From assembly GCF_947500605.1 (NCBI RefSeq), contig NZ_CANMSJ010000001.1, positions 1-64,000 on the forward strand: a DNA stretch of 64,000 nucleotides, written 5' to 3'. A program made the translations under genes and the position numbers. Shown here piece by piece: positions 1-64,000 of this stretch. How positions within the stretch are numbered: position 1 is the stretch's first letter; each line of letters opens with the position of its first letter. Under the pieces are notes generated by a model. It worked only from the letters and a program-made list of their open reading frames with translations. It did not search any database and had not been told where the DNA came from. This DNA is from an uncultured Lacinutrix sp. Lineage in GTDB: Bacteria > Bacteroidota > Bacteroidia > Flavobacteriales > Flavobacteriaceae.

Positions 1-900
1 GTGAATGTATAAGTCACTTCACTACCTAATACTAAACAAGGATCACCATTAGCAATCGCTGCCGATTTTACAATATTAATTGAAGGATCACCTTGGCATA
101 GTGTAATTACTGTTGTATTGTTTGTAGTTGCTGTAGTACCAGATTGGTCGGTTACAATCGCATTTGTTAATACATTTTGACCGTTAACTGTTGCTTGGTT
201 CGTTACTAGACCAATATCAATATCATCTTGTGTTACCGCATAGTTAGCAGTGTAGGTCCATGTTTCCGTAGGATCTAATTCGTTATCATTATCCGTATCA
301 CTAGTATTATCAAATACGATTGCAACTAGTGGGTTAGGTGCTTGAAGTAATGGATCTGTAACCACTACATTATCAATAGATACATTTCCAGTATTTGTTA
401 ATGTAAATGTATAGGTAATTGTTTCACCAACATTAGTACAGTTATCTTTATCTTCATCATTAAACACACCTGCTTTTACAAGAGCAATATTTGCATCATT
501 ACATAACGTAATTACTGTTGTATCATTAGTTGTAGAAGTTGTTCCAGATACGTCAGATATAGTTGTATTATCTAATGTTGTAGCTGTTACTGTAGCTTGG
601 TTTGTTACTTGTCCAGCATCTATATTGTCTTGTGTTACGGTATAGTTAGCAGTATAAGTCCAAGTTTCTGTAGGATCGAGTACGTTATCTCCATTAGTAT
701 CACCTGAAGCTAGTGCAATTGAAACTACTGGATTAGGAGCTTCAAATAAAGGATCTGAAAGTATAATATTGTTTACAGTTGCGTTTCCTGTGTTGTTTAC
801 AGTAAAAGTATAAGTAACGGTTTCATTTACATCGGTACAATTATCATTATCTTCATCATTAAAAACACCAGTTTTAACTAAAGTAATACATGAATTAATT
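1..900 (-). repeat. Tandem DUF11/DUF7507-like coding repeats, period about 405 bp (about 135 aa)
   Basis: Near-identical motifs such as gtaattactgttgta near 103 and 507; proteins LVKTGVFNDEDNDNCTDVNETVTYTFTVNNTGN and LVKAGVFNDEDKDNCTNVGETITYTFTLTNTGN. Confidence 0.85.
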
Positions 901-3900
901 ATTGTAACAGGTAAAGTTATAGAACAATTATTGCTATCGGTTACAGTAACATTATATGTATTAGATTCTAAATTAGAAGCGGTTGCTGTAGTTTGAGATG
1001 ATGAATCATTCCATTGGTAAGTATATGGCGCTGTTCCTCCTGTAGGAGTAACTGTTGCAGATGCATCAGAACTACCACATAATGAATTAGTTTGAGATGA
1101 TATCGTTGCACCAAGAACTGGTTGTGTTACTGTTAAAACTTGTATGTGTGTTGTCGTTAAATTACAATCATCTGTAGCAACCCAGGTTCTTGTTATATTA
1201 TAACTTCCAGTACAAATATCTCCTGATTCTGTTTCATTAAAAGTTACTGTAACATTACCACAATCATCTGATGCATTTATATTTGGAACGCTTGGAATAT
1301 TATCGAAAGAAACAGTTATATCACCTGGTAAACTTTGATTAAAAGTTGGAGGAGTAGTATCCTCTACAGTAAAGGTACCAGTAATAAGAGAGATATTTCC
1401 ACAGTCGTCTATTACTGAATATTCTGCTTCAATAGTACCACCACCACAAGCATTAGATACAAAATTAGAATAATTATAATTAGAAGTTACATTGTTTGTA
1501 GTTGTAAAATCACAACTATCTGTTCCACAATTTCTTAACGCATCAATATTACTGTTATTCCAATTAGAAGCAGCAGATTGAATAGATTGGCTATCACATT
1601 CAACAGTCTGATTAATGGTTGTACAATTAGATAAGTCTGGACCAGTAGTATCTTCTATGGTAATAGTTGAACTAATTGTAGATGTGTTATTACATTCATC
1701 TTTAACAGTATACGTAACTGTTATACTGCCACTAGTTCCACAACTATTTATAAAATTAGAATAAACATAGTTTGATGTTACAACAAGATTACTAGAATCA
1801 CTACAGTTATCAGTACTACAACTCTGTAGTAAAGCAATGTTTGATGCATTCCAATTATTTAAAGTTGTTTGGTTTTCTGAACTAGAGCATTCTTCATTTG
1901 TTTGCGTGATAAGATTACAATTGGTTAAATCTGGAGGAGTAGTATCTCTAATTGTTATTGTAGAATTCGCAGTAGAAATATTACCACAATCATCCATAGC
2001 AGTAAAAGTTCGTTGTACAATTATTGTACAAGTAGCACTAGAACTTATATTATCTATATAAGTTACAGATTGTACGTTATTGTCATCATTAACATTATAA
2101 TTAGATAGTGTATTAAATGTAGCCAGTACATTGCCTGATGTTGTACTACTGTAATCAAATATAGAATTGCTAACAGTTATATCAGTAGCATCACAACCTT
2201 CAATTGTTATTGCTGAAGGAACATTAATATTAGGAGCTTGATTATCATCAAAATCTACAGAAATATTATCAACATATTTTTCACATCCGTTAGCATCGGT
2301 AATTAAAACATTATAAACTCCTGAAGGAATATTGTTATAGTCTTGAGTAGTAGAGGCACCATTATTCCATGAATATTCATAAGGAGATGTTCCACCAGTA
2401 ACAGTTATATCAATACTACCTGTATCTCCAGTATTACATAATGCATTAGTCACATTTGTAATGACTTCTATTGGATTTGGAACACTTAAAAGAGCTTCAC
2501 TTTCTGCTCCACAAATATTTGCTTCATTTATAAATAATACTTTATAGATATTCCCATCTTGTGAAACAGATATATTATTTACTGTTAAACTAACCTGAGT
2601 TCCACTAGCAACTGTTCCTGTTTCACCAGAAATATTATTAAACGTTGTTCCATTATCTGTACTAACCATCCATTGGTAAGTAACATCAGTACTTGCTGTA
2701 GTTATTGGTGTTGTTGATAGAATAGTTGTTTCAGCATTTGCTGTAAATGTAACTTCTTCATTAACGCAACCAATAGCATCAGATGCTTCTTCAGTTATAG
2801 CTACTTGAGTAGCTTGTTGAAAAGTGTTATTACCATTTGCTGTTTGTGTAATAGTGTTTGTGTATGAATCTCCAGCTCCATTAACGCCGGCAACAATTAC
2901 TAAACCATTATTATTAACGCCTCCATTTGCTAGAGTAGGAGTGTCTGTGCCATAAAGACCTGTATCTCCTGCATCAGCATCAGAATTATTATAGGCTTCA
3001 TCAGCATCACTACAACCGTCGCCGTCACTATCTAAATCTAATAAATCAGGAATACCATCTCCATCTGTATCGTAAGTAACAACGCTAGTATCAGGATTGG
3101 TGAATTCATCACATCCATAAACATAACCTGTATTTAATACTCTTTTATCAAATGTAGCTTCAAAAGAAGATAAAGGGCTTAAAATTGTAGATATCCATAA
3201 TCTTTCATCAGAGACTCCTCCTGTATTAAAATCTGAGCTAAACTCTGTATTTTCTCCTATTATATTTGCAGAGATATTTGTTGGACTAGCAAATTGATAT
3301 GATGAAAGGTCTGAGGTATTGAAAGTTATTTTCTCTTCAAAATTAGAACCACCATCAAGATCTTTCCAAATAAATTTACTTGTTACTATAGCTGGTATAC
3401 TTGTACCTGCTTCAAAGAAACTAAATTTTAATTTTACTTTTCCAGATGTAGGAGCTCCGGATAAGAGTAAAACGTATACATCACCAGCATCAGTATATGC
3501 ATCAATATTAACGTTTATATTAGGGTCAGCACTTAGTACTTCCACTTTAAGATCCATTTGCGTTCCTTGAAAAGCACCTACATTTCCCCATAAAGTAGTA
3601 GAGCCAACACCTAATGATCCTGAAGCACCAGGAACATGACTTTTATTTGATGGATTTAATATAGGACATAAGTTCTCAATAAGGTTGGATTCATCTGTAT
3701 CTAAAATACCATCATTATCATCATCAAGATCACAATGGTTATAAATACCATCACCATCAGTGTCAATTACAGTAAAAACTTTTGTGTTTTCGTTTTCACA
3801 ACCTGTAATTGTATTTATAACAGAAACAGTATAATCACCACTAGATATTCCGTTAAAAGTATTTGATGTTTGATAATTACCGTTGTTTATCGAGTATTCG

Positions 3901-5063
3901 TATTGAGAACCAACAGGAGAAGTAACAGTAATCGAATTGTTACAATTTAATTCAAGAACAGGTTGCCCAGGTAAGGCATTATATGTTATGTTTACAGTTG
4001 CAGTATCACAAACTGATTGATTAGGTGATGGTAAGCATAATTCATAATCAAAAGTGACATTACCTACATAACCAGGTGTTGGGGTGTAAGTGTATGTGCC
4101 ATTAGAATTAAATACAAAAGATTGTCCAGCAGGTGTAGGTCCCGATGTCACTGAGTAAGTTGAATTATCTGGAGCGTTATTTTTACTAGACAAATCACCA
4201 TTATATATTTCGTCAACACAAGTATTTACATCATTGTCAATGGCATATTTTTGTATTATAAAAAATTTACCATCTCCATGATCTCTAGTGGCTGCTAAAA
4301 ATCTAACACTCGTAATTTTAGAGCCAGTTGGTGCCAATTCATTTAAATAAAATAAGGCAACACCAATATTACCATTACTTGTTGTAGATCTTTCGGTTCT
4401 CCAATAATCTACTGTATTTCCCGCAGGTGGTGCACCAAAACCGGGTCCATTTTGATTGCTTGGATATGGTCTTATAAAAGTTTCACCAATTAATCCAACA
4501 GTATTGCTACCTGCAAGTGTACCATAAACTTCTATGTAATAGCAATTATTGGCGTGACGTTCAGTCGCAGCAAAAATACCTCCTGTGTTAGAAGGAATTG
4601 CAGGATCATAAGAAATAGTTTGTATTTGTCCATTTGTTGTTGCAGCATCATTAAATGAGCCACATATATTATCTCCATTATAAGTAGAGGTGAAATAATG
4701 ATTTAAGTTTAAATCTTGAAATGCTAATAATGCTTTTGCATTCCAAGGAGGTAAAGAACTATTTGCAAAAAAGGATCCATTATTAAAAATTAAATTTCTA
4801 ATATGACCATCTGGACCAACTTGAGTCATTTCGTAACTAGAAGGTACTACAAAATTATCATATAGTGTGCCATCAACTGTAATAGATTTAATAGTTGCAG
4901 GACTATTAGCGTTTGGTTGACTTGCCTCCTGCCATTGAAAAGTAACACCAGTTTGTATAGAAGGTGATTGCGATTGAGAAAAAGAGAAAATGCTAGATAG
5001 TATAAATATTAAAATTAAATATTTACATGGATATATTTTCAAATTATAATTGTTAGTTAGCAT
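1..5063 (-). CDS. Large secreted modular adhesin/gliding-type surface protein, 3' end off-window (partial)
   Basis: Reverse-strand translation from ATG at 5063 (MLTNNYNLKIYPCKYLILIFILSSIFSFSQSQSPS..., signal peptide) stays open to base 1. Contains thrombospondin type-3-like DTDGDGI motifs (about 2985-3090, 3690-3770), Cys-containing HYR-like modules (DTTPPDLTNC...), SprB-like repeats (GGTSPYEYSWNNGASTTQDYNNIPSGVYNVLITDANGC) and tandem DUF11/DUF7507-like repeats (NTGNVSIDNVVVTDPLLQAPNP). Confidence 0.9.
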   Translation of the reverse strand, partial: MLTNNYNLKIYPCKYLILIFILSSIFSFSQSQSPSIQTGVTFQWQEASQPNANSPATIKSITVDGTLYDNFVVPSSYEMTQVGPDGHIRNLIFNNGSFFANSSLPPWNAKALLAFQDLNLNHYFTSTYNGDNICGSFNDAATTNGQIQTISYDPAIPSNTGGIFAATERHANNCYYIEVYGTLAGSNTVGLIGETFIRPYPSNQNGPGFGAPPAGNTVDYWRTERSTTSNGNIGVALFYLNELAPTGSKITSVRFLAATRDHGDGKFFIIQKYAIDNDVNTCVDEIYNGDLSSKNNAPDNSTYSVTSGPTPAGQSFVFNSNGTYTYTPTPGYVGNVTFDYELCLPSPNQSVCDTATVNITYNALPGQPVLELNCNNSITVTSPVGSQYEYSINNGNYQTSNTFNGISSGDYTVSVINTITGCENENTKVFTVIDTDGDGIYNHCDLDDDNDGILDTDESNLIENLCPILNPSNKSHVPGASGSLGVGSTTLWGNVGAFQGTQMDLKVEVLSADPNINVNIDAYTDAGDVYVLLLSGAPTSGKVKLKFSFFEAGTSIPAIVTSKFIWKDLDGGSNFEEKITFNTSDLSSYQFASPTNISANIIGENTEFSSDFNTGGVSDERLWISTILSPLSSFEATFDKRVLNTGYVYGCDEFTNPDTSVVTYDTDGDGIPDLLDLDSDGDGCSDADEAYNNSDADAGDTGLYGTDTPTLANGGVNNNGLVIVAGVNGAGDSYTNTITQTANGNNTFQQATQVAITEEASDAIGCVNEEVTFTANAETTILSTTPITTASTDVTYQWMVSTDNGTTFNNISGETGTVASGTQVSLTVNNISVSQDGNIYKVLFINEANICGAESEALLSVPNPIEVITNVTNALCNTGDTGSIDITVTGGTSPYEYSWNNGASTTQDYNNIPSGVYNVLITDANGCEKYVDNISVDFDDNQAPNINVPSAITIEGCDATDITVSNSIFDYSSTTSGNVLATFNTLSNYNVNDDNNVQSVTYIDNISSSATCTIIVQRTFTAMDDCGNISTANSTITIRDTTPPDLTNCNLITQTNEECSSSENQTTLNNWNASNIALLQSCSTDNCSDSSNLVVTSNYVYSNFINSCGTSGSITVTYTVKDECNNTSTISSTITIEDTTGPDLSNCTTINQTVECDSQSIQSAASNWNNSNIDALRNCGTDSCDFTTTNNVTSNYNYSNFVSNACGGGTIEAEYSVIDDCGNISLITGTFTVEDTTPPTFNQSLPGDITVSFDNIPSVPNINASDDCGNVTVTFNETESGDICTGSYNITRTWVATDDCNLTTTHIQVLTVTQPVLGATISSQTNSLCGSSDASATVTPTGGTAPYTYQWNDSSSQTTATASNLESNTYNVTVTDSNNCSITLPVTIINSCITLVKTGVFNDEDNDNCTDVNETVTYTFTVNNTGNATVNNIILSDPLFEAPNPVVSIALASGDTNGDNVLDPTETWTYTANYTVTQDNIDAGQVTNQATVTATTLDNTTISDVSGTTSTTNDTTVITLCNDANIALVKAGVFNDEDKDNCTNVGETITYTFTLTNTGNVSIDNVVVTDPLLQAPNPLVAIVFDNTSDTDNDNELDPTETWTYTANYAVTQDDIDIGLVTNQATVNGQNVLTNAIVTDQSGTTATTNNTTVITLCQGDPSINIVKSAAIANGDPCLVLGSEVTYTF

Positions 5064-5461
5064 AATTTGTAGAATTAATAAATAGGGTTTATTAAGAAAC
5101 TCTGGGCATCAATTTTATTTTTTATAGAAATAGCGTTTATTCTATTAAAACAATTTTGATGTAAATAGGTTTTATAATTAGAGCAAAAGCTCTTGTGTAG
5201 AGGTTTACAAGAACAGATTGTTTTTGTAACATTAGGTAATATTAACATTAATATTTTATTCATAACACAGTTAACTCTTATTTTTAATATTTTGAGGGAG
5301 TTACATCATTAGTGGTGATAGTAGGATGTCGTTTTTAGTTTTGGGATAAACGAAATAATAGCAATAACAAAAGAAATCGTATTTTTCATATCTAGCAAAA
5401 AAAGATGATTAATAACTCAAATATTCGTTGAAATGGTAAACATACATAAAAAATCGACAAA

Positions 5462-5971
5462 ATGCATATAAACACGTTAAAAAGTTGTAAAACGGTATTT
5501 TTGATAAGGCATGCTAAATCTTGTTGGGATAATGAATTGGTTGATTTTGAACGCCCTATTAAGAGTAGAGGAGTTTTAGATTCTAATTTGGTTTCTAATT
5601 ATTTAAAAAACAGCAATATATCTCCTGATTTGATTTTGTGTAGTAGTGCAAATAGGACAAAATTAACAGCAAAAATTTTTATTGAAAATTTAGCCTTAAC
5701 GAATGTAACCATCAAGTATTTAGAAGAATTATACGATTTTTCAGGAGAATCACTTTTACGGATTATCGAATCGTGTGATAATTCATTCGGTAACATAATG
5801 GTTTTTGGTCACAATTATGCTTTGACAAATTTTGTTAATAAATTTGGAGATATTCACGTGGAAAACGTTACTACGTCTGGCTTTGTTAAAATTAATTTTG
5901 AGACTAATAGTTGGAAAAATTTAGTTAAAGGAAAAACTGAAAAAATTGTATTTCCAAAACATTTAAAATAG
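5462..5971 (+). CDS. sixA: SixA-like phosphohistidine phosphatase (histidine phosphatase superfamily)
   Basis: LIRHAKSCWDN RHG-like motif, SSANRTKLTA, VFGHNYALTNF; immediately upstream of ppk1. Confidence 0.85.
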   Translation: MHINTLKSCKTVFLIRHAKSCWDNELVDFERPIKSRGVLDSNLVSNYLKNSNISPDLILCSSANRTKLTAKIFIENLALTNVTIKYLEELYDFSGESLLRIIESCDNSFGNIMVFGHNYALTNFVNKFGDIHVENVTTSGFVKINFETNSWKNLVKGKTEKIVFPKHLK

Positions 5972-6011
5972 TGCAAATAATAGAATATATTTGTGTTGAA
6001 ATTTTACATAA

Positions 6012-8072
6012 ATGATAAAAAAAACGAGACCCAATTATACTTATATTAATAGAGAATTAAGTTGGCTTCAGTTTAACGCTAGAGTTTTGCAAGAGGCTTC
6101 AGATGAAGGTGTTCCATTGATTGAGCGCTTGCGTTTTTTAGGTATTTTCTCTAATAATTTAGATGAGTTTTTTAAGGTGCGTTATGCAACTGTAAAACGT
6201 ATTGACGAAGCAGGAAAAGCTGGTAAAAATCAGTTAGGAGGAATTAAAGCATCAGACCTCCTTGATATTATTACCGAAACAGTAATTAAGCAGCAATCTC
6301 AAAGTTTAAGTATACTAAGTAATATACAGTCTAAGCTAAAAGCTGAAGATATATTTTTTGTAAAAGAAAATCAGATAAATACTAGTCAGAAAAAATTCAT
6401 AAAAAATTATTTTATTCAGAATGTAAGTCCTGCGCTAGTTACTATAATTTTAAACGATGAGATTAGAATTCCTAATCTTAAGGATAGTGCAGCTTATTTG
6501 GCCATTAATATGTCTTTAGGCAATGGAGGCAATCAATATGCACTAATTGAAATTTCAAAAAATATGGATCGTTTTGTTGTACTTCCTAAAGAAGGCAACA
6601 AAAATTTTATAATAATGTTAGACGATTTGTTACGTTATTGTTTAGATGATATTTTTAATATTTTTAACTATAAATCCATTTCTGCACACATGATAAAGAT
6701 TACTCGTGATGCAGAACTAGATCTTGAGAGTGACTTGAGTAAGAGTTTTATGGAGAAAATTAGTGACAGTGTTAAAGATAGGCAAGATGGAGAACCAGTT
6801 CGTTTTGTTTACGATAAAACTATCGATAAAGAAACTCTAGGCTTTTTAATGACTAAGATGGGTATTGAAAGTTCTGATAGTATAATACCTGGAGGAAGAT
6901 ACCATAATAGACGTGATTATATGGGTTTTCCTAGTTTAGGAAGAACAGATTTATTATACAATAAAATAGAAGCATTACCAGTAAAAGGATTAAGTTTAGA
7001 AACTAGTATTTTTGAAGCAATTGCAAAAAAAGACTATTTACAATACACGCCATATCACACTTTTGCATACACTGTAAAGTTTTTAAGAGAAGCAGCTTTA
7101 GACCCTAAAGTAAAAACTATTAAAATTACAATTTACAGATTAGCACAAATTTCTCATGTTGCAAGTTCGTTAATTAATGCAGCAATTAATGGTAAAAAAG
7201 TTACTGTTTCTATGGAAATTCAAGCACGTTTCGACGAGCAAGCAAACATAGATTATGCCGAGCAAATGCAGCGTGAAGGTGTACAACTTATTTTTGGTGT
7301 TCAAGGCTTAAAAGTGCACAGTAAAATGTGTGTAATAGAGCGCGAAGAAAAAAATAAATTAGTACGTTATGGCTTTATTAGCACAGGAAATTTTAATGAG
7401 TCTACTGCTAAAATATATACTGATTACACATTATTTACAGCAAACCAAAAAATACTTAAAGATTTAAATAAAGTATTTAATTTCTTTTCTGTTAACTATA
7501 AAGTTTATAGATTTAAACATATAATAACATCTCCTCATTATACAAAAAATGCGTTCTTTAATTTAATTGATACAGAGATAAGAAATAAGAAAGCAGGAAA
7601 GCCAGCTTATATTCGTTTAAAAATGAATAGTATATCGAGTTATAAAATGATTAACAAATTGTATGAGGCTAGTAATGCAGGTGTTAGTATAGAGATGATT
7701 GTTCGAGGTATTTGTTGTCTTGTTCCGGGAGTTAAAGGAATGAGTGAAAATATAAAAGTAGTAAGTATTATTGATAAATTTTTAGAGCATACTAGACTAT
7801 ATGTTTTCTGTAATGATAATGATACTAAAGTGTACATTTCTTCGGCAGATTGGATGACAAGAAATATTGAAAATAGAGTAGAAGTTAGCTGCCCAATTTA
7901 CGATAATGATATAAAAGAAGAATTAATTGATACCTTTAATATCTGTTGGAAAGACAACGTAAAATCAAGAATTTTAGATAAAAAACAGACCAATACTTAT
8001 AGGCTAGATAATAAAGAGAAAATAAGAGCTCAGTTTGAAACTTATAGCTATTATAAAAAACAATTAAATTAA
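6012..8072 (+). CDS. ppk1: Polyphosphate kinase 1
   Basis: NRELSWLQFNARVLQEA, SNNLDEFFKVRYA, HSKMCVIERE, STGNFNESTAKIYTDYTLFTA: hallmark PPK1 motifs. Confidence 0.97.
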   Translation: MIKKTRPNYTYINRELSWLQFNARVLQEASDEGVPLIERLRFLGIFSNNLDEFFKVRYATVKRIDEAGKAGKNQLGGIKASDLLDIITETVIKQQSQSLSILSNIQSKLKAEDIFFVKENQINTSQKKFIKNYFIQNVSPALVTIILNDEIRIPNLKDSAAYLAINMSLGNGGNQYALIEISKNMDRFVVLPKEGNKNFIIMLDDLLRYCLDDIFNIFNYKSISAHMIKITRDAELDLESDLSKSFMEKISDSVKDRQDGEPVRFVYDKTIDKETLGFLMTKMGIESSDSIIPGGRYHNRRDYMGFPSLGRTDLLYNKIEALPVKGLSLETSIFEAIAKKDYLQYTPYHTFAYTVKFLREAALDPKVKTIKITIYRLAQISHVASSLINAAINGKKVTVSMEIQARFDEQANIDYAEQMQREGVQLIFGVQGLKVHSKMCVIEREEKNKLVRYGFISTGNFNESTAKIYTDYTLFTANQKILKDLNKVFNFFSVNYKVYRFKHIITSPHYTKNAFFNLIDTEIRNKKAGKPAYIRLKMNSISSYKMINKLYEASNAGVSIEMIVRGICCLVPGVKGMSENIKVVSIIDKFLEHTRLYVFCNDNDTKVYISSADWMTRNIENRVEVSCPIYDNDIKEELIDTFNICWKDNVKSRILDKKQTNTYRLDNKEKIRAQFETYSYYKKQLN

Positions 8073-8983
8073 TGCTAAAAATACTTAAATATGCTGCAAT
8101 AGATATAGGTTCGAATGCTGTAAGATTACTTATTTCCAGTATTGTAGAAGAGAAAAATAAGCCACCTCGTTTTAAAAAAACGTCGTTGGTTCGTGTGCCC
8201 ATACGTTTAGGCGCAGATGTGTTTATAAACGATGAAATTTCTAAGGAAAATACTAATAGAATGTTAGATGCAATGCTGGCATTTAAATTACTCATGAAAA
8301 CGCATCGTGTAGACAAATACAAAGCATGTGCAACTTCTGCAATGCGTGAAGCAAATAACGGAAAAGAAGTATCAGATTTAATTAAAGAGTCTACAGGAAT
8401 AACTGTAGATATTATTGATGGAGAAGAAGAGGCTACAATAATAGCAGCAACAGATTTAAGTAATTTTATAGATAAAAATAAAACCTATTTATATGTAGAT
8501 GTAGGTGGAGGAAGCACAGAGTTTAGTGTTATTTATAATGGAGAAAAAACAGCTTCAAGGTCTTTTAAAATTGGTACAGTTCGTTTACTAAACGATATTG
8601 TTAAAAAAGAAACTTGGTTAGATTTAGAGCAGTGGGTTAAACAAGAGACAAAACAACACGATAGTATTGAGGTTATTGGTTCTGGAGGAAATATTAACAA
8701 CATTTTTAAATCTTCTGGTAAAGCTGCGGGTAAACCACTTACTTATTTTTATTTAACAACATATTATAATATGTTACAAAGTTATTCTTACGAAGAAAGA
8801 ATAACAGAACTTAATATGAACCAAGATAGAGCAGATGTAATTATACCTGCAACTAGAATTTATTTGTCTGCAATGAAATGGAGTGGAGCAAAAGATATTT
8901 ACGTTCCAAAGATTGGATTAGCAGATGGAATTATAAAAAGCATGTATAAAGAAACTATTTTAAGTCATACAAAGTTAAAATGA
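8072..8983 (+). CDS. ppx: Exopolyphosphatase / GppA family phosphatase
   Basis: AAIDIGSNAVRLLIS, YVDVGGGSTEFSV; TAATG start/stop overlap with ppk1. Confidence 0.93.
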   Translation: MLKILKYAAIDIGSNAVRLLISSIVEEKNKPPRFKKTSLVRVPIRLGADVFINDEISKENTNRMLDAMLAFKLLMKTHRVDKYKACATSAMREANNGKEVSDLIKESTGITVDIIDGEEEATIIAATDLSNFIDKNKTYLYVDVGGGSTEFSVIYNGEKTASRSFKIGTVRLLNDIVKKETWLDLEQWVKQETKQHDSIEVIGSGGNINNIFKSSGKAAGKPLTYFYLTTYYNMLQSYSYEERITELNMNQDRADVIIPATRIYLSAMKWSGAKDIYVPKIGLADGIIKSMYKETILSHTKLK

Positions 8984-9084
8984 TACACTTTATCTTTTTA
9001 TTGGTTAAATTATATTAAAAAAAATTATATTAGTGCTAGATTTAGAATTAACCAAAAACTTATTAAAATATAAAACCAAATTTT

Positions 9085-9618
9085 ATGAAAAAAATAGTAC
9101 TTATCGCTGCTTTTGCAATGTTTTCAATTTATGGCTTTTCACAGAACGCATTATATGGAGTTCGTGCAGGTTATAACATCTCAAACTTAAACTTTGAACC
9201 AGAAGTACCAGCAGGTGTCGAGAACATGCATAGAAATGGTTTTGCAATTGGATTCTTTGCAGAATACAGTTTAGGAACAAACCTATCTTTAGCTCCAGAA
9301 ATTCAATTTTCAGCAGAAGGTGCAAAAGAAGAATTTTTACGTATTGATTATATTCAAATGCCTATATTCTTTAAATACAAAATAGGAGAAAGCCTTTCTA
9401 TAGGTTTAGGGCCTCAAGTAAGTTTAAAAGGACATGATTACGAAGATGGTATGCAAAACCTTGCATTCTCTGGTTTAGGAGGTTTAGAATATATGATTTC
9501 AGATGAATTCTTTTTAGATTTTAGATATTCTTACGGTTTAACAAATGTTTTCGATGACGAAACAAATCTTGAAGCTAAAAATGGCAACATGCAAATAGGA
9601 TTTGGTGTAAAGTTTTAA
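9085..9618 (+). CDS. PorT-family / outer-membrane beta-barrel protein
   Basis: Signal peptide MKKIVLIAAFAMFSIYGFSQ; YGVRAGYNISNLNF, LGPQVSLK, GFGVKF C-terminus. Confidence 0.8.
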   Translation: MKKIVLIAAFAMFSIYGFSQNALYGVRAGYNISNLNFEPEVPAGVENMHRNGFAIGFFAEYSLGTNLSLAPEIQFSAEGAKEEFLRIDYIQMPIFFKYKIGESLSIGLGPQVSLKGHDYEDGMQNLAFSGLGGLEYMISDEFFLDFRYSYGLTNVFDDETNLEAKNGNMQIGFGVKF

Positions 9619-9640
9619 CCAAACCAACTTTTATAAAACT

Positions 9641-9677
9641 AAAAAATCCAATACATTATTATGTATTGGATTTTTTT
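9641..9677 (+). terminator. Rho-independent terminator
   Basis: AAAAAATCCAATACAT-TATT-ATGTATTGGATTTTTTT perfect stem with T-tract. Confidence 0.85.
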
Positions 9678-9700
9678 ATGCTATAATATTAAGTAGTTTG

Positions 9701-10282
9701 TTAACCGTGAATAGTTTCACTCTTGCTTAAGTCTTTCATTATCTCTGCTTCAAACTCTAATAGAGCTTGCCATTTCTCGTTCACTTCATCTTTGTCTCCG
9801 TATTGCCTTGCAAAGCCTAAAAACATAGTATAGTGGTTTGCCTCACTTACCATTAGTTTTCTATAAAATTCGGCTAATTCTTTATCTTCTAATTCTTCGC
9901 TAAGTAGCCTAAAACGCTCGCAACTTCTTGCTTCAATTAAAGCAGCATATAATAGTCTATGTACCAATTGTGTCGTTCTACTACCACCTTTTGGAAAAAA
10001 CTGAAGCAATTTAGATACATATAAATCTTTTCTATCTCTACCTAAAATCCAACCGTTTTTTAAGATTAAATCGTGTACCATTTTAAAGTGGCTAATTTCT
10101 TCTTTAACCAATGCAACCATTTCCTGGACCAAGTCTGTGTATTCTGGAAAACTTACAATTAAAGAAATAGCAGTACTTGTTGCTTTTTGTTCGCAAAAAG
10201 CATGATCTGTTAAAATATCTTCAATATTTTTTTCTACAATGTTTACCCAACGTGGATCTGTTGGTAGTTTTAATCCTAGCAT
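9701..10282 (-). CDS. miaE: tRNA-(ms2io6A)-hydroxylase MiaE
   Basis: LTDHAFCEQKATSTAISL..., EEISHFKMVHD, EARSCERFRLL, MVSEANHYTMF: diiron MiaE motifs. Confidence 0.9.
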   Translation of the reverse strand: MLGLKLPTDPRWVNIVEKNIEDILTDHAFCEQKATSTAISLIVSFPEYTDLVQEMVALVKEEISHFKMVHDLILKNGWILGRDRKDLYVSKLLQFFPKGGSRTTQLVHRLLYAALIEARSCERFRLLSEELEDKELAEFYRKLMVSEANHYTMFLGFARQYGDKDEVNEKWQALLEFEAEIMKDLSKSETIHG

Positions 10283-10285
10283 ATT

Positions 10286-10861
10286 TTATAAATCTTTTTC
10301 TAGTTCATTAGTAACATTAATAATTCTATACGTTCCATCTTTTTCAATTATTAAATCGAAAAATGCACACCAATCGGTTTCTGGCTTACAGAAATTGATG
10401 TTAATGGTAATGTTAGAATTTAATGTTGATTTCTCTTTATTAATCCAAACACCATTTAAAATAGCTTCTTTAAAGAATGGGTTAAGTGCGCTATCAAAGT
10501 TCGAGAATAATTTTTTATCAATTAATTTTTCAAATATAACACCGTTATTACTAACCAAAACTGTTGCTTTATTACCTCTATAGTAATGTTTATGGATTGT
10601 GTTATCAGTTTTAAATTCATTTAAATAACTGCTTTCCATATCGGTAAAAGATTTTATCTTTATTGTAAAGCCATTGCTTAAAATGGTGTCTATTTTAAAC
10701 TCATTATATTTTTCGGGAAAGTACTTTACGTCTTCAGATAGAGAATCGACTAATTTATGGTTCTTTAAAAATTGAGTATTTGAGTTTTCAATTTTATCTC
10801 TACCATCACAACCAGCAATTGCAAAGCAAATAATAAGTAATACAAACAGAAGGTTTTTCAT
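10286..10861 (-). CDS. Hypothetical lipoprotein (possibly DUF4738-like)
   Basis: Lipobox MKNLLFVLLIICFAIAGCDG. Confidence 0.6.
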   Translation of the reverse strand: MKNLLFVLLIICFAIAGCDGRDKIENSNTQFLKNHKLVDSLSEDVKYFPEKYNEFKIDTILSNGFTIKIKSFTDMESSYLNEFKTDNTIHKHYYRGNKATVLVSNNGVIFEKLIDKKLFSNFDSALNPFFKEAILNGVWINKEKSTLNSNITININFCKPETDWCAFFDLIIEKDGTYRIINVTNELEKDL

Positions 10862-10895
10862 TTTGAAATATTATCAAAATTAATAAATGTTGTTT

Positions 10896-11572
10896 TTATA
10901 GATCTAAATCAAACGTTTTACGCAACAATTCGATATTAGGATTTTTCTCTTTTAGCTTTTCGTATTTCTCATCTGGAGTGTATGCAAACTTCTTTTGCAT
11001 TTCTTCATTAATATCAATATCTAAGCTTATATCGTAGTTTTTAAGTTTTTTCCTAAGATATTGTAGCAAATCGAAAGATTGTCTTTCAACTTCTACTTTA
11101 TTTGTAGAATTAGGAAATGTTAAATGTATCGTGGTTCCTTTTAAAGTTGGCTTATCGATAGATAATATTGCTGCAAGATTCATTTTTCCTTCAGCTTCAA
11201 TTTTTACAATAAAAGCATTCCAAACTTCTGTTAATTCATCTTGAGTAAATGGTTCTTTTGGTAGATTTTCTTCATCAACAACCTTATCTAATTGCTTTGT
11301 TTCATGCTCTTTTTTAGCACGAATACTTTTTAAAGATAAGCCAGAAGTACGTTTTGTTTGGCTATTTAAAACAATTTTTGGTCTATCTGGAGTGGTGGGT
11401 ACAACCGTTTTAGGTTGAGAACTCGCAACTGCTTGTACCTTATTTTCTATTACTTCTTTAGGATGGTTTATTGTTGTTTCTGTAGGTTTTTTTACAGGAA
11501 TAGGATTAATACCAATGCGTTTAAAATAAGAAGGCGGAATTATGAACCGACTACTATTTTTTTTTTTCTCCA
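10896..11572 (-). CDS. dnaX: DnaX tau-type C-terminal region in a different frame from the gamma ORF
   Basis: The ORF continues the gene past the homopolymer (MEKKKNSSRFIIPPSYFKRIG... to LLRKTFDLDL). Gamma and this ORF meet exactly at 11557-11567. ORF track start is 11591; the junction Met is at about 11572. Confidence 0.75.
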
Positions 11573-12627
11573 TCGAAAGTGATAGAGGCAAGTTGCATGA
11601 TACAAAGTTCGACGAGCAGTCGTTGGTTTTTACTGGATTTATATTTTAAATCGGTTTCGTTAGCCAATGCAATACCTTTAAGTATAAAGGACTGCGAAGC
11701 TTTTTTAGATTGCTCTAAATACTTCTCTTTAGTTTTATCTCCAACTTCAAGTAACTCTATAGTTACAGGATTTTGGCAAACTAATAAATCTCTAAAGTGT
11801 GAGGCTAAACCAGCAATATAATGGTGTCCATCGAAGCCTTTAGACAAGGTTTCGTTAAACTGAAGTAATAATTCTGGAATTTTATTTTCTAATATTAAAT
11901 CTGTACTCGTAAAATAAGTTTCGTAATCAAGTACGTTTAGGTTTTCTGTAACGGCTTGTCTTGTTAAGTCTTTACCAGAGAAACTAACTACACGATCGAA
12001 GATAGATAATGCATCTCGCATGGCTCCATCTGCTTTTTGAGCAATAATATGAAGTGCATCATCTTCTGCAGTAATACCTTGTTCTTTTGCAATGTATTTT
12101 AGATAGTTTTTAGCATCTTTAACTGTAATACGTTTGAAATCGAAAATCTGGCAACGTGATAATATCGTTGGTATAATTTTATGTTTTTCAGTAGTTGCTA
12201 ATATAAAAATACAGTGCTTTGGTGGTTCTTCTAAAGTCTTTAAAAAAGCATTGAATGCTGCTTGAGAGAGCATGTGTACTTCATCAATAATATAAACTTT
12301 ATATTTTCCAACTTGTGGCGGAATACGTACTTGGTCTGTTAAACTTCTAATATCATCAACCGAGTTGTTTGATGCTGCATCCAATTCAAAAATATTGAAA
12401 GCATAATCTTCGTCTCCAGTTTCTGTACCGTCACTATTTATCATTTTAGCAAGAATACGTGCGCAGCTGGTTTTACCAACACCACGAGGACCTGTAAATA
12501 ATAAAGCTTGTGCTAAATGATTATTCTCAATAGCATTTAGTAAAGTATTTGTAATAGCAGATTGCCCAACAACGTCTTTAAACGTTTGTGGTCTGTACTT
12601 TCTTGCTGATACTACAAAGTGTTCCAA
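11554..12627 (-). CDS. dnaX: DNA polymerase III subunit gamma (N-terminal ATPase part of dnaX)
   Basis: SARKYRPQTFKDVVGQSAI, GPRGVGKTSCARILAK, IIDEVHMLSQAAFNAFLKTLEEPP; ends ...FDGEKKK* directly after an 11-A run. Confidence 0.95.
   Translation of the reverse strand: MEHFVVSARKYRPQTFKDVVGQSAITNTLLNAIENNHLAQALLFTGPRGVGKTSCARILAKMINSDGTETGDEDYAFNIFELDAASNNSVDDIRSLTDQVRIPPQVGKYKVYIIDEVHMLSQAAFNAFLKTLEEPPKHCIFILATTEKHKIIPTILSRCQIFDFKRITVKDAKNYLKYIAKEQGITAEDDALHIIAQKADGAMRDALSIFDRVVSFSGKDLTRQAVTENLNVLDYETYFTSTDLILENKIPELLLQFNETLSKGFDGHHYIAGLASHFRDLLVCQNPVTIELLEVGDKTKEKYLEQSKKASQSFILKGIALANETDLKYKSSKNQRLLVELCIMQLASITFDGEKKK
11557..11567 (-). promoter_or_regulatory. A11 slippery homopolymer at the dnaX ORF junction
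   Basis: Sense strand GATGGAG-A11-TAGTAGTCGG; 0-frame stops at the TAG after the run, and loss of one A (or gain of two) fuses the two ORFs. Confidence 0.7.
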
Positions 12628-12908
12628 GTTTTATATTAAATTTAGGTAAGCACAAAATAGTGCTGTTTAATGACTTATTTTAAGAAGTAACAAAGTTAAA
12701 AATACAAATTACAATTTTGAATTTTGTATGCTAAATTTAATAGGAGTTATTAACAATAATACAGTTTTAATAAAAAGGATTGAAGCAAAAAAAAAGTTTT
12801 TAAATTGAAAACGACTACGCTTTTAGAAATTTTATGATAAATTATTCATAAACTTTATTAAGTTTTAAATATTAATTGTAATATTGCAATGAACTAATAT
12901 AGTAAAAA

Positions 12909-13238
12909 ATGGGATTAGCAAAAACTGAAATGTTTACAGATAAACAAAATGAGATCGCTCTTTTTGCAAAGGTCTTTGGACATCCTGCAAGAGTCTCTAT
13001 TTTACAGCATTTATTTAAAATAGATTCTTGTGTTTGTGGTGATTTAGTTAACGAAATTGGTTTAGCACAACCAACTATTTCTCAGCATTTAAAAGAGTTA
13101 AAGCACTTAGGTTTAATTAAAGGGAATGTTGAAGGAACAAGTGTTTGCTATTGTATAAATAAAGAAAACTGGTCTAATATGAAAACTGTTATGCTTGAGT
13201 TTTTAGATCAAGATGTTTCAAAAATAGAATGCTGTTAA
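12909..13238 (+). CDS. arsR: ArsR/SmtB family transcriptional regulator
   Basis: LFAKVFGHPARVSILQHL...SCVCGDLVNEIGLAQPTISQHLKELKHLGLIKG winged HTH; ends ECC*. Confidence 0.9.
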   Translation: MGLAKTEMFTDKQNEIALFAKVFGHPARVSILQHLFKIDSCVCGDLVNEIGLAQPTISQHLKELKHLGLIKGNVEGTSVCYCINKENWSNMKTVMLEFLDQDVSKIECC

Positions 13239-13284
13239 AAAAATTTAAATTATTAATCGTATAATCGCAATAAACAAATATATT

Positions 13285-13752
13285 ATGAAATTATCTGAAG
13301 TAAAAACAACATTAAAACATTTAAAAACTATCGGTTTTAAATTACCAAATGGAGAATTAGTACCAAATCATTTTCACGTAACTGAAGTTGGAAAAATAAC
13401 AAAACATTTTATTGATTGTGGAGGCACAGTTAGAAATGAAGAAGTGGTAAACTTTCAACTTTGGAATGCAAATGATTATGATCACAGATTGCATCCTGAA
13501 AAATTGCTAAATATTATTGAGCTTTCTGAAACAGTTTTGGGTATTGAAGATTTAGAAATAGAAGTAGAGTACCAATCTGATACCATTGGTAAATTCGGAT
13601 TAGATTTCGATGGAGAAAACTTCCTTTTAACAAACACGCAAACCGATTGTTTAGCAAAAGATAAATGTGGAATTCCTACTGAAAAGCCAAAATTGAAATT
13701 TTCTGATATTCCAACAGGAAATTCTTGCGAACCAGGAAGCGGTTGTTGCTAA
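13285..13752 (+). CDS. DUF6428-like protein of arsenic operons, Cys-rich C-terminus
   Basis: LPNGELVPNHFHVTEVGKITKHFIDCGG; C-terminus TDCLAKDKCG...NSCEPGSGCC*; lies between arsR and the arsenate reductase. Confidence 0.75.
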   Translation: MKLSEVKTTLKHLKTIGFKLPNGELVPNHFHVTEVGKITKHFIDCGGTVRNEEVVNFQLWNANDYDHRLHPEKLLNIIELSETVLGIEDLEIEVEYQSDTIGKFGLDFDGENFLLTNTQTDCLAKDKCGIPTEKPKLKFSDIPTGNSCEPGSGCC

Positions 13753-13795
13753 AAATCATTAATAATACTTAGAAATAATAATAAAACAATCTACC

Positions 13796-14407
13796 ATGTT
13801 TTCAAATATTATAACTACAATAAAAGCCTTAAATCCAGAATCTATTACTAAGGAACGTAAAGCTGTTTTATTACCTTTAATAGATTTTATTCAACTTAAA
13901 GTTTCAAATAGTCAAGAGGCTCGAATCAACTTTATTTGCACTCATAACTCAAGAAGAAGCCATTTAGCGCAGGTTTGGACACAAACATTAGCCAACTTTT
14001 TTAATCTTAAAAATGTAACTTGTTATTCGGGAGGTACAGAAACTACAGCTCTTTTTCCAATGGTTGTTAAAACATTAGAAAATTCAGGTTTTAAAATCAA
14101 TACTATTTCTAAAGGTGATAATGCAGTTTATAGTATTAAATATGCTAATAATGAGCATTCAATAATTGGGTTTTCTAAAAAAATGGATGATGATTTTAAT
14201 CCTAAATCTGAATTTGCTGCAATAATGACCTGTGACTCGGCAAACGAAGCTTGTCCATTTGTTCCAGGCGCAGAAAAACGTATTCCAATAACTTTTGAAG
14301 ATCCAAAAGCATTTGATAATACACCACAACAAGCAGAAAAATACAACGAAAGAAGTCTACAAATAGCAACGGAATTATTTTTCGTTTTCTCTCAAATAAA
14401 ATCCTAA
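13796..14407 (+). CDS. arsC: Low-molecular-weight protein-tyrosine-phosphatase-like arsenate reductase
   Basis: [18 protein letters not shown] (CX5R P-loop), [28 protein letters not shown]. Confidence 0.87.
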
Positions 14408-14408
14408 A

Positions 14409-15455
14409 ATGGCAAATAAAAAATTAAGTTTTCTTGATAAGAATTTAACAGTATGGATATTTGTAGCTATGGCTTTTGGTGTGGGACTCGGTTATTTTAT
14501 ACCTACATTTCCAAATGTGATAAATTCTATGAGTAATGGCACAACAAATATTCCCATTGCTATAGGTTTAATATTAATGATGTATCCGCCTTTAGCAAAG
14601 GTTAACTACGCATTATTGCCTAAAGTATTTAAAAACACTAAAATACTTTCTATTTCATTGATATTAAATTGGATAGTTGGTCCTGTTTTAATGTTTGTTT
14701 TGGCTATTACATTTTTGCGTGATTATCCAGAATACATGGTTGGTCTAATTTTAATAGGATTAGCGCGTTGTATTGCTATGGTTTTGGTATGGAATGACCT
14801 TGCTGAAGGAAACAGCGAATATGGAGCAGGTTTAGTAGCATTAAATAGTGTTTTTCAGGTATTTGCATATAGTTTTTATGCTTGGCTTTTTATAACAGTA
14901 CTTCCTCCTTATTTTGGTTTCGAAGGTGCTATTGTAGATATTTCTATTGCTACAATTGCAGAAAGTGTGGCTATTTATTTAGGGCTTCCATTTGTAATGG
15001 GAATATTAAGTAGGTTTATTTTAGTAAAACTGAAAGGAGAAGAGTGGTACACTAATACTTTTATTCCCACCATTTCACCATTAACTTTAATAGCTCTTTT
15101 ATTTACAATTGTAGTTATGTTCTCGCTTAAAGGAGAATTAATAGTCGAAATCCCTATGGATGTTTTAATTATTGCTGTGCCTTTACTTATTTACTTTACG
15201 CTTATGTTTATTATTGGATTTTTCTTTACCAAAGCAACAGGAGCAGAGTATGATAAAACTGCTGCTGTAGCTTTTACAGCTGCTGGAAATAATTTTGAAT
15301 TAGCAATAGCAGTTGCAATTGCCGTTTTCGGTCTTAATTCGGGTCAAGCATTTGCAGGAGTAATTGGTCCGTTAGTAGAAGTGCCAGCCTTAATATTATT
15401 AGTTCGTGTTTCTTTTTGGTTACGTAAAAAATACTACGTTAAGTCAATTGTATAA
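14409..15455 (+). CDS. ACR3-family arsenite efflux permease
   Basis: [61 protein letters not shown]. Confidence 0.93.
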
Positions 15456-15493
15456 AGTGATATAAAATATATAGCGTTATTAATTATAACATT

Positions 15494-15533
15494 ATAGCAG
15501 TCTAATTTTAATTTAGGCTGCTATTTTTTTTAT
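15494..15533 (+). terminator. Terminator of the ars operon
   Basis: TAGCAGTCTAATTTTAATTTAGGCTGCTATTTTTTTTA hairpin plus T-tract. Confidence 0.75.
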
Positions 15534-15636
15534 TTAAAAGTAGAGTGTAACTGCTTATAGTTTAAACTAAAACTTAAATCTTTAAAATAAAATACTACTC
15601 ACTATAATAATATATACTAGTTTATTGTAATTTCGC

Positions 15637-15936
15637 GGCAAGTAAATCGCCTTATCGCGTCTTATTTATAAGATGAGGAAAGTCTGGACACCATAGTGCA
15701 ATATAGTGGTTAACAGCCACCAGCCGTGAGGTTAGGAAAAGTGCAACAGAAAGTATGTACAGGTAATGCTGTAGTGAAACCAGGTAAACTCTATGTGGTG
15801 CAATGTCATGTAAACTAGCGCTTGAGCGTGCACGCGCGAGCTAGAGGGTAGGCAGCTAAAGTATATTGGTAACAATATGCGTAGATAAATGATAAGGGCT
15901 CGAAAGAGAACAGAATCCGGCTTATAGATTTACTTA
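15637..15936 (+). ncRNA. rnpB: RNase P RNA (class A)
   Basis: gaggaaagtctggacaccatagtgc, gtgaggttaggaaaagtgcaacagaaag and cagaatccggcttatagatttactt; P1 pairing AAGTAAATC/GATTTACTT. Confidence 0.95.
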
Positions 15937-15942
15937 AATAAA

Positions 15943-15976
15943 CAAGCCCTTTGAAATTTCAAAGGGCTTTGTTTTT
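15943..15976. terminator. rnpB terminator
   Basis: AAGCCCTTTGAAATTTCAAAGGGCTTTGTTTTT. Confidence 0.85.
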
Positions 15977-15999
15977 ATAATAGATTACTGTGTGTAAAT

Positions 16000-16557
16000 T
16001 TATTCTTCCTCATCACTAGTTTCTCCCTTAAAAAAGCTAAACATATTACCACCATAACTTTTAGAATGGCTATAGTTTATTAAATGTGAAAGATCTGTAT
16101 GTTTAGAATGCTCTACAATTAATAAGCCATCTACTTCTAATAAATCATTTTTAAAAACAAGCTCTGGAATTTTAGAAAACTCTTCTACAGGAAAATCGTA
16201 AGGCGGATCTGCAAATATAATAGTAGCCTTAGTTCTGCTTTTTTCTAAAAATTTAAAGACATCACTTTTTATGGTTTGTATTTGCATGTCGAAACTTTCG
16301 GCAGTTTCGTTTATAAACTTAATACATCCAAAATTGGCATCTACAGCTGTAATGTTTTCAGTACCGCGAGAAGCAAATTCGTAACTTATATTACCAGAAC
16401 CAGAGAATAAATCTAGAACCGAAACGTCCTCGAAATAATACTGATTGTTTATAATATTAAACAAAGACTCTTTAGCCATATCTGTAGTTGGGCGAATAGG
16501 TAGCTTTTTTGGAGCTGTAATTCTTCGGCCTTTAAATTCTCCTGAAATTATGCGCAT
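16000..16557 (-). CDS. rsmD: 16S rRNA (guanine(966)-N(2))-methyltransferase RsmD
   Basis: MRIISGEFKGRRI, RPTTDMAKESLFNII, DLFSGSGNISYEFASRG, FADPPYDF. Confidence 0.93.
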   Translation of the reverse strand: MRIISGEFKGRRITAPKKLPIRPTTDMAKESLFNIINNQYYFEDVSVLDLFSGSGNISYEFASRGTENITAVDANFGCIKFINETAESFDMQIQTIKSDVFKFLEKSRTKATIIFADPPYDFPVEEFSKIPELVFKNDLLEVDGLLIVEHSKHTDLSHLINYSHSKSYGGNMFSFFKGETSDEEE

Positions 16558-17403
16558 TTAAAAATGAGTTAAAAGTGTGAAATGTGAGTGATCGTTTTTT
16601 ATCTGGTTGTTTGTAGAGAAATTATCTTTTCTGCTACCAAAAGAAATATGCCTAACATATTTATATAGTATACTGTAAAGTGCATCATCGTCTGTAATAG
16701 AACCTAACAATACAGTTTCAATAACTTCGGGATTAAGATTTAATTGTTCTGCAGTAAACAAAACATAATAAATAAAATCTTGAGTGGTGTGGTATTCAAA
16801 AGTGTTGTAAAGTGCTAAAGTACCTTCTTTAATAACAATAATTTCAAAATGTGTAGCATTAACATGAATGTACATTTTGTTACCACTAGCATTCTTCTCT
16901 TGAGCTAAAATTTCTTCTATTAAAATAGTAGAGTAGTGTTTGTATGTAAAATCGCCAAAACGCTCGTAAATGTAGTTATTAACGTTTACATATGGTACGT
17001 AGACGTTTATTGTTTCGTTTACAGAGATAGTATCGAAAGTAATAAAATCTGTTTTAAGTATTTTAGTATTAAGCTTTAAATAGTCTGCAATGGCATCTTC
17101 ATTAAATAAAGGCTCAGGAACCAATGTTGCTAATTCATTTACATGAATAACTAATACATTATCAAAATCTTCATTTAACCATTCTTTAGTATTAAATGTA
17201 TGCTTTATAGCATCAAGTAATTCGAAAGGTGTTACTTTTTTATCGAAAACAATATGTTCAATTTTTACAATTGCACTTTCTTTTGTGTTTAGGATATAAA
17301 AAGAAAGTCCATTCAAACTTATTTGAATGGACAATGCTTTATGCGTTATATGTTTAATATTACTATTTTTTGATTGGATCATAAACTTTCGGCCAGTTTC
17401 CAT
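16558..17403 (-). CDS. DUF3822 family protein
   Basis: Adjacent to rsmD as commonly seen in Flavobacteria; LSIQISLNGLSFYILN, VNEINVYVPYVNVNNYIYERFG-like pattern. Confidence 0.7.
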   Translation of the reverse strand: METGRKFMIQSKNSNIKHITHKALSIQISLNGLSFYILNTKESAIVKIEHIVFDKKVTPFELLDAIKHTFNTKEWLNEDFDNVLVIHVNELATLVPEPLFNEDAIADYLKLNTKILKTDFITFDTISVNETINVYVPYVNVNNYIYERFGDFTYKHYSTILIEEILAQEKNASGNKMYIHVNATHFEIIVIKEGTLALYNTFEYHTTQDFIYYVLFTAEQLNLNPEVIETVLLGSITDDDALYSILYKYVRHISFGSRKDNFSTNNQIKNDHSHFTLLTHF

Positions 17404-18100
17404 TTACTTTAACTTCTTCCATAGAACCAATTTTAATGGCATCACCATTAATCTCCTCTACAGAAAAGGCATTTTCTTCTTTCTTAATTAAATCTTTAGG
17501 CTGATCGTGTAAGATGTCTTTTTTCCAAGCTAAAGCTTCGAATACAGGTAACTCTTTACCTTCTTCACCAGCAGTTCCAGCTTTTAATGCAAATTTAGTT
17601 CCTTCTTTAGTAAAAGGAATATTCATCATAGATTTGTAACGAGTAGATTTTTTAAATAAAGAATCTTTTACAGAAACAAAGTCTAAAGTATCTACTATTG
17701 TTATTTCTTTATTATAAACAATTCCACCGTAAGCTTTAGTTTTTTCTTCATCTAAAACAGTAGAATCTCTACGTTCTATAATAGCAAACTTACCTGTTTC
17801 TATGAATTTAATTAACTCACTATAGTCTCCTGTAAACTTTCCGTTTACTTCCTTGTATGCTAATTCAGAATCTCTAATATCTACTAATTTTTCGATAACG
17901 GCAGCATAGCGTTCTTGCTTAATGTTATGGAACTTAATTTCATCGTAAACAGAGTTAAAGGTTAAGTAACCTAATGCAAAAATACCAATCCAAAGTAAAA
18001 TGGATATTGGTGCTTTAAATTTTGAGGGAATAAACTTGTCTATTGCCCAAACAATTCCAACAGTTAGAAGAATTACAACTATTACAGCAATTATTATCAT
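17363..18100 (-). CDS. Conserved hypothetical membrane-anchored protein
   Basis: N-terminal TM segments MIIIAVIVVILLTVGIVWAID...; long ORF; overlaps next gene by about 40 bp. Confidence 0.7.
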   Translation of the reverse strand: MIIIAVIVVILLTVGIVWAIDKFIPSKFKAPISILLWIGIFALGYLTFNSVYDEIKFHNIKQERYAAVIEKLVDIRDSELAYKEVNGKFTGDYSELIKFIETGKFAIIERRDSTVLDEEKTKAYGGIVYNKEITIVDTLDFVSVKDSLFKKSTRYKSMMNIPFTKEGTKFALKAGTAGEEGKELPVFEALAWKKDILHDQPKDLIKKEENAFSVEEINGDAIKIGSMEEVKVNGNWPKVYDPIKK

Positions 18101-18224
18101 AATTTTATTAATTTATTTAGTTAATGGTCTATCGCAAATCTACAATTTTTTTTTGTTCGTAAAAACCAATAAGAGTAAAAATCATTTATATCTTTGAATT
18201 ATTCTTAAATTCTTAAAAGCCTTA

Positions 18225-19652
18225 ATGACCTCTTCTCAATTTTATTCCCTTATAAAACAGCATTTTCCGTTTACTCCAACCGTAAAACAAGATATATTAT
18301 TATTACAACTTTCTGAGTTTATTTTTAAAGATAATAAAAATGATCTTTTTTTATTAAAAGGTTACGCAGGAACAGGAAAAACAACAATTATAGGGACTAT
18401 AGTTAATAATTTATGGCATGCCAAAATGAGTGCAGTACTAATGGCACCAACAGGTAGAGCTGCAAAAGTGATTAGTAATTATTCTAAAAAAGAAGCATTT
18501 ACCATTCATAAAAAAATCTATTTCCCTAAAAAAGATTCTGGTGGAGGAGTAAAATTTGTTTTACAACCTAATAAGCATAAAAACACCATTTTTATTGTCG
18601 ATGAAGCATCTATGATTCCGGATACACCATCAGATTCTAAATTGTATGCAAATGGCTCTTTACTAGATGATTTAATGCAATATGTTTATCAAGGTCATAA
18701 ATGTAAATTACTTTTAATTGGAGATACAGCACAGTTACCGCCTGTAAAACTAGATTTAAGTCCTGCTTTAGATGAGAATTTATTGAGCTTAAATTATGAT
18801 AAAGAGGTTACTAAAATGGAGTTAGACGAAGTTATGCGTCAAGGTCAAGATTCAGGAATTTTAGAAAATGCAACTTTATTAAGAGAAACTATATCTAGTT
18901 CTTTTTTCGAAAGCTTTCAGTTTAATATTAAAGGTTTTCCAGATATTGTAAGACTTGTAGATGGTTACGATATTATGGATGCTATTAACGATGCATACAG
19001 CACATTAGGAAACGAAGAAATGGCAATTATTGTGCGTAGTAATAAACGTGCAAATTTGTACAACCAACAAATACGAAGTAGAATTTTATTTAATGAAAAT
19101 GAACTCTCTGCTGGTGATTACCTTATGGTTGTTAAGAATAATTATTTTTGGTTAAAGCCAACAAGTGAAGCTGGTTTTATTGCGAATGGAGATATTATAG
19201 AAGTGCTTGAAATATTTAGTATTAAAGAATTGTATGGTTTTCGTTTTGCTGAAGTTAAAATACGTATGGTCGATTATCCTAAAATGATTCCAATAGAAAC
19301 GGTATTATTATTAGATACAATTAATGCCGAAACACCTTCTTTGCCTTACGAAGATTCTAACCGTTTGTATCAAGAAGTACAAAAGGATTACGAAGATGAA
19401 ACAAGTAAATACAAGAAGTATTTAAAAATAAAAGGCAATAATCATTTTAATGCTTTGCAGGTAAAATTCTCTTATGCTATTACATGTCACAAATCGCAAG
19501 GTGGACAATGGAATACTGTGTTTGTAGAACAACCATATTTGCCAGAAGGTATAAATAGAGATTATTTGCGTTGGTTATATACGGCAGTAACAAGGGCAAA
19601 AGAAAAATTGTATTTAATAGGTTTTCCTGATGAATTTTTTGAAGCCGAATAA
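18225..19652 (+). CDS. RecD-like ATP-dependent DNA helicase / AAA ATPase
   Basis: LLKGYAGTGKTTIIG, FIVDEASMIPD, LLIGDTAQLPPV, YAITCHKSQGGQW, YTAVTRAKEKLYLIG. Confidence 0.9.
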   Translation: MTSSQFYSLIKQHFPFTPTVKQDILLLQLSEFIFKDNKNDLFLLKGYAGTGKTTIIGTIVNNLWHAKMSAVLMAPTGRAAKVISNYSKKEAFTIHKKIYFPKKDSGGGVKFVLQPNKHKNTIFIVDEASMIPDTPSDSKLYANGSLLDDLMQYVYQGHKCKLLLIGDTAQLPPVKLDLSPALDENLLSLNYDKEVTKMELDEVMRQGQDSGILENATLLRETISSSFFESFQFNIKGFPDIVRLVDGYDIMDAINDAYSTLGNEEMAIIVRSNKRANLYNQQIRSRILFNENELSAGDYLMVVKNNYFWLKPTSEAGFIANGDIIEVLEIFSIKELYGFRFAEVKIRMVDYPKMIPIETVLLLDTINAETPSLPYEDSNRLYQEVQKDYEDETSKYKKYLKIKGNNHFNALQVKFSYAITCHKSQGGQWNTVFVEQPYLPEGINRDYLRWLYTAVTRAKEKLYLIGFPDEFFEAE

Positions 19653-19783
19653 AAGATTTTGAATCCTTTTTTCTGATATTAAACTAACGGTATTTAGTAG
19701 AAATAAATTTACCTAAAAATTAATTATTAAAGATTATATTGTAGGTAATTTAAAACAGACTATTTAACTATACTTTTTATTTT

Positions 19784-19996
19784 ATGAAAAAATATCGACG
19801 TTGGATTATTGAAGGTATGATATTTGTAATAATCATGATAAGCTTCTCAATTGTATTAGATATCGTTAATCATGATTTTAGATGGGACAATATGCTTAAG
19901 CGTACTGTAGTCTGGTTAATTGGAGGTGTAGTTTACAGTTTTGTAATGTACTTTGCTTATAAAATATCTCTTAATAAATTAAAAAATGACAGCTGA
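19784..19996 (+). CDS. Small hypothetical membrane protein
   Basis: Two TM segments; overlaps start of the DUF4126 gene. Confidence 0.55.
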   Translation: MKKYRRWIIEGMIFVIIMISFSIVLDIVNHDFRWDNMLKRTVVWLIGGVVYSFVMYFAYKISLNKLKNDS

Positions 19997-20552
19997 AACA
20001 ATAATTAGTATTTGCCTTGGTGTAGGTTTAGCGGCATCTGTTGGTTTTCGCGTATTTGTACCATTATTTGCATTAAGCTTAACTGCTTATATGGGTGGTT
20101 GGGAATTAAACGAATCTTGGCAATGGATTGGAAGTCTATCTGCTTTAATAGTTTTAGGCGTAGCTACAGTTGTAGAGATTTTTACTTATTATATTCCTTA
20201 TGTCGATAATTTGTTAGATTCTGTAACGATTCCATTAGCAGCAATTGCAGGAACAGCCGTAATGGTATCTACAGTTGCAGATTTAAGTCCTGTAATTACA
20301 TGGGCTTTAGCAATAATTGCAGGCGGAGGAACAGCAGCAGCAGTTGCAAGTACATCTGGCGTAACTAGGCTCGCATCTACGGCAACAACAGGAGGTATTG
20401 TAAATCCTGTTGTTTCTACTGTAGAAACAGGAACTGCAGTTGTAATGTCTGCAGTTTCTATAGTTTTTCCTGTAGTCGCTATCTTTTTAGTAATCCTTAT
20501 ATTATTCATTATTTTTAAGCTTTATAAAAAGTTTAAATCTCGTAACGCTTAA
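19986..20552 (+). CDS. DUF4126 family membrane protein
   Basis: ICLGVGLAASVGFRVFVPLFALSLTAYMGG, YYIPYVDNLLDSVTIPLAAIAGT. Confidence 0.8.
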   Translation: MTAETIISICLGVGLAASVGFRVFVPLFALSLTAYMGGWELNESWQWIGSLSALIVLGVATVVEIFTYYIPYVDNLLDSVTIPLAAIAGTAVMVSTVADLSPVITWALAIIAGGGTAAAVASTSGVTRLASTATTGGIVNPVVSTVETGTAVVMSAVSIVFPVVAIFLVILILFIIFKLYKKFKSRNA

Positions 20553-20614
20553 ATTCAGTATAAAAATTATATTTTTGACTTGTTAATAATTCTGCTAAAA
20601 CTTCAGCTTAATAA

Positions 20615-21343
20615 ATGAAAATTATCGCAATGATTCCAGCACGCTACAGTGCTTCACGTTTTCCTGGCAAACTTATGCAAGATTTGGGAGGTAAACCTGT
20701 AATTACTAGAACCTACGAAGCTACAGTTGCTACACAATTGTTTGATGATGTAGTTGTGGTAACTGATAGTGATATCATATTTAAAGAGATTGAAAGTATT
20801 AATGGAAAAGTAGTAATGAGCATTAAAGAACACGAATGTGGAAGCGATAGAATTGCAGAAGCCATAGAGTTTATGGATGTGGATGTTGTTGTAAATGTTC
20901 AAGGAGATGAGCCTTTTACAGAGGTAGATTCGCTAAGAAAACTTATTAAAGTATTTAAAGAAGATAAGGACAAAGAAGTAGATTTAGCATCGTTAATGGT
21001 ACATATTACTGACGATGATGAAATAAAAAACCCAAACACCGTAAAGGTAATTGTAGATCAAAAAGATTTTGCTCTTTATTTTTCGCGTAGCCCAATACCA
21101 TATCCTAGAGATAAAGAAGTGGCTACAAAGTACTACAAACACAAAGGTGTTTATGCCTTTAGAAAAGAAGCTTTATTAGACTTCTACCGTTTACCAATGT
21201 TAATGTTGGAAGCATCAGAAAAAATAGAATGTATTCGCTATTTAGAGTACGGAAAACGTATAAAAATGGTAGAAACAAATGTTCAAGGCGTAGAAATTGA
21301 TACACCCGAAGATTTAGAACGCGCTAAGAAATTGTGGAAATAA
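20615..21343 (+). CDS. kdsB: 3-deoxy-manno-octulosonate cytidylyltransferase
   Basis: [37 protein letters not shown]. Confidence 0.95.
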
Positions 21344-21402
21344 CGAAAGTTAATTTCCGCTTTAAAAATAGAATTTATAATAATTAAAAGAGTTTAATAC
21401 TA

Positions 21403-22107
21403 TTGAATAAAGACTACCAAAATATAAAAGTAATTGGTTTTGATGCAGATGATACGCTATGGGTTAACGAAACCTATTTTCGTGATGCTGAAAGCGAGTT
21501 TGCAAAGCTTTTAAATAGATTTGAAACCGAGAATAAAATAGACCAAGAGCTCTTTAAAATGGAAATGAAAAACCTTCCCGTTTATGGTTATGGTGTTAAA
21601 GGTTTTGTTTTATCTATGGTAGAAATGGCATTAGAATTATCTAATAATACTGTGTCTAATACTACTATTTCAAAAATATTAGACATTGGTAAGGATATGA
21701 TTAATAAACCTGTAGAGCTACTTGATGGAGTAGAAGAAGTGCTTGCAGAATTATCCAAAAACTATAAGTTAATTGTAGCTACTAAAGGCGATTTGCTAGA
21801 TCAAGAACGTAAGCTTGAAAAATCTGGATTGTTAGATTATTTTCATCATATTGAAGTATTAAGTGATAAAAAAGAAGATAATTACAGTAAATTATTAAAG
21901 CGATTAGATATTGAGCCAGAAGCCTTTTTAATGGTTGGAAACTCTTTAAAGTCTGATATATTACCATTAATTAATATAAAAGCACACGCTATACACGTTC
22001 CTTTTCATACCACTTGGGCTCATGAACAAGTTAAAGAAATGGACACAAATGGAAAAGACTATAAAACTTTAAATAGTTTATTAGAACTTCCAAAATTATT
22101 GAATTAA
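21403..22107 (+). CDS. HAD family hydrolase (TTG start)
   Basis: IGFDADDTLWVNE, VATKGDLLDQERKLEKSGL, MVGNSLKSDILP. Confidence 0.88.
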   Translation: MNKDYQNIKVIGFDADDTLWVNETYFRDAESEFAKLLNRFETENKIDQELFKMEMKNLPVYGYGVKGFVLSMVEMALELSNNTVSNTTISKILDIGKDMINKPVELLDGVEEVLAELSKNYKLIVATKGDLLDQERKLEKSGLLDYFHHIEVLSDKKEDNYSKLLKRLDIEPEAFLMVGNSLKSDILPLINIKAHAIHVPFHTTWAHEQVKEMDTNGKDYKTLNSLLELPKLLN

Positions 22108-22109
22108 AA

Positions 22110-22727
22110 TTGAAAGAATTAGATATAAATACGTGGAATAGAAAGGAGCATTTTGAGCATTTTTCAAAACTGAAAGATCCTTATTTTGGTATAACCATTC
22201 CGTTTAATGTAACTAAAACTTATGCGTTTTCTAAAGATAACAAAGTGAGTTTTTTCGGCACTTATTTACATGCTTGCATGCAAGCTATTAATGGTGTCGA
22301 AAATTTAAAATATAGAATTGTAGACGATAAGGTGGTAATTTTTAATACCATAAATGCTTCTGCAACTATAATGAGAGAGAATAAAACATTTGGTTTTTCG
22401 TATATAGATTTTAATGAGAATTTAGACTTATTTTTGTCTAATTTTCAAGACGAAAAACAACGTATTAATACTTCAAGCAATCTATTTCCACCTAAAAACG
22501 GATTAGATTGTATCCATTGTTCCGCTTTACCTTGGTCGGATTTTTCAGGCCACAAAGAGCCCGTTTCAGGTTTGCAAGAATCTGTTCCCAAATTGGCATT
22601 TGGAAAAATGAAAGAAGTAAATAATGAAAAAATAATGAATGTAGCAATTAATGTTAATCATGCACTTGTAGATGGTTATCATTTAAGTTTATTTTCAGAA
22701 TTATTTCAGAAAAAACTAAATAAGTAA
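22110..22727 (+). CDS. Chloramphenicol acetyltransferase-like protein (CatA fold)
   Basis: CAT-like WNRKEHFEHF and NHALVDGYHLSLF (HxxxDG) motif. Confidence 0.82.
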   Translation: MKELDINTWNRKEHFEHFSKLKDPYFGITIPFNVTKTYAFSKDNKVSFFGTYLHACMQAINGVENLKYRIVDDKVVIFNTINASATIMRENKTFGFSYIDFNENLDLFLSNFQDEKQRINTSSNLFPPKNGLDCIHCSALPWSDFSGHKEPVSGLQESVPKLAFGKMKEVNNEKIMNVAINVNHALVDGYHLSLFSELFQKKLNK

Positions 22728-22755
22728 TAACTTTACAAACTAAGACTAAAAGTCA

Positions 22756-23838
22756 ATGAGTTATAAGAATTTTCCAATGGTGTCCAGAGTAATATTTGGA
22801 CGAGGTAGTTTTAATCAATTAGAAGAAATTCTTTCTCCTAAACGACTAAACACCAAAGCACCATTTATATTTTTTGTGGATGATGTTTTTAAAGGTAACG
22901 CTTGGTTAACCTCAAGAATTCCGTTGTCTTACGACGATAAATTAATATATGTCTCTGCAGAAAAAGAACCTGAAACGTCTCAAATAGACAAACTAGTAGA
23001 AGACATTATTCTAAATTATAAAGAGCTGCCATCTGGTATTATTGGTATTGGAGGTGGTAGTGTTTTAGATATTGCTAAAGCAGTAGCTATTATGCTTACT
23101 AATGAAGGAGAGTCTAAAGATTACCAAGGTTGGGATTTAGTTAAAAATCCAGCTATTTATCATGTTGGTATTCCTACTGTTTCTGGCACAGGAGCCGAGG
23201 TTTCTAGAACTACAATTTTAACAGGTCCAGAACGTAAATTGGGTATTAATAGTGATTATACACCATTCGATCAAGTAATGTTGGATCCAGAATTAACAAA
23301 AGATGTTCCTAAAGACCAATGGTTTTATACAGGAATGGATTGTTTTGTTCATTGTGTAGAGTCGCTTAATGGTACTTTTTTAAACGCTTTTAGTAAAACT
23401 TATGGTGAAAAAGCATTTACACTTTGTAAAGAAATTTTCCTTGAAGATGGTTTAAGCGATGAGGAATCTCAAGATAAATTAATGATGGCGAGTTGGCACG
23501 GAGGTATGAGTATTGCTTATTCTCAAGTAGGTGTTGCTCATGCTTTAAGTTACGGTTTAGGTTATTTATTGGGTGTTAAACATGGTATAGGTAACTGTAT
23601 TGTATTCGATCATTTAGAAGAATACTATCCAGAAGGTGTTGCTATGTTTAAAGAAATGAAAATTAAACACAATATTACTTTGCCTCAAGGTATTTGTAAA
23701 GACCTGTCGGACAAAGAATTTGATACCATGATTAATGTTGCATTAAGCTTAGAACCACTATGGGAAAATGCAATTGGTAAACAATGGAAAAAGACAATTA
23801 CAAGAGATAAGCTAAAGGCACTATATCAAAAAATGTAG
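22756..23838 (+). CDS. Iron-containing alcohol dehydrogenase family, possibly KdnB-like (Kdo 8-oxidase)
   Basis: VIFGRGSFNQLEEIL, GIGGGSVLDIAKAVAI, GTGAEVSRTTIL, HALSYGLGYLLGVKHGIGN metal-binding region. Confidence 0.85.
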   Translation: MSYKNFPMVSRVIFGRGSFNQLEEILSPKRLNTKAPFIFFVDDVFKGNAWLTSRIPLSYDDKLIYVSAEKEPETSQIDKLVEDIILNYKELPSGIIGIGGGSVLDIAKAVAIMLTNEGESKDYQGWDLVKNPAIYHVGIPTVSGTGAEVSRTTILTGPERKLGINSDYTPFDQVMLDPELTKDVPKDQWFYTGMDCFVHCVESLNGTFLNAFSKTYGEKAFTLCKEIFLEDGLSDEESQDKLMMASWHGGMSIAYSQVGVAHALSYGLGYLLGVKHGIGNCIVFDHLEEYYPEGVAMFKEMKIKHNITLPQGICKDLSDKEFDTMINVALSLEPLWENAIGKQWKKTITRDKLKALYQKM

Positions 23839-23839
23839 T

Positions 23840-24388
23840 ATGCTAGGCTTCTATAAATTTATATACTTTAAAGTATTGGGCTGGAAAATTGAAGGTAATA
23901 TTTCAATGTCTAAGGATACTATAAAAAAAGCAGTTATTATTGCTGCACCACACACTAGTTGGCACGATTTCTATATTGGTGTTTTTCTTAGAAGAGTACT
24001 CGATATAAAAACCAATTTTGTTGGTAAAAAAGAATTATTTGTATGGCCATTGGGCTATTATTTTCGAGCTATTGGTGGTGTACCATTAAACAGAAGTACT
24101 AACGAGAATAAAGTAGAAGCTATTGCTAAAGAGTTTGATAAATTTGAAGAATTTAGAATCACTTTTGCACCCGAAGGCACAAGGAAGAAAGTAGAGCAGT
24201 GGAGAACAGGTTTTTATTACATTGCTAAAGCTGCTAACGTGCCAATAATAATGTTTACATTAGATTTTAAGAATAAAAAAAATACTATTTCGGAGCCTTT
24301 TTATCCTACAGATGATATTGATGCAGATTTTAAATTCATGCACTCTTTTTATAATGGTATCATTGGTAAAAAACCAGAATATTCTTAA
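23840..24388 (+). CDS. 1-acyl-sn-glycerol-3-phosphate acyltransferase-like protein
   Basis: AAPHTSWHDFYIG, FAPEGTRKKVEQWRTGFYYIA (PlsC-like motifs). Confidence 0.85.
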   Translation: MLGFYKFIYFKVLGWKIEGNISMSKDTIKKAVIIAAPHTSWHDFYIGVFLRRVLDIKTNFVGKKELFVWPLGYYFRAIGGVPLNRSTNENKVEAIAKEFDKFEEFRITFAPEGTRKKVEQWRTGFYYIAKAANVPIIMFTLDFKNKKNTISEPFYPTDDIDADFKFMHSFYNGIIGKKPEYS

Positions 24389-24469
24389 CGATTAAGCTTT
24401 AGAAAAATAGTTTAAAATTTTTGCAAAAAGCATATCTCAATTTTAAATAATATACTATTTTTGGTATAA

Positions 24470-24600
24470 TAATTGGAATACATTCCGTGTAGTATGCGGA
24501 TGAAACATAAAGTAAACTTTGCCAAGTCCCTAAAAAGAAACATTTACCTACTACAAGATTATAAAAGCTACTTAACCTATGTGAAGTAGCTTTTTTTTTG
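24470..24600 (+). ncRNA. Candidate small RNA (possibly 6S-like) with own promoter and terminator
   Basis: TATTTTTG (TAnnTTTG) box at 24456-24463; closing stem TGTAGTA (24488-24494)/TACTACA (24549-24555) around a large internal bubble; strong terminator at 24564-24599; no ORF. Confidence 0.45.
24564..24599 (+). terminator. Rho-independent terminator
   Basis: AAAAGCTACTT-AACCTATGTG-AAGTAGCTTTTTTTTT. Confidence 0.85.
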
Positions 24601-24798
24601 TTTTAATTTCTATCCTTTTCTTTTAAAACAAAATATATAACTGTAATATATACAGATGTTTATGGTTTTTTTTTGTTTTAACACTTTTTAAGAAAACTTA
24701 TGTTTATATGTTAATATGAGGTTAATTTAAATAAAGAGTAAAACCAACAATATCTTTGTTTCGTAAGTAGACTATAATAACAATTAAAACCAATTAGT

Positions 24799-25839
24799 AT
24801 GACAATTTTAAAAAATTCGATTAAATTATGTAGTCTTTTTGCCTTAGGAGCATTAACTTTTACATCGTGTAGTAATGATGATGATAATACAGGTAGTACA
24901 GGAAACCCATCACCAACTACATCAACAAGACTATATACCTCTAACAATGCAGATGGTAACATTACATTTTATGATATAACAGACATGAGTAACATTACAA
25001 CGACATCATTAATAACTGCAAGTGTTGCTGCAGATGGTATTTATTATGATGGTAGTACAGATACAGCTATTCAAGCATCTCGTTCTGGTTTAGCACTAGA
25101 AGGTTTTGCAAATGCGACAACTCAAGCTACGCAATCTAATGTAAATATTGATGTTTTAGGTACAGCAGATATGGTTAGTCCAAGAGAGGTTGCTGTAAAC
25201 GGTAATTTTTATGTAGTTGCAGACAACTCTGATGTTGATGGAGATACTACAACACCAGACGGAAGATTATTTATCTATGAAAGATCGGGTGATGCATTTA
25301 CTTTAAGAAACACAATAACTACAGATTTTAAACTTTGGGGAATTGTATTTAATGGAGCAGATTTATATGCAGTTGTGGATGCCACTAGTGAATTAGCAGT
25401 ATTTAATGGTTTTCTATCTAACAGTACAGACGTTACTGTTTTACCATCTAAAAGAGTAGTAGTAGAAGGTATTGTAAGAACACATGGTATTACTTACGAT
25501 GCTAATACAAACACAGCTGTATTAACAGATATTGCAGATGCAACTGTTAGTACAGATGGCGGATTTCATGTAATTGCAGATTTTACAACTAAGTTAGATG
25601 CTACACCAAATGGTGGAACAATAGCTTTATCTGATCAAGTAAGAGTTGCAGGTTCTAATACTGTTTTAGGAAATCCTATAGATGTTGCTTATGATGGTAA
25701 TACAGAAACTGTTTTTATTGCTGAAGCTGCAAATGGAAGAATTCTTGCTTTCAACAATATTGGTATAGGTGGAGATTTAACTCCTGCAGTTAACAATTCA
25801 TTAGTATCAGCTTCTGCTGTGTATTTATCTAAGGACTAA
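24799..25839 (+). CDS. Lipoprotein, YncE/beta-propeller-like
   Basis: Lipobox FALGALTFTSCSNDDDN; repetitive propeller-like blades (LYTSNNADGNITFYDI, VFIAEAANGRILAFNNI). TATCTTTG promoter box at 24751. Confidence 0.7.
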   Translation: MTILKNSIKLCSLFALGALTFTSCSNDDDNTGSTGNPSPTTSTRLYTSNNADGNITFYDITDMSNITTTSLITASVAADGIYYDGSTDTAIQASRSGLALEGFANATTQATQSNVNIDVLGTADMVSPREVAVNGNFYVVADNSDVDGDTTTPDGRLFIYERSGDAFTLRNTITTDFKLWGIVFNGADLYAVVDATSELAVFNGFLSNSTDVTVLPSKRVVVEGIVRTHGITYDANTNTAVLTDIADATVSTDGGFHVIADFTTKLDATPNGGTIALSDQVRVAGSNTVLGNPIDVAYDGNTETVFIAEAANGRILAFNNIGIGGDLTPAVNNSLVSASAVYLSKD

Positions 25840-25864
25840 TTAAAGTTTTATAACATATAATTAT

Positions 25865-25903
25865 AAAAAAAAATGCCATTCTGATAGGAATGGCATTTTT
25901 TTT
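25865..25903. terminator. Bidirectional terminator
   Basis: AAAAAAAAATGCCATT-CTGATAGG-AATGGCATTTTTTTT between convergent genes. Confidence 0.85.
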
Positions 25904-25917
25904 ATTTGATAATTTTA

Positions 25918-26640
25918 TTACTCTTCAGTACTTTCTTGCATAGTATGATATACATTTTGGACATCGTCATTATCATCTAACTTTTCTAAAAGTTTTTCAA
26001 CGTCTGCTTCTTGTTCAGGTGTTAATTTCTTTAAAACTTGAGGGATACGTTCAAATCCAGAAGATAGAATTTCAATATCTCTAGATTCTAATTCTGCTTG
26101 AATAGCTCCAAAGTTTTCAAAAGGTGCGTAAATTAAGATACCGTCGTCGTCTGCAAAAACTTCTTCAGCTCCAAAATCTATAAATTCTAGTTCTAGCTCT
26201 TCAGGATCTAAACCTTCGGCAGGAATTCTAAAATTACAAGTATGATCGAACATAAAAATTACAGAACCAGAAGTTCCTAAACTACCATCACATTTATTAA
26301 AATAGCTACGTACATCTGCAACTGTTCTTGTATTATTATCTGTAGCAGTTTCTACAAGTACTGCAATACCATGTGGTGCATAACCTTCGAAAATAACCTC
26401 TTTAAAATCACCTTGACCTTTTTCACTTGCTTTTTTAATGGCACGCTCAACATTGTCTTTAGGCATGTTTAAAGCCTTTGCATTTTGTATAACGGCACGT
26501 AAACGTGAGTTACTGTCTGGATCTGGTCCTCCTTCTTTTACAGCGATTACAATGTCCTTTCCAACACGAGTAAATGCTTTACTCATAGCAGACCATCGTT
26601 TCATTTTTCTTGCTTTACGGAACTCAAAAGCTCTTCCCAT
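25918..26640 (-). CDS. YebC/PmpR (TACO1) family protein
   Basis: MGRAFEFRKARKMKRWSAMSKAFTRVGKDI, NMPKDNVERAIKKA, EGYAPHGIAVLVE. Confidence 0.95.
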   Translation of the reverse strand: MGRAFEFRKARKMKRWSAMSKAFTRVGKDIVIAVKEGGPDPDSNSRLRAVIQNAKALNMPKDNVERAIKKASEKGQGDFKEVIFEGYAPHGIAVLVETATDNNTRTVADVRSYFNKCDGSLGTSGSVIFMFDHTCNFRIPAEGLDPEELELEFIDFGAEEVFADDDGILIYAPFENFGAIQAELESRDIEILSSGFERIPQVLKKLTPEQEADVEKLLEKLDDNDDVQNVYHTMQESTEE

Positions 26641-26808
26641 AGTAATTTGTATTTTATTGCTTCCTTGTCTTAAATTTTGAGATAAGGAAATCTATATTTT
26701 TAATTTCCGCGTAGACGAAAATTTGTTCGTTATTTATTAATGTGTTACAAATTTAAAAAAAATGTTTGGCTACAAAAATGTTTCAAGCTAAACTATTCTA
26801 ATAGACGT

Positions 26809-27843
26809 TTAATCTTTTGGCACATGCCTAGATAAAAACTTAGATTTCGATTCTTCCATTTTTAAAAACACTTTCTGTCTGTTATTATTTAAAGCGTCAT
26901 TTACCTTGTTATAATTAGTTCCAGCTTTATTAATGTCTTTTATTTTTTTATTGTAAGCATCAATTTGCTCTTTGGTACGTTTCTTTTCTGGAGTTTTATC
27001 GATAGTTGTTTTTATAGTTTCAAAATCTTCTTTTAGAATTAAATAATCTGCGATTGTAGGAATTTTATTTTCAGATTCATCAACAAAGAAATTAAAAACA
27101 GCTTTGTAAGCTAAAATTAAACTTTTATCAGTTTTATATGGCTCGGTTGTTTTTAGTATTTCTAATCCGTCTTTTGCAGCTTGATTTAGTGCATTTGTAT
27201 TTTGCTGTATACCGCTAACATCACTTTTTTCTATTGCTTCCCATAAGTATACTTCGTTAATGTAAACTTTAAAGAAAATTAGATAAAGTGCATTTGTATG
27301 GTCGAATACCTTATTAGATATTGCCATTTTCTTACCTAAATCGTTATCACTTTCAACAATGTTTATTTTGTGCTTATCGGCAAAAGCGTAGAAGTTTTTC
27401 TCGTAATCAACTTGCGATTCCATCATTTTTTCGTCTGCCAATTCTTGAGCCAAAATATAAGCTTCCATTAAGTCGTAAGATTGTTCGGCAACAGCTTTCA
27501 TATCTATAATATCGGCATATTCCTTTTTTAATAAACTTTCGTTTAAACGCATGTGATTAAGGACGTTGTTTTTATAATCTTCACCATCGAAACCTTTTGC
27601 TTTTTCAATTTTAGCAATAGCACGTTCAACCGTTTTTATTAACACTTCTCTCTTTTTAGAAATACTTTTATCGCTTTTACTATGCGCAACGGCTTTAGTA
27701 TATTTCCATGTGTTTTTTGTTACGGTTTCTTGTTCTTTACCAATAAACTCTAGGTATTCTAAAGCGGAATCAAAACTTTGAGCACTGGCAAAAAGTGAGA
27801 ACAGAAAAAGTGAAGCGAAAAGTAATTTAGTTAGGACTTTCAT
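26809..27843 (-). CDS. Secreted hypothetical protein, operonic with S41 protease
   Basis: Signal peptide MKVLTKLLFASLFLFSLFASAQS; start overlaps the protease stop. Confidence 0.65.
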   Translation of the reverse strand: MKVLTKLLFASLFLFSLFASAQSFDSALEYLEFIGKEQETVTKNTWKYTKAVAHSKSDKSISKKREVLIKTVERAIAKIEKAKGFDGEDYKNNVLNHMRLNESLLKKEYADIIDMKAVAEQSYDLMEAYILAQELADEKMMESQVDYEKNFYAFADKHKINIVESDNDLGKKMAISNKVFDHTNALYLIFFKVYINEVYLWEAIEKSDVSGIQQNTNALNQAAKDGLEILKTTEPYKTDKSLILAYKAVFNFFVDESENKIPTIADYLILKEDFETIKTTIDKTPEKKRTKEQIDAYNKKIKDINKAGTNYNKVNDALNNNRQKVFLKMEESKSKFLSRHVPKD

Positions 27844-29897
27844 TAATTATTAATTTGGGTTATTAAATCTTTTAATATGTTTTGCGCTTCGTTTATATAA
27901 ATATCTTGAGCGAGTGTTTGTAAAACAGCTTTATTCTGTTCTTTATCTTCTGTATTGTATTCTAAAAGTTCGGTTGTAGATATTGTATTTTTAATTTTAA
28001 ATAGAGGAGGTGTATTTTCATCCTCATTAAAAATAAAATCTAAAGTTGCTTTTCTACGTTTTTTTTCTTCGGAAATACTTTCCAAAGTAAGTTTGTGTTT
28101 TATTCCTTTTTTATAAACGAATTTATATAGTGCTTTATTAATATCTAAAACTCTTTTGAAGCTTTTATCATTAGTAATACGCGCATTACTTTTAGTATTT
28201 ACAACATCTATTCCTAACTTAGGAAGTGGAATATGTTTTAAACTAATGCTAGTTGATGTGTTTTGTAATGCATGTGATTTATTTTTTTCTGCGGTTTCAA
28301 AATTATCGTATAATGATGGTAGTTTAATATCGGGAATAATACCAACAGCTTGATGGCTTTTGCCAGTAACACGAAAAAATGTTTCTATAGTTAATTTAGC
28401 AAAGCCTAAGGTTTCGTCTTCGTTTAAAGGCATAATACTTTGCGCACTAGATTTACCGTAAGTTGTAGAGCCTACAATTATTGCGCGATTATAATCTTGC
28501 ATGGCTGCAGCAAAAAACTCCGATGCAGATGCACTATAATCATTAACCAAAATAACAATAGGTTTACTATAAAAGCTACCACGTTTACGGTCTTTAATAG
28601 TATAATTCTCTCCTGCTTTAGATTTTATAATAGCTACAGGACCACGGTCTATAAACATACCCGAAAGTTCTATAGCTTCTTGCATAGAGCCACCGCCATT
28701 AAAACGTAAATCGAGAATAAGACCTTCAATATTTTCCTTTTGAAGCTTGTATAATTCTTTAGCAATATCTGCAGTTAGACCACGACCATTTGGAGATTCG
28801 TAATTGGTATAAAAACTTGGTATTTTAATGTAGCCATAATTGGTAGTGTCTGAAATAAGATACGCTCTAATGGCATTGTTTTCTACCTTAATATTACTTT
28901 TAGTAAGCTTTATATCTTGTAGTGTTCCATTTTCTTTTTTTATAGAAAAGGTTAATGTTTTATGGGCTTCTTTATTAAGATATAATGCGATATCTTCATT
29001 AGAAACACAGTGTATAGTAAACACGGTTTTTCCATTAGAAATAGATTTTATAACATCGTCCTCTTCAAATTTACCATTTTCGAAAGCTGCACTTCCAGGA
29101 ATTACGTGTGCAATAGCTATTTCTCCGTTGTCGTTTTTACTTGTAATAATACCAAAAGACATCTGGTTTTTGGAGAGGCTGTTTTGGTAAGTTACTTTTT
29201 CGGTAGAACTAAAAAATGTAGAATTAGGATCGTTAACCTTTACATAGGCGTTTAAAAAAGCCGATTTAACAAAACGATTAATTCCGCCTTCTTTATTTAG
29301 GAATTCGTTTAAAAGGCAAATTTCATTTTCAATAACTATTTGTTTTGCTTCATTTTCTAAGGTTGCAAAATTCTTTTTTACGTCAGAAATGGTCTCGTTC
29401 TCATCGAGTAGTTTCGTAATTACGCGGTAGCTAATTCGTTTACGAATACCTTTTTCTAAGGCAGTTTCATCTTTATAATAGGTATAAAATTTTTGAGGAG
29501 TCTGTTGTAATGTTATTGTGCCAGAATAATCTAATGATTTTTGTTTTAAAGCTTCAAGTTTAGCAATATTAAGCTTTATTCTCTGCTCTAAAACCGAAAC
29601 ATATTTGTTTATAAAGTTGCAGTTTTCAACTATAATATAGTCATCGAGTTTTAATTCATCAACACTAAAAACTGTAATATCACTTTTAAGAAAATAATCT
29701 TTATCAGCATCCATTTCTTTGAAAAATAATTTAAAAATAGATTTGGAAGTGCTGTCGTTTAGTGTTTTAGGATTAAAATGATTGGTGTTAATCGTTGTTT
29801 TAAGCGCAGAAACTTGTTTGCAAAACAGAGTGTCTTCTTGGCTGTAGCCAAAAATTGAAACACAAAAAATAAAGGGAACTAAGAATAATCTAATCAT
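27843..29897 (-). CDS. Carboxy-terminal processing (tail-specific) S41 peptidase with PDZ domain
   Basis: YGYIKIPSFYTN, GLILDLRFNGGGSMQEAIELSGMF, VLVNDYSASASEFFAAAMQDY, GKSSAQSIMPL. Confidence 0.92.
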   Translation of the reverse strand: MIRLFLVPFIFCVSIFGYSQEDTLFCKQVSALKTTINTNHFNPKTLNDSTSKSIFKLFFKEMDADKDYFLKSDITVFSVDELKLDDYIIVENCNFINKYVSVLEQRIKLNIAKLEALKQKSLDYSGTITLQQTPQKFYTYYKDETALEKGIRKRISYRVITKLLDENETISDVKKNFATLENEAKQIVIENEICLLNEFLNKEGGINRFVKSAFLNAYVKVNDPNSTFFSSTEKVTYQNSLSKNQMSFGIITSKNDNGEIAIAHVIPGSAAFENGKFEEDDVIKSISNGKTVFTIHCVSNEDIALYLNKEAHKTLTFSIKKENGTLQDIKLTKSNIKVENNAIRAYLISDTTNYGYIKIPSFYTNYESPNGRGLTADIAKELYKLQKENIEGLILDLRFNGGGSMQEAIELSGMFIDRGPVAIIKSKAGENYTIKDRKRGSFYSKPIVILVNDYSASASEFFAAAMQDYNRAIIVGSTTYGKSSAQSIMPLNEDETLGFAKLTIETFFRVTGKSHQAVGIIPDIKLPSLYDNFETAEKNKSHALQNTSTSISLKHIPLPKLGIDVVNTKSNARITNDKSFKRVLDINKALYKFVYKKGIKHKLTLESISEEKKRRKATLDFIFNEDENTPPLFKIKNTISTTELLEYNTEDKEQNKAVLQTLAQDIYINEAQNILKDLITQINN

Positions 29898-29966
29898 TAA
29901 GGGCAGTAAATTAGAGTTGTAAAATACAAAAAAAAGTACTTATAATCCTAGTTGCTACTGCATTTA

Positions 29967-30257
29967 CTAATCTTCTTCTTCAACAATGCCTTCAATGGCT
30001 TGCGCAAGTTTTATATCTTTTATAGTAACACCACCAGCATCGTGAGTAGATAATGTAATATTTAAGATATTATAAGTGTTAGACCAATCTGGATGGTGGT
30101 TTAAAGCTTCGCACTCAAAAGCAATTCGGCTCATGGCACTAAAGCAATCTTTAAAATTATTGAATTCGTATTCTGTATGGATTGCATTATCTGCATAATC
30201 CCATTCTGGTAATTTTTCTAAGTGCTTTTCTATATCCTTTTCTGTGAGTTTTAACAT
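29967..30257 (-). CDS. 4a-hydroxytetrahydrobiopterin dehydratase
   Basis: EFNNFKDCFSAMSRIAFECEALNHHPDWSNTYNILNITLSTHDAGGVT. Confidence 0.95.
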   Translation of the reverse strand: MLKLTEKDIEKHLEKLPEWDYADNAIHTEYEFNNFKDCFSAMSRIAFECEALNHHPDWSNTYNILNITLSTHDAGGVTIKDIKLAQAIEGIVEEED

Positions 30258-30276
30258 GGTTTTTGTTTTAAGTTAT

Positions 30277-30672
30277 TTATTTATCTAAACTATTAAGTAT
30301 TACAACTTTTGTTTCAGTAAGGCTTTCGATATTTTGTATTTGCGAGTCATTTAAATTATTAATAAATACTACAATATCAGCATTTATGTTTTTGGATAAT
30401 TCTTTTAATTCTTCGACTTTACCAGTGCTAATATAGGTGCGGGCGCTAAGAGGTAAATCGAGCATTTTAGAGCCTCCAGGTTTTTTACTTCTAGAAACAC
30501 CTCTTCTTTGTACAAGTTCTCCAACTATTAGTCCACCTTGATTTATTATTCTATCTCTAATAGAAATAAGATGATCTTCTAGATTTAATTTTGATGAAAC
30601 CAATCCTGAAATAATTACTCGTTTTCCGTTTATTTGGTGCATTCTAACCATTCCATTTATTAGAAGTTTCAT
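30277..30672 (-). CDS. Stand-alone HflX N-terminal-domain-like protein
   Basis: GGLIVGELVQRRGVSRSKKPGG...SARTYISTGKVEELKELSKNINADIVVFINNLNDSQIQNIESLTETKVV resembles the HflX N-terminal domain; no GTPase domain follows. Confidence 0.7.
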   Translation of the reverse strand: MKLLINGMVRMHQINGKRVIISGLVSSKLNLEDHLISIRDRIINQGGLIVGELVQRRGVSRSKKPGGSKMLDLPLSARTYISTGKVEELKELSKNINADIVVFINNLNDSQIQNIESLTETKVVILNSLDK

Positions 30673-30759
30673 TTTTATAAAAATAAGAATTGTAAGATTG
30701 ATTTAACAGATTACCACATTTTTTTTATTGAAAAAGTTCGTAATGACATATAGCGAGAA

Positions 30760-31593
30760 CTAAACCTCTAATTCTTTTAAAACATCTTCACTTTCTAATT
30801 GTAAATGCTTTGGTAATTTATTCTCTTTAGCTAAAACAGCTAAATAACGCTCTTCGTTAGTAGTATAAACGTTTTTAAAAATAGGTTTACTAATACCTAA
30901 GGTGTCAATAATTTCTTTTATAAAATCATTATGAAGCACTAAATCACTACTTCCTAAATGAAAAACGCCATATTTATCACGATTAATAATATAATGAATT
31001 TGCTGCGTTAATTTAGTGTCTGTAGTTACATTCATTACCAAATTAGGAAACACCTCTATTGGTAAACCTTCTTTAACAAAGGCCTTAATTTCTTTAATTC
31101 GTGGTGATTGTGCTCCAAAAACCATTGGTAATCTTATAATTGCGATTTGCTTTTTAGGCATACGTAATAGCATGTTTTCAATCTTAATTTTAAAATGACC
31201 ATACATGCTATGACTTAAGGTTTTATCCAGTTCGTAGCTAGGAAACTTGCTATAAGCATCGAAAACATTAGCAGAAGATAAGTAAAGTAGTTTTGCATTA
31301 TTAGCAATTACATATTCGCAGGCATGCGCATGCGCAATTATTTGTGCAGAAAAATTACCACGAAGTGCAGATATAATTACGGTAGGTTTTACTATTTCAA
31401 GAATCTCGAAAATATCGTCTTCTTCAATATTGTATTGAAAGTAATGCTGATTCTTATCAAAGCTATAATTATCGGTTCTATAAGTTCCGTAGGTTCTAAA
31501 ATAGGAGCAGAGCTCTCTATAAATAGCTTCGCCAATAAAGCCGCTGGCACCTAAAACTAGAATTCTATGTTTTTTGTCTATTTCTTGTTTCAT
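30760..31593 (-). CDS. NAD-dependent epimerase / RmlD-like SDR
   Basis: ILVLGASGFIGEAIYREL, LLYLSSANVFDAY, IIRLPMVFGA. Confidence 0.8.
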   Translation of the reverse strand: MKQEIDKKHRILVLGASGFIGEAIYRELCSYFRTYGTYRTDNYSFDKNQHYFQYNIEEDDIFEILEIVKPTVIISALRGNFSAQIIAHAHACEYVIANNAKLLYLSSANVFDAYSKFPSYELDKTLSHSMYGHFKIKIENMLLRMPKKQIAIIRLPMVFGAQSPRIKEIKAFVKEGLPIEVFPNLVMNVTTDTKLTQQIHYIINRDKYGVFHLGSSDLVLHNDFIKEIIDTLGISKPIFKNVYTTNEERYLAVLAKENKLPKHLQLESEDVLKELEV

Positions 31594-31609
31594 TAAGTAA
31601 CTTTAAATA

Positions 31610-32524
31610 CTAAAAAATAGAACGGTTTGTTTTAGTAGTAAATTGCTCTAAAGCTTGCATTCCAATTAAAGAATTTCCTTTAGGGTTTAATCCAGGAGCC
31701 CAAGTAACAATAACAAAATCGTTAGGTAGTAAAGCTACAATACCGCCACCAACACCACTTTTTCCGGGTAAACCTACTTCGAAAGCAAATTCTCCAGCCT
31801 CATCATAAAAGCCGCAGGTTAGCATAATTGCATTAATTCTTTTTACTTGACTTAAGGTTAAGTGTTGTGTTTTATTAACACATTCACCTCTGTTAGAAAA
31901 GAGATAAAAAGCGTTAGCAAGTTGCTCGCAATTCATTTCTAATGCACATTGATGGAAATAGAAATCTAAAACAACATCGACATCGTTATTTAGATTATTA
32001 AAAGATTTTAAAAGGTTTGCTGCTGCATAGTTTTTAAAACCTGTGTGTTGCTCTGATGCTGCAACTTTTAAGTTGTAATTTATGGTTTGATCTCCAGAAA
32101 TACCTCTCACATAATTTAAAAAATCTTCTTTAGGATTTTTAAGGTGCGTTACCAAAATATCTGCAACAACAATAGCTCCTGCGTTTATTAATGGATTTCT
32201 AGGGATTCCGTTTTCTAATTCTAATAAAGATAAGTGGTTAAATGGGTTGCCAGAAGGTTCTACATCTACACGTTTCCAAATGTTATTACCTTCAAAAACA
32301 ATGGCTTTAGATAGTGCTAAAACCTTAGAAATACTCTGTATAGAGAATGGTTTATCCCAATCTCCAACTTGGCAATTTTCGCCATTTACTTGCTTTAAAT
32401 ATATACCAAAACTAGTATTGTGTTGCTTTGCTAGTTCTGGTATATAAGAAGCTACAACACCTCTTTGTGTTGTAAGTTTTAAATCGTTATGGATTTCTTC
32501 AATAATGTTTTGGAAATCTATCAT
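31610..32524 (-). CDS. glsA: Glutaminase
   Basis: IPELAKQHNTSFGIYL, FSIQSISKVLALSKAI, NPLINAGAIVVAD, GLPGKSGVGGGI. Confidence 0.95.
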   Translation of the reverse strand: MIDFQNIIEEIHNDLKLTTQRGVVASYIPELAKQHNTSFGIYLKQVNGENCQVGDWDKPFSIQSISKVLALSKAIVFEGNNIWKRVDVEPSGNPFNHLSLLELENGIPRNPLINAGAIVVADILVTHLKNPKEDFLNYVRGISGDQTINYNLKVAASEQHTGFKNYAAANLLKSFNNLNNDVDVVLDFYFHQCALEMNCEQLANAFYLFSNRGECVNKTQHLTLSQVKRINAIMLTCGFYDEAGEFAFEVGLPGKSGVGGGIVALLPNDFVIVTWAPGLNPKGNSLIGMQALEQFTTKTNRSIF

Positions 32525-32531
32525 ACGTTTT

Positions 32532-33602
32532 TTATCCTTTGTAGAAAGGTAATTTTACTACGGTTGCAGGTACTGCATTTTTACGAATTTGGATATTAAT
32601 TTTACTATTAACATCTGTAAAAACAGTTGGTACATAACCTAAACCAATACCTTTTCCTAACATTGGAGACATAGTACCAGAAGTTACTACACCTATTTTT
32701 TTACCTTGCCCATCTACAATATCGTAACCTTGTCTAGGAATACCACGTTCGTCAAGCTCAAAAGCAATTAACTTACGTTCTACACCAAGACGTTTTTGTT
32801 CTTTTAAAGCTTCAGAATTTGTAAAGTTTTTAGTAAATTTTGTAATCCATCCTAAACCAGCTTCTAATGGAGACGTTTCGTCTGTAATATCATTTCCGTA
32901 AAGGCAATATCCCATTTCTAGACGTAAAGTATCACGAGCAGCAAGACCAATAGGTTTAGCACCAGCTTCGGTAACTTTATCCCAAATTTGTTTTACCTCG
33001 TCGTTTTTACAATAGATTTCAAATCCGCCACTTCCTGTATAACCAGTTGCAGAGATAATTACATTCTCTATACCTGCAAAATCTCCAACTACAAAGTTAT
33101 AGAACTTTATTTCGGCTAAATCGTGACTTGTTAATGCTTGCATTTTTTCTACAGCATTTGGACCTTGTATTGCTAAAAGAGAATAGTCTTCGCTTAAATC
33201 GCGCATGGTAGCATCTACATTATTTTTAGATGAGATCCAGTTCCAATCCTTTTCAATATTACTAGCGTTTACTACTAATAAATAGGTTTCTTCTTTTAAT
33301 TTATAGATAATTAAATCGTCTACAATACCACCATCATCATTTGGTAAACAAGAGTATTGTGCTTTTCCAATAGTTAATTTAGAAGCATCGTTACTAGATA
33401 CTTTTTGTATTAATTTTAAGGCATTAGGTCCTTCGATTAAAAACTCTCCCATATGCGACACATCAAAAACACCACAGTCTTTTCTTACTGCTTCGTGTTC
33501 TATATTTACGCCATCGTATTGTACTGGCATGTTATAGCCTGCAAATGGTACCATTTTCGCACTTAGTGCTTCGTGTGTTGTAGTTAATGCTGTGTTTTTC
33601 AT
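32532..33602 (-). CDS. gcvT: Aminomethyltransferase (glycine cleavage T protein)
   Basis: [53 protein letters not shown]. Confidence 0.97.
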
Positions 33603-33790
33603 TGAAAAAAAGGTTTATTCTTTTCGTATAAACGAAAATCTATAGTGTTTTGTTAATGTTGATTTCTCCAACAAAAGTATTGAAAATTATTGAGTTGATT
33701 TCTACGTCTATCATATTAAAAAGGCCTTAATTTTTTAGCTTCAATTTTAATGATTAATTTTCAGCTTTAATATAATAGCTATTATATTTT

Positions 33791-34086
33791 ATGAAACATT
33801 ATTTCCTTCTTTTTACGTTTTTATGTAGCGCTATTATTTTACATGCTCAGCATACCGAAAAGTATCTAGAGTTAACCAGAAATTTAAAACCTATAGATAG
33901 TTTTAAAGCTACTATTTTTCATAAAAACAAACAACTGTGCATTCTGAAAAAATATATAAATATTCAAGAGCATTAAAAGCCATGTTTCTTGCTAAAGAAG
34001 GCAAGCTTTTAGATAATAAACGCCATGGTAAATGGGTGTTCTATAATGAAAATGGAGAAGCGGCTAAAGAGAAAACCTACAAATAA
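33791..34086 (+). pseudogene. Frameshifted YwqK/MORN-like secreted protein remnant
   Basis: Signal-peptide ORF (33791-33976) ends early; another frame continues with ...SEKIYKYSRALKAMFLAKEGKLLDNKRHGKWVFYNENGEAAKEKTYK* to 34086. Confidence 0.6.
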
Positions 34087-34088
34087 AA

Positions 34089-34214
34089 ATGAAATACCTA
34101 TTTACAAAACTTATCCTTATTTTATTTCTGTTTTCGGCTTGTAAAAATAAAAGAGAATCAGATTTTGTAGGAATACAATACAGTAGCGTTAAACAAGGTT
34201 ATGTTTTCGATTAA
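34089..34214 (+). CDS. Short (41 aa) lipoprotein or truncated gene remnant
   Basis: MKYLFTKLILILFLFSACKNKRESDFVGIQYSSVKQGYVFD*; C-terminal tail duplicated at 35358. Confidence 0.45.
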   Translation: MKYLFTKLILILFLFSACKNKRESDFVGIQYSSVKQGYVFD

Positions 34215-34257
34215 TATTTGACTATGGTGGAAATTTCGAATTAGATTGAGATTGTTT
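34171..34257 (+). repeat. Direct repeat copy 1 (about 86 bp)
   Basis: tacaatacagtagcgttaaacaaggttatgttttcgattaatatttgactatggtggaaatttcgaattagattgagattgttt; about 90% identical by eye to 35358-35443. Confidence 0.9.
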
Positions 34258-34398
34258 GTTTTTAAGGTAATTTCGAATTTCTATAACGGTTTTGTGTGCG
34301 AGGATTTACCGCAGGAAAATCAAACGGAACAAAAATACAACGACCTTTGTCTAAGCATTAATTTAGCAATTTTTTATACACGTTGTTGTAAAACGTTT

Positions 34399-35064
34399 TT
34401 ATTCATTCTTTTGTTCAGTCAGAGTCTTGAATTCAAACAGTTTGTTTTCAATATTGTCAGTCGTGAATTTTTTAAAGTCATTCACAAATAGAGTAATATC
34501 TTGACTCTTTTCGCTTTCTATTTCTAAATTATACTTTTCATTAATTATTAATTTTAAAGGAAGTTTACTTTTTTTAAATGTGAATGATGTAAAACTTTCA
34601 AACATCGTATTAATGTTTATTAAACTATCCTTTGATTTTATAGTACTTCCAATTCCAATTCCGTCATCGTTTTTAGAATTCACATAAGATTTGAAAGATA
34701 TTTTCACTTTTATGGAATCAGTTAAGTTTTCAGTTTCTTTAATTGAAATGCTATCAATAGAATGTTTCGGCTTAATAAAATTCAATTGAATTTTTTTGTT
34801 TTCAATCAAATATTCTCCAGAACCAAATTCGTTGATTGTAAAATATGGTCCATCTATATGTCCTTTTATTTGATTCTTATCATTATAGTATGATAATGGC
34901 GAATCTCCTTTGTATGAAATAAAACCAAATTTTTGATTTGGCAATAAATGAATAAAAGACAGACTATCAGACGTAAAGAGGGTTTTTTCTCTATTATTTT
35001 CTTGTGAGTAAATGTTTTTACTGATTAAAAGAATTGTCAAAATTAAAATTGTCTTCAATTTCAT
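34399..35064 (-). CDS. Secreted hypothetical protein (putative cassette cargo)
   Basis: Signal-like MKLKTILILTILLISKNIYSQE; 221 aa, no recognised domain. Confidence 0.6.
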   Translation of the reverse strand: MKLKTILILTILLISKNIYSQENNREKTLFTSDSLSFIHLLPNQKFGFISYKGDSPLSYYNDKNQIKGHIDGPYFTINEFGSGEYLIENKKIQLNFIKPKHSIDSISIKETENLTDSIKVKISFKSYVNSKNDDGIGIGSTIKSKDSLININTMFESFTSFTFKKSKLPLKLIINEKYNLEIESEKSQDITLFVNDFKKFTTDNIENKLFEFKTLTEQKNE

Positions 35065-35174
35065 AATATATGTTTATTCAAATTTATTCGTTTTGTGTTT
35101 TGAATAAAAATTCAATTTAGTAATCAGTTCTTTTGATTTAGTGAAATGGTCTTTTGGTTTAGGTAAATGTTTTA

Positions 35175-35335
35175 CAACATTTTACTTGATATACAACCGT
35201 TTTAATGTTTTATATCAGCAGTTATATAAATTCGAAGTTAGCGGATTTTTTTAACAAAGTCAAGTTGTAAAAAAGCTAAAAATTAGAATTGAAGATAGGT
35301 TTATAAATCTTTTAAAATTTAAATAAAATAAGTAA
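35175..35335. repeat. Dispersed repeat, copy A
   Basis: acattttacttgatata...tatatcagcagttatataaattcgaagttagcggattttttt...caagttgtaa...gaagataggtttataaatct; shared with copies B and C. Confidence 0.85.
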
Positions 35336-35357
35336 CAAAACAATTACCGGACGTTGG

Positions 35358-35443
35358 TGTACAATACAGTAACGCTAAAGAAGGTTATGTTTTCGATTAA
35401 TATTTGAGTATGGTAGAAATTTCGAATTAGATTGAGATTGTTT
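35358..35443 (+). repeat. Direct repeat copy 2 (about 86 bp)
   Basis: tacaatacagtaacgctaaagaaggttatgttttcgattaatatttgagtatggtagaaatttcgaattagattgagattgttt. Confidence 0.9.
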
Positions 35444-35534
35444 TTTACACTCAGTTCTTTATTATCATAAGTTTTTAATAAAGGAATTATTCTTTATTTT
35501 TTTATGAATCATTTAAAGAATATTAATAAAATAA

Positions 35535-36503
35535 CTAGATAGTAACAAATTCAGGTAAAACAATTTCCTCAATTTTAGCTATAGCCTCACTTACGGGAGT
35601 TTCAGATTTTCTCAGGTTTATCGCCATATGATTAACACCAACATTTTCATATTCTTTTAAATATTCTGTAAGATGGTTGATACCTACTGTACCACCAAAA
35701 CGTTGTGGTTTAAAAGTCGCATTGTCGTCTTTAGATAGGTTTAAATGTATAGCCGAAATATAAGGTTTTGCTGCTTGGTCTTCATCATACAAAGCATTAC
35801 ACCAGTATTTTCTGTTTTCTAAAGTTTCTGCTACGGGTCGTGGGTAATTAAACCAAGCTTGCGCGTTTTTGGCAATCCAATTAATACTTTGCCCGGAATG
35901 ACCAGCTACTACAAGTGGAATGTCTTTTTTAGGTTTTGGATAAACTTCTATACCACTAGTTAAAAAATCGTATTTAGATTTTAAATTGCTATTTGTTTTC
36001 CAAGCTTCTTTAATAATGTCAAGATTATGTCTAAAGATTTTAGGTCTTTTTTTATAGTCAATATTATACATTGGGAACTCCACTGGTCTGTCTCCCAAAC
36101 CTAAACCTAACAAAAGCCTGCCATCACTTAAATTTTCAATGGTAGCAGCAGCTTTGGCTAATTTTATTGGCTGTTGTAGTGGCAATACAATTGCTGCCGT
36201 ACCCAACAAAATGTTTTTGGTAGCTGCAGATAAATACCCTAAGTACGGTAAGGTGTCAAACAATTGTGCACCATCACCAAAATTAGGATCATATACAGGA
36301 ACATCTCGCATCCATAAAGCAGCAAAACCTGCTTCATCAATTTGTTGTGCCAATTCTAAATGTTTAGAAATATCGGGTACTCCAAAAGGTCTATTGTCTT
36401 CCAAACGTTTGCGGTTTCCTTCTGTTGACCAATCGTTATCTAAAGGGAACTCTATACCAAGTGTCATTTTACCTGGCTTGTATAGTTTATCAAATGAATT
36501 CAT
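35535..36503 (-). CDS. LLM-class (luciferase-like) oxidoreductase, TIGR03571-like
   Basis: MTLGIEFPLDNDW, GFAALWMRDVPVYDPNFGDGAQLFDTLPYLGYLSAATKNILLGTAAIVLPLQQP; start taken as MNSFDK. Confidence 0.88.
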   Translation of the reverse strand: MNSFDKLYKPGKMTLGIEFPLDNDWSTEGNRKRLEDNRPFGVPDISKHLELAQQIDEAGFAALWMRDVPVYDPNFGDGAQLFDTLPYLGYLSAATKNILLGTAAIVLPLQQPIKLAKAAATIENLSDGRLLLGLGLGDRPVEFPMYNIDYKKRPKIFRHNLDIIKEAWKTNSNLKSKYDFLTSGIEVYPKPKKDIPLVVAGHSGQSINWIAKNAQAWFNYPRPVAETLENRKYWCNALYDEDQAAKPYISAIHLNLSKDDNATFKPQRFGGTVGINHLTEYLKEYENVGVNHMAINLRKSETPVSEAIAKIEEIVLPEFVTI

Positions 36504-36520
36504 AGTGTTATTTATTTTTG

Positions 36521-36556
36521 AAATCATCAGGTATCTCTCAGGATACCTGATGATTT
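36521..36556. repeat. 15-bp perfect inverted repeat (intercistronic hairpin)
   Basis: AAATCATCAGGTATC-TCTCAG-GATACCTGATGATTT between AKR stop and LLM start. Confidence 0.85.
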
Positions 36557-36562
36557 TCAAGA

Positions 36563-37501
36563 TTAGTTATTCCAGATACTATCTGCAGTGTAGGGTCCGT
36601 TTTCAACTTCCCAAAATTTACCATCTATAAAACGGTGTCCTTTATCTAAATCCTTCAGCAAAGCCATATCTTCTTCTTTAAGCGTATGGTTTAACGTCTC
36701 TAAATTCTGAAGCAATCTCGCTTCATTAATAGATTTAGGAATTACCGCAATGCCTCGTTGCATAGTATATGCCAATGCAACTTGTGCAGGCGACATATTT
36801 CGTGCGTTGGCAATGTTTTTTATTGTGTCATTTTCCAACAAACGTAAAGTGTTGTTTTCATCTACAAGTGAACCTAATGGTGCATATGCTGTTATATGCA
36901 TATCAAAATGCGAGCATAATGCTTTTAATTCTTTCTGCTGTAAAAACGGATGCATTTCTACTTGATTCATCTCTGGTTTATGAACAGCACTCGCCATTAT
37001 TTCTTTAAGCTGATTTTCATTGAAATTACTCACGCCAATATGCTTTGTAAGACCTTGCTCTAAAGCAGCTTCCATCCCTTTCCAAGTATTGGTTAATGGT
37101 ACTTCTGAAAGCGGAATAAAATCGAATGCTTTTTCTGGCATTTCTGTTCCTTTTTTTAAAGCTACTGGCCAGTGGATAAGATACTGGTCTAGATAATCTA
37201 GTCGTAAATCTTCTAAAGTTTGATTCAACGCAGGAATCACATTCTCTTCACCGTGGGAAGCATTCCATAATTTGGAAGTCACCCATAAATCTTCTCTAGT
37301 AACCAAACCTTGTTTAATTGCTTCAGCAATGGCATTACCAACTTCTTTTTCGTTACCGTATGCCGCAGCACAATCTATATGTCTGTATCCCATTTTTATA
37401 GCCGAAAGAACAGCATTGTACACTTCATTAGGTTCAGATCTAAAAGTTCCTAATCCTAAAATTGGCATTTCGTCGTTATTTCTAAATTTTAATGTAGTCA
37501 T
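36563..37501 (-). CDS. Aldo/keto reductase
   Basis: MPILGLGTFRS, GYRHIDCAAAYGNEKEVG, DYLDQYLIHWPV, IGVSNFNENQL, IAVIPKSI; start taken as MTTLKFRNN. Confidence 0.93.
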   Translation of the reverse strand: MTTLKFRNNDEMPILGLGTFRSEPNEVYNAVLSAIKMGYRHIDCAAAYGNEKEVGNAIAEAIKQGLVTREDLWVTSKLWNASHGEENVIPALNQTLEDLRLDYLDQYLIHWPVALKKGTEMPEKAFDFIPLSEVPLTNTWKGMEAALEQGLTKHIGVSNFNENQLKEIMASAVHKPEMNQVEMHPFLQQKELKALCSHFDMHITAYAPLGSLVDENNTLRLLENDTIKNIANARNMSPAQVALAYTMQRGIAVIPKSINEARLLQNLETLNHTLKEEDMALLKDLDKGHRFIDGKFWEVENGPYTADSIWNN

Positions 37502-37512
37502 CGTTATTATAT

Positions 37513-38721
37513 TTATATTTTTTCTCTTTTGAATAAAACAAGTGTCAACAAGAACCCTACAATTACTAGAATACCACCTACCCAAGGTGTTGCTTCAATA
37601 CCTAAGCTCGATTCTACAACCATTCCGCCTACATAAGCACCAATAGCAATACCTACGTTAAATGCTGCAATGTTTAATGCAGATGCTACGTCTTCTGTTC
37701 CTGGTAAGTACTTTTCCGCCATTTTCACTACGTATAATTGCAATGCTGGCACGTTTGAAAAGGCAAGTATTCCCATAAAAAACAAGGTTATTATTGCAAA
37801 AATCTGACTAGAAGCCGTGAAGTATAAAACAAACAACACAATGGCTTGTAACGCAAACATTACCAATAATGCTTTACCTGGTTTGTTGTTAGATACTTTA
37901 CCTCCAATAATATTTCCTATAGCAATGGCGATACCATAAATTAAAAGGAATACACTGGTCATATTTGAAGAGAAACCAGTTACTTCTTCTAATAGCGGTG
38001 TTAAATAAGTAAAAGTTACAAACGTACCACCATAACCAAATGCAGTAATGGCTAACACTAATAAAATAGACGGATTCTTAATCACCTTTAATTGGTCTAT
38101 AAGTCTTAATGGAGCCGATTGTTTGATGTTTTTAGGCACCAAAGCTAAACTAGCTATTGCACCTACTAATCCTAAAAGGGCTACACCAATAAAGGTTGCT
38201 CTCCATCCAAAATTCTGACCAATGTATGTTCCTAAAGGCACACCAGTTACAATAGCCACGGTAAGACCCGCAAACATTATAGAAATAGCAGTTGCCCTTT
38301 TGTCTTTTGGTACTAAACTTGCAGCAATAGTAGAACCGATAGAGAAAAATACACCGTGCGCAAAACCTGTTACCACTCTTGATAAAAGAAGCAATTCAAA
38401 GCTTGGTGCAATTGCTGCTAATCCGTTACCAATTATAAATAACACCATAATCCCCATTAATAATTGTTTTCTTGGAATTTTACCTGTTAGGGCAGTTAGT
38501 ATTGGTGCACCAATAGCAACACCAATAGCATAGAGACTTACTAATAATCCTGCTGATGTTAATGATGTGCCTAAATCGTTTGCAACAGTAGATAGTAGAC
38601 CTACAATTACAAATTCTGTTGTTCCTATGGCAAATGCACTTATGGTCAATGCCCATAATGCTGCTGGTAGACCTTTCTTTTTGGCTACCGTTGTGTCTTT
38701 ATTTATAGTTGATGTTTCCAT
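37513..38721 (-). CDS. MFS transporter (AraJ-like drug/sugar efflux)
   Basis: 12-TM ORF; FAIGTTEFVIVGLLSTVANDLGTSLTSAGLLVSLYAIGVAIGAPI; start taken as METSTINK. Confidence 0.93.
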   Translation of the reverse strand: METSTINKDTTVAKKKGLPAALWALTISAFAIGTTEFVIVGLLSTVANDLGTSLTSAGLLVSLYAIGVAIGAPILTALTGKIPRKQLLMGIMVLFIIGNGLAAIAPSFELLLLSRVVTGFAHGVFFSIGSTIAASLVPKDKRATAISIMFAGLTVAIVTGVPLGTYIGQNFGWRATFIGVALLGLVGAIASLALVPKNIKQSAPLRLIDQLKVIKNPSILLVLAITAFGYGGTFVTFTYLTPLLEEVTGFSSNMTSVFLLIYGIAIAIGNIIGGKVSNNKPGKALLVMFALQAIVLFVLYFTASSQIFAIITLFFMGILAFSNVPALQLYVVKMAEKYLPGTEDVASALNIAAFNVGIAIGAYVGGMVVESSLGIEATPWVGGILVIVGFLLTLVLFKREKI

Positions 38722-38746
38722 AATTTCTAATCGTTTTTTGTTATTC

Positions 38747-39685
38747 TTATTTAATAGCAACAGGATTTATTTGTACTTGCGTAGAGCCTTCATATAAAGG
38801 ATGACCTAATACAAAAAGGAATTCCCAAGCTTTATCCTCAACCAATTCATCTACAAGAATGTTTTCCAATACTTGTACACCATATTCAGTTGCCATCATT
38901 TGATTTACAGGAAAAGAAAGTTCGCTGTTTTCGTGTGGTACAGCCTCAAAAGACCAGTTATCTGCACCTGCTGCTACAATTCCTTTTTTACCTAAATAAT
39001 GCGCAGCTTCAACACCAATTCCAGGTCCACCAGCTAAATAGCGTTTATCATCTTTACCCATTAATTTTGTCCATCCCGTGTAGAACAATACCACATCACC
39101 TTTACGAATTTCAACACCTTGTTTTTTAGATACTTTTTCAATGTCTTCAACTGTAAAAACAGTGCCTTCTTTTACAATATCTTGATTGTAATATGAGCGC
39201 ATATCTAGCACAACACCTCTAGTTACAATTGGAGGTAATTTTTCTAGACCTAATTTTTTCACACCAGATACGGTTAAAAAATCTTCTACTTTATGACCGT
39301 TATAATGCACATTGTCTCTACCATAATGTGCCAATCCGTTTATTTGAGACCCAACACCTGTCCAACCAATTAATTGATCATCTACGTAAGTGAATTTGTT
39401 AGAACCTGCAGCAGCAGTTTCTGGTTGTAACGTTTCAATGTGAAAGTATCTGTGACGGAAAGCTGCAGTTTGTGCATTTACCACCATTCCTAAGCGATAT
39501 ACTTTTCCTTTTTTTACCAATTTTACCGCATCCAAAACTGTTTCTTCATTCAAAAGGTTTAGTGCGCCAATTTCATCGTCAGCACCATAAGGTGATGTTG
39601 GTACTTGTTGCGCGTTTGTAGTTAAAGCAGTGAAAAGTGTAGCTGCTAAGGCAATTGTTTTTAATGTATTTACTATTGTTTTCAT
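38747..39685 (-). CDS. Secreted cyclase-family protein (PF04199, kynurenine formamidase/isatin hydrolase-like)
   Basis: Signal peptide; GAEDEIGALN-like YGADDEIGALNLL, HYGRDNVHYNGH, RGVVLDM, GDVVLFYTGW. Confidence 0.85.
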   Translation of the reverse strand: MKTIVNTLKTIALAATLFTALTTNAQQVPTSPYGADDEIGALNLLNEETVLDAVKLVKKGKVYRLGMVVNAQTAAFRHRYFHIETLQPETAAAGSNKFTYVDDQLIGWTGVGSQINGLAHYGRDNVHYNGHKVEDFLTVSGVKKLGLEKLPPIVTRGVVLDMRSYYNQDIVKEGTVFTVEDIEKVSKKQGVEIRKGDVVLFYTGWTKLMGKDDKRYLAGGPGIGVEAAHYLGKKGIVAAGADNWSFEAVPHENSELSFPVNQMMATEYGVQVLENILVDELVEDKAWEFLFVLGHPLYEGSTQVQINPVAIK

Positions 39686-39743
39686 TTTAATATGTTTTTA
39701 AATTTCTTATACAAATTTCCGATTAAAGCAAGAGGTGTGCGAG

Positions 39744-39800
39744 GATGTACATCACCATTTTAAAGTGATGTATGTCACATTTAATAATGCTCATACATCA
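39744..39800. promoter_or_regulatory. Operator cluster 1 (CRP/FNR-like) upstream of cyclase
   Basis: GATGTACATCAC-N9-GTGATGTATGTCAC plus CATACATCAC; contains GTGA-N6-TCAC core. Confidence 0.65.
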
Positions 39801-39820
39801 CTTGGTTTTTTTAGAGATAC

Positions 39821-40918
39821 TTACTCTTCAATCTTCATCTTTAACACCAAGTAAGGCGGTTTACTGGCATCTTTTCCTTCATTTAATAAAGGAAGGTTGT
39901 GAAGTTGATTTGCTACTATATATAAGTAGTTACCGTGTATGGCAACACCATCAGGCCAAGACAGGTCTTTTTTGGATTGCGCAATGGTTTTCATTCCAGC
40001 AGGCGTACTTTCTACAATGGCTGAATTTTCAACATCGGTTACATACACTTTTCCGTTTGCACCCACTTTAAATCCGTCAGATTTTGGTTTGTTGGCATAA
40101 AACTCGATGTGCTTATTCAGTTCGCTATCTTGCTTACTTTCATCAGCTAAAACAGCAGAAGGTATGCGGTGAATTTTGGTATTCCCCATTGCACCATAGT
40201 AGATGTAATTGTTTTCATCATCTATGGAAATTGGATTTAAAGGATATCTAGGCTGAATGGTAGTACCGTCTTTTCTTTTGTGGGAAACCAATCTACCGTG
40301 AATTTTTACTGGTTCATCAGCAGGTAAAAATGAAGCATTCCCTTCCAAAACACGTCTTATATAACCTGTTTCTAAGTTAATCACGACAAAAGCTGGTGCA
40401 ATTGGCGGATTTAAAGCATCGGTCATATCTGCAATGACAGCAGTGTTGTTTTTAACATCGATTACAAAATCCTGTAAAAAAGGTTTTGTTGATAATACCG
40501 TATTCGGGATAGGAAAAACTTTTGTTACATTACCGGTAACCAAATCAAACCCAACTAATTTTGGAGCTTGATTTTGTTTTACATTACCCATATCCAATAC
40601 CCAAAGGATACCGTTAGCATCAGCTTGAATTCCGATAGTTGAATTGATACCTTTTAAACTTCCGTTTTGTGGTTTTACAATCCACTCTTTATCTCCAAAA
40701 GGAATAGCTTCTCCATTAGGTAAAATTTCTTTCACCATATATTTTGAAGCACTTAAGGCACTCATTGTTACAAATATTCTTCCGTCGTTAGAGACGGTTA
40801 TATTTCCTGGTCGTGATTCTGGAAATGTAGCTATCGTTTCTAATTGTGCTTGTGCTGATAGTGTAAAATTCATTACAAGTGCGAACAAGACTGTTTTTAT
40901 AATTGTTATAGTTTTCAT
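39821..40918 (-). CDS. Major royal jelly / SMP-30-like secreted beta-propeller
   Basis: Signal peptide; RPGNITVSNDGRIFVTM, ILWVLDMGN, FVIDVKNNTAVIADM, SWPDGVAIHGNYLYIVANQLHNLP. Confidence 0.85.
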   Translation of the reverse strand: MKTITIIKTVLFALVMNFTLSAQAQLETIATFPESRPGNITVSNDGRIFVTMSALSASKYMVKEILPNGEAIPFGDKEWIVKPQNGSLKGINSTIGIQADANGILWVLDMGNVKQNQAPKLVGFDLVTGNVTKVFPIPNTVLSTKPFLQDFVIDVKNNTAVIADMTDALNPPIAPAFVVINLETGYIRRVLEGNASFLPADEPVKIHGRLVSHKRKDGTTIQPRYPLNPISIDDENNYIYYGAMGNTKIHRIPSAVLADESKQDSELNKHIEFYANKPKSDGFKVGANGKVYVTDVENSAIVESTPAGMKTIAQSKKDLSWPDGVAIHGNYLYIVANQLHNLPLLNEGKDASKPPYLVLKMKIEE

Positions 40919-40951
40919 TGTTATTGTTTTTAAAAAGTGAATATGATTTGA

Positions 40952-41434
40952 TTAGTTGCCTAAGAATTTCTTTTGGGTTGATGGGTCTATCCAGATAACA
41001 TCGCTTGGATTTCTAGCTAAGGCATCAAAAACGAGTACGTCTAACGGACCTTCTAAAATTTTTCCGTTACCGTGTGCTGTACCTTTGCCCCAAAAAAGTA
41101 AGTCGCCTTTTCCTGCAACAATAGGACCTTTATCGTCTACGTAAAATTCTGCTTTTCCGTTTAAAATGTAGAGGTAGGCATCAGATTTTGCGTGGTAATG
41201 CATAGGCACTTCATCATACAATCTAAAGATTCTTACACCTGCGTGTTCGCGGTCTATTAATCTAATGTCTTTGATAATACCATTATGACTTTTAGGAAGT
41301 AGCGTTACGTATTCATCAATATTAATAATACCGTAAGAGTTACCCATTGAAGGTCTTTTGCCTTCTTGCGCATAGGAACTAAAACCTATTGTAATTACCG
41401 TAAATAATAGAAAAAGTGTTCTTGTTGTTTTCAT
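40952..41434 (-). CDS. Secreted cupin-domain protein
   Basis: Signal peptide; EVPMHYHAKSDAYLYILNGKAEFYVDDKGPIVAGKGDLLFWGKGTAHGN. Confidence 0.88.
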   Translation of the reverse strand: MKTTRTLFLLFTVITIGFSSYAQEGKRPSMGNSYGIINIDEYVTLLPKSHNGIIKDIRLIDREHAGVRIFRLYDEVPMHYHAKSDAYLYILNGKAEFYVDDKGPIVAGKGDLLFWGKGTAHGNGKILEGPLDVLVFDALARNPSDVIWIDPSTQKKFLGN

Positions 41435-41492
41435 AATAAATTGTATTAAATTGTTCGATACAAAATTCTATGAAAACAAAGGGGTGTGCGAG

Positions 41493-41554
41493 GACATACA
41501 TCACGGATTTTTTGTGATGTATATCAATCTTGAAAAGTGATTTAGGTCACTTTT
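41493..41554. promoter_or_regulatory. Operator cluster 2 (CRP/FNR-like) upstream of cupin gene
   Basis: GACATACATCAC-N9-GTGATGTATATC plus perfect AAAAGTGA-TTTAGG-TCACTTTT (41533-41554). Confidence 0.7.
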
Positions 41555-42125
41555 AGCTGTTAAAACGACTTAAGGTCTCTCTTGATACGCCTAAATAGGA
41601 AGCTATTAATTTTTTAGGAACGCGTTGTATTAATTTTGGAAGTTTATTTAGTAGATACTCATACCTGCTTTCTGCGGTCATTGTGAGTAAAGACAAGATT
41701 CTTTGCTGTAAATTTATATAACCGTTGTTAGATTTAATTCTGAAGAAGTTGGCAACAGCTGGTACTTCTAAGCAAATTTTTTCCCTGTTTTCCAAAGACA
41801 AACAGAAAAACTCTGAATCTTCAAGGCAATCCACAAAAATAGAACCTGGTTCTTGGTGCTGAAAAGCACAGTGATCACTCACCCAGTAATTTTCCATTGC
41901 AAATTGAAGAATATGTTCTTTTCCTTTATCGTCTATGGAATACGCTTTTACCAAACCATTAATAATCCAATATTCAAAATCTACAGATTGTCCTGACTGA
42001 ATTAAAAACTGATGTTTTTTGAGACTTTTATACTGAAACTGCGATTTAACAAAATTCCATTCGTCATCTGTTAATGCAAATAACTCTTCAAAATGTTGTC
42101 TTAGTAAATCAAGTTTTTCTTCCAT
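41553..42125 (-). CDS. Crp/Fnr family transcriptional regulator
   Basis: cNMP-binding-like fold (LIQSGQSVDFEYWIINGLVKAY), C-terminal HTH RVPKKLIASYLGVSRETLSRF. Confidence 0.92.
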   Translation of the reverse strand: MEEKLDLLRQHFEELFALTDDEWNFVKSQFQYKSLKKHQFLIQSGQSVDFEYWIINGLVKAYSIDDKGKEHILQFAMENYWVSDHCAFQHQEPGSIFVDCLEDSEFFCLSLENREKICLEVPAVANFFRIKSNNGYINLQQRILSLLTMTAESRYEYLLNKLPKLIQRVPKKLIASYLGVSRETLSRFNS

Positions 42126-42209
42126 ATCGCAAATTTATTTTTTATTTCTGATTCTGGAAAGTTTACTAGTGGTTAAATATATTGATTGGTGTTGTTTTTT
42201 ACAAATATA

Positions 42210-42370
42210 GCTTAACATTTTATTTGATATATAACTGTTTTATATCAGCAGTTATATAAATTCGAAGTTAGCTTTTTTTTAAACAAAGTAAAGTTGTAAT
42301 AAAACAAAAAAAATAGAGTTGAAGACAGGTTTGTAAATCTATTAAAATTGAAAGAAAATATATAAATGCA
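42210..42370. repeat. Dispersed repeat, copy B
   Basis: acattttatttgatatataactgttttatatcagcagttatataaattcgaagttagc...gaagacaggtttgtaaatct; includes perfect TATATAACTG-N11-CAGTTATATA hairpin. Confidence 0.85.
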
Positions 42371-42401
42371 ATTATTTTATACATTGTTACCCGCTGGCTT
42401 T

Positions 42402-42914
42402 TTATTCATAATTTATTCTTTTTCGTAAAGCAATGATTTCTAACTCTAATTCAGAGAATGCTACTTCCATATTTTTAGCATGGAATTTTTCGTAAATCTT
42501 TTTTCTTTCCTCTTCAGTCGTATTCTTTTCATATAGTTTTGGCGAAGGCGGAATTGGATTAACAATTGGATATTCAAAACTTCTACTAATTCCACACATA
42601 TTTAATCGCAAAAATCCGTCCTCCATATTTCCGTATACAATCCACTTTCCTTTTCTCTCAACATACGGACTGCAATATTTCCAATTTTTTGCAACATAAA
42701 CGTTTCCAATTGAGTCTCCACTATCTAATGATTCCGTTACTTTTATTTTAAATGTCAAATCTGAATCGTTCACTTCAATTACCTCTCCAATAAAAATACA
42801 TTCAGAATTTTCCAATTCAGATTTCTGCCAATCGGAAAGTCTTTTTATCACACAATCGCAAGCAAAACTTTTTAACGAAATAAGAATGATAATTAGAACT
42901 AAATATTTTTTCAT
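42402..42914 (-). CDS. Secreted hypothetical protein with conserved Cys (putative cassette cargo)
   Basis: MKKYLVLIIILISLKSFACDCVIKRLSDW..., NSECIFIGEVIEV resembles tissue-inhibitor/NTR-like CxC secreted proteins; 170 aa. Confidence 0.6.
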   Translation of the reverse strand: MKKYLVLIIILISLKSFACDCVIKRLSDWQKSELENSECIFIGEVIEVNDSDLTFKIKVTESLDSGDSIGNVYVAKNWKYCSPYVERKGKWIVYGNMEDGFLRLNMCGISRSFEYPIVNPIPPSPKLYEKNTTEEERKKIYEKFHAKNMEVAFSELELEIIALRKRINYE

Positions 42915-43318
42915 AGTTTCTGTTTTCAGCTTGGAGGCAACGTATTTGTTGCATGGTTAAACACCTAATTTAGTAAATAAAAGCGTAATAGAAAATCAGC
43001 AAGAATTTTGGCAGGTAGGAGAGAACTATCAATTAATTATACGCCGTATTATTTGTAGTGCTTATTGTAAGCTTTTATTTGGCAGTTTTTATTTTCCACA
43101 ATAGACTTTTAGTTTTAATAAAAGTTTAAATGTAAATATGTCATTTTTATACATGTAAATATGACAAGTTTTCAAAGTTTTGACAAATTTTCATAAAATA
43201 TGATTTAATAATTGTGATAAAAACTAATAAATCGATTTTGGTATTTAATTTGTTTAATGGTTATTGAAGTCGTAAAGATTTCAAATTTGAAATAATGTTT
43301 AATTTAAATTTTTTAATT

Positions 43319-43795
43319 ATGAGCAATTTAGTTAATGTTCCTAAAAACGGAAGTTTAGCGAACAGCAATTCAAATCAAAACTTCCCAAATTTGTCAAATT
43401 GGTTAGATGATATCTTTAATAGAGATCTACCATCAGTATTCACTTCAAATTTTAATACTGGAATTACTTTACCCAAAGTAAATATTAAAGAAACTGCCGA
43501 TGCTTTTATGGTTGAAATGGCAGTTCCAGGTATTAAGAAATCAGATTTTCAAATTGACCTCGATAATCAAGTATTATCTATTTCTACGGAAACAAAGAGA
43601 GAAAATAAACACAAGGAAGAAAATTATACTCGTAGAGAGTTTGGTTATTCTTCGTTCAAAAGAACCTTTAATTTACCCGAAAGTGTAAACGATGAAAATA
43701 TTAATGCAAATTATGAAAATGGGATATTAAATATTCTTTTACCCAAAAAAGAAGAGGCTAAACAAAAACCAGCCAGAAGCATTAAGATTTCATAA
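43319..43795 (+). CDS. Hsp20/alpha-crystallin small heat shock protein
   Basis: LPKVNIKETADAFMVEMAVPGIKKSDFQIDLDNQVLSIS, YENGILNILLPKKEE. Confidence 0.95.
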   Translation: MSNLVNVPKNGSLANSNSNQNFPNLSNWLDDIFNRDLPSVFTSNFNTGITLPKVNIKETADAFMVEMAVPGIKKSDFQIDLDNQVLSISTETKRENKHKEENYTRREFGYSSFKRTFNLPESVNDENINANYENGILNILLPKKEEAKQKPARSIKIS

Positions 43796-43829
43796 TTGTT
43801 TCACTAAATATTAGAGCAAAATATTAAGA

Positions 43830-43858
43830 AGGATGCTGATTTTTCAGCATCCTCTTAA
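43830..43858 (+). terminator. Terminator after hsp20
   Basis: AGGATGCTGA-TTTT-TCAGCATCCTCTT. Confidence 0.65.
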
Positions 43859-43890
43859 TACTAAGTTTAATTCTTTAAAATTATAATGTT

Positions 43891-44151
43891 ATGCCAAGAA
43901 AGTTTAAATCTGGGGAATGGGTAGCAGTTAAAGGAAAATTTACCTCCCCAAAAATGCAAGTTATTAAATATGTTACAAAAAAAGATTCAATATTTGGTTT
44001 GGTTAATAATGACAGTTATTTGGAATGTGTTTGGTATAAAAATGGTGAACGAAAATTAGAAGTGTTCCACCAAAATAAATTGATTAAAATAATAGAAGCT
44101 AGTAGTTTATTAAAAACATTAAAAACAAACTCAAAACTAAGTTTAACTTAA
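43891..44151 (+). CDS. DUF2158/YodC-like small protein
   Basis: FKSGEWVAVKGKFTSPKMQVIKYV...LECVWYKNGERKLEVFHQNKL pattern. Confidence 0.6.
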   Translation: MPRKFKSGEWVAVKGKFTSPKMQVIKYVTKKDSIFGLVNNDSYLECVWYKNGERKLEVFHQNKLIKIIEASSLLKTLKTNSKLSLT

Positions 44152-44159
44152 AATATAAA

Positions 44160-44651
44160 GTGATGAAAAAGTATGTTTTATTATTTATGGTTGGCTTATT
44201 AAGTGTTAGTTGTAAAGGGCAAGAAAACGAAACTAAAATAATTGAACAAGAAGACAATAAAACAGATACAGTTAAAGAGCCCAAAGGCACTTGGAAAGTT
44301 GACAAAGAATTTGATGAAAACGGAAATTTAATTAGATTTGACAGTATTTATTCGTGGTCTTCTAATAATAAATTCGATAATCTCTCATTGTCTGATAGGG
44401 ATAGTTTGATGCAAACATTTAAATCAAGATTTTTTTCAAACTATTCACAATTTGAAAATCAAGAATTTGAGGATGTTTTTTCTCAAGATTCACTTTTTAG
44501 CAAACATTTCTTTAATGATGATTTTTTCGGAAGTAATTTTGGCAATGATTTTATGGATATTGATAAATTAACACAACAAATTATTGCAAGGCAGAAGAAG
44601 TTTTTAGAAAAATATCAGTCTGAATTTATTAAACCTGAAGACGAAAACTAA
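44160..44651 (+). CDS. Hypothetical lipoprotein
   Basis: MMKKYVLLFMVGLLSVSCKGQ lipobox; acidic, low complexity. Confidence 0.65.
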   Translation: MMKKYVLLFMVGLLSVSCKGQENETKIIEQEDNKTDTVKEPKGTWKVDKEFDENGNLIRFDSIYSWSSNNKFDNLSLSDRDSLMQTFKSRFFSNYSQFENQEFEDVFSQDSLFSKHFFNDDFFGSNFGNDFMDIDKLTQQIIARQKKFLEKYQSEFIKPEDEN

Positions 44652-44671
44652 AAAGTTTTCGTCTTTTTTTC
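44638..44671 (+). terminator. Terminator overlapping the lipoprotein stop codon
   Basis: AAGACGAAAACT-AAAA-AGTTTTCGTCTTTTTTT. Confidence 0.8.
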
Positions 44672-44778
44672 TTATTAGTTTTTATTGCATTACACAATGT
44701 TTAAAACGGTTTTGTGTATGGAAAGTTGCGTTTTTGTTAAAGAACTAATCTACGCATTATTTTTATGCGATGTTGGCA

Positions 44779-45372
44779 TTAGTTTTTATTTTCATAAAAT
44801 TTGAATTCGCCCGGTTCAGTTCTTAAATCAGAATCATTTAATCCGCTTTCCCATCCTTTTTTATTAAATTCTTTGGCAAGATGTTGTTTGTATTTTGTAA
44901 AAAGATTGTTGTAAATCAGATAATCCTTTTCAGTAATTAATGGGTCAGTTAATGCAATTTGTTCATTTAGTCCAACAGGATAACGAGCATTTGAAACGCA
45001 TTGTATCGATAAAACTGATTGAAATTCCTTCTGCTCATTATTTGGTCTAAAGCGATTCAATTTAGAAAGTTGATTTAAGTCGTGAGTTTTAATTTCTTTT
45101 TGAAGTTTACCTTTATTCACTAATTCAGGATTATTCAATACAGCAATTCCTTTTAATAAATTCTCTAAAGTATAAGACATTAAAAGATAAGTAGCCCGAG
45201 AGAGTACTGGTCTTTTTACCGTTTTTTGATTTTCAAAATGAAATGTTTGATAGAAATGTGCTTTTTCTTTAATCAAATAGAGCTCTTCAACAGCTTCATT
45301 TAATTCCAAAGCAGCTTGAAACCAATGTTCTGGACTTGAATAATAAATGAATCTTTTCTTTTTATTCGACAT
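44779..45372 (-). CDS. HEPN-like hypothetical protein (putative cassette cargo)
   Basis: SRATYLLMSYTLENLLKGIAVLNN...KTHDLNQLSKL resembles HEPN-type helical proteins. Confidence 0.55.
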   Translation of the reverse strand: MSNKKKRFIYYSSPEHWFQAALELNEAVEELYLIKEKAHFYQTFHFENQKTVKRPVLSRATYLLMSYTLENLLKGIAVLNNPELVNKGKLQKEIKTHDLNQLSKLNRFRPNNEQKEFQSVLSIQCVSNARYPVGLNEQIALTDPLITEKDYLIYNNLFTKYKQHLAKEFNKKGWESGLNDSDLRTEPGEFKFYENKN

Positions 45373-45384
45373 TTCTCAAATTAC

Positions 45385-45505
45385 CGTCAATGTTTTACTT
45401 AATATATAGCCATTTTAATACTTTACATCAGCAATTATATAAATTCGAAGTTAGCGGATTTATTTAACAAATTCAAGTTGTAATAAACTAAAAATCCGAA
45501 CACAT
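45385..45505. repeat. Dispersed repeat, copy C
   Basis: atgttttacttaatatatagccattttaatactttacatcagcaattatataaattcgaagttagcggatttatttaacaaattcaagttgtaataaacta. Confidence 0.85.
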
Positions 45506-45677
45506 TTTATTCTTAATTTAGATCTAAATAAACTTTAAATCTAAAGTTCTTACGGTCTATAAAATACGCTATAATTTGAAGAAGTATTATAACAAACCAA
45601 TTCCTGCCTAAGCAGGAATTTCTAATTTACACTAAAACAGTGTTTGGTTTGCTATTCTTTTTAATAGGAAAGAAATA

Positions 45678-46658
45678 TTATTCTATTTTATGCTTAGCTA
45701 AAAACTCTAAAATGAGTTTTGCAATTTCACTTGTCTTTTCTTCGGCAGCAAAATGTCCAGCATCAAGTAAGTGTAACTCAGCTTTTGGTAAATCTCTTAA
45801 ATAAGCTTCGGCACCTTTGTAATTGAATTTTAAATCTTTTTTTCCCCAAGTAATTAATGTTTTTGGCTGATTGTCTTTCAGCATTTTCTGCCATTTCGGG
45901 TAACTAAGTAAATTAGTATTATAATCTTTAAAAAGCTGTACTTGTATTTCTCTGTCTTTTTTAGATGTTAAAAAAGCTAAATCATGAGTCCAAGCATCTG
46001 GACTTTGTATGTTTCTATTTGTACTATCCAAATCGAATAAATACTGCTTGTTAATTATAGCATCTTCACCAGTTATACTGTATAAAAAATCATGCTTTTC
46101 TTGTGTGGTATCTTTTTGCGCTGTTCTAAAAAAGGCTTGTCTTTTAGGTGTTAAACCATCTAAATAAGCATTTGCATTCTGTACAATTAAAGCTTCAATT
46201 CTTTTTGGGTTTTTCATCATCATACGATAACCAACAGGAGCTCCAAAGTCTTGCATGTACATTATATAGTTTTTTACTTGTAACTTATTTATAAGTTTTT
46301 CGGTATAATCTGCTAACAAATCAAAACTATAATCTGTCGTGTTTGGATCTAAATGTGTGCTATAACCAGAACCTAAATTATCTGGCGCAATAACATGGTA
46401 ATGTGTTGCTAACATAGGAATTAAATTCCTGTACGAATGTGAAGACGTAGGATAACCATGCAGTAATACTATGGTTGGGTTACTTTTATTTCCAGCGGCT
46501 CTATAAAATAATTTTACACTATCAATTTCGGTATAATTATAAGTTGTTGCAGGTGGTAAAAAGAATTCTTTTTTACTATCTAGAACATTGGCCTCTTTTG
46601 CGTTATTACACGCAAATAAAGAGAATGCTAAAAAAGAAATTACTATTAATTGTTTCAT
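45678..46658 (-). CDS. Alpha/beta hydrolase lipoprotein
   Basis: Lipobox FLAFSLFACNN; PTIVLLHGYPTSSHSYRNLIP, DAGHFAAEE. Confidence 0.92.
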   Translation of the reverse strand: MKQLIVISFLAFSLFACNNAKEANVLDSKKEFFLPPATTYNYTEIDSVKLFYRAAGNKSNPTIVLLHGYPTSSHSYRNLIPMLATHYHVIAPDNLGSGYSTHLDPNTTDYSFDLLADYTEKLINKLQVKNYIMYMQDFGAPVGYRMMMKNPKRIEALIVQNANAYLDGLTPKRQAFFRTAQKDTTQEKHDFLYSITGEDAIINKQYLFDLDSTNRNIQSPDAWTHDLAFLTSKKDREIQVQLFKDYNTNLLSYPKWQKMLKDNQPKTLITWGKKDLKFNYKGAEAYLRDLPKAELHLLDAGHFAAEEKTSEIAKLILEFLAKHKIE

Positions 46659-46714
46659 GGATACTGCTTTTCTTTTCGAGTTGAAAATTTATAGATTGTT
46701 AAATTTAGACGTTT

Positions 46715-47695
46715 TTATTTGCTAAGCTTTCGCATAAAACTTCTAATTTTTTTAATAATAGCATCTCCATCTTCTTCTAAAGCAAAATGACCAGTATCGT
46801 AAATATTATAATCTATGTTTTTTACATCCTTTTTAAAGGCTATTGCACCACTTTCGGGAAAAAAAGCATCGTTTTTACCCCAAACAATTAATAATGGTGG
46901 TTGATTGACTCTTAAATACTTTTGCCATTTTGGATATAATTTCACGTTGTTTTGGTAATCGTAAAACAAATCTAGATTTATAGCATGTGCATTTGGTCTA
47001 GACAACCTTAAGTAATCTAAATTGTAACTATCAGGATCTACCGTTTCTGTATTTCTAACGCCATGTGTGTATTGCCATTTTAAACCTTCTAAACAAAAAG
47101 CTGATAATAAAGCATCTTCGGTTTGTTTGGTTCTATTTTTCCATAGTTCTCTAATACCCGCCCAAGCTTCTCCTAAACCTTCTTCGTAAGCATTTCCGTT
47201 TTGGTTTATTATAGCTGTAATTCTTTCAGGATGTGCAGTTGCTAATCTAAAACCAATTGGTGCGCCATAATCTTGAATCATTATAGCATAAGAATTAATA
47301 TTCTTTTTTTCTAAAAATGAATTTATCGTTATGGCTATATTATCAAACGTGTATTTGTAAGTATTAGCATCGGGAAAAGCGCTATTTCCAAAACCAGGAT
47401 AATCTGGTGCTATTAAGTGAAATTCATTTTCTAATTGGCTTATTACTTTTCTATATTGGTAAGACGATGCTGGAAAACCGTGGAGTAAAACAATAGTCGG
47501 TTTTTTAGGATCACCAGCTTCTCTATAAGCTATGTTTACACCGTTTACATCTAATGTTTTATATTTTAGAGTTGTGTTACTGTTTTCGCTTATTTGCGTT
47601 GTATTTGTAGGTGCAGTAGTTGTTTGCACACTAGCTTCCTGTTTACACGAGATAAAAAGTAAAAGGATACTTAATGCTATTACTAAATTTTTCAT
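46715..47695 (-). CDS. Alpha/beta hydrolase lipoprotein, paralogue of the previous gene
   Basis: Lipobox LLLFISCKQ; PTIVLLHGFPASSYQYRKVIS, DTGHFALEE. Confidence 0.92.
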   Translation of the reverse strand: MKNLVIALSILLLFISCKQEASVQTTTAPTNTTQISENSNTTLKYKTLDVNGVNIAYREAGDPKKPTIVLLHGFPASSYQYRKVISQLENEFHLIAPDYPGFGNSAFPDANTYKYTFDNIAITINSFLEKKNINSYAIMIQDYGAPIGFRLATAHPERITAIINQNGNAYEEGLGEAWAGIRELWKNRTKQTEDALLSAFCLEGLKWQYTHGVRNTETVDPDSYNLDYLRLSRPNAHAINLDLFYDYQNNVKLYPKWQKYLRVNQPPLLIVWGKNDAFFPESGAIAFKKDVKNIDYNIYDTGHFALEEDGDAIIKKIRSFMRKLSK

Positions 47696-47788
47696 ATTTC
47701 AATTTTATTATAATATTGCTAGGCAATATGTATTAAATAGAAAGCCTTAACGGTTATTTAAAACCAGTAAGACTTTCTATTTTTTTAT

Positions 47789-48535
47789 TTAATTTCTACC
47801 AGCCATTACACCACCATCTGTATCCCAAATAGCACCTGTAACCCAAGCAGCTTTGTCTGATAATAAGAAGACAATACTATTTGCAACATCTTGAGATTCT
47901 CCAAAACGACCAATTGGGTGAAAACCATTAAAACCAACTAGAGCTTCTTTTGCAGCTTGTTCTCCACCAAAAACACCATGATAAACAGGCGTGTTAACTA
48001 GGGCAGGAGAGACCGCATTTACACGTATATTATCTTCTGCTAATTCCATAGCTAGATGTTGAGTTAATGAATGTAAACCTGCTTTTTGCATAGAATATGC
48101 AGAAGAAGGTGTTGCTTTTACAGCTTGTTTTGCCCACATAGAACCTACGTTTACAATAGATCCACCTTGAGTAGCTTTCATTTTTTTAGCAACACTTTGT
48201 GTGATAAAAAAGAAACCTCTATTTAAATCTTGATAAGAGTTATAGTCTTCCATTGTATGATCTAAAAAAGGTTTAGGGCCAAATATTCCTGAAGCATTTA
48301 CTAGATAATCTAAGTTGTCTAAACCATCAATTTTAGCTATTAAATCATCTACATCGCTAGTATTAGAGATGTTTGCCGTGTGTTTTACTAGATTTGGTGC
48401 ATCTGCAATTTTATCTGTATTTCTACCCACAACATGTACTGTTGCACCACCTTCTAATAATGCATTTGTAGTTGCATTACCAATTCCGCTTGTTCCTCCA
48501 ATTACTAAGGCTACTTTGTTTTCAAATTCTTTCAT
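47789..48535 (-). CDS. SDR family oxidoreductase
   Basis: [31 protein letters not shown] (YxxxK), [14 protein letters not shown]. Confidence 0.93.
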
Positions 48536-48561
48536 TTTTCTTTTTATTTAATTATTAATTA

Positions 48562-48583
48562 AAGACAGACAAGTCTGTCTTTA
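48562..48583. promoter_or_regulatory. Probable TetR operator upstream of SDR gene
   Basis: AAAGACAGAC-AA-GTCTGTCTTT perfect palindrome. Confidence 0.75.
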
Positions 48584-48598
48584 TATGTTTAAATTTTT

Positions 48599-49162
48599 TT
48601 ATTGAATTATTATTTCACATAAATTTTTTGACTCTAATATTGGCCAATCTTCTTGGTGTAAATGGCTTTCACCAACAGCACTTTCGTAAAGCAAGTATAT
48701 TTGTCTTGCAAGAGAATTAACCTGTTCAGCTTTAACTTTTTCTAAGTTGTTTGTAATAAGTTTAGATATAATAGCAATAAAACTGTTTTTTTGAGATTGA
48801 ATTTCATTTCTAATAATTTCATTGTCTTTTGGTATCTCTGAAACTGTTTTTATACACCAACAACCATTAAAATCTTTATCTTGATAAAACAATTGTAGGA
48901 AATCGAAAATAGCAAGTATTTGATCTTTTCCTTTAGGTTTAGAAGTTGTGAAGTTTTCAAAATCTTCTAGAAAATTGATGTTTTTAAATTGAAGATAAGC
49001 CAGACATATTTCTTCTTTAGATTTAAAATGATTGTATAACGTTGCTTTTGCAATGCCAGCTTCAGCAATAATTTGGTTTATACCTGTAGAATTATAGCCA
49101 TTTTTATAAAATAAAAATGATGCAGTTTCTATAATTCTATTTTTTACATCAGCGTGTTTCAT
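48599..49162 (-). CDS. TetR/AcrR family regulator
   Basis: RIIETASFLFYKNGYNSTGINQIIAEAGIAKATLYNHFKSKEEIC; start taken as MKHADV since the upstream ORF extension runs into the operator. Confidence 0.93.
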   Translation of the reverse strand: MKHADVKNRIIETASFLFYKNGYNSTGINQIIAEAGIAKATLYNHFKSKEEICLAYLQFKNINFLEDFENFTTSKPKGKDQILAIFDFLQLFYQDKDFNGCWCIKTVSEIPKDNEIIRNEIQSQKNSFIAIISKLITNNLEKVKAEQVNSLARQIYLLYESAVGESHLHQEDWPILESKNLCEIIIQ

Positions 49163-49188
49163 ATTGCAAATATATAATAAATATTTGA

Positions 49189-49210
49189 AAACAGACAAGT
49201 CTGTCTGTTT
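49189..49210. promoter_or_regulatory. Probable TetR operator upstream of tetR
   Basis: aaACAGAC-AA-GTCTGTctgttt; same core as 48562. Confidence 0.75.
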
Positions 49211-49384
49211 TTTTAAATTAAAATAATTTTATTGTTTTTCATAAGTAAACGATTCTGTTTTATCAGATTTTTAATTTCAATATGATGTTTGTTTAACTCT
49301 TAATATTATTATAATTCTGTATTAAACTAAAGTTAAACACGGTTTTAGACTAGGAATGAGGGTGTTGTAATGGTATCTTTAGGT

Positions 49385-50035
49385 ATGGAAAATATTTTAG
49401 TAGCAGGTGCAAACGGCACCACAGGAAAAAAAATAGTTAATCTTTTAAAAGAATCTCAATATTTTAACCCAATTGCAATGGTTAGAAAAGAAGAGCAGAA
49501 AGCTTTTTTTGAGGCTAAAAAAATTGATACTGTTTTAGGTGATTTAGAAGGAGATGTTTCTCAAGTATTTAATACTACAAATAAAATAGACAAAGTTTTA
49601 TTTGCAGCTGGTTCTGGTGGTAAAAAAGTAGTAGAAGTAGATCAAGAAGGCGCGAAGCGATTAATTGATGCTTCAAATAAAAATAACGTTAAAAAGTTTG
49701 TGATGCTTAGTTCTATGGGAGCGAACCAGCCGGAAAAGGCTGAGCAGCTTCAAGAGTATTTAAAGGCGAAACATAATGCTGATGAATACTTAAAATCTAG
49801 CGGATTAACTTATTCAATTGTTAGACCAGGTACTTTAACTAATAATGAGTTAACAAATGAAATTGAACTGGAAGAAAAATTGAATAATAGAGGAGAGATT
49901 AGTAGAAACGATGTTGCACAAACATTAGTAAGAACTCTTAAAGATGAGATTGCAAATAATGCCACATTCGAAATTATTAAAGGAAACACTTTAATTGGTG
50001 ATGCCTTAAATAAAGTATCTACTGTTAAAGCTTAA
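49385..50035 (+). CDS. NAD(P)H-binding atypical SDR (NmrA/YwnB-like)
   Basis: ILVAGANGTTGKKIVNLL, VMLSSMGANQPEK, YSIVRPGTLTN. Confidence 0.88.
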   Translation: MENILVAGANGTTGKKIVNLLKESQYFNPIAMVRKEEQKAFFEAKKIDTVLGDLEGDVSQVFNTTNKIDKVLFAAGSGGKKVVEVDQEGAKRLIDASNKNNVKKFVMLSSMGANQPEKAEQLQEYLKAKHNADEYLKSSGLTYSIVRPGTLTNNELTNEIELEEKLNNRGEISRNDVAQTLVRTLKDEIANNATFEIIKGNTLIGDALNKVSTVKA

Positions 50036-50066
50036 TTAGCAAATAATAATAGAATTTTAAACCATT

Positions 50067-50097
50067 GTAGCTGCCAATTTTGGTGGCTACTTTTTTT
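50067..50097 (+). terminator. Rho-independent terminator
   Basis: GTAGCTGCCA-ATTT-TGGTGGCTACTTTTTTT. Confidence 0.7.
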
Positions 50098-50133
50098 ATA
50101 TGGTTAATTGTACTTCCTTTTGGGAGTCGTTCT

Positions 50134-50511
50134 TTATTTGGTCTTTTTAGTTTTAGAAACATCAGCTTTAGCAATATAAACCCAAGCCTTTTTTCCAGTA
50201 GAAAAAGTTTCTAAAATTCTCTTATAATCACTTACTTCATATTTATCTGTTTCAATAAGTTCCTTTTTGGTGATTTTAAAAATGGTACCTTCAATAGAGT
50301 CATTTACATTGTTAGTCTTTAAAGCAATGGGATGAAACTCTTTGCCGCTAGCTTTTAAAACTTTGGCATCAGTAATTTTTAATTTATCGAGTTTATATTG
50401 TTTTAAACTTGCCTTTTCTCCATTAAGTAAGCGTCCATAATTTTCAAGTTGTACAGTATTTAACTGTAATGTTCCGTATGAGAATAAATTATGTTTTAAA
50501 GCGTCCTGCAT
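50134..50511 (-). CDS. Gamma-glutamylcyclotransferase (AIG2-like) family protein
   Basis: LFSYGTLQLNTVQLENYGRLL, IEGTIFKITKKELIETDKYEV. Confidence 0.88.
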   Translation of the reverse strand: MQDALKHNLFSYGTLQLNTVQLENYGRLLNGEKASLKQYKLDKLKITDAKVLKASGKEFHPIALKTNNVNDSIEGTIFKITKKELIETDKYEVSDYKRILETFSTGKKAWVYIAKADVSKTKKTK

Positions 50512-50550
50512 AGAATATTAGTTTGTTTTGTACAGTTATATTAGCGTTTT

Positions 50551-51618
50551 TTATAAGTCTTTGTTTGGTGTAGTACTAGCACCTACAGTAGCGTTTTTAA
50601 ACCAAACTTCTGCATAACATCCATTTGCATATTGTTTAGGGATATCTCCATTATAAGTTTCAGATCCAGTACTCCAAACGATGTTTTTTTCTGGGTCTTT
50701 TCCGTTGGTTTGATTGTAAGCACCTTGTTTAAAGTATTGTATTTCTCCAGCATAACCGTTTTCACGCTCTACACCATCACGACCTATTGAGGCATATAAT
50801 GATAATATTTGTTTTGGAATGTTGGAGTAGGTTGCAAATTCAGATTGTAATAAATTTTTTGTGAATTTTACAGTTTCATGGCCATCGCTTGTAAAAGTGA
50901 GGTACATTATACCTTTGTGTACATTTACTTCGTAGCTAAATTCTTCATCTAAAGCAAGACCATTTTCTGGCTCTTCAGGAAATGTTGTTTTGCTAGGTCC
51001 AACAACAGACATGTCGTTTCCCCAAACAGCTGTAGAGTAGTCCCATCTTTTAGAGTTGTCTCCTTTTGTATTAATTTCGTAATTCCAAAAAACAGAGCCT
51101 TTAGTATGCCCAGGAAATTTTTTATAAAAGATTTTTAAAGGTTCGTTTTCGTGTCCTTCGTCACTATGAATTTGTCCAACAACTACAGAGTAAGAAGCAG
51201 CAACTCTTGCATCTCCAGAGGTTGATACATGTTTTACTTTTAAGGTTCCTGTTAATTTGCTACCTGTTTCTGGTATCCAATGCTGTTTTTGACCTAATTC
51301 TGTTCTGGTATTGCTTGAAGTACGAGAAGTAATACCAGAATTTGGTGTTTTATATACTACCCAATCGGTATTGTTTTCGTTGGCTACGTAGAAAAAGTCT
51401 TTTGCTTCGTAGTCTATTAGATTTTTAGTATGTGTACCATTACCTAATAAAATTTTCCATTTGTCCATAAACGGAATAACATCGCTTGGATACGTTATCG
51501 TTTTTGTGTTTTCATGTACTTCTTTTTTAGGAGCATCAAAACAACTACTTAGTAATAAAAGAAAGCTAAAGATTAAAAACGAGTGTGGTGATGATGATGG
51601 TTTATTTTTAAGATTCAT
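50551..51618 (-). CDS. Polysaccharide lyase family 7 (alginate lyase) lipoprotein
   Basis: Lipobox FLLLLSSCFD; SNTRTELGQ, VVGQIHSD, YFKQGAYNQ = the three PL7 motifs (RxELR-like, QIH, YxKxGxYxQ). Confidence 0.9.
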   Translation of the reverse strand: MNLKNKPSSSPHSFLIFSFLLLLSSCFDAPKKEVHENTKTITYPSDVIPFMDKWKILLGNGTHTKNLIDYEAKDFFYVANENNTDWVVYKTPNSGITSRTSSNTRTELGQKQHWIPETGSKLTGTLKVKHVSTSGDARVAASYSVVVGQIHSDEGHENEPLKIFYKKFPGHTKGSVFWNYEINTKGDNSKRWDYSTAVWGNDMSVVGPSKTTFPEEPENGLALDEEFSYEVNVHKGIMYLTFTSDGHETVKFTKNLLQSEFATYSNIPKQILSLYASIGRDGVERENGYAGEIQYFKQGAYNQTNGKDPEKNIVWSTGSETYNGDIPKQYANGCYAEVWFKNATVGASTTPNKDL

Positions 51619-51676
51619 TATATCTTTTTTTAGATACGTTTTAATTAATCAAATGAAATTAGTCAATACTAAAAAC

Positions 51677-52063
51677 TTAATAACCAGTATTATTTATTTC
51701 TATCCAATAACCATCCGGATCTTGGAAATATATTTGCTGTATGCCATCGTCTCGAACGTAGTCTTTACTTGGTGTACCTTTCCAATCTGAGTATTCTATA
51801 TTTAAACTTTTAAGGTGTTTAATAATTAAATCTAAATTAGGAGTTGCTAAGGCAAAATGAACAGCCTTATTGGTTATAACGTCAAGTTTAGGTCTAGGTA
51901 TAAGATGTATTTGTTTTTTATCTGTTAAAGAGAGCCATCGCGTTTTAGAATTTGAAGCAGTGTTTTTAATCTCTTCAAGCAATAATACTTCTTTATAGAA
52001 ATGCAGAGATTGGTCTACATCTTTTACAGAAAGTGCAATATGATCTATTAAGAAGGTGAACAT
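51677..52063 (-). CDS. VOC family (glyoxalase/bleomycin resistance fold) protein
   Basis: IDHIALSVKDVDQSLHFYKEVL, YFQDPDGYWIEI. Confidence 0.92.
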   Translation of the reverse strand: MFTFLIDHIALSVKDVDQSLHFYKEVLLLEEIKNTASNSKTRWLSLTDKKQIHLIPRPKLDVITNKAVHFALATPNLDLIIKHLKSLNIEYSDWKGTPSKDYVRDDGIQQIYFQDPDGYWIEINNTGY

Positions 52064-52110
52064 AATATTCTATTTTAAATATGAGATTGCTTTATACTAC
52101 GCAATGATAT

Positions 52111-53403
52111 TTATTTCAATAAAAACGATTTTAAACCATCGTAACTACTAATTTTAGTTGCTTCTTTAGTTTTTCCCATAACCGATTGTATTTGTTCTGG
52201 TAGTGGTTGTTTTTCTTTAATAACGTCTTCAACTACATCTAAAAACTTTGTTGGATGTGCTGTTTCTAAAAATACACAATGTGCATTTGGATTGTTTTCT
52301 AAATAAGCTTTACTACCTAAATAACCAACAGCTCCATGAGGATCTGCAACGTAATTGTATTTATCGTGAATTTCTTTTAAAGCTACTTTAGTTTCGGCAT
52401 CACTAAAACTATAGGAAGATAGATTGTTTTTTAATGCGTTAAAATTATTTTTATAGATTTCTCTAATACGTATAAAGTTACTTGGATTACCAACATCCAT
52501 TGCATTACTAATAGTTTGTACAGATGGTTTTGGGTTGTATTCTTCTGTTTTTAAGTATTGTGTTACAACGTTATTTTCGTTGTTAGATGCTATAAAGTGT
52601 TTAATTGGTAAACCTAATTGTTGTGCCATCATTCCTGCGCAGACGTTTCCAAAGTTTCCACTTGGTACAGAAAACACAATGTCTTTATGTGTTTTATGTA
52701 ATTGCTTGTAAGCAAATATAAAATAGAGAAGTTGTGGCAACCAACGTGCAACGTTAATAGAGTTTGCAGAGGTTAATTGCATTTTACTAGTTAATTCTTC
52801 GTCTAAAAAAGCACGTTTAACCATGTCTTGGCAATCATCGAAAACACCGTCTACTTCAAGTGCTTTTATGTTTTGTCCAAGTGTTGTTAATTGCATTTCT
52901 TGTATGTCGCTTACTTTTCCGCTAGGATAAAGAATGACAACATTTACTCCTTTTACACCTAAAAAACCATTTGCTACAGCGCCACCTGTATCTCCAGAAG
53001 TTGCAACAAGCACAGTAACCTCGTTTGTGTTGTCTTTATTAAAATAACCTAAACAACGTGCCATAAAACGTGCGCCAACGTCTTTAAATGCCATTGTTGG
53101 TCCGTGAAACAACTCTAAAGTAGAAATATTATCATTTAATTTTACAATAGGAAAATCGAAAGACAAGGTTTCTTCAATTATGGTTTTTAAAACTGTTTCA
53201 GGAATATCTGGACTAACAAATTGTTTAAGAGCTTCGAAAGCAATTTCGGTATACGTTAAATCGTCTATATTATCGAAAAACGATTGTGGTAATGGTGTTA
53301 TAGTTTCTGGGAAATACAATCCTTTATCTGGAGCTAATCCTTTAATTACAGCATCTTTAAATGTTGTATTTGGTGCTTTTTTGTTTAGAGAGTAGTAGTT
53401 CAT
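52111..53403 (-). CDS. thrC: Threonine synthase
   Basis: LFHGPTMAFKDVGARFMA, VATSGDTGGAVANGF, VPSGNFGNVCAG; start taken as MNYYSLNK (53403), not the ORF-track start inside the repeat element. Confidence 0.96.
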   Translation of the reverse strand: MNYYSLNKKAPNTTFKDAVIKGLAPDKGLYFPETITPLPQSFFDNIDDLTYTEIAFEALKQFVSPDIPETVLKTIIEETLSFDFPIVKLNDNISTLELFHGPTMAFKDVGARFMARCLGYFNKDNTNEVTVLVATSGDTGGAVANGFLGVKGVNVVILYPSGKVSDIQEMQLTTLGQNIKALEVDGVFDDCQDMVKRAFLDEELTSKMQLTSANSINVARWLPQLLYFIFAYKQLHKTHKDIVFSVPSGNFGNVCAGMMAQQLGLPIKHFIASNNENNVVTQYLKTEEYNPKPSVQTISNAMDVGNPSNFIRIREIYKNNFNALKNNLSSYSFSDAETKVALKEIHDKYNYVADPHGAVGYLGSKAYLENNPNAHCVFLETAHPTKFLDVVEDVIKEKQPLPEQIQSVMGKTKEATKISSYDGLKSFLLK

Positions 53404-53427
53404 TATTTTAGATTTTGAATTGTTTCT

Positions 53428-53536
53428 GTCATTGCGAGGACGCAAGACGTAGCAATCTTTTACTTTATGTGTTCAATTTTAAATTTTGGTGTTATTCATG
53501 AGATTACCATGACGCTAAAAAGCATCTCGTAATGAC
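53428..53536. repeat. REP/MITE-like palindromic element with GTCATTGCGAG / CTCGTAATGAC ends
   Basis: Terminal inverted repeats GTCATTGCGAG...CTCGTAATGAC, internal gacgcaagacgtagcaatctt; lies between thrB and thrC. Confidence 0.75.
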
Positions 53537-53544
53537 GATTGAAT

Positions 53545-54465
53545 TTATAACACCTTCATTCCTTGTGTATTAATTTTAGAAACGTATACATTAAACTCAA
53601 TCTCAGTTTTAGAGTACACGTTTTTCATAGCTTCAGCAACGGCTTCAGCAGTATCTTTTCCTTTAGATAATGCAAAAATAGAAGGACCAGAACCCGAAAT
53701 TCCTGCACCTAAAGCACCTGCTTTTATAACTTCAGTTTTAACCGAATTAAAATGAGGGATTAACTGACTTCTATAAGGTTCTACAACAACATCTTCTAAA
53801 GATTCACTTAATAAATTATAATCTTCAGTATGTAATGCATGTACTAAACTTCCAACATTAGACCATTGCGTTATGGCATTTTGTAAAGGAATGTCTTTAG
53901 GTAAAATAGCACGAGATTCTGATGTCTTTACCTCAATTTGAGGATGAATAATTGTAACAAATAAATCTTTTGGTGTTGGTAATTGTAAAACCTTTAAAGG
54001 TGTTGTGCTTTTTACTAAAGTAAATCCACCAAATAGAGCAGGAGCAATGTTATCTGCATGTTCGCAACCACTTGCAATAGCTTCACCTTTCATAGCGAAA
54101 TTAGTGATTTCTGTTTGGTTGTATGGTTTTCCTAATAATTCGTTTATTGCAAAAACACTTCCTGCAGCACTTGCAGAACTACTTCCAATACCACTACCAG
54201 GTTTTATGTTTTTATAAATTTCAATTTCGAAACCACAATCTGGTTTTGCATGGTTATATAGTGCTAATGCGGAAACACTAGCAACATTTTTTTCTGTTTC
54301 AAAAGGTAAATCTGCACCAACAATTTTGGTGATTTTTATTCCTTTCTCTTTCGTTTTTCTAATAACCATTTCATCACCAATGGTATCTATGCAAAAGCCT
54401 AAAACATCAAATCCGCATGAGACGTTTGCTACTGTAGCTGGTGAGAATATTTTTATTTCGTTCAT
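53545..54465 (-). CDS. thrB: Homoserine kinase
   Basis: SPATVANVSCGFDVLGFC, KPGSGIGSSSASAAGSVFA, GAGISGSGPSIFAL. Confidence 0.96.
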   Translation of the reverse strand: MNEIKIFSPATVANVSCGFDVLGFCIDTIGDEMVIRKTKEKGIKITKIVGADLPFETEKNVASVSALALYNHAKPDCGFEIEIYKNIKPGSGIGSSSASAAGSVFAINELLGKPYNQTEITNFAMKGEAIASGCEHADNIAPALFGGFTLVKSTTPLKVLQLPTPKDLFVTIIHPQIEVKTSESRAILPKDIPLQNAITQWSNVGSLVHALHTEDYNLLSESLEDVVVEPYRSQLIPHFNSVKTEVIKAGALGAGISGSGPSIFALSKGKDTAEAVAEAMKNVYSKTEIEFNVYVSKINTQGMKVL

Positions 54466-54550
54466 AACCTTTTATAGAAAAGGAAAATAGAGAAAAGAAA
54501 ATAGACCATTTAATTACAGTCAATATTTTCTTTTCTTTATTCTCTATTTT

Positions 54551-56995
54551 TTATTTACTTCCTGCTTTTATTATATCGGCAAATAAACCAGAAGCAGTAA
54601 CATCTGCACCAGCACCAGCACCTTTAACAATTAATGGCTGTTCTGGATAACGCTCTGTATAAAACATAACAATATTGTCTTTTCCTTCAAGGTTGTAAAA
54701 TGGATGACCATCTGGAATTTCTTTTAATCCAACTTTAGCTTTTCCGTTTTTAAACTCTGCAACGTATTTTAATTGGCAGTTTTTTGCTTTAGCCGAAGCA
54801 TATAATTTTTGAAAATGAGCTTCGTCTGTTTTAAGCGTTTTGTAAAAATCGTCTACAGTATCGCTTTCTAGGTTCGCTTTAGTTAAAAATGAATCATTTT
54901 CTATAGATTCAATTTCCATTTCACCACCATTTTCACGTGCTAAAATTAATATCTTTCTAGCAACATCAATTCCGCTTAAATCTATTCTAGGATCAGGTTC
55001 TGTATAACCTTCAAATTGTGCACGTTTTACAGTATCGTGAAAGTTTGTTTTATCACTAAAATTATTAAATACAAAATTTAAACTTCCAGAAAGTACCGCT
55101 TGAATGCTAGTTACTTTATCTCCAGAAGTGACTAAGTTATTTAAAGTGTTAATTATTGGTAATCCTGCACCTACATTAGTTTCATAAAGAAAAGGTGTGT
55201 TGTATTTTAGAGCTAAATCTTGTAATAATTTATAGTTACTATAAGTACTTGAACATGCAATTTTACTACAAGCAACAACGGCGATACTATTTCTTAAATA
55301 ATGCTCGTACATTTTAGAAACGGCGTCGTTAGCAGTAACATCTACAAAAATACTATTACGTAAATTTAGTGCTTTTGCTTTTTCTAAAAAGCCCTCTAAA
55401 GTTGATTTATCTGCATGATGAAATTTCGACGCCCAATTATCTAAATCTATTCCTTCGGCATTAAAAACCATTTTTTTAGAATTTGCTAAACCAACAATTC
55501 GAACGTCTAGTTTTAAATTCTTTTTTAGATAATTGCTTTGTTGGTGAATTTGGTCGATTAACTTTTCGCCTACATTACCAATACCAGTTATAAAAACATT
55601 TAACTGTTTTATGTTGTTTCCAAAAAAGCGCTCGTGTATAGTATTTAACGCTTTTTCTACATCTTTTTCTGCAATTACGGCAGATATATTTCTTTCTGAA
55701 GCACCTTGAGCAATCGCTCTAATGTTAATATTGTTTTTTCCTAAAGCGCTAAACATTTTACCACTAATACCTTGATGACTTTTCATATTATCGCCAACTA
55801 GTGCAATAATAGATAGATTTTGTTCTACGGTAATAGGATCAATTCTGTGTTTAGATATTTCATGTTCGAAAGCTAAATTAATCGTTGTTTCTGCTTGAAT
55901 GGCATCGTGTTTAGAAATTCCGAAACATATTGAATGCTCTGAAGACGCTTGTGTAATTAATATAATATTAATTTTTTCTTGAGATAATGTTTCAAATAAA
56001 CGTTTCGAAAAACCAGGTATACCAACCATACCATTGCCTTGCAGCGTTAAAAGTGCAATGTCGTTAATATTGGTAATACCAGTTGCCGTTGAAGACTTTG
56101 TGTTGCCTTCGTTAGAAATAATTGTTCCAAATTCGTTAGGTTTAAGGGTATTCTTAATATGAATAGGAATATTTAAACTTAAAACAGGCTGAACAGTAGG
56201 TGGATAAAGTACTTTAGCACCAAAATGCGACAACTCCATCGCTTCGTGATAACTAATACGTTCTATAGGGTAGGCTTGCTTAACAAGCTTAGGGTTTGTT
56301 GTGTACATACCGCTAACATCTGTCCAGATTTCTAGTTTTTCTGTTTTTAAAGCCGCAGCTACAATGGCAGCAGTATAATCTGATCCTCCACGACCTAAAG
56401 TAGTCGTTTTACCTAAGTATGATTTTGAAATAAAACCAGGAAGTATTGTTATGTCTTGTGTTGCTTGGTTAAAATACTCTTGAATATTATTATTCGTCGT
56501 TTCAAATATAACTTCAGCCTTTGTATAGTTAGAATTAGTAACTATAAGCTGTTGTGAATTCTTTCTGAACGCATTTATACCTCTAGATTTTAGAGTTTCG
56601 GCAATTATAAAAGACGATAAAAGTTCTCCAAAACTTACCAAACGATCGGACGTTTGAGGAGATAGTTCATTTATAAGAAAAATACCGTCTAAAAGGTTTT
56701 TAAGTTTTTTTAATTTGCCGTCTAATTCCTTTGTAATGGCAGCGTTATTTTGAGGAATTAATTCTTCTAAAACTTTAATATGTTTAGCTTTAATAGATTT
56801 GTATTCCGTTTTATAATTCTTGTTATTATCTTTCGCTAAGTTGCCAGCTTTAAGTAGTTTATCTGTAATACCACCAATGGCAGAAACCACACAAATAACT
56901 TTGTCTTTTTTAGAATAATCTTCTAAAATAGTAATAACTTTATTAATGTTTTTTGAAGAACCTACAGATGTTCCACCAAATTTTAATACTTGCAT
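54551..56995 (-). CDS. thrA: Bifunctional aspartate kinase / homoserine dehydrogenase
   Basis: MQVLKFGGTSVGSSKNI, LGRGGSDYTAAIVA, ETNVGAGLPIINTL, GYTEPDPRIDLSGIDVARKILILARE. Confidence 0.97.
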   Translation of the reverse strand: MQVLKFGGTSVGSSKNINKVITILEDYSKKDKVICVVSAIGGITDKLLKAGNLAKDNNKNYKTEYKSIKAKHIKVLEELIPQNNAAITKELDGKLKKLKNLLDGIFLINELSPQTSDRLVSFGELLSSFIIAETLKSRGINAFRKNSQQLIVTNSNYTKAEVIFETTNNNIQEYFNQATQDITILPGFISKSYLGKTTTLGRGGSDYTAAIVAAALKTEKLEIWTDVSGMYTTNPKLVKQAYPIERISYHEAMELSHFGAKVLYPPTVQPVLSLNIPIHIKNTLKPNEFGTIISNEGNTKSSTATGITNINDIALLTLQGNGMVGIPGFSKRLFETLSQEKINIILITQASSEHSICFGISKHDAIQAETTINLAFEHEISKHRIDPITVEQNLSIIALVGDNMKSHQGISGKMFSALGKNNINIRAIAQGASERNISAVIAEKDVEKALNTIHERFFGNNIKQLNVFITGIGNVGEKLIDQIHQQSNYLKKNLKLDVRIVGLANSKKMVFNAEGIDLDNWASKFHHADKSTLEGFLEKAKALNLRNSIFVDVTANDAVSKMYEHYLRNSIAVVACSKIACSSTYSNYKLLQDLALKYNTPFLYETNVGAGLPIINTLNNLVTSGDKVTSIQAVLSGSLNFVFNNFSDKTNFHDTVKRAQFEGYTEPDPRIDLSGIDVARKILILARENGGEMEIESIENDSFLTKANLESDTVDDFYKTLKTDEAHFQKLYASAKAKNCQLKYVAEFKNGKAKVGLKEIPDGHPFYNLEGKDNIVMFYTERYPEQPLIVKGAGAGADVTASGLFADIIKAGSK

Positions 56996-57184
56996 GAGAG
57001 TTGAATTATTTTAATAAATGATAGGGAAAAGTATTACTTTTACGTGAATAAGAAAACTAATTGTTGATTTTTATACAATTCTGATTTTTATTCAATTTAA
57101 TTTTTAATTTAAGAACTATAATCGCTTAAGACTGAATTATCTTGAACGATTTTAAAGGACATTATAATACTACTGAAATTTAAT

Positions 57185-58747
57185 ATGAAGATATTCTCTA
57201 AGGAACAAATTTACGAAGGTGATAAGTTAACACAAGAAAAGCAGAAAATTTCCTCGACCGATTTAATGGAGCGCGCAGGAATGCAAATTTTTAACTGGAT
57301 ACATACAAGAATGCAAGGTGCTCAAGTGCCAATTCATGTGTTTTGTGGTATTGGTAACAATGGAGGTGACGGATTAGTAGTTGCTAGACACCTAATTACA
57401 CATGGTTATAATGTTAATACTTACATTGTAAATTGCAGCGATAAGCGTTCTAAAGATTTTTTAATTAATTACGATCGTGTTAAAAATGTTACTAAAGACT
57501 GGCCAACATTATTAAGTTGTGAAGAAGATTTTAGTGCCATTACTATTAACGAAAAAGATATTATTGTTGATGCTGTTTTTGGAATAGGATTAAATCGTCC
57601 TGTTGATGCTTGGGTTAAAGGTTTATTTAACTTTTTTAGAGCAACAAAAGCATTTACACTATCTATAGATTTACCTTCTGGATTGGCTACAGATAAGAGT
57701 GTTGAAGATTCTGAAGCAGTTGTTAATGCTGGTTATACTTTAAGTTTTCAAACACCAAAATTAGTATTCTTTTTACCAGAAACAGCAAAGTATACTGTAC
57801 AATGGGAAGTTTTAGATATTGGTATTGATCCGGAGTATTTGTTTACTACAGTTACAGAGGCCGATTTAATTGGTAAGAATGAAGTATTACCTATTTATAA
57901 ACCTCGTGAAAAATATAGCCATAAAGGTACTTTTGGACACAGTTTAATTATTGGAGGAAGTTATGGTAAAATAGGAGCAGTAGCATTAGCGAGTAGATCT
58001 GTACTAGCAGTAGGCGCAGGAAAAGTAACAGCTTATATGCCAAAATGTGGTTATATACCATTACAGACGGCTTTTCCAGAGGCTATGGTAATTACTGATG
58101 AAGATGATGAAAAAATAACTAAAATAACGTTCGATATAGAACCAACAGTTATTGGAATTGGAGTAGGTTTAGGTACAGATACTAAAACGGTTGCTGCTAT
58201 GGAAGCTTTTTTAAAATCAAATAAAAAGCCTTTAGTTATTGATGCTGATGGTTTAAATATTTTAGCTAAAAAGAAAGCTTTATTAAAATTATTACCAGAA
58301 TTAACCATTTTAACACCGCATCCAAAAGAATTAGAAAGACTGGTAGGTAAATGGGACAATGATTTCGATAAATTAAAGAAAACAAAAGCTTTTGCTAAAA
58401 AGTATAAAGTAATTGTAGTTATAAAAGGTGCAAATACTATTACTGTTTTCGATGATAAACTATATGTAAACGCTACTGGAAATCCAGGATTGGCAACAGC
58501 AGGAACAGGAGATGTTTTAACAGGAATGTTAACGGGTTTAATTTCTCAAGGTTACGATCCATTACAAGCTACACTTTTTGGAGTGTATTTACATGGTAAA
58601 AGTGCAGATATTTTAATAGAGCAATTAGGCTACCAAAGTATTATTGCAAGTAATGTAATAGAAGGTATAAGTTTAGCTTACTTAGATTTGTTTAAGCAGC
58701 CAGAACAGCCTCAAGTAGAGCAAGCGGATACTGAAGAACAACGATAA
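57185..58747 (+). CDS. nnr: Bifunctional NAD(P)H-hydrate epimerase / ADP-dependent dehydratase
   Basis: LMERAGMQIFNWI, VFCGIGNNGGDGLVVARHL, SHKGTFGHSLIIGGSYGKIGA, GNPGLATAGTGDVLTGMLTGL. Confidence 0.95.
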   Translation: MKIFSKEQIYEGDKLTQEKQKISSTDLMERAGMQIFNWIHTRMQGAQVPIHVFCGIGNNGGDGLVVARHLITHGYNVNTYIVNCSDKRSKDFLINYDRVKNVTKDWPTLLSCEEDFSAITINEKDIIVDAVFGIGLNRPVDAWVKGLFNFFRATKAFTLSIDLPSGLATDKSVEDSEAVVNAGYTLSFQTPKLVFFLPETAKYTVQWEVLDIGIDPEYLFTTVTEADLIGKNEVLPIYKPREKYSHKGTFGHSLIIGGSYGKIGAVALASRSVLAVGAGKVTAYMPKCGYIPLQTAFPEAMVITDEDDEKITKITFDIEPTVIGIGVGLGTDTKTVAAMEAFLKSNKKPLVIDADGLNILAKKKALLKLLPELTILTPHPKELERLVGKWDNDFDKLKKTKAFAKKYKVIVVIKGANTITVFDDKLYVNATGNPGLATAGTGDVLTGMLTGLISQGYDPLQATLFGVYLHGKSADILIEQLGYQSIIASNVIEGISLAYLDLFKQPEQPQVEQADTEEQR

Positions 58748-58754
58748 AAAAACA

Positions 58755-58824
58755 TAAAAATATAGCATAAAAAAAACGAGCTAAACTTTTAAAAGTCTGC
58801 TCGTTTTTTTTATGCTATATTTTT
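58755..58824. terminator. Bidirectional terminator with unusually long (about 26 bp) stem
   Basis: AAAAATATAGCATAAAAAAAACGAGC ... GCTCGTTTTTTTTATGCTATATTTTT; loop contains palindrome ACTTTTAAAAGT. Confidence 0.85.
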
Positions 58825-58829
58825 TTTAA

Positions 58830-59873
58830 TTAGATATTATCTAATCCATTTAATAATGCTCTTAATTTTGGACTTGAAGGTCTTGGAGCATCAGCATTAA
58901 CAATGTTTCCAGCTGGATCGATTAAGATAAAACGAGGAATACCATTAATTTTGAATCCTTGTACGAATTCAGATTTCCAACCATTGTCAGATATTATTTG
59001 AATACCACCTAATTCCTTATCGGCTATCATTTTCTTCCAACCTTCTTTAGCAGCTGCGGCATCACCTTTAAATCCTCTACCGTCATCTACAGAAAGGCTT
59101 ACAAATTCAATGTTTTTATCATGGAAATCTTTTTCAACTTCTTTTAATGAAGGAATTTCCCTAAGACAAGGTCCACACCAAGTTGCCCAAACATCTATAT
59201 AAACATATTTACCTTTTAAATCTGCTAAAGCTGTTTTACCTCCTTTAACATTTTCAAAATTAAAATCAGGAGAAGGTTGTCCTACATATGAAGCAAATTG
59301 TTTAGTTCTGGCTTGTTGTTGTCTGTAAGCTCCAGTAATTCCTGGCTTAAATTGTGTGATCTGTGCTTTTTCATTAGCTACAAGTGTAGAGTCTAAACCT
59401 TTAATATTATTGTCTAAGAACGTATACATTTCTTTTTCAAGATCAACTATTTTAGCATTGAATTCTACTTCTTCTAAATCGAAAAGACTTGGTTCTATTA
59501 AGTTTTCTTGCATCACTGCTTTTTTTACTAAATAGTTATTAGACTCAGCACCTTCACCTGTGAATTTTAAAGACTCATCGAATTCTTTAGTATCTAATTC
59601 TAATTTTAAATCGTAACCATTTTTTAGAAAAATGTTAGTAGATTCATTACCATCATAAACTCCATACATTCCAGTAGTAACTTTTAGAGTATCACTAAAC
59701 GTACCATCTTGAGCAATTTTAATTGTTTTAGAATATGTCCTTCCTTGATATACAAATAAAGAGTCGCTACTTTTGTTTTCAATTTTACCAGAAAAGGTAA
59801 CGTAGTCTTTAGGAGCTTCTTCTTTACAAGCTACAACTGCCAATACAGATAAGCCTAATAATAATTTCTTCAT
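58830..59873 (-). CDS. TlpA-family thioredoxin-like lipoprotein (DUF4369 + AhpC/TSA)
   Basis: Lipobox LSVLAVVACKEE; KGKYVYIDVWATWCGPCLREIPSLKEVEKDF. Confidence 0.93.
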   Translation of the reverse strand: MKKLLLGLSVLAVVACKEEAPKDYVTFSGKIENKSSDSLFVYQGRTYSKTIKIAQDGTFSDTLKVTTGMYGVYDGNESTNIFLKNGYDLKLELDTKEFDESLKFTGEGAESNNYLVKKAVMQENLIEPSLFDLEEVEFNAKIVDLEKEMYTFLDNNIKGLDSTLVANEKAQITQFKPGITGAYRQQQARTKQFASYVGQPSPDFNFENVKGGKTALADLKGKYVYIDVWATWCGPCLREIPSLKEVEKDFHDKNIEFVSLSVDDGRGFKGDAAAAKEGWKKMIADKELGGIQIISDNGWKSEFVQGFKINGIPRFILIDPAGNIVNADAPRPSSPKLRALLNGLDNI

Positions 59874-60000
59874 TTTTTTTGATATTAAATTTGTATCAAA
59901 AATAAGTTATAAATTTTAATTTAAATCATTTTGATAAATTATTAACAATACTTGCACAGCTTGTTTTGAATGATGATTTTTGATACACATAAAACAAACT

Positions 60001-61536
60001 ATGAGCACATTCCATTATATATCTTCAGAAAAACTAGACATTGTAACTATCTACAATATTTTTAAGGACAAGAAAAAGCTAAAGCTCTCCAAAGAGTCTG
60101 TTGATAAAATTAACACGTGTAAAACGTATTTAGATAAGAAGCTAAGTGAAGCCGATAAACCATTTTATGGTATTAATACCGGTTTTGGTTCTTTATATAA
60201 TGTAGAAATATCTAAGAACGATTTAACCAAGTTACAGGAAAATCTTGTAATGTCTCATGCTTGTGGAACAGGAGATCGTGTTCCAGAAAGTATTGTAAAG
60301 GTGATGTTACTTTTAAAAATACAATCTTTAAGTTATGGGCATAGTGGTGTACAGTTAGATACTGTAAATAGATTGATAGACTTCTTTAATAATGATGTGT
60401 TTCCGTTTGTGTTTACACAAGGTTCTCTTGGTGCTTCTGGTGATTTAGCTCCTTTAGCGCACTTGGCATTACCATTAATAGGAAAAGGAAAAGTAGTACA
60501 TAATAAAGAAGAAGTTAATGCAGGTGAAATACTTGAGAAATTTGGGTGGGAACCTATAAGATTAGAAGCTAAAGAAGGTTTGGCACTTTTAAACGGAACA
60601 CAGTTTATGAGCGCTTATGGCGTATATTTATTATTAATGTCTCATAAAACATCGTATTTGGCAGATGTAATTGCTAGTATTAGTTTAGATGCCTTTGATG
60701 GTAGAATAGAGCCTTTTCATGATTTAGTACATCAAGTACGTCCTCATCCAGGACAGTTAAAAGTGGCTAGACGTTTTAATGAATTTTTAAAAGGAAGTGA
60801 ATTAATTACGAGAGAAAAGGAACATGTTCAAGATCCTTATTCTTTTAGATGTATTCCTCAAGTGCATGGTGCAACAAAGGATACCTTAGATTTTGTTGAA
60901 CGTGTTATTTTAACCGAAATTAATTCTGTTACAGATAATCCTAATATTTTTCCTGAAGAAGATTTAATTATTTCTGGCGGAAATTTCCATGGGCAACCAT
61001 TGGCTTTAGCATTAGATTATTTAAAGATTGCTATGGCTGAAATTGGTAATATTTCTGAACGTCGTGTATTTCAATTAGTTTCAGGATTAAGAGGATTACC
61101 AGCATTTTTGGTAGATAATCCAGGTTTAAATTCTGGTTTTATGATACCTCAATATACAGCAGCAAGTATTGTAAGTGCTAATAAGCAGTTAGCAACACCA
61201 GCAAGTGTAGATAGTATTGTGTCTAGTAATGGGCAAGAAGACCATGTTAGTATGGGTGCAAATGCAGCAACACAAGCTTATAGGTTAATTAAAAACGTAG
61301 AACGTGTAATTGCCATAGAGTTGATGAATGCAAGCCAAGCGATAGCGTTTAGAAATCCATTAAAAACATCTCCTTTTTTAGAATCGTTTTTAGAGCAATA
61401 CAGAAAAGAAGTTTCTTTTGTGGAAAAAGATCGTGTATTACATGATGATATTGAAGCTTCAATCCAGTTTTTAAGTGATGTTGATGTGGAGATTGAAGAG
61501 TTGTTTTTGAATAATTATGGTGTAAATAATAATTAA
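60001..61536 (+). CDS. hutH: Histidine ammonia-lyase
   Basis: FYGINTGFGSLYNV, GSLGASGDLAPLAHLALPLIGKG (MIO ASG triad), TDNPNIF; start taken as MSTFHYI. Confidence 0.96.
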   Translation: MSTFHYISSEKLDIVTIYNIFKDKKKLKLSKESVDKINTCKTYLDKKLSEADKPFYGINTGFGSLYNVEISKNDLTKLQENLVMSHACGTGDRVPESIVKVMLLLKIQSLSYGHSGVQLDTVNRLIDFFNNDVFPFVFTQGSLGASGDLAPLAHLALPLIGKGKVVHNKEEVNAGEILEKFGWEPIRLEAKEGLALLNGTQFMSAYGVYLLLMSHKTSYLADVIASISLDAFDGRIEPFHDLVHQVRPHPGQLKVARRFNEFLKGSELITREKEHVQDPYSFRCIPQVHGATKDTLDFVERVILTEINSVTDNPNIFPEEDLIISGGNFHGQPLALALDYLKIAMAEIGNISERRVFQLVSGLRGLPAFLVDNPGLNSGFMIPQYTAASIVSANKQLATPASVDSIVSSNGQEDHVSMGANAATQAYRLIKNVERVIAIELMNASQAIAFRNPLKTSPFLESFLEQYRKEVSFVEKDRVLHDDIEASIQFLSDVDVEIEELFLNNYGVNNN

Positions 61537-61952
61537 TTGTTTTCACTCAAGTAGGCTAATACCGTTACCCTTTTTTTGTTTTCTAAGACCAAGGAGTTTG
61601 CCCATGATGTTGCTTCGTTAAGTTCTTTAAATATTTTAAAGGGCTTATCGACAAAAAGTTTTTCTATTAATGCGTTATTCTTTGTGATTTCTTTTTGGGA
61701 AACAACAGCAAAACCAATTAGATTTTTTATTTTCTTAGTTTCAAAATAAACGGTAGGATTTACCGCATAAGAATTTTTACGATTACTAATGTAAACGAAA
61801 TTTTTATTCTGGTAAAAAAGATCGACTAAGTCTAGTAGTATTTTATTAGTTTCTATTGTAACAGTTTCGTCTTTATTTATTATTACAACTAAATAATTTT
61901 CGTGTATTGTTATGTAGCCTACGCCAATGTCTATATGTGATTGTTCTGTCAT
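61533..61952 (-). CDS. Conserved hypothetical protein (STAS-like size)
   Basis: 139 aa ORF with own start; LLDLVDLFYQNKNFVYISNRKNSYAVNPTVYFETKKIKNLIGFAVVSQKE. Confidence 0.65.
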   Translation of the reverse strand: MTEQSHIDIGVGYITIHENYLVVIINKDETVTIETNKILLDLVDLFYQNKNFVYISNRKNSYAVNPTVYFETKKIKNLIGFAVVSQKEITKNNALIEKLFVDKPFKIFKELNEATSWANSLVLENKKRVTVLAYLSENN

Positions 61953-61984
61953 GCCAATTTTATCTAATCTTAATATACAAAAAA

Positions 61985-62015
61985 AGAGGTTATTTAAAAA
62001 TATTAAATAACCTCT
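61985..62015 (-). terminator. clpC terminator
   Basis: AGAGGTTATTTAA-AAATA-TTAAATAACCTCT followed by T-tract on the minus strand. Confidence 0.85.
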
Positions 62016-62035
62016 ATATCTAAAGCGATATTATT

Positions 62036-64000
62036 TTAAGATTCTGTAGATTTTTCAATCTTTTCAATTTTAATTGTTATTTCATCAGTTTTAGAATCTA
62101 AATCCATAATAATTTTATCTCCTTCACTTACATTAGAAGTAATAATTTCTTCAGCTAAAGCATCTTCAACATATTTTTGAATAGCTCTTTTTAAAGGCCT
62201 TGCTCCATACTGTTTGTCGAAACCTTTTTCAGCAATGTAATCTTTAGCAGTTTCGGTTAATTCTAATTCGTAACCAAGATCTTTAATACGTATAAGTAGT
62301 TTATCTAGTTCTAAATCTATAATTTTATGAATATCTTCTTTTTCTAGAGCATTAAACACAACTACATCATCAATTCTATTTAAAAACTCTGGTGCGAAAG
62401 ATTTCTTTAAAGCATTTTGTATTACAGCACGAGCATTAGCATCTTCTTGAGATTTTTGCGACGCTGTACCAAAACCTATTCCTGTTCCAAAATCTTTTAA
62501 TTTACGAGCTCCAATATTTGAAGTCATAATAATTATGGTATTTCTAAAATCAATTTTTCTACCAAGAGAATCTGTTAAATAACCATCATCCAACACTTGT
62601 AAAAGCATGTTAAAAACATCAGGATGGGCTTTTTCAATTTCATCTAAAAGTACAACAGCATAAGGTTTGCGTCTTACTTTTTCTGTAAGTTGTCCACCTT
62701 CTTCGTAACCTACATATCCTGGAGGTGCACCTACTAAACGTGAGATTGCAAATTTCTCCATATACTCACTCATGTCTATTCTAATAAGTGATTCTTCACT
62801 ATCAAATAACTCGCGAGATAATACTTTGGCTAATTGTGTTTTACCAACTCCTGTTTGTCCTAAAAAGATAAATGAACCAATTGGCTTGTTTGGGTCTTTA
62901 AGTCCAGCACGATTTCTCTGTATGGCTTTTACAACTTTTGCAACAGCTTCGTCTTGACCTATAACTTTTCCGTTAATAAGCTCAGGAAGCTCTGCAAGTT
63001 TGTTACTTTCTTTTTGTGCTATTCTATTTACAGGAATACCTGTCATCATAGACACAACATCTGCAACATTATCTTCAGAAACTATTTCTTTATTTAGTTT
63101 GGTATCTTCTTCCCATTTTTCTTGAGCGATAGACAATTCTTTTTCTAAACGCTTCTCATCGTCACGTAAACGTGCAGCTTCTTCGTACTTCTGTTTTTTA
63201 ACAACAGAGTTCTTAGTTTCTTTAACTTCTTCAAGCTTTTTCTCAAGCTCAATAATTTGCTTAGGTACATCAATATTAGTAATGTGTACACGAGAACCTG
63301 CTTCGTCTAAAGCATCAATAGCTTTGTCTGGAAGAAAACGCTCTGTCATGTATCTATTAGTAAGTTTTACACAAGCTTCAATAGCTTCTTGTGTGTACTC
63401 GACATTGTGGTGTTCTTCGTATTTACCTTTAATATTGTTTAATATTTCTATAGTTTCATCAACAGTAGTGGGTTCGACAATTACCTTTTGAAAACGACGC
63501 TCTAAAGCACCATCTTTTTCTATGTATTGTCTGTATTCATCTAAAGTTGTGGCTCCAATACATTGTATTTCTCCTCTTGCTAAAGCAGGCTTGAACATAT
63601 TAGATGCATCAAGACTTCCTGTTGCTCCACCAGCTCCAACAATAGTGTGTATTTCGTCTATAAACAAAATAACATCATCGTTTTTTTCAAGCTCGTTCAT
63701 TACAGCTTTCATGCGCTCTTCAAACTGTCCTCTGTACTTTGTTCCAGCAACTAAACTCGCTAAATCTAAAGTAACAACACGTTTTCCAAAAAGGATACGA
63801 GAAACTTTACGTTTTACAATTCTATTGGCTAAACCTTCGGCAATAGCACTTTTACCAACACCAGGTTCTCCAATAAGTAATGGGTTGTTCTTTTTTCTAC
63901 GAGATAAAATTTGAGACACACGCTCAATTTCTTTCTCACGTCCAACTACAGGATCTAATTTACCTTCTTCTGCCATAGCAGTAAGATCTCTACCAAAGTT
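62036..64000 (-). CDS. clpC: ATP-dependent Clp protease ATP-binding subunit ClpC (5' end off-window)
   Basis: LDPVVGREKEIERVSQILSRRKKNNPLLIGEPGVGKSAIAEGLA, FLGQTGVGKTQLAK, two AAA modules with UVR-like segment; frame open to 64000 (NFGRDLTAMAEEGKLDPV). Confidence 0.96.
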   Translation of the reverse strand, partial: NFGRDLTAMAEEGKLDPVVGREKEIERVSQILSRRKKNNPLLIGEPGVGKSAIAEGLANRIVKRKVSRILFGKRVVTLDLASLVAGTKYRGQFEERMKAVMNELEKNDDVILFIDEIHTIVGAGGATGSLDASNMFKPALARGEIQCIGATTLDEYRQYIEKDGALERRFQKVIVEPTTVDETIEILNNIKGKYEEHHNVEYTQEAIEACVKLTNRYMTERFLPDKAIDALDEAGSRVHITNIDVPKQIIELEKKLEEVKETKNSVVKKQKYEEAARLRDDEKRLEKELSIAQEKWEEDTKLNKEIVSEDNVADVVSMMTGIPVNRIAQKESNKLAELPELINGKVIGQDEAVAKVVKAIQRNRAGLKDPNKPIGSFIFLGQTGVGKTQLAKVLSRELFDSEESLIRIDMSEYMEKFAISRLVGAPPGYVGYEEGGQLTEKVRRKPYAVVLLDEIEKAHPDVFNMLLQVLDDGYLTDSLGRKIDFRNTIIIMTSNIGARKLKDFGTGIGFGTASQKSQEDANARAVIQNALKKSFAPEFLNRIDDVVVFNALEKEDIHKIIDLELDKLLIRIKDLGYELELTETAKDYIAEKGFDKQYGARPLKRAIQKYVEDALAEEIITSNVSEGDKIIMDLDSKTDEITIKIEKIEKSTES

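Follow-up and report, generated by a model that had tools for sequence, protein, structure and literature searches.

A conserved poly-A junction in Bacteroidota dnaX points to Thermus-like transcriptional slippage between gamma and tau

In the window, meaning the whole 64,000-nucleotide stretch analysed here, dnaX is split between two reading frames at a run of eleven A's, the only run of ten or more A's in the window. Is this gene damaged, misread by the assembly, or programmed to give both the gamma and tau clamp-loader subunits? The original prediction favoured programming, with a short gamma-type product ending at the tract in the 0 frame and a full tau obtained by loss of one A or gain of two. 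The coordinates and ORFs are as predicted, and the second ORF, which ends at 10896 and holds the tau C-terminus, indeed occupies the +1/-2 frame relative to gamma. The elements of the locus are as follows.

10896..12627, minus strand: whole dnaX gene for the gamma/tau clamp-loader subunit, divided between two reading frames, from ORFs and domain and model matches.
11554..12627, minus strand: gamma-frame ORF of 357 amino acids in the ORF list, with its TAG stop at 11554-11556.
11557..11567, minus strand: A11 slippery tract (T11 on the plus strand), A10 in most relatives.
11568..11587, minus strand: putative 7-bp hairpin touching the tract, from folding, covariation and null models.
11540..11542, minus strand: third-frame TAA, created from the invariant tau-frame ATA codon at 11541-11543.
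10896..11558, minus strand: C-terminal coding sequence specific to tau, decoded once one A is lost or two are added (ORF 10896-11591; under purifying selection).

The gamma ORF ends GAT GGA GAA AAA AAA AAA TAG, with the stop straight after the A11. It matches the clamp-loader ATPase domains (DNA_pol3_delta2, DNAX_ATPase_lid and TIGR02397), and its product is 98% identical to the gamma of Lacinutrix mariniflava. The two ORFs correspond to residues 1-369 and 422-613 of the 614-residue NCBIfam dnaX model NF011531/PRK14971. Because they fit consecutive parts of this model, dnaX is one gene in two frames. A -1 shift at the tract had been expected to add about six residues before a TAA; the TAA is there, after five residues (IVVGS). 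The tau-specific part gives omega values of 0.09-0.17 between the window gene and its relatives, and pairs with tau in frame give 0.14-0.21. In split species, purifying selection continues to act on the tau part, to about the same degree as where the gene is unsplit (omega about 0.1-0.2). A pseudogene is ruled out by omega values far below 1 on both sides.

The tract is conserved among relatives. In every junction read from the genus, it lies at the identical nucleotide between near-identical flanks (CTTGCCTCTATCACTTTYGATGGAG-An-TAG). Seven genomes combine A10 with a continuous tau, two have A9, two have GAT-A10, and the window has A11. Continuous dnaX genes lacking a slippery run in close relatives had been named as evidence against programming; dnaX is continuous in 7 of the 12 sister genomes searched, but these carry A10 at the same nucleotide. 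Junctions were then gathered from the family, class and phylum, and 297 distinct Bacteroidota junctions were kept and measured. A run of A9-A13 stands at the gamma/tau boundary in 276 of the 297 and is exactly A10 in 227, proportions that are not independent trials since the genes share descent. Some loci from other classes of Bacteroidota also have A9 or A10 at the junction. The tract exceeds what chance would give: elsewhere in the dnaX coding sequence, only six runs of A9 or longer occur in 411,568 nt of sampled genes. One quarter of the lysine codons in these genes are AAG, and the tract is kept even in 16 genes that prefer AAG for lysine and at 61% GC.

The tract is absent from 21 of the 297 junctions. 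With about 7% of the sampled junctions lacking it, the tract is not required in all cases. The tract-less genes belong to a minority of Bacteroidia families (L160, L274, L276, L286, L291, L293, L299, L300, L309, L322 and others). In L160, gamma terminates GAA AAG TAA and the shifted downstream part is retained. Such genes would show whether gamma has been abandoned or is produced in another way.

Other A/T runs of ten or more examined in the window genome (G000) are mostly intergenic or near ORF ends. One A10 (L355, contig 2, 103789-103798) is in frame within a 532-residue ORF for a CHAT-domain-like protein. Another (L366, contig 5, 94851-94860, minus strand) lies where two ORFs of about 130 residues overlap in different frames, possibly a second slippage or frameshifted gene.

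The frame in which tau is encoded varies far more than the tract. Among 275 classifiable genes with A9 or longer, tau is in frame in 200, needs one additional A in 64, and in the remaining 11, the window gene among them, needs the loss of one A or the gain of two. An A10 tract that keeps tau in frame is the usual state, and the A11 of the window is one of three genomic phases, a refinement of the original prediction. The tract is exactly A10 in 52 of the 75 split genes, whose frame is displaced by bases outside it; conservation thus applies to the length of the tract and does not extend to the genomic frame. On a single-gene FastTree phylogeny of 171 gamma sequences, at least 27 changes between the in-frame and split states are needed; shuffling the labels gives a mean of 34. 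The tau frame thus turns over fast while the length of the tract is held.

The A11 of the window could itself be an assembly error or a recent indel, in which case the genome would truly be A10 and its dnaX continuous. Homopolymers are error-prone, the window genome is a 40-contig draft, and the sister genome G001, whose protein is 97% identical, has A10 and a continuous dnaX. Some of the non-A10 lengths, including this one, could be errors of this kind. We nevertheless consider it unlikely for the window, although it is the most plausible of the alternatives, and take A11 to be probably the true genomic length. One and the same split state is found in G005, a closed genome, and in G007, a draft. 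Off-frame states recur across many separately sequenced genomes, 52 of them with A10 itself, so split dnaX is real, and pure assembly error does not explain it. Even if the window tract were wrong, only the phase of this species would change and not the cassette. In Winogradskyella immobilis (L093), a contig breaks off inside the dnaX tract (A13), which may reflect reads that gave it different lengths.

Both frames other than that of tau are closed by stops close to the tract. In the window, these are the TAG at 11554-11556 and the TAA at 11540-11542. A stop in the tau+1A frame occurs at the tract or within three codons past it in 255 of 275 genes, and the fraction with this stop no more than three codons from the tract is 0.89, compared with 0.32 at positions elsewhere in these tau ORFs. 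It is built from different sequences in different lineages (AATAGC, AATTCTAA, AAGTCTGA and AATGAC). For the tau-1A frame, a stop lies no more than five codons from the tract in a fraction of 0.895, compared with 0.37 under the same null. This stop arises from the codon pair ATA-ATT/GTT. The first isoleucine of the pair is encoded by ATA without exception (134 of 134 Flavobacteriaceae-like genes), whereas ATA accounts for 31% of isoleucine codons elsewhere in tau. Slippage in both directions needs the two frames to be sealed, which goes beyond the needs of a -1 ribosomal shift.

The tract is also adjoined by a candidate RNA structure. In the window, the hairpin CUCUAUC-ACUUUC-GAUGGAG lies immediately 5' of the tract, with a folding energy of -7.5 kcal/mol and a z-score of -3.8. 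When 75 distinct Flavobacteriaceae sequences are compared, compensatory changes appear in four of eight pairs, and no slid register equals the true one in pairing and covariation score. Among Flavobacteriaceae sequences that depart from the canonical form, 53% have a strong hairpin touching the tract, versus 4.5% under a positional null and 13% under a synonymous-shuffle null; the latter rules out a by-product of coding. Alternative stems touching the tract are GGCAUCAA/UUGAUGCC in L124 and GGCCUC/GAGGCC in L178. In Muricauda sp. CP2A (L135), an insertion supplies a new strong hairpin, CCUGCC/GGCAGG, right against the A10 tract, as if replacing the old one. The 5'-adjacent hairpin is thus conserved as a structure in Flavobacteriaceae, a feature of stem-loop-dependent slippage. 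Outside this family the excess is weak (25-33%, versus 5% for positional and 9-14% for synonymous nulls), and the hairpin is rejected as a class-wide feature. In 168 downstream regions, the 57 nt that follow the tract are no more structured than expected (mean z 0.01). Beyond what was originally predicted, then, the tract is accompanied by an upstream hairpin and by stops in both other frames.

The second product could instead come from -1 ribosomal frameshifting on A_AAA_AAA. The E. coli dnaX gene uses such a shift at A_AAA_AAG, with a 5' Shine-Dalgarno sequence and a 3' stem-loop, and needs no seal in the third frame. The layout of E. coli dnaX is matched by A10 genes in which tau is in frame and a stop closes the -1 frame, a -1 shift would also serve the 64 genes in which tau needs one additional A, and the GGAG that precedes the tract in most Flavobacteriaceae would serve as an internal Shine-Dalgarno stimulator. 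However, the hairpin is also kept in forms without GGAG, and the downstream 3' stem-loop is missing. The second product is reachable by a -1 shift in 264 of 275 genes, and tau is out of reach in the window gene and ten others. From A11, tau is impossible by a -1 ribosomal shift and possible by RNA polymerase slippage, a further refinement of the original prediction. The invariant ATA that closes the third frame would be superfluous. Moreover, an upstream hairpin beside the site attenuates -1 shifting on 70S ribosomes (PMC6321510). Frameshifting is rejected as the general mechanism on the 11 unreachable genes, the third-frame seal and the lack of 3' structure, and we regard it as improbable overall.

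Two further explanations have very little chance of being correct. Replication slippage at the tract could toggle the long form between cells as DNA-level phase variation, as the differences in frame between close species might suggest; however, the tract stays at ten while indels outside it move the frame, an on/off switch has no need of conserved stops in two frames, and clamp-loader tau is generally essential. Equally implausibly, ribosomes finishing gamma could restart and make the tau C-terminus as a separate protein from the tau-frame ATG found just upstream in the window genome (11571-11573), but in the usual A10 genomes this ATG does not share the frame of tau, it is not conserved, and most relatives encode one continuous tau.

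We therefore consider the gamma/tau junction of dnaX to be, with a probability of about 0.83, a conserved transcriptional-slippage cassette like that of Thermus. Comparison of sequences shows the features on which the proposal draws, from the tract and its stops to the hairpin, the shifts of frame and the selection acting on tau, and the comparative, frame and stop data lend strong support to the slippage first predicted to give gamma and tau. RNA polymerase would slip on the tract of about ten A's and produce mRNAs with varied numbers of A. Those in the tau frame would yield full-length tau, and those in either other frame would meet a stop within a few codons and yield gamma. A10 genomes would template tau; the window A11 would template gamma, with tau coming from A10 or A13 transcripts. 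In Flavobacteriaceae, the hairpin would form in the nascent RNA right against the tract and probably increase or tune slippage. We infer both the agent, RNA polymerase and not the ribosome, and the frequency of slippage, and likewise the stimulation by the hairpin and the gamma:tau product ratio. The frame in the DNA would hardly matter because slippage would fill all three frames. We lean slightly towards the further view that Bacteroidota dnaX is frame-indifferent, with selection on the cassette (hairpin, A10 and two-frame stops) while the tau frame drifts among three states, each restored by RNA polymerase.

The closest known system is dnaX of T. thermophilus, where RNA polymerase slips on an A9 tract and stops close both other frames (Larsen et al. 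2000, as described in PMC1088944 and PMC5009743). The Bacteroidota genes resemble it in the poly-A at the gamma/tau boundary, the stops in both non-tau frames and the predicted two products per gene. According to those accounts, tau is always templated in Thermus (A9), whereas in Bacteroidota the templated product varies by species, with A10 usual; the hairpin adjoining the tract in Flavobacteriaceae is a further difference. Slippage in a Roseiflexus IS630 element is stimulated by a nascent stem-loop 5'-adjacent to the site (ref. 99 in PMC5009743), as the hairpin is placed here. That element, as summarized there, has a T5C5 site in a transposase gene and loses exactly one C, unlike the A homopolymer of a replication gene described here. 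The anatomy of dnaX here combines the poly-A tract and stops of Thermus with a stem-loop placed as in the Roseiflexus element. E. coli dnaX is the same gene with the same product pair, but its A_AAA_AAG site differs from the tract here, in which all lysines are AAA and no 3' structure is seen.

Split dnaX genes have been noticed before. The GeneTack survey of 2013 lists 17 two-ORF dnaX genes spread over 12 genera and proposes slippage (PMC3711429); nine of the genes have A10, and in Chlorobium and Chloroherpeton the run is A7-A9. As in the present set, gamma and tau occupy separate frames over a run of about ten A's. The pattern described, -1 at the DNA level, is matched exactly by the 64 relatives in which tau needs one additional A; the window is in the other phase. 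The set was drawn from split genes and would miss the in-frame A10 majority, and its main text describes no hairpin, double-stop sealing or frame turnover. Among the freely accessible papers searched, this was the only one found on Bacteroidetes dnaX slippage, and none was found on a phylum-wide tract including the in-frame majority, frame turnover, double-stop sealing or a hairpin. As far as searched, the phylum-wide reach, frame indifference, double-stop sealing and hairpin are new.

If correct, this reading would move dnaX slippage from a Thermus curiosity to what was probably the ancestral state of an entire phylum, and it would account for many dnaX annotations labelled as frameshifted. 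It would also show long-term conservation of gamma, the need for which is debated outside a few model bacteria. The many natural variants, which differ in frame, in the length of the tract and in the hairpin, offer material for testing how nascent-RNA structure controls RNA polymerase slippage. Bacteroidota dnaX would then be a rare core replication gene whose templated frame is close to selectively neutral, and an example of a core gene evolving free of its reading frame.
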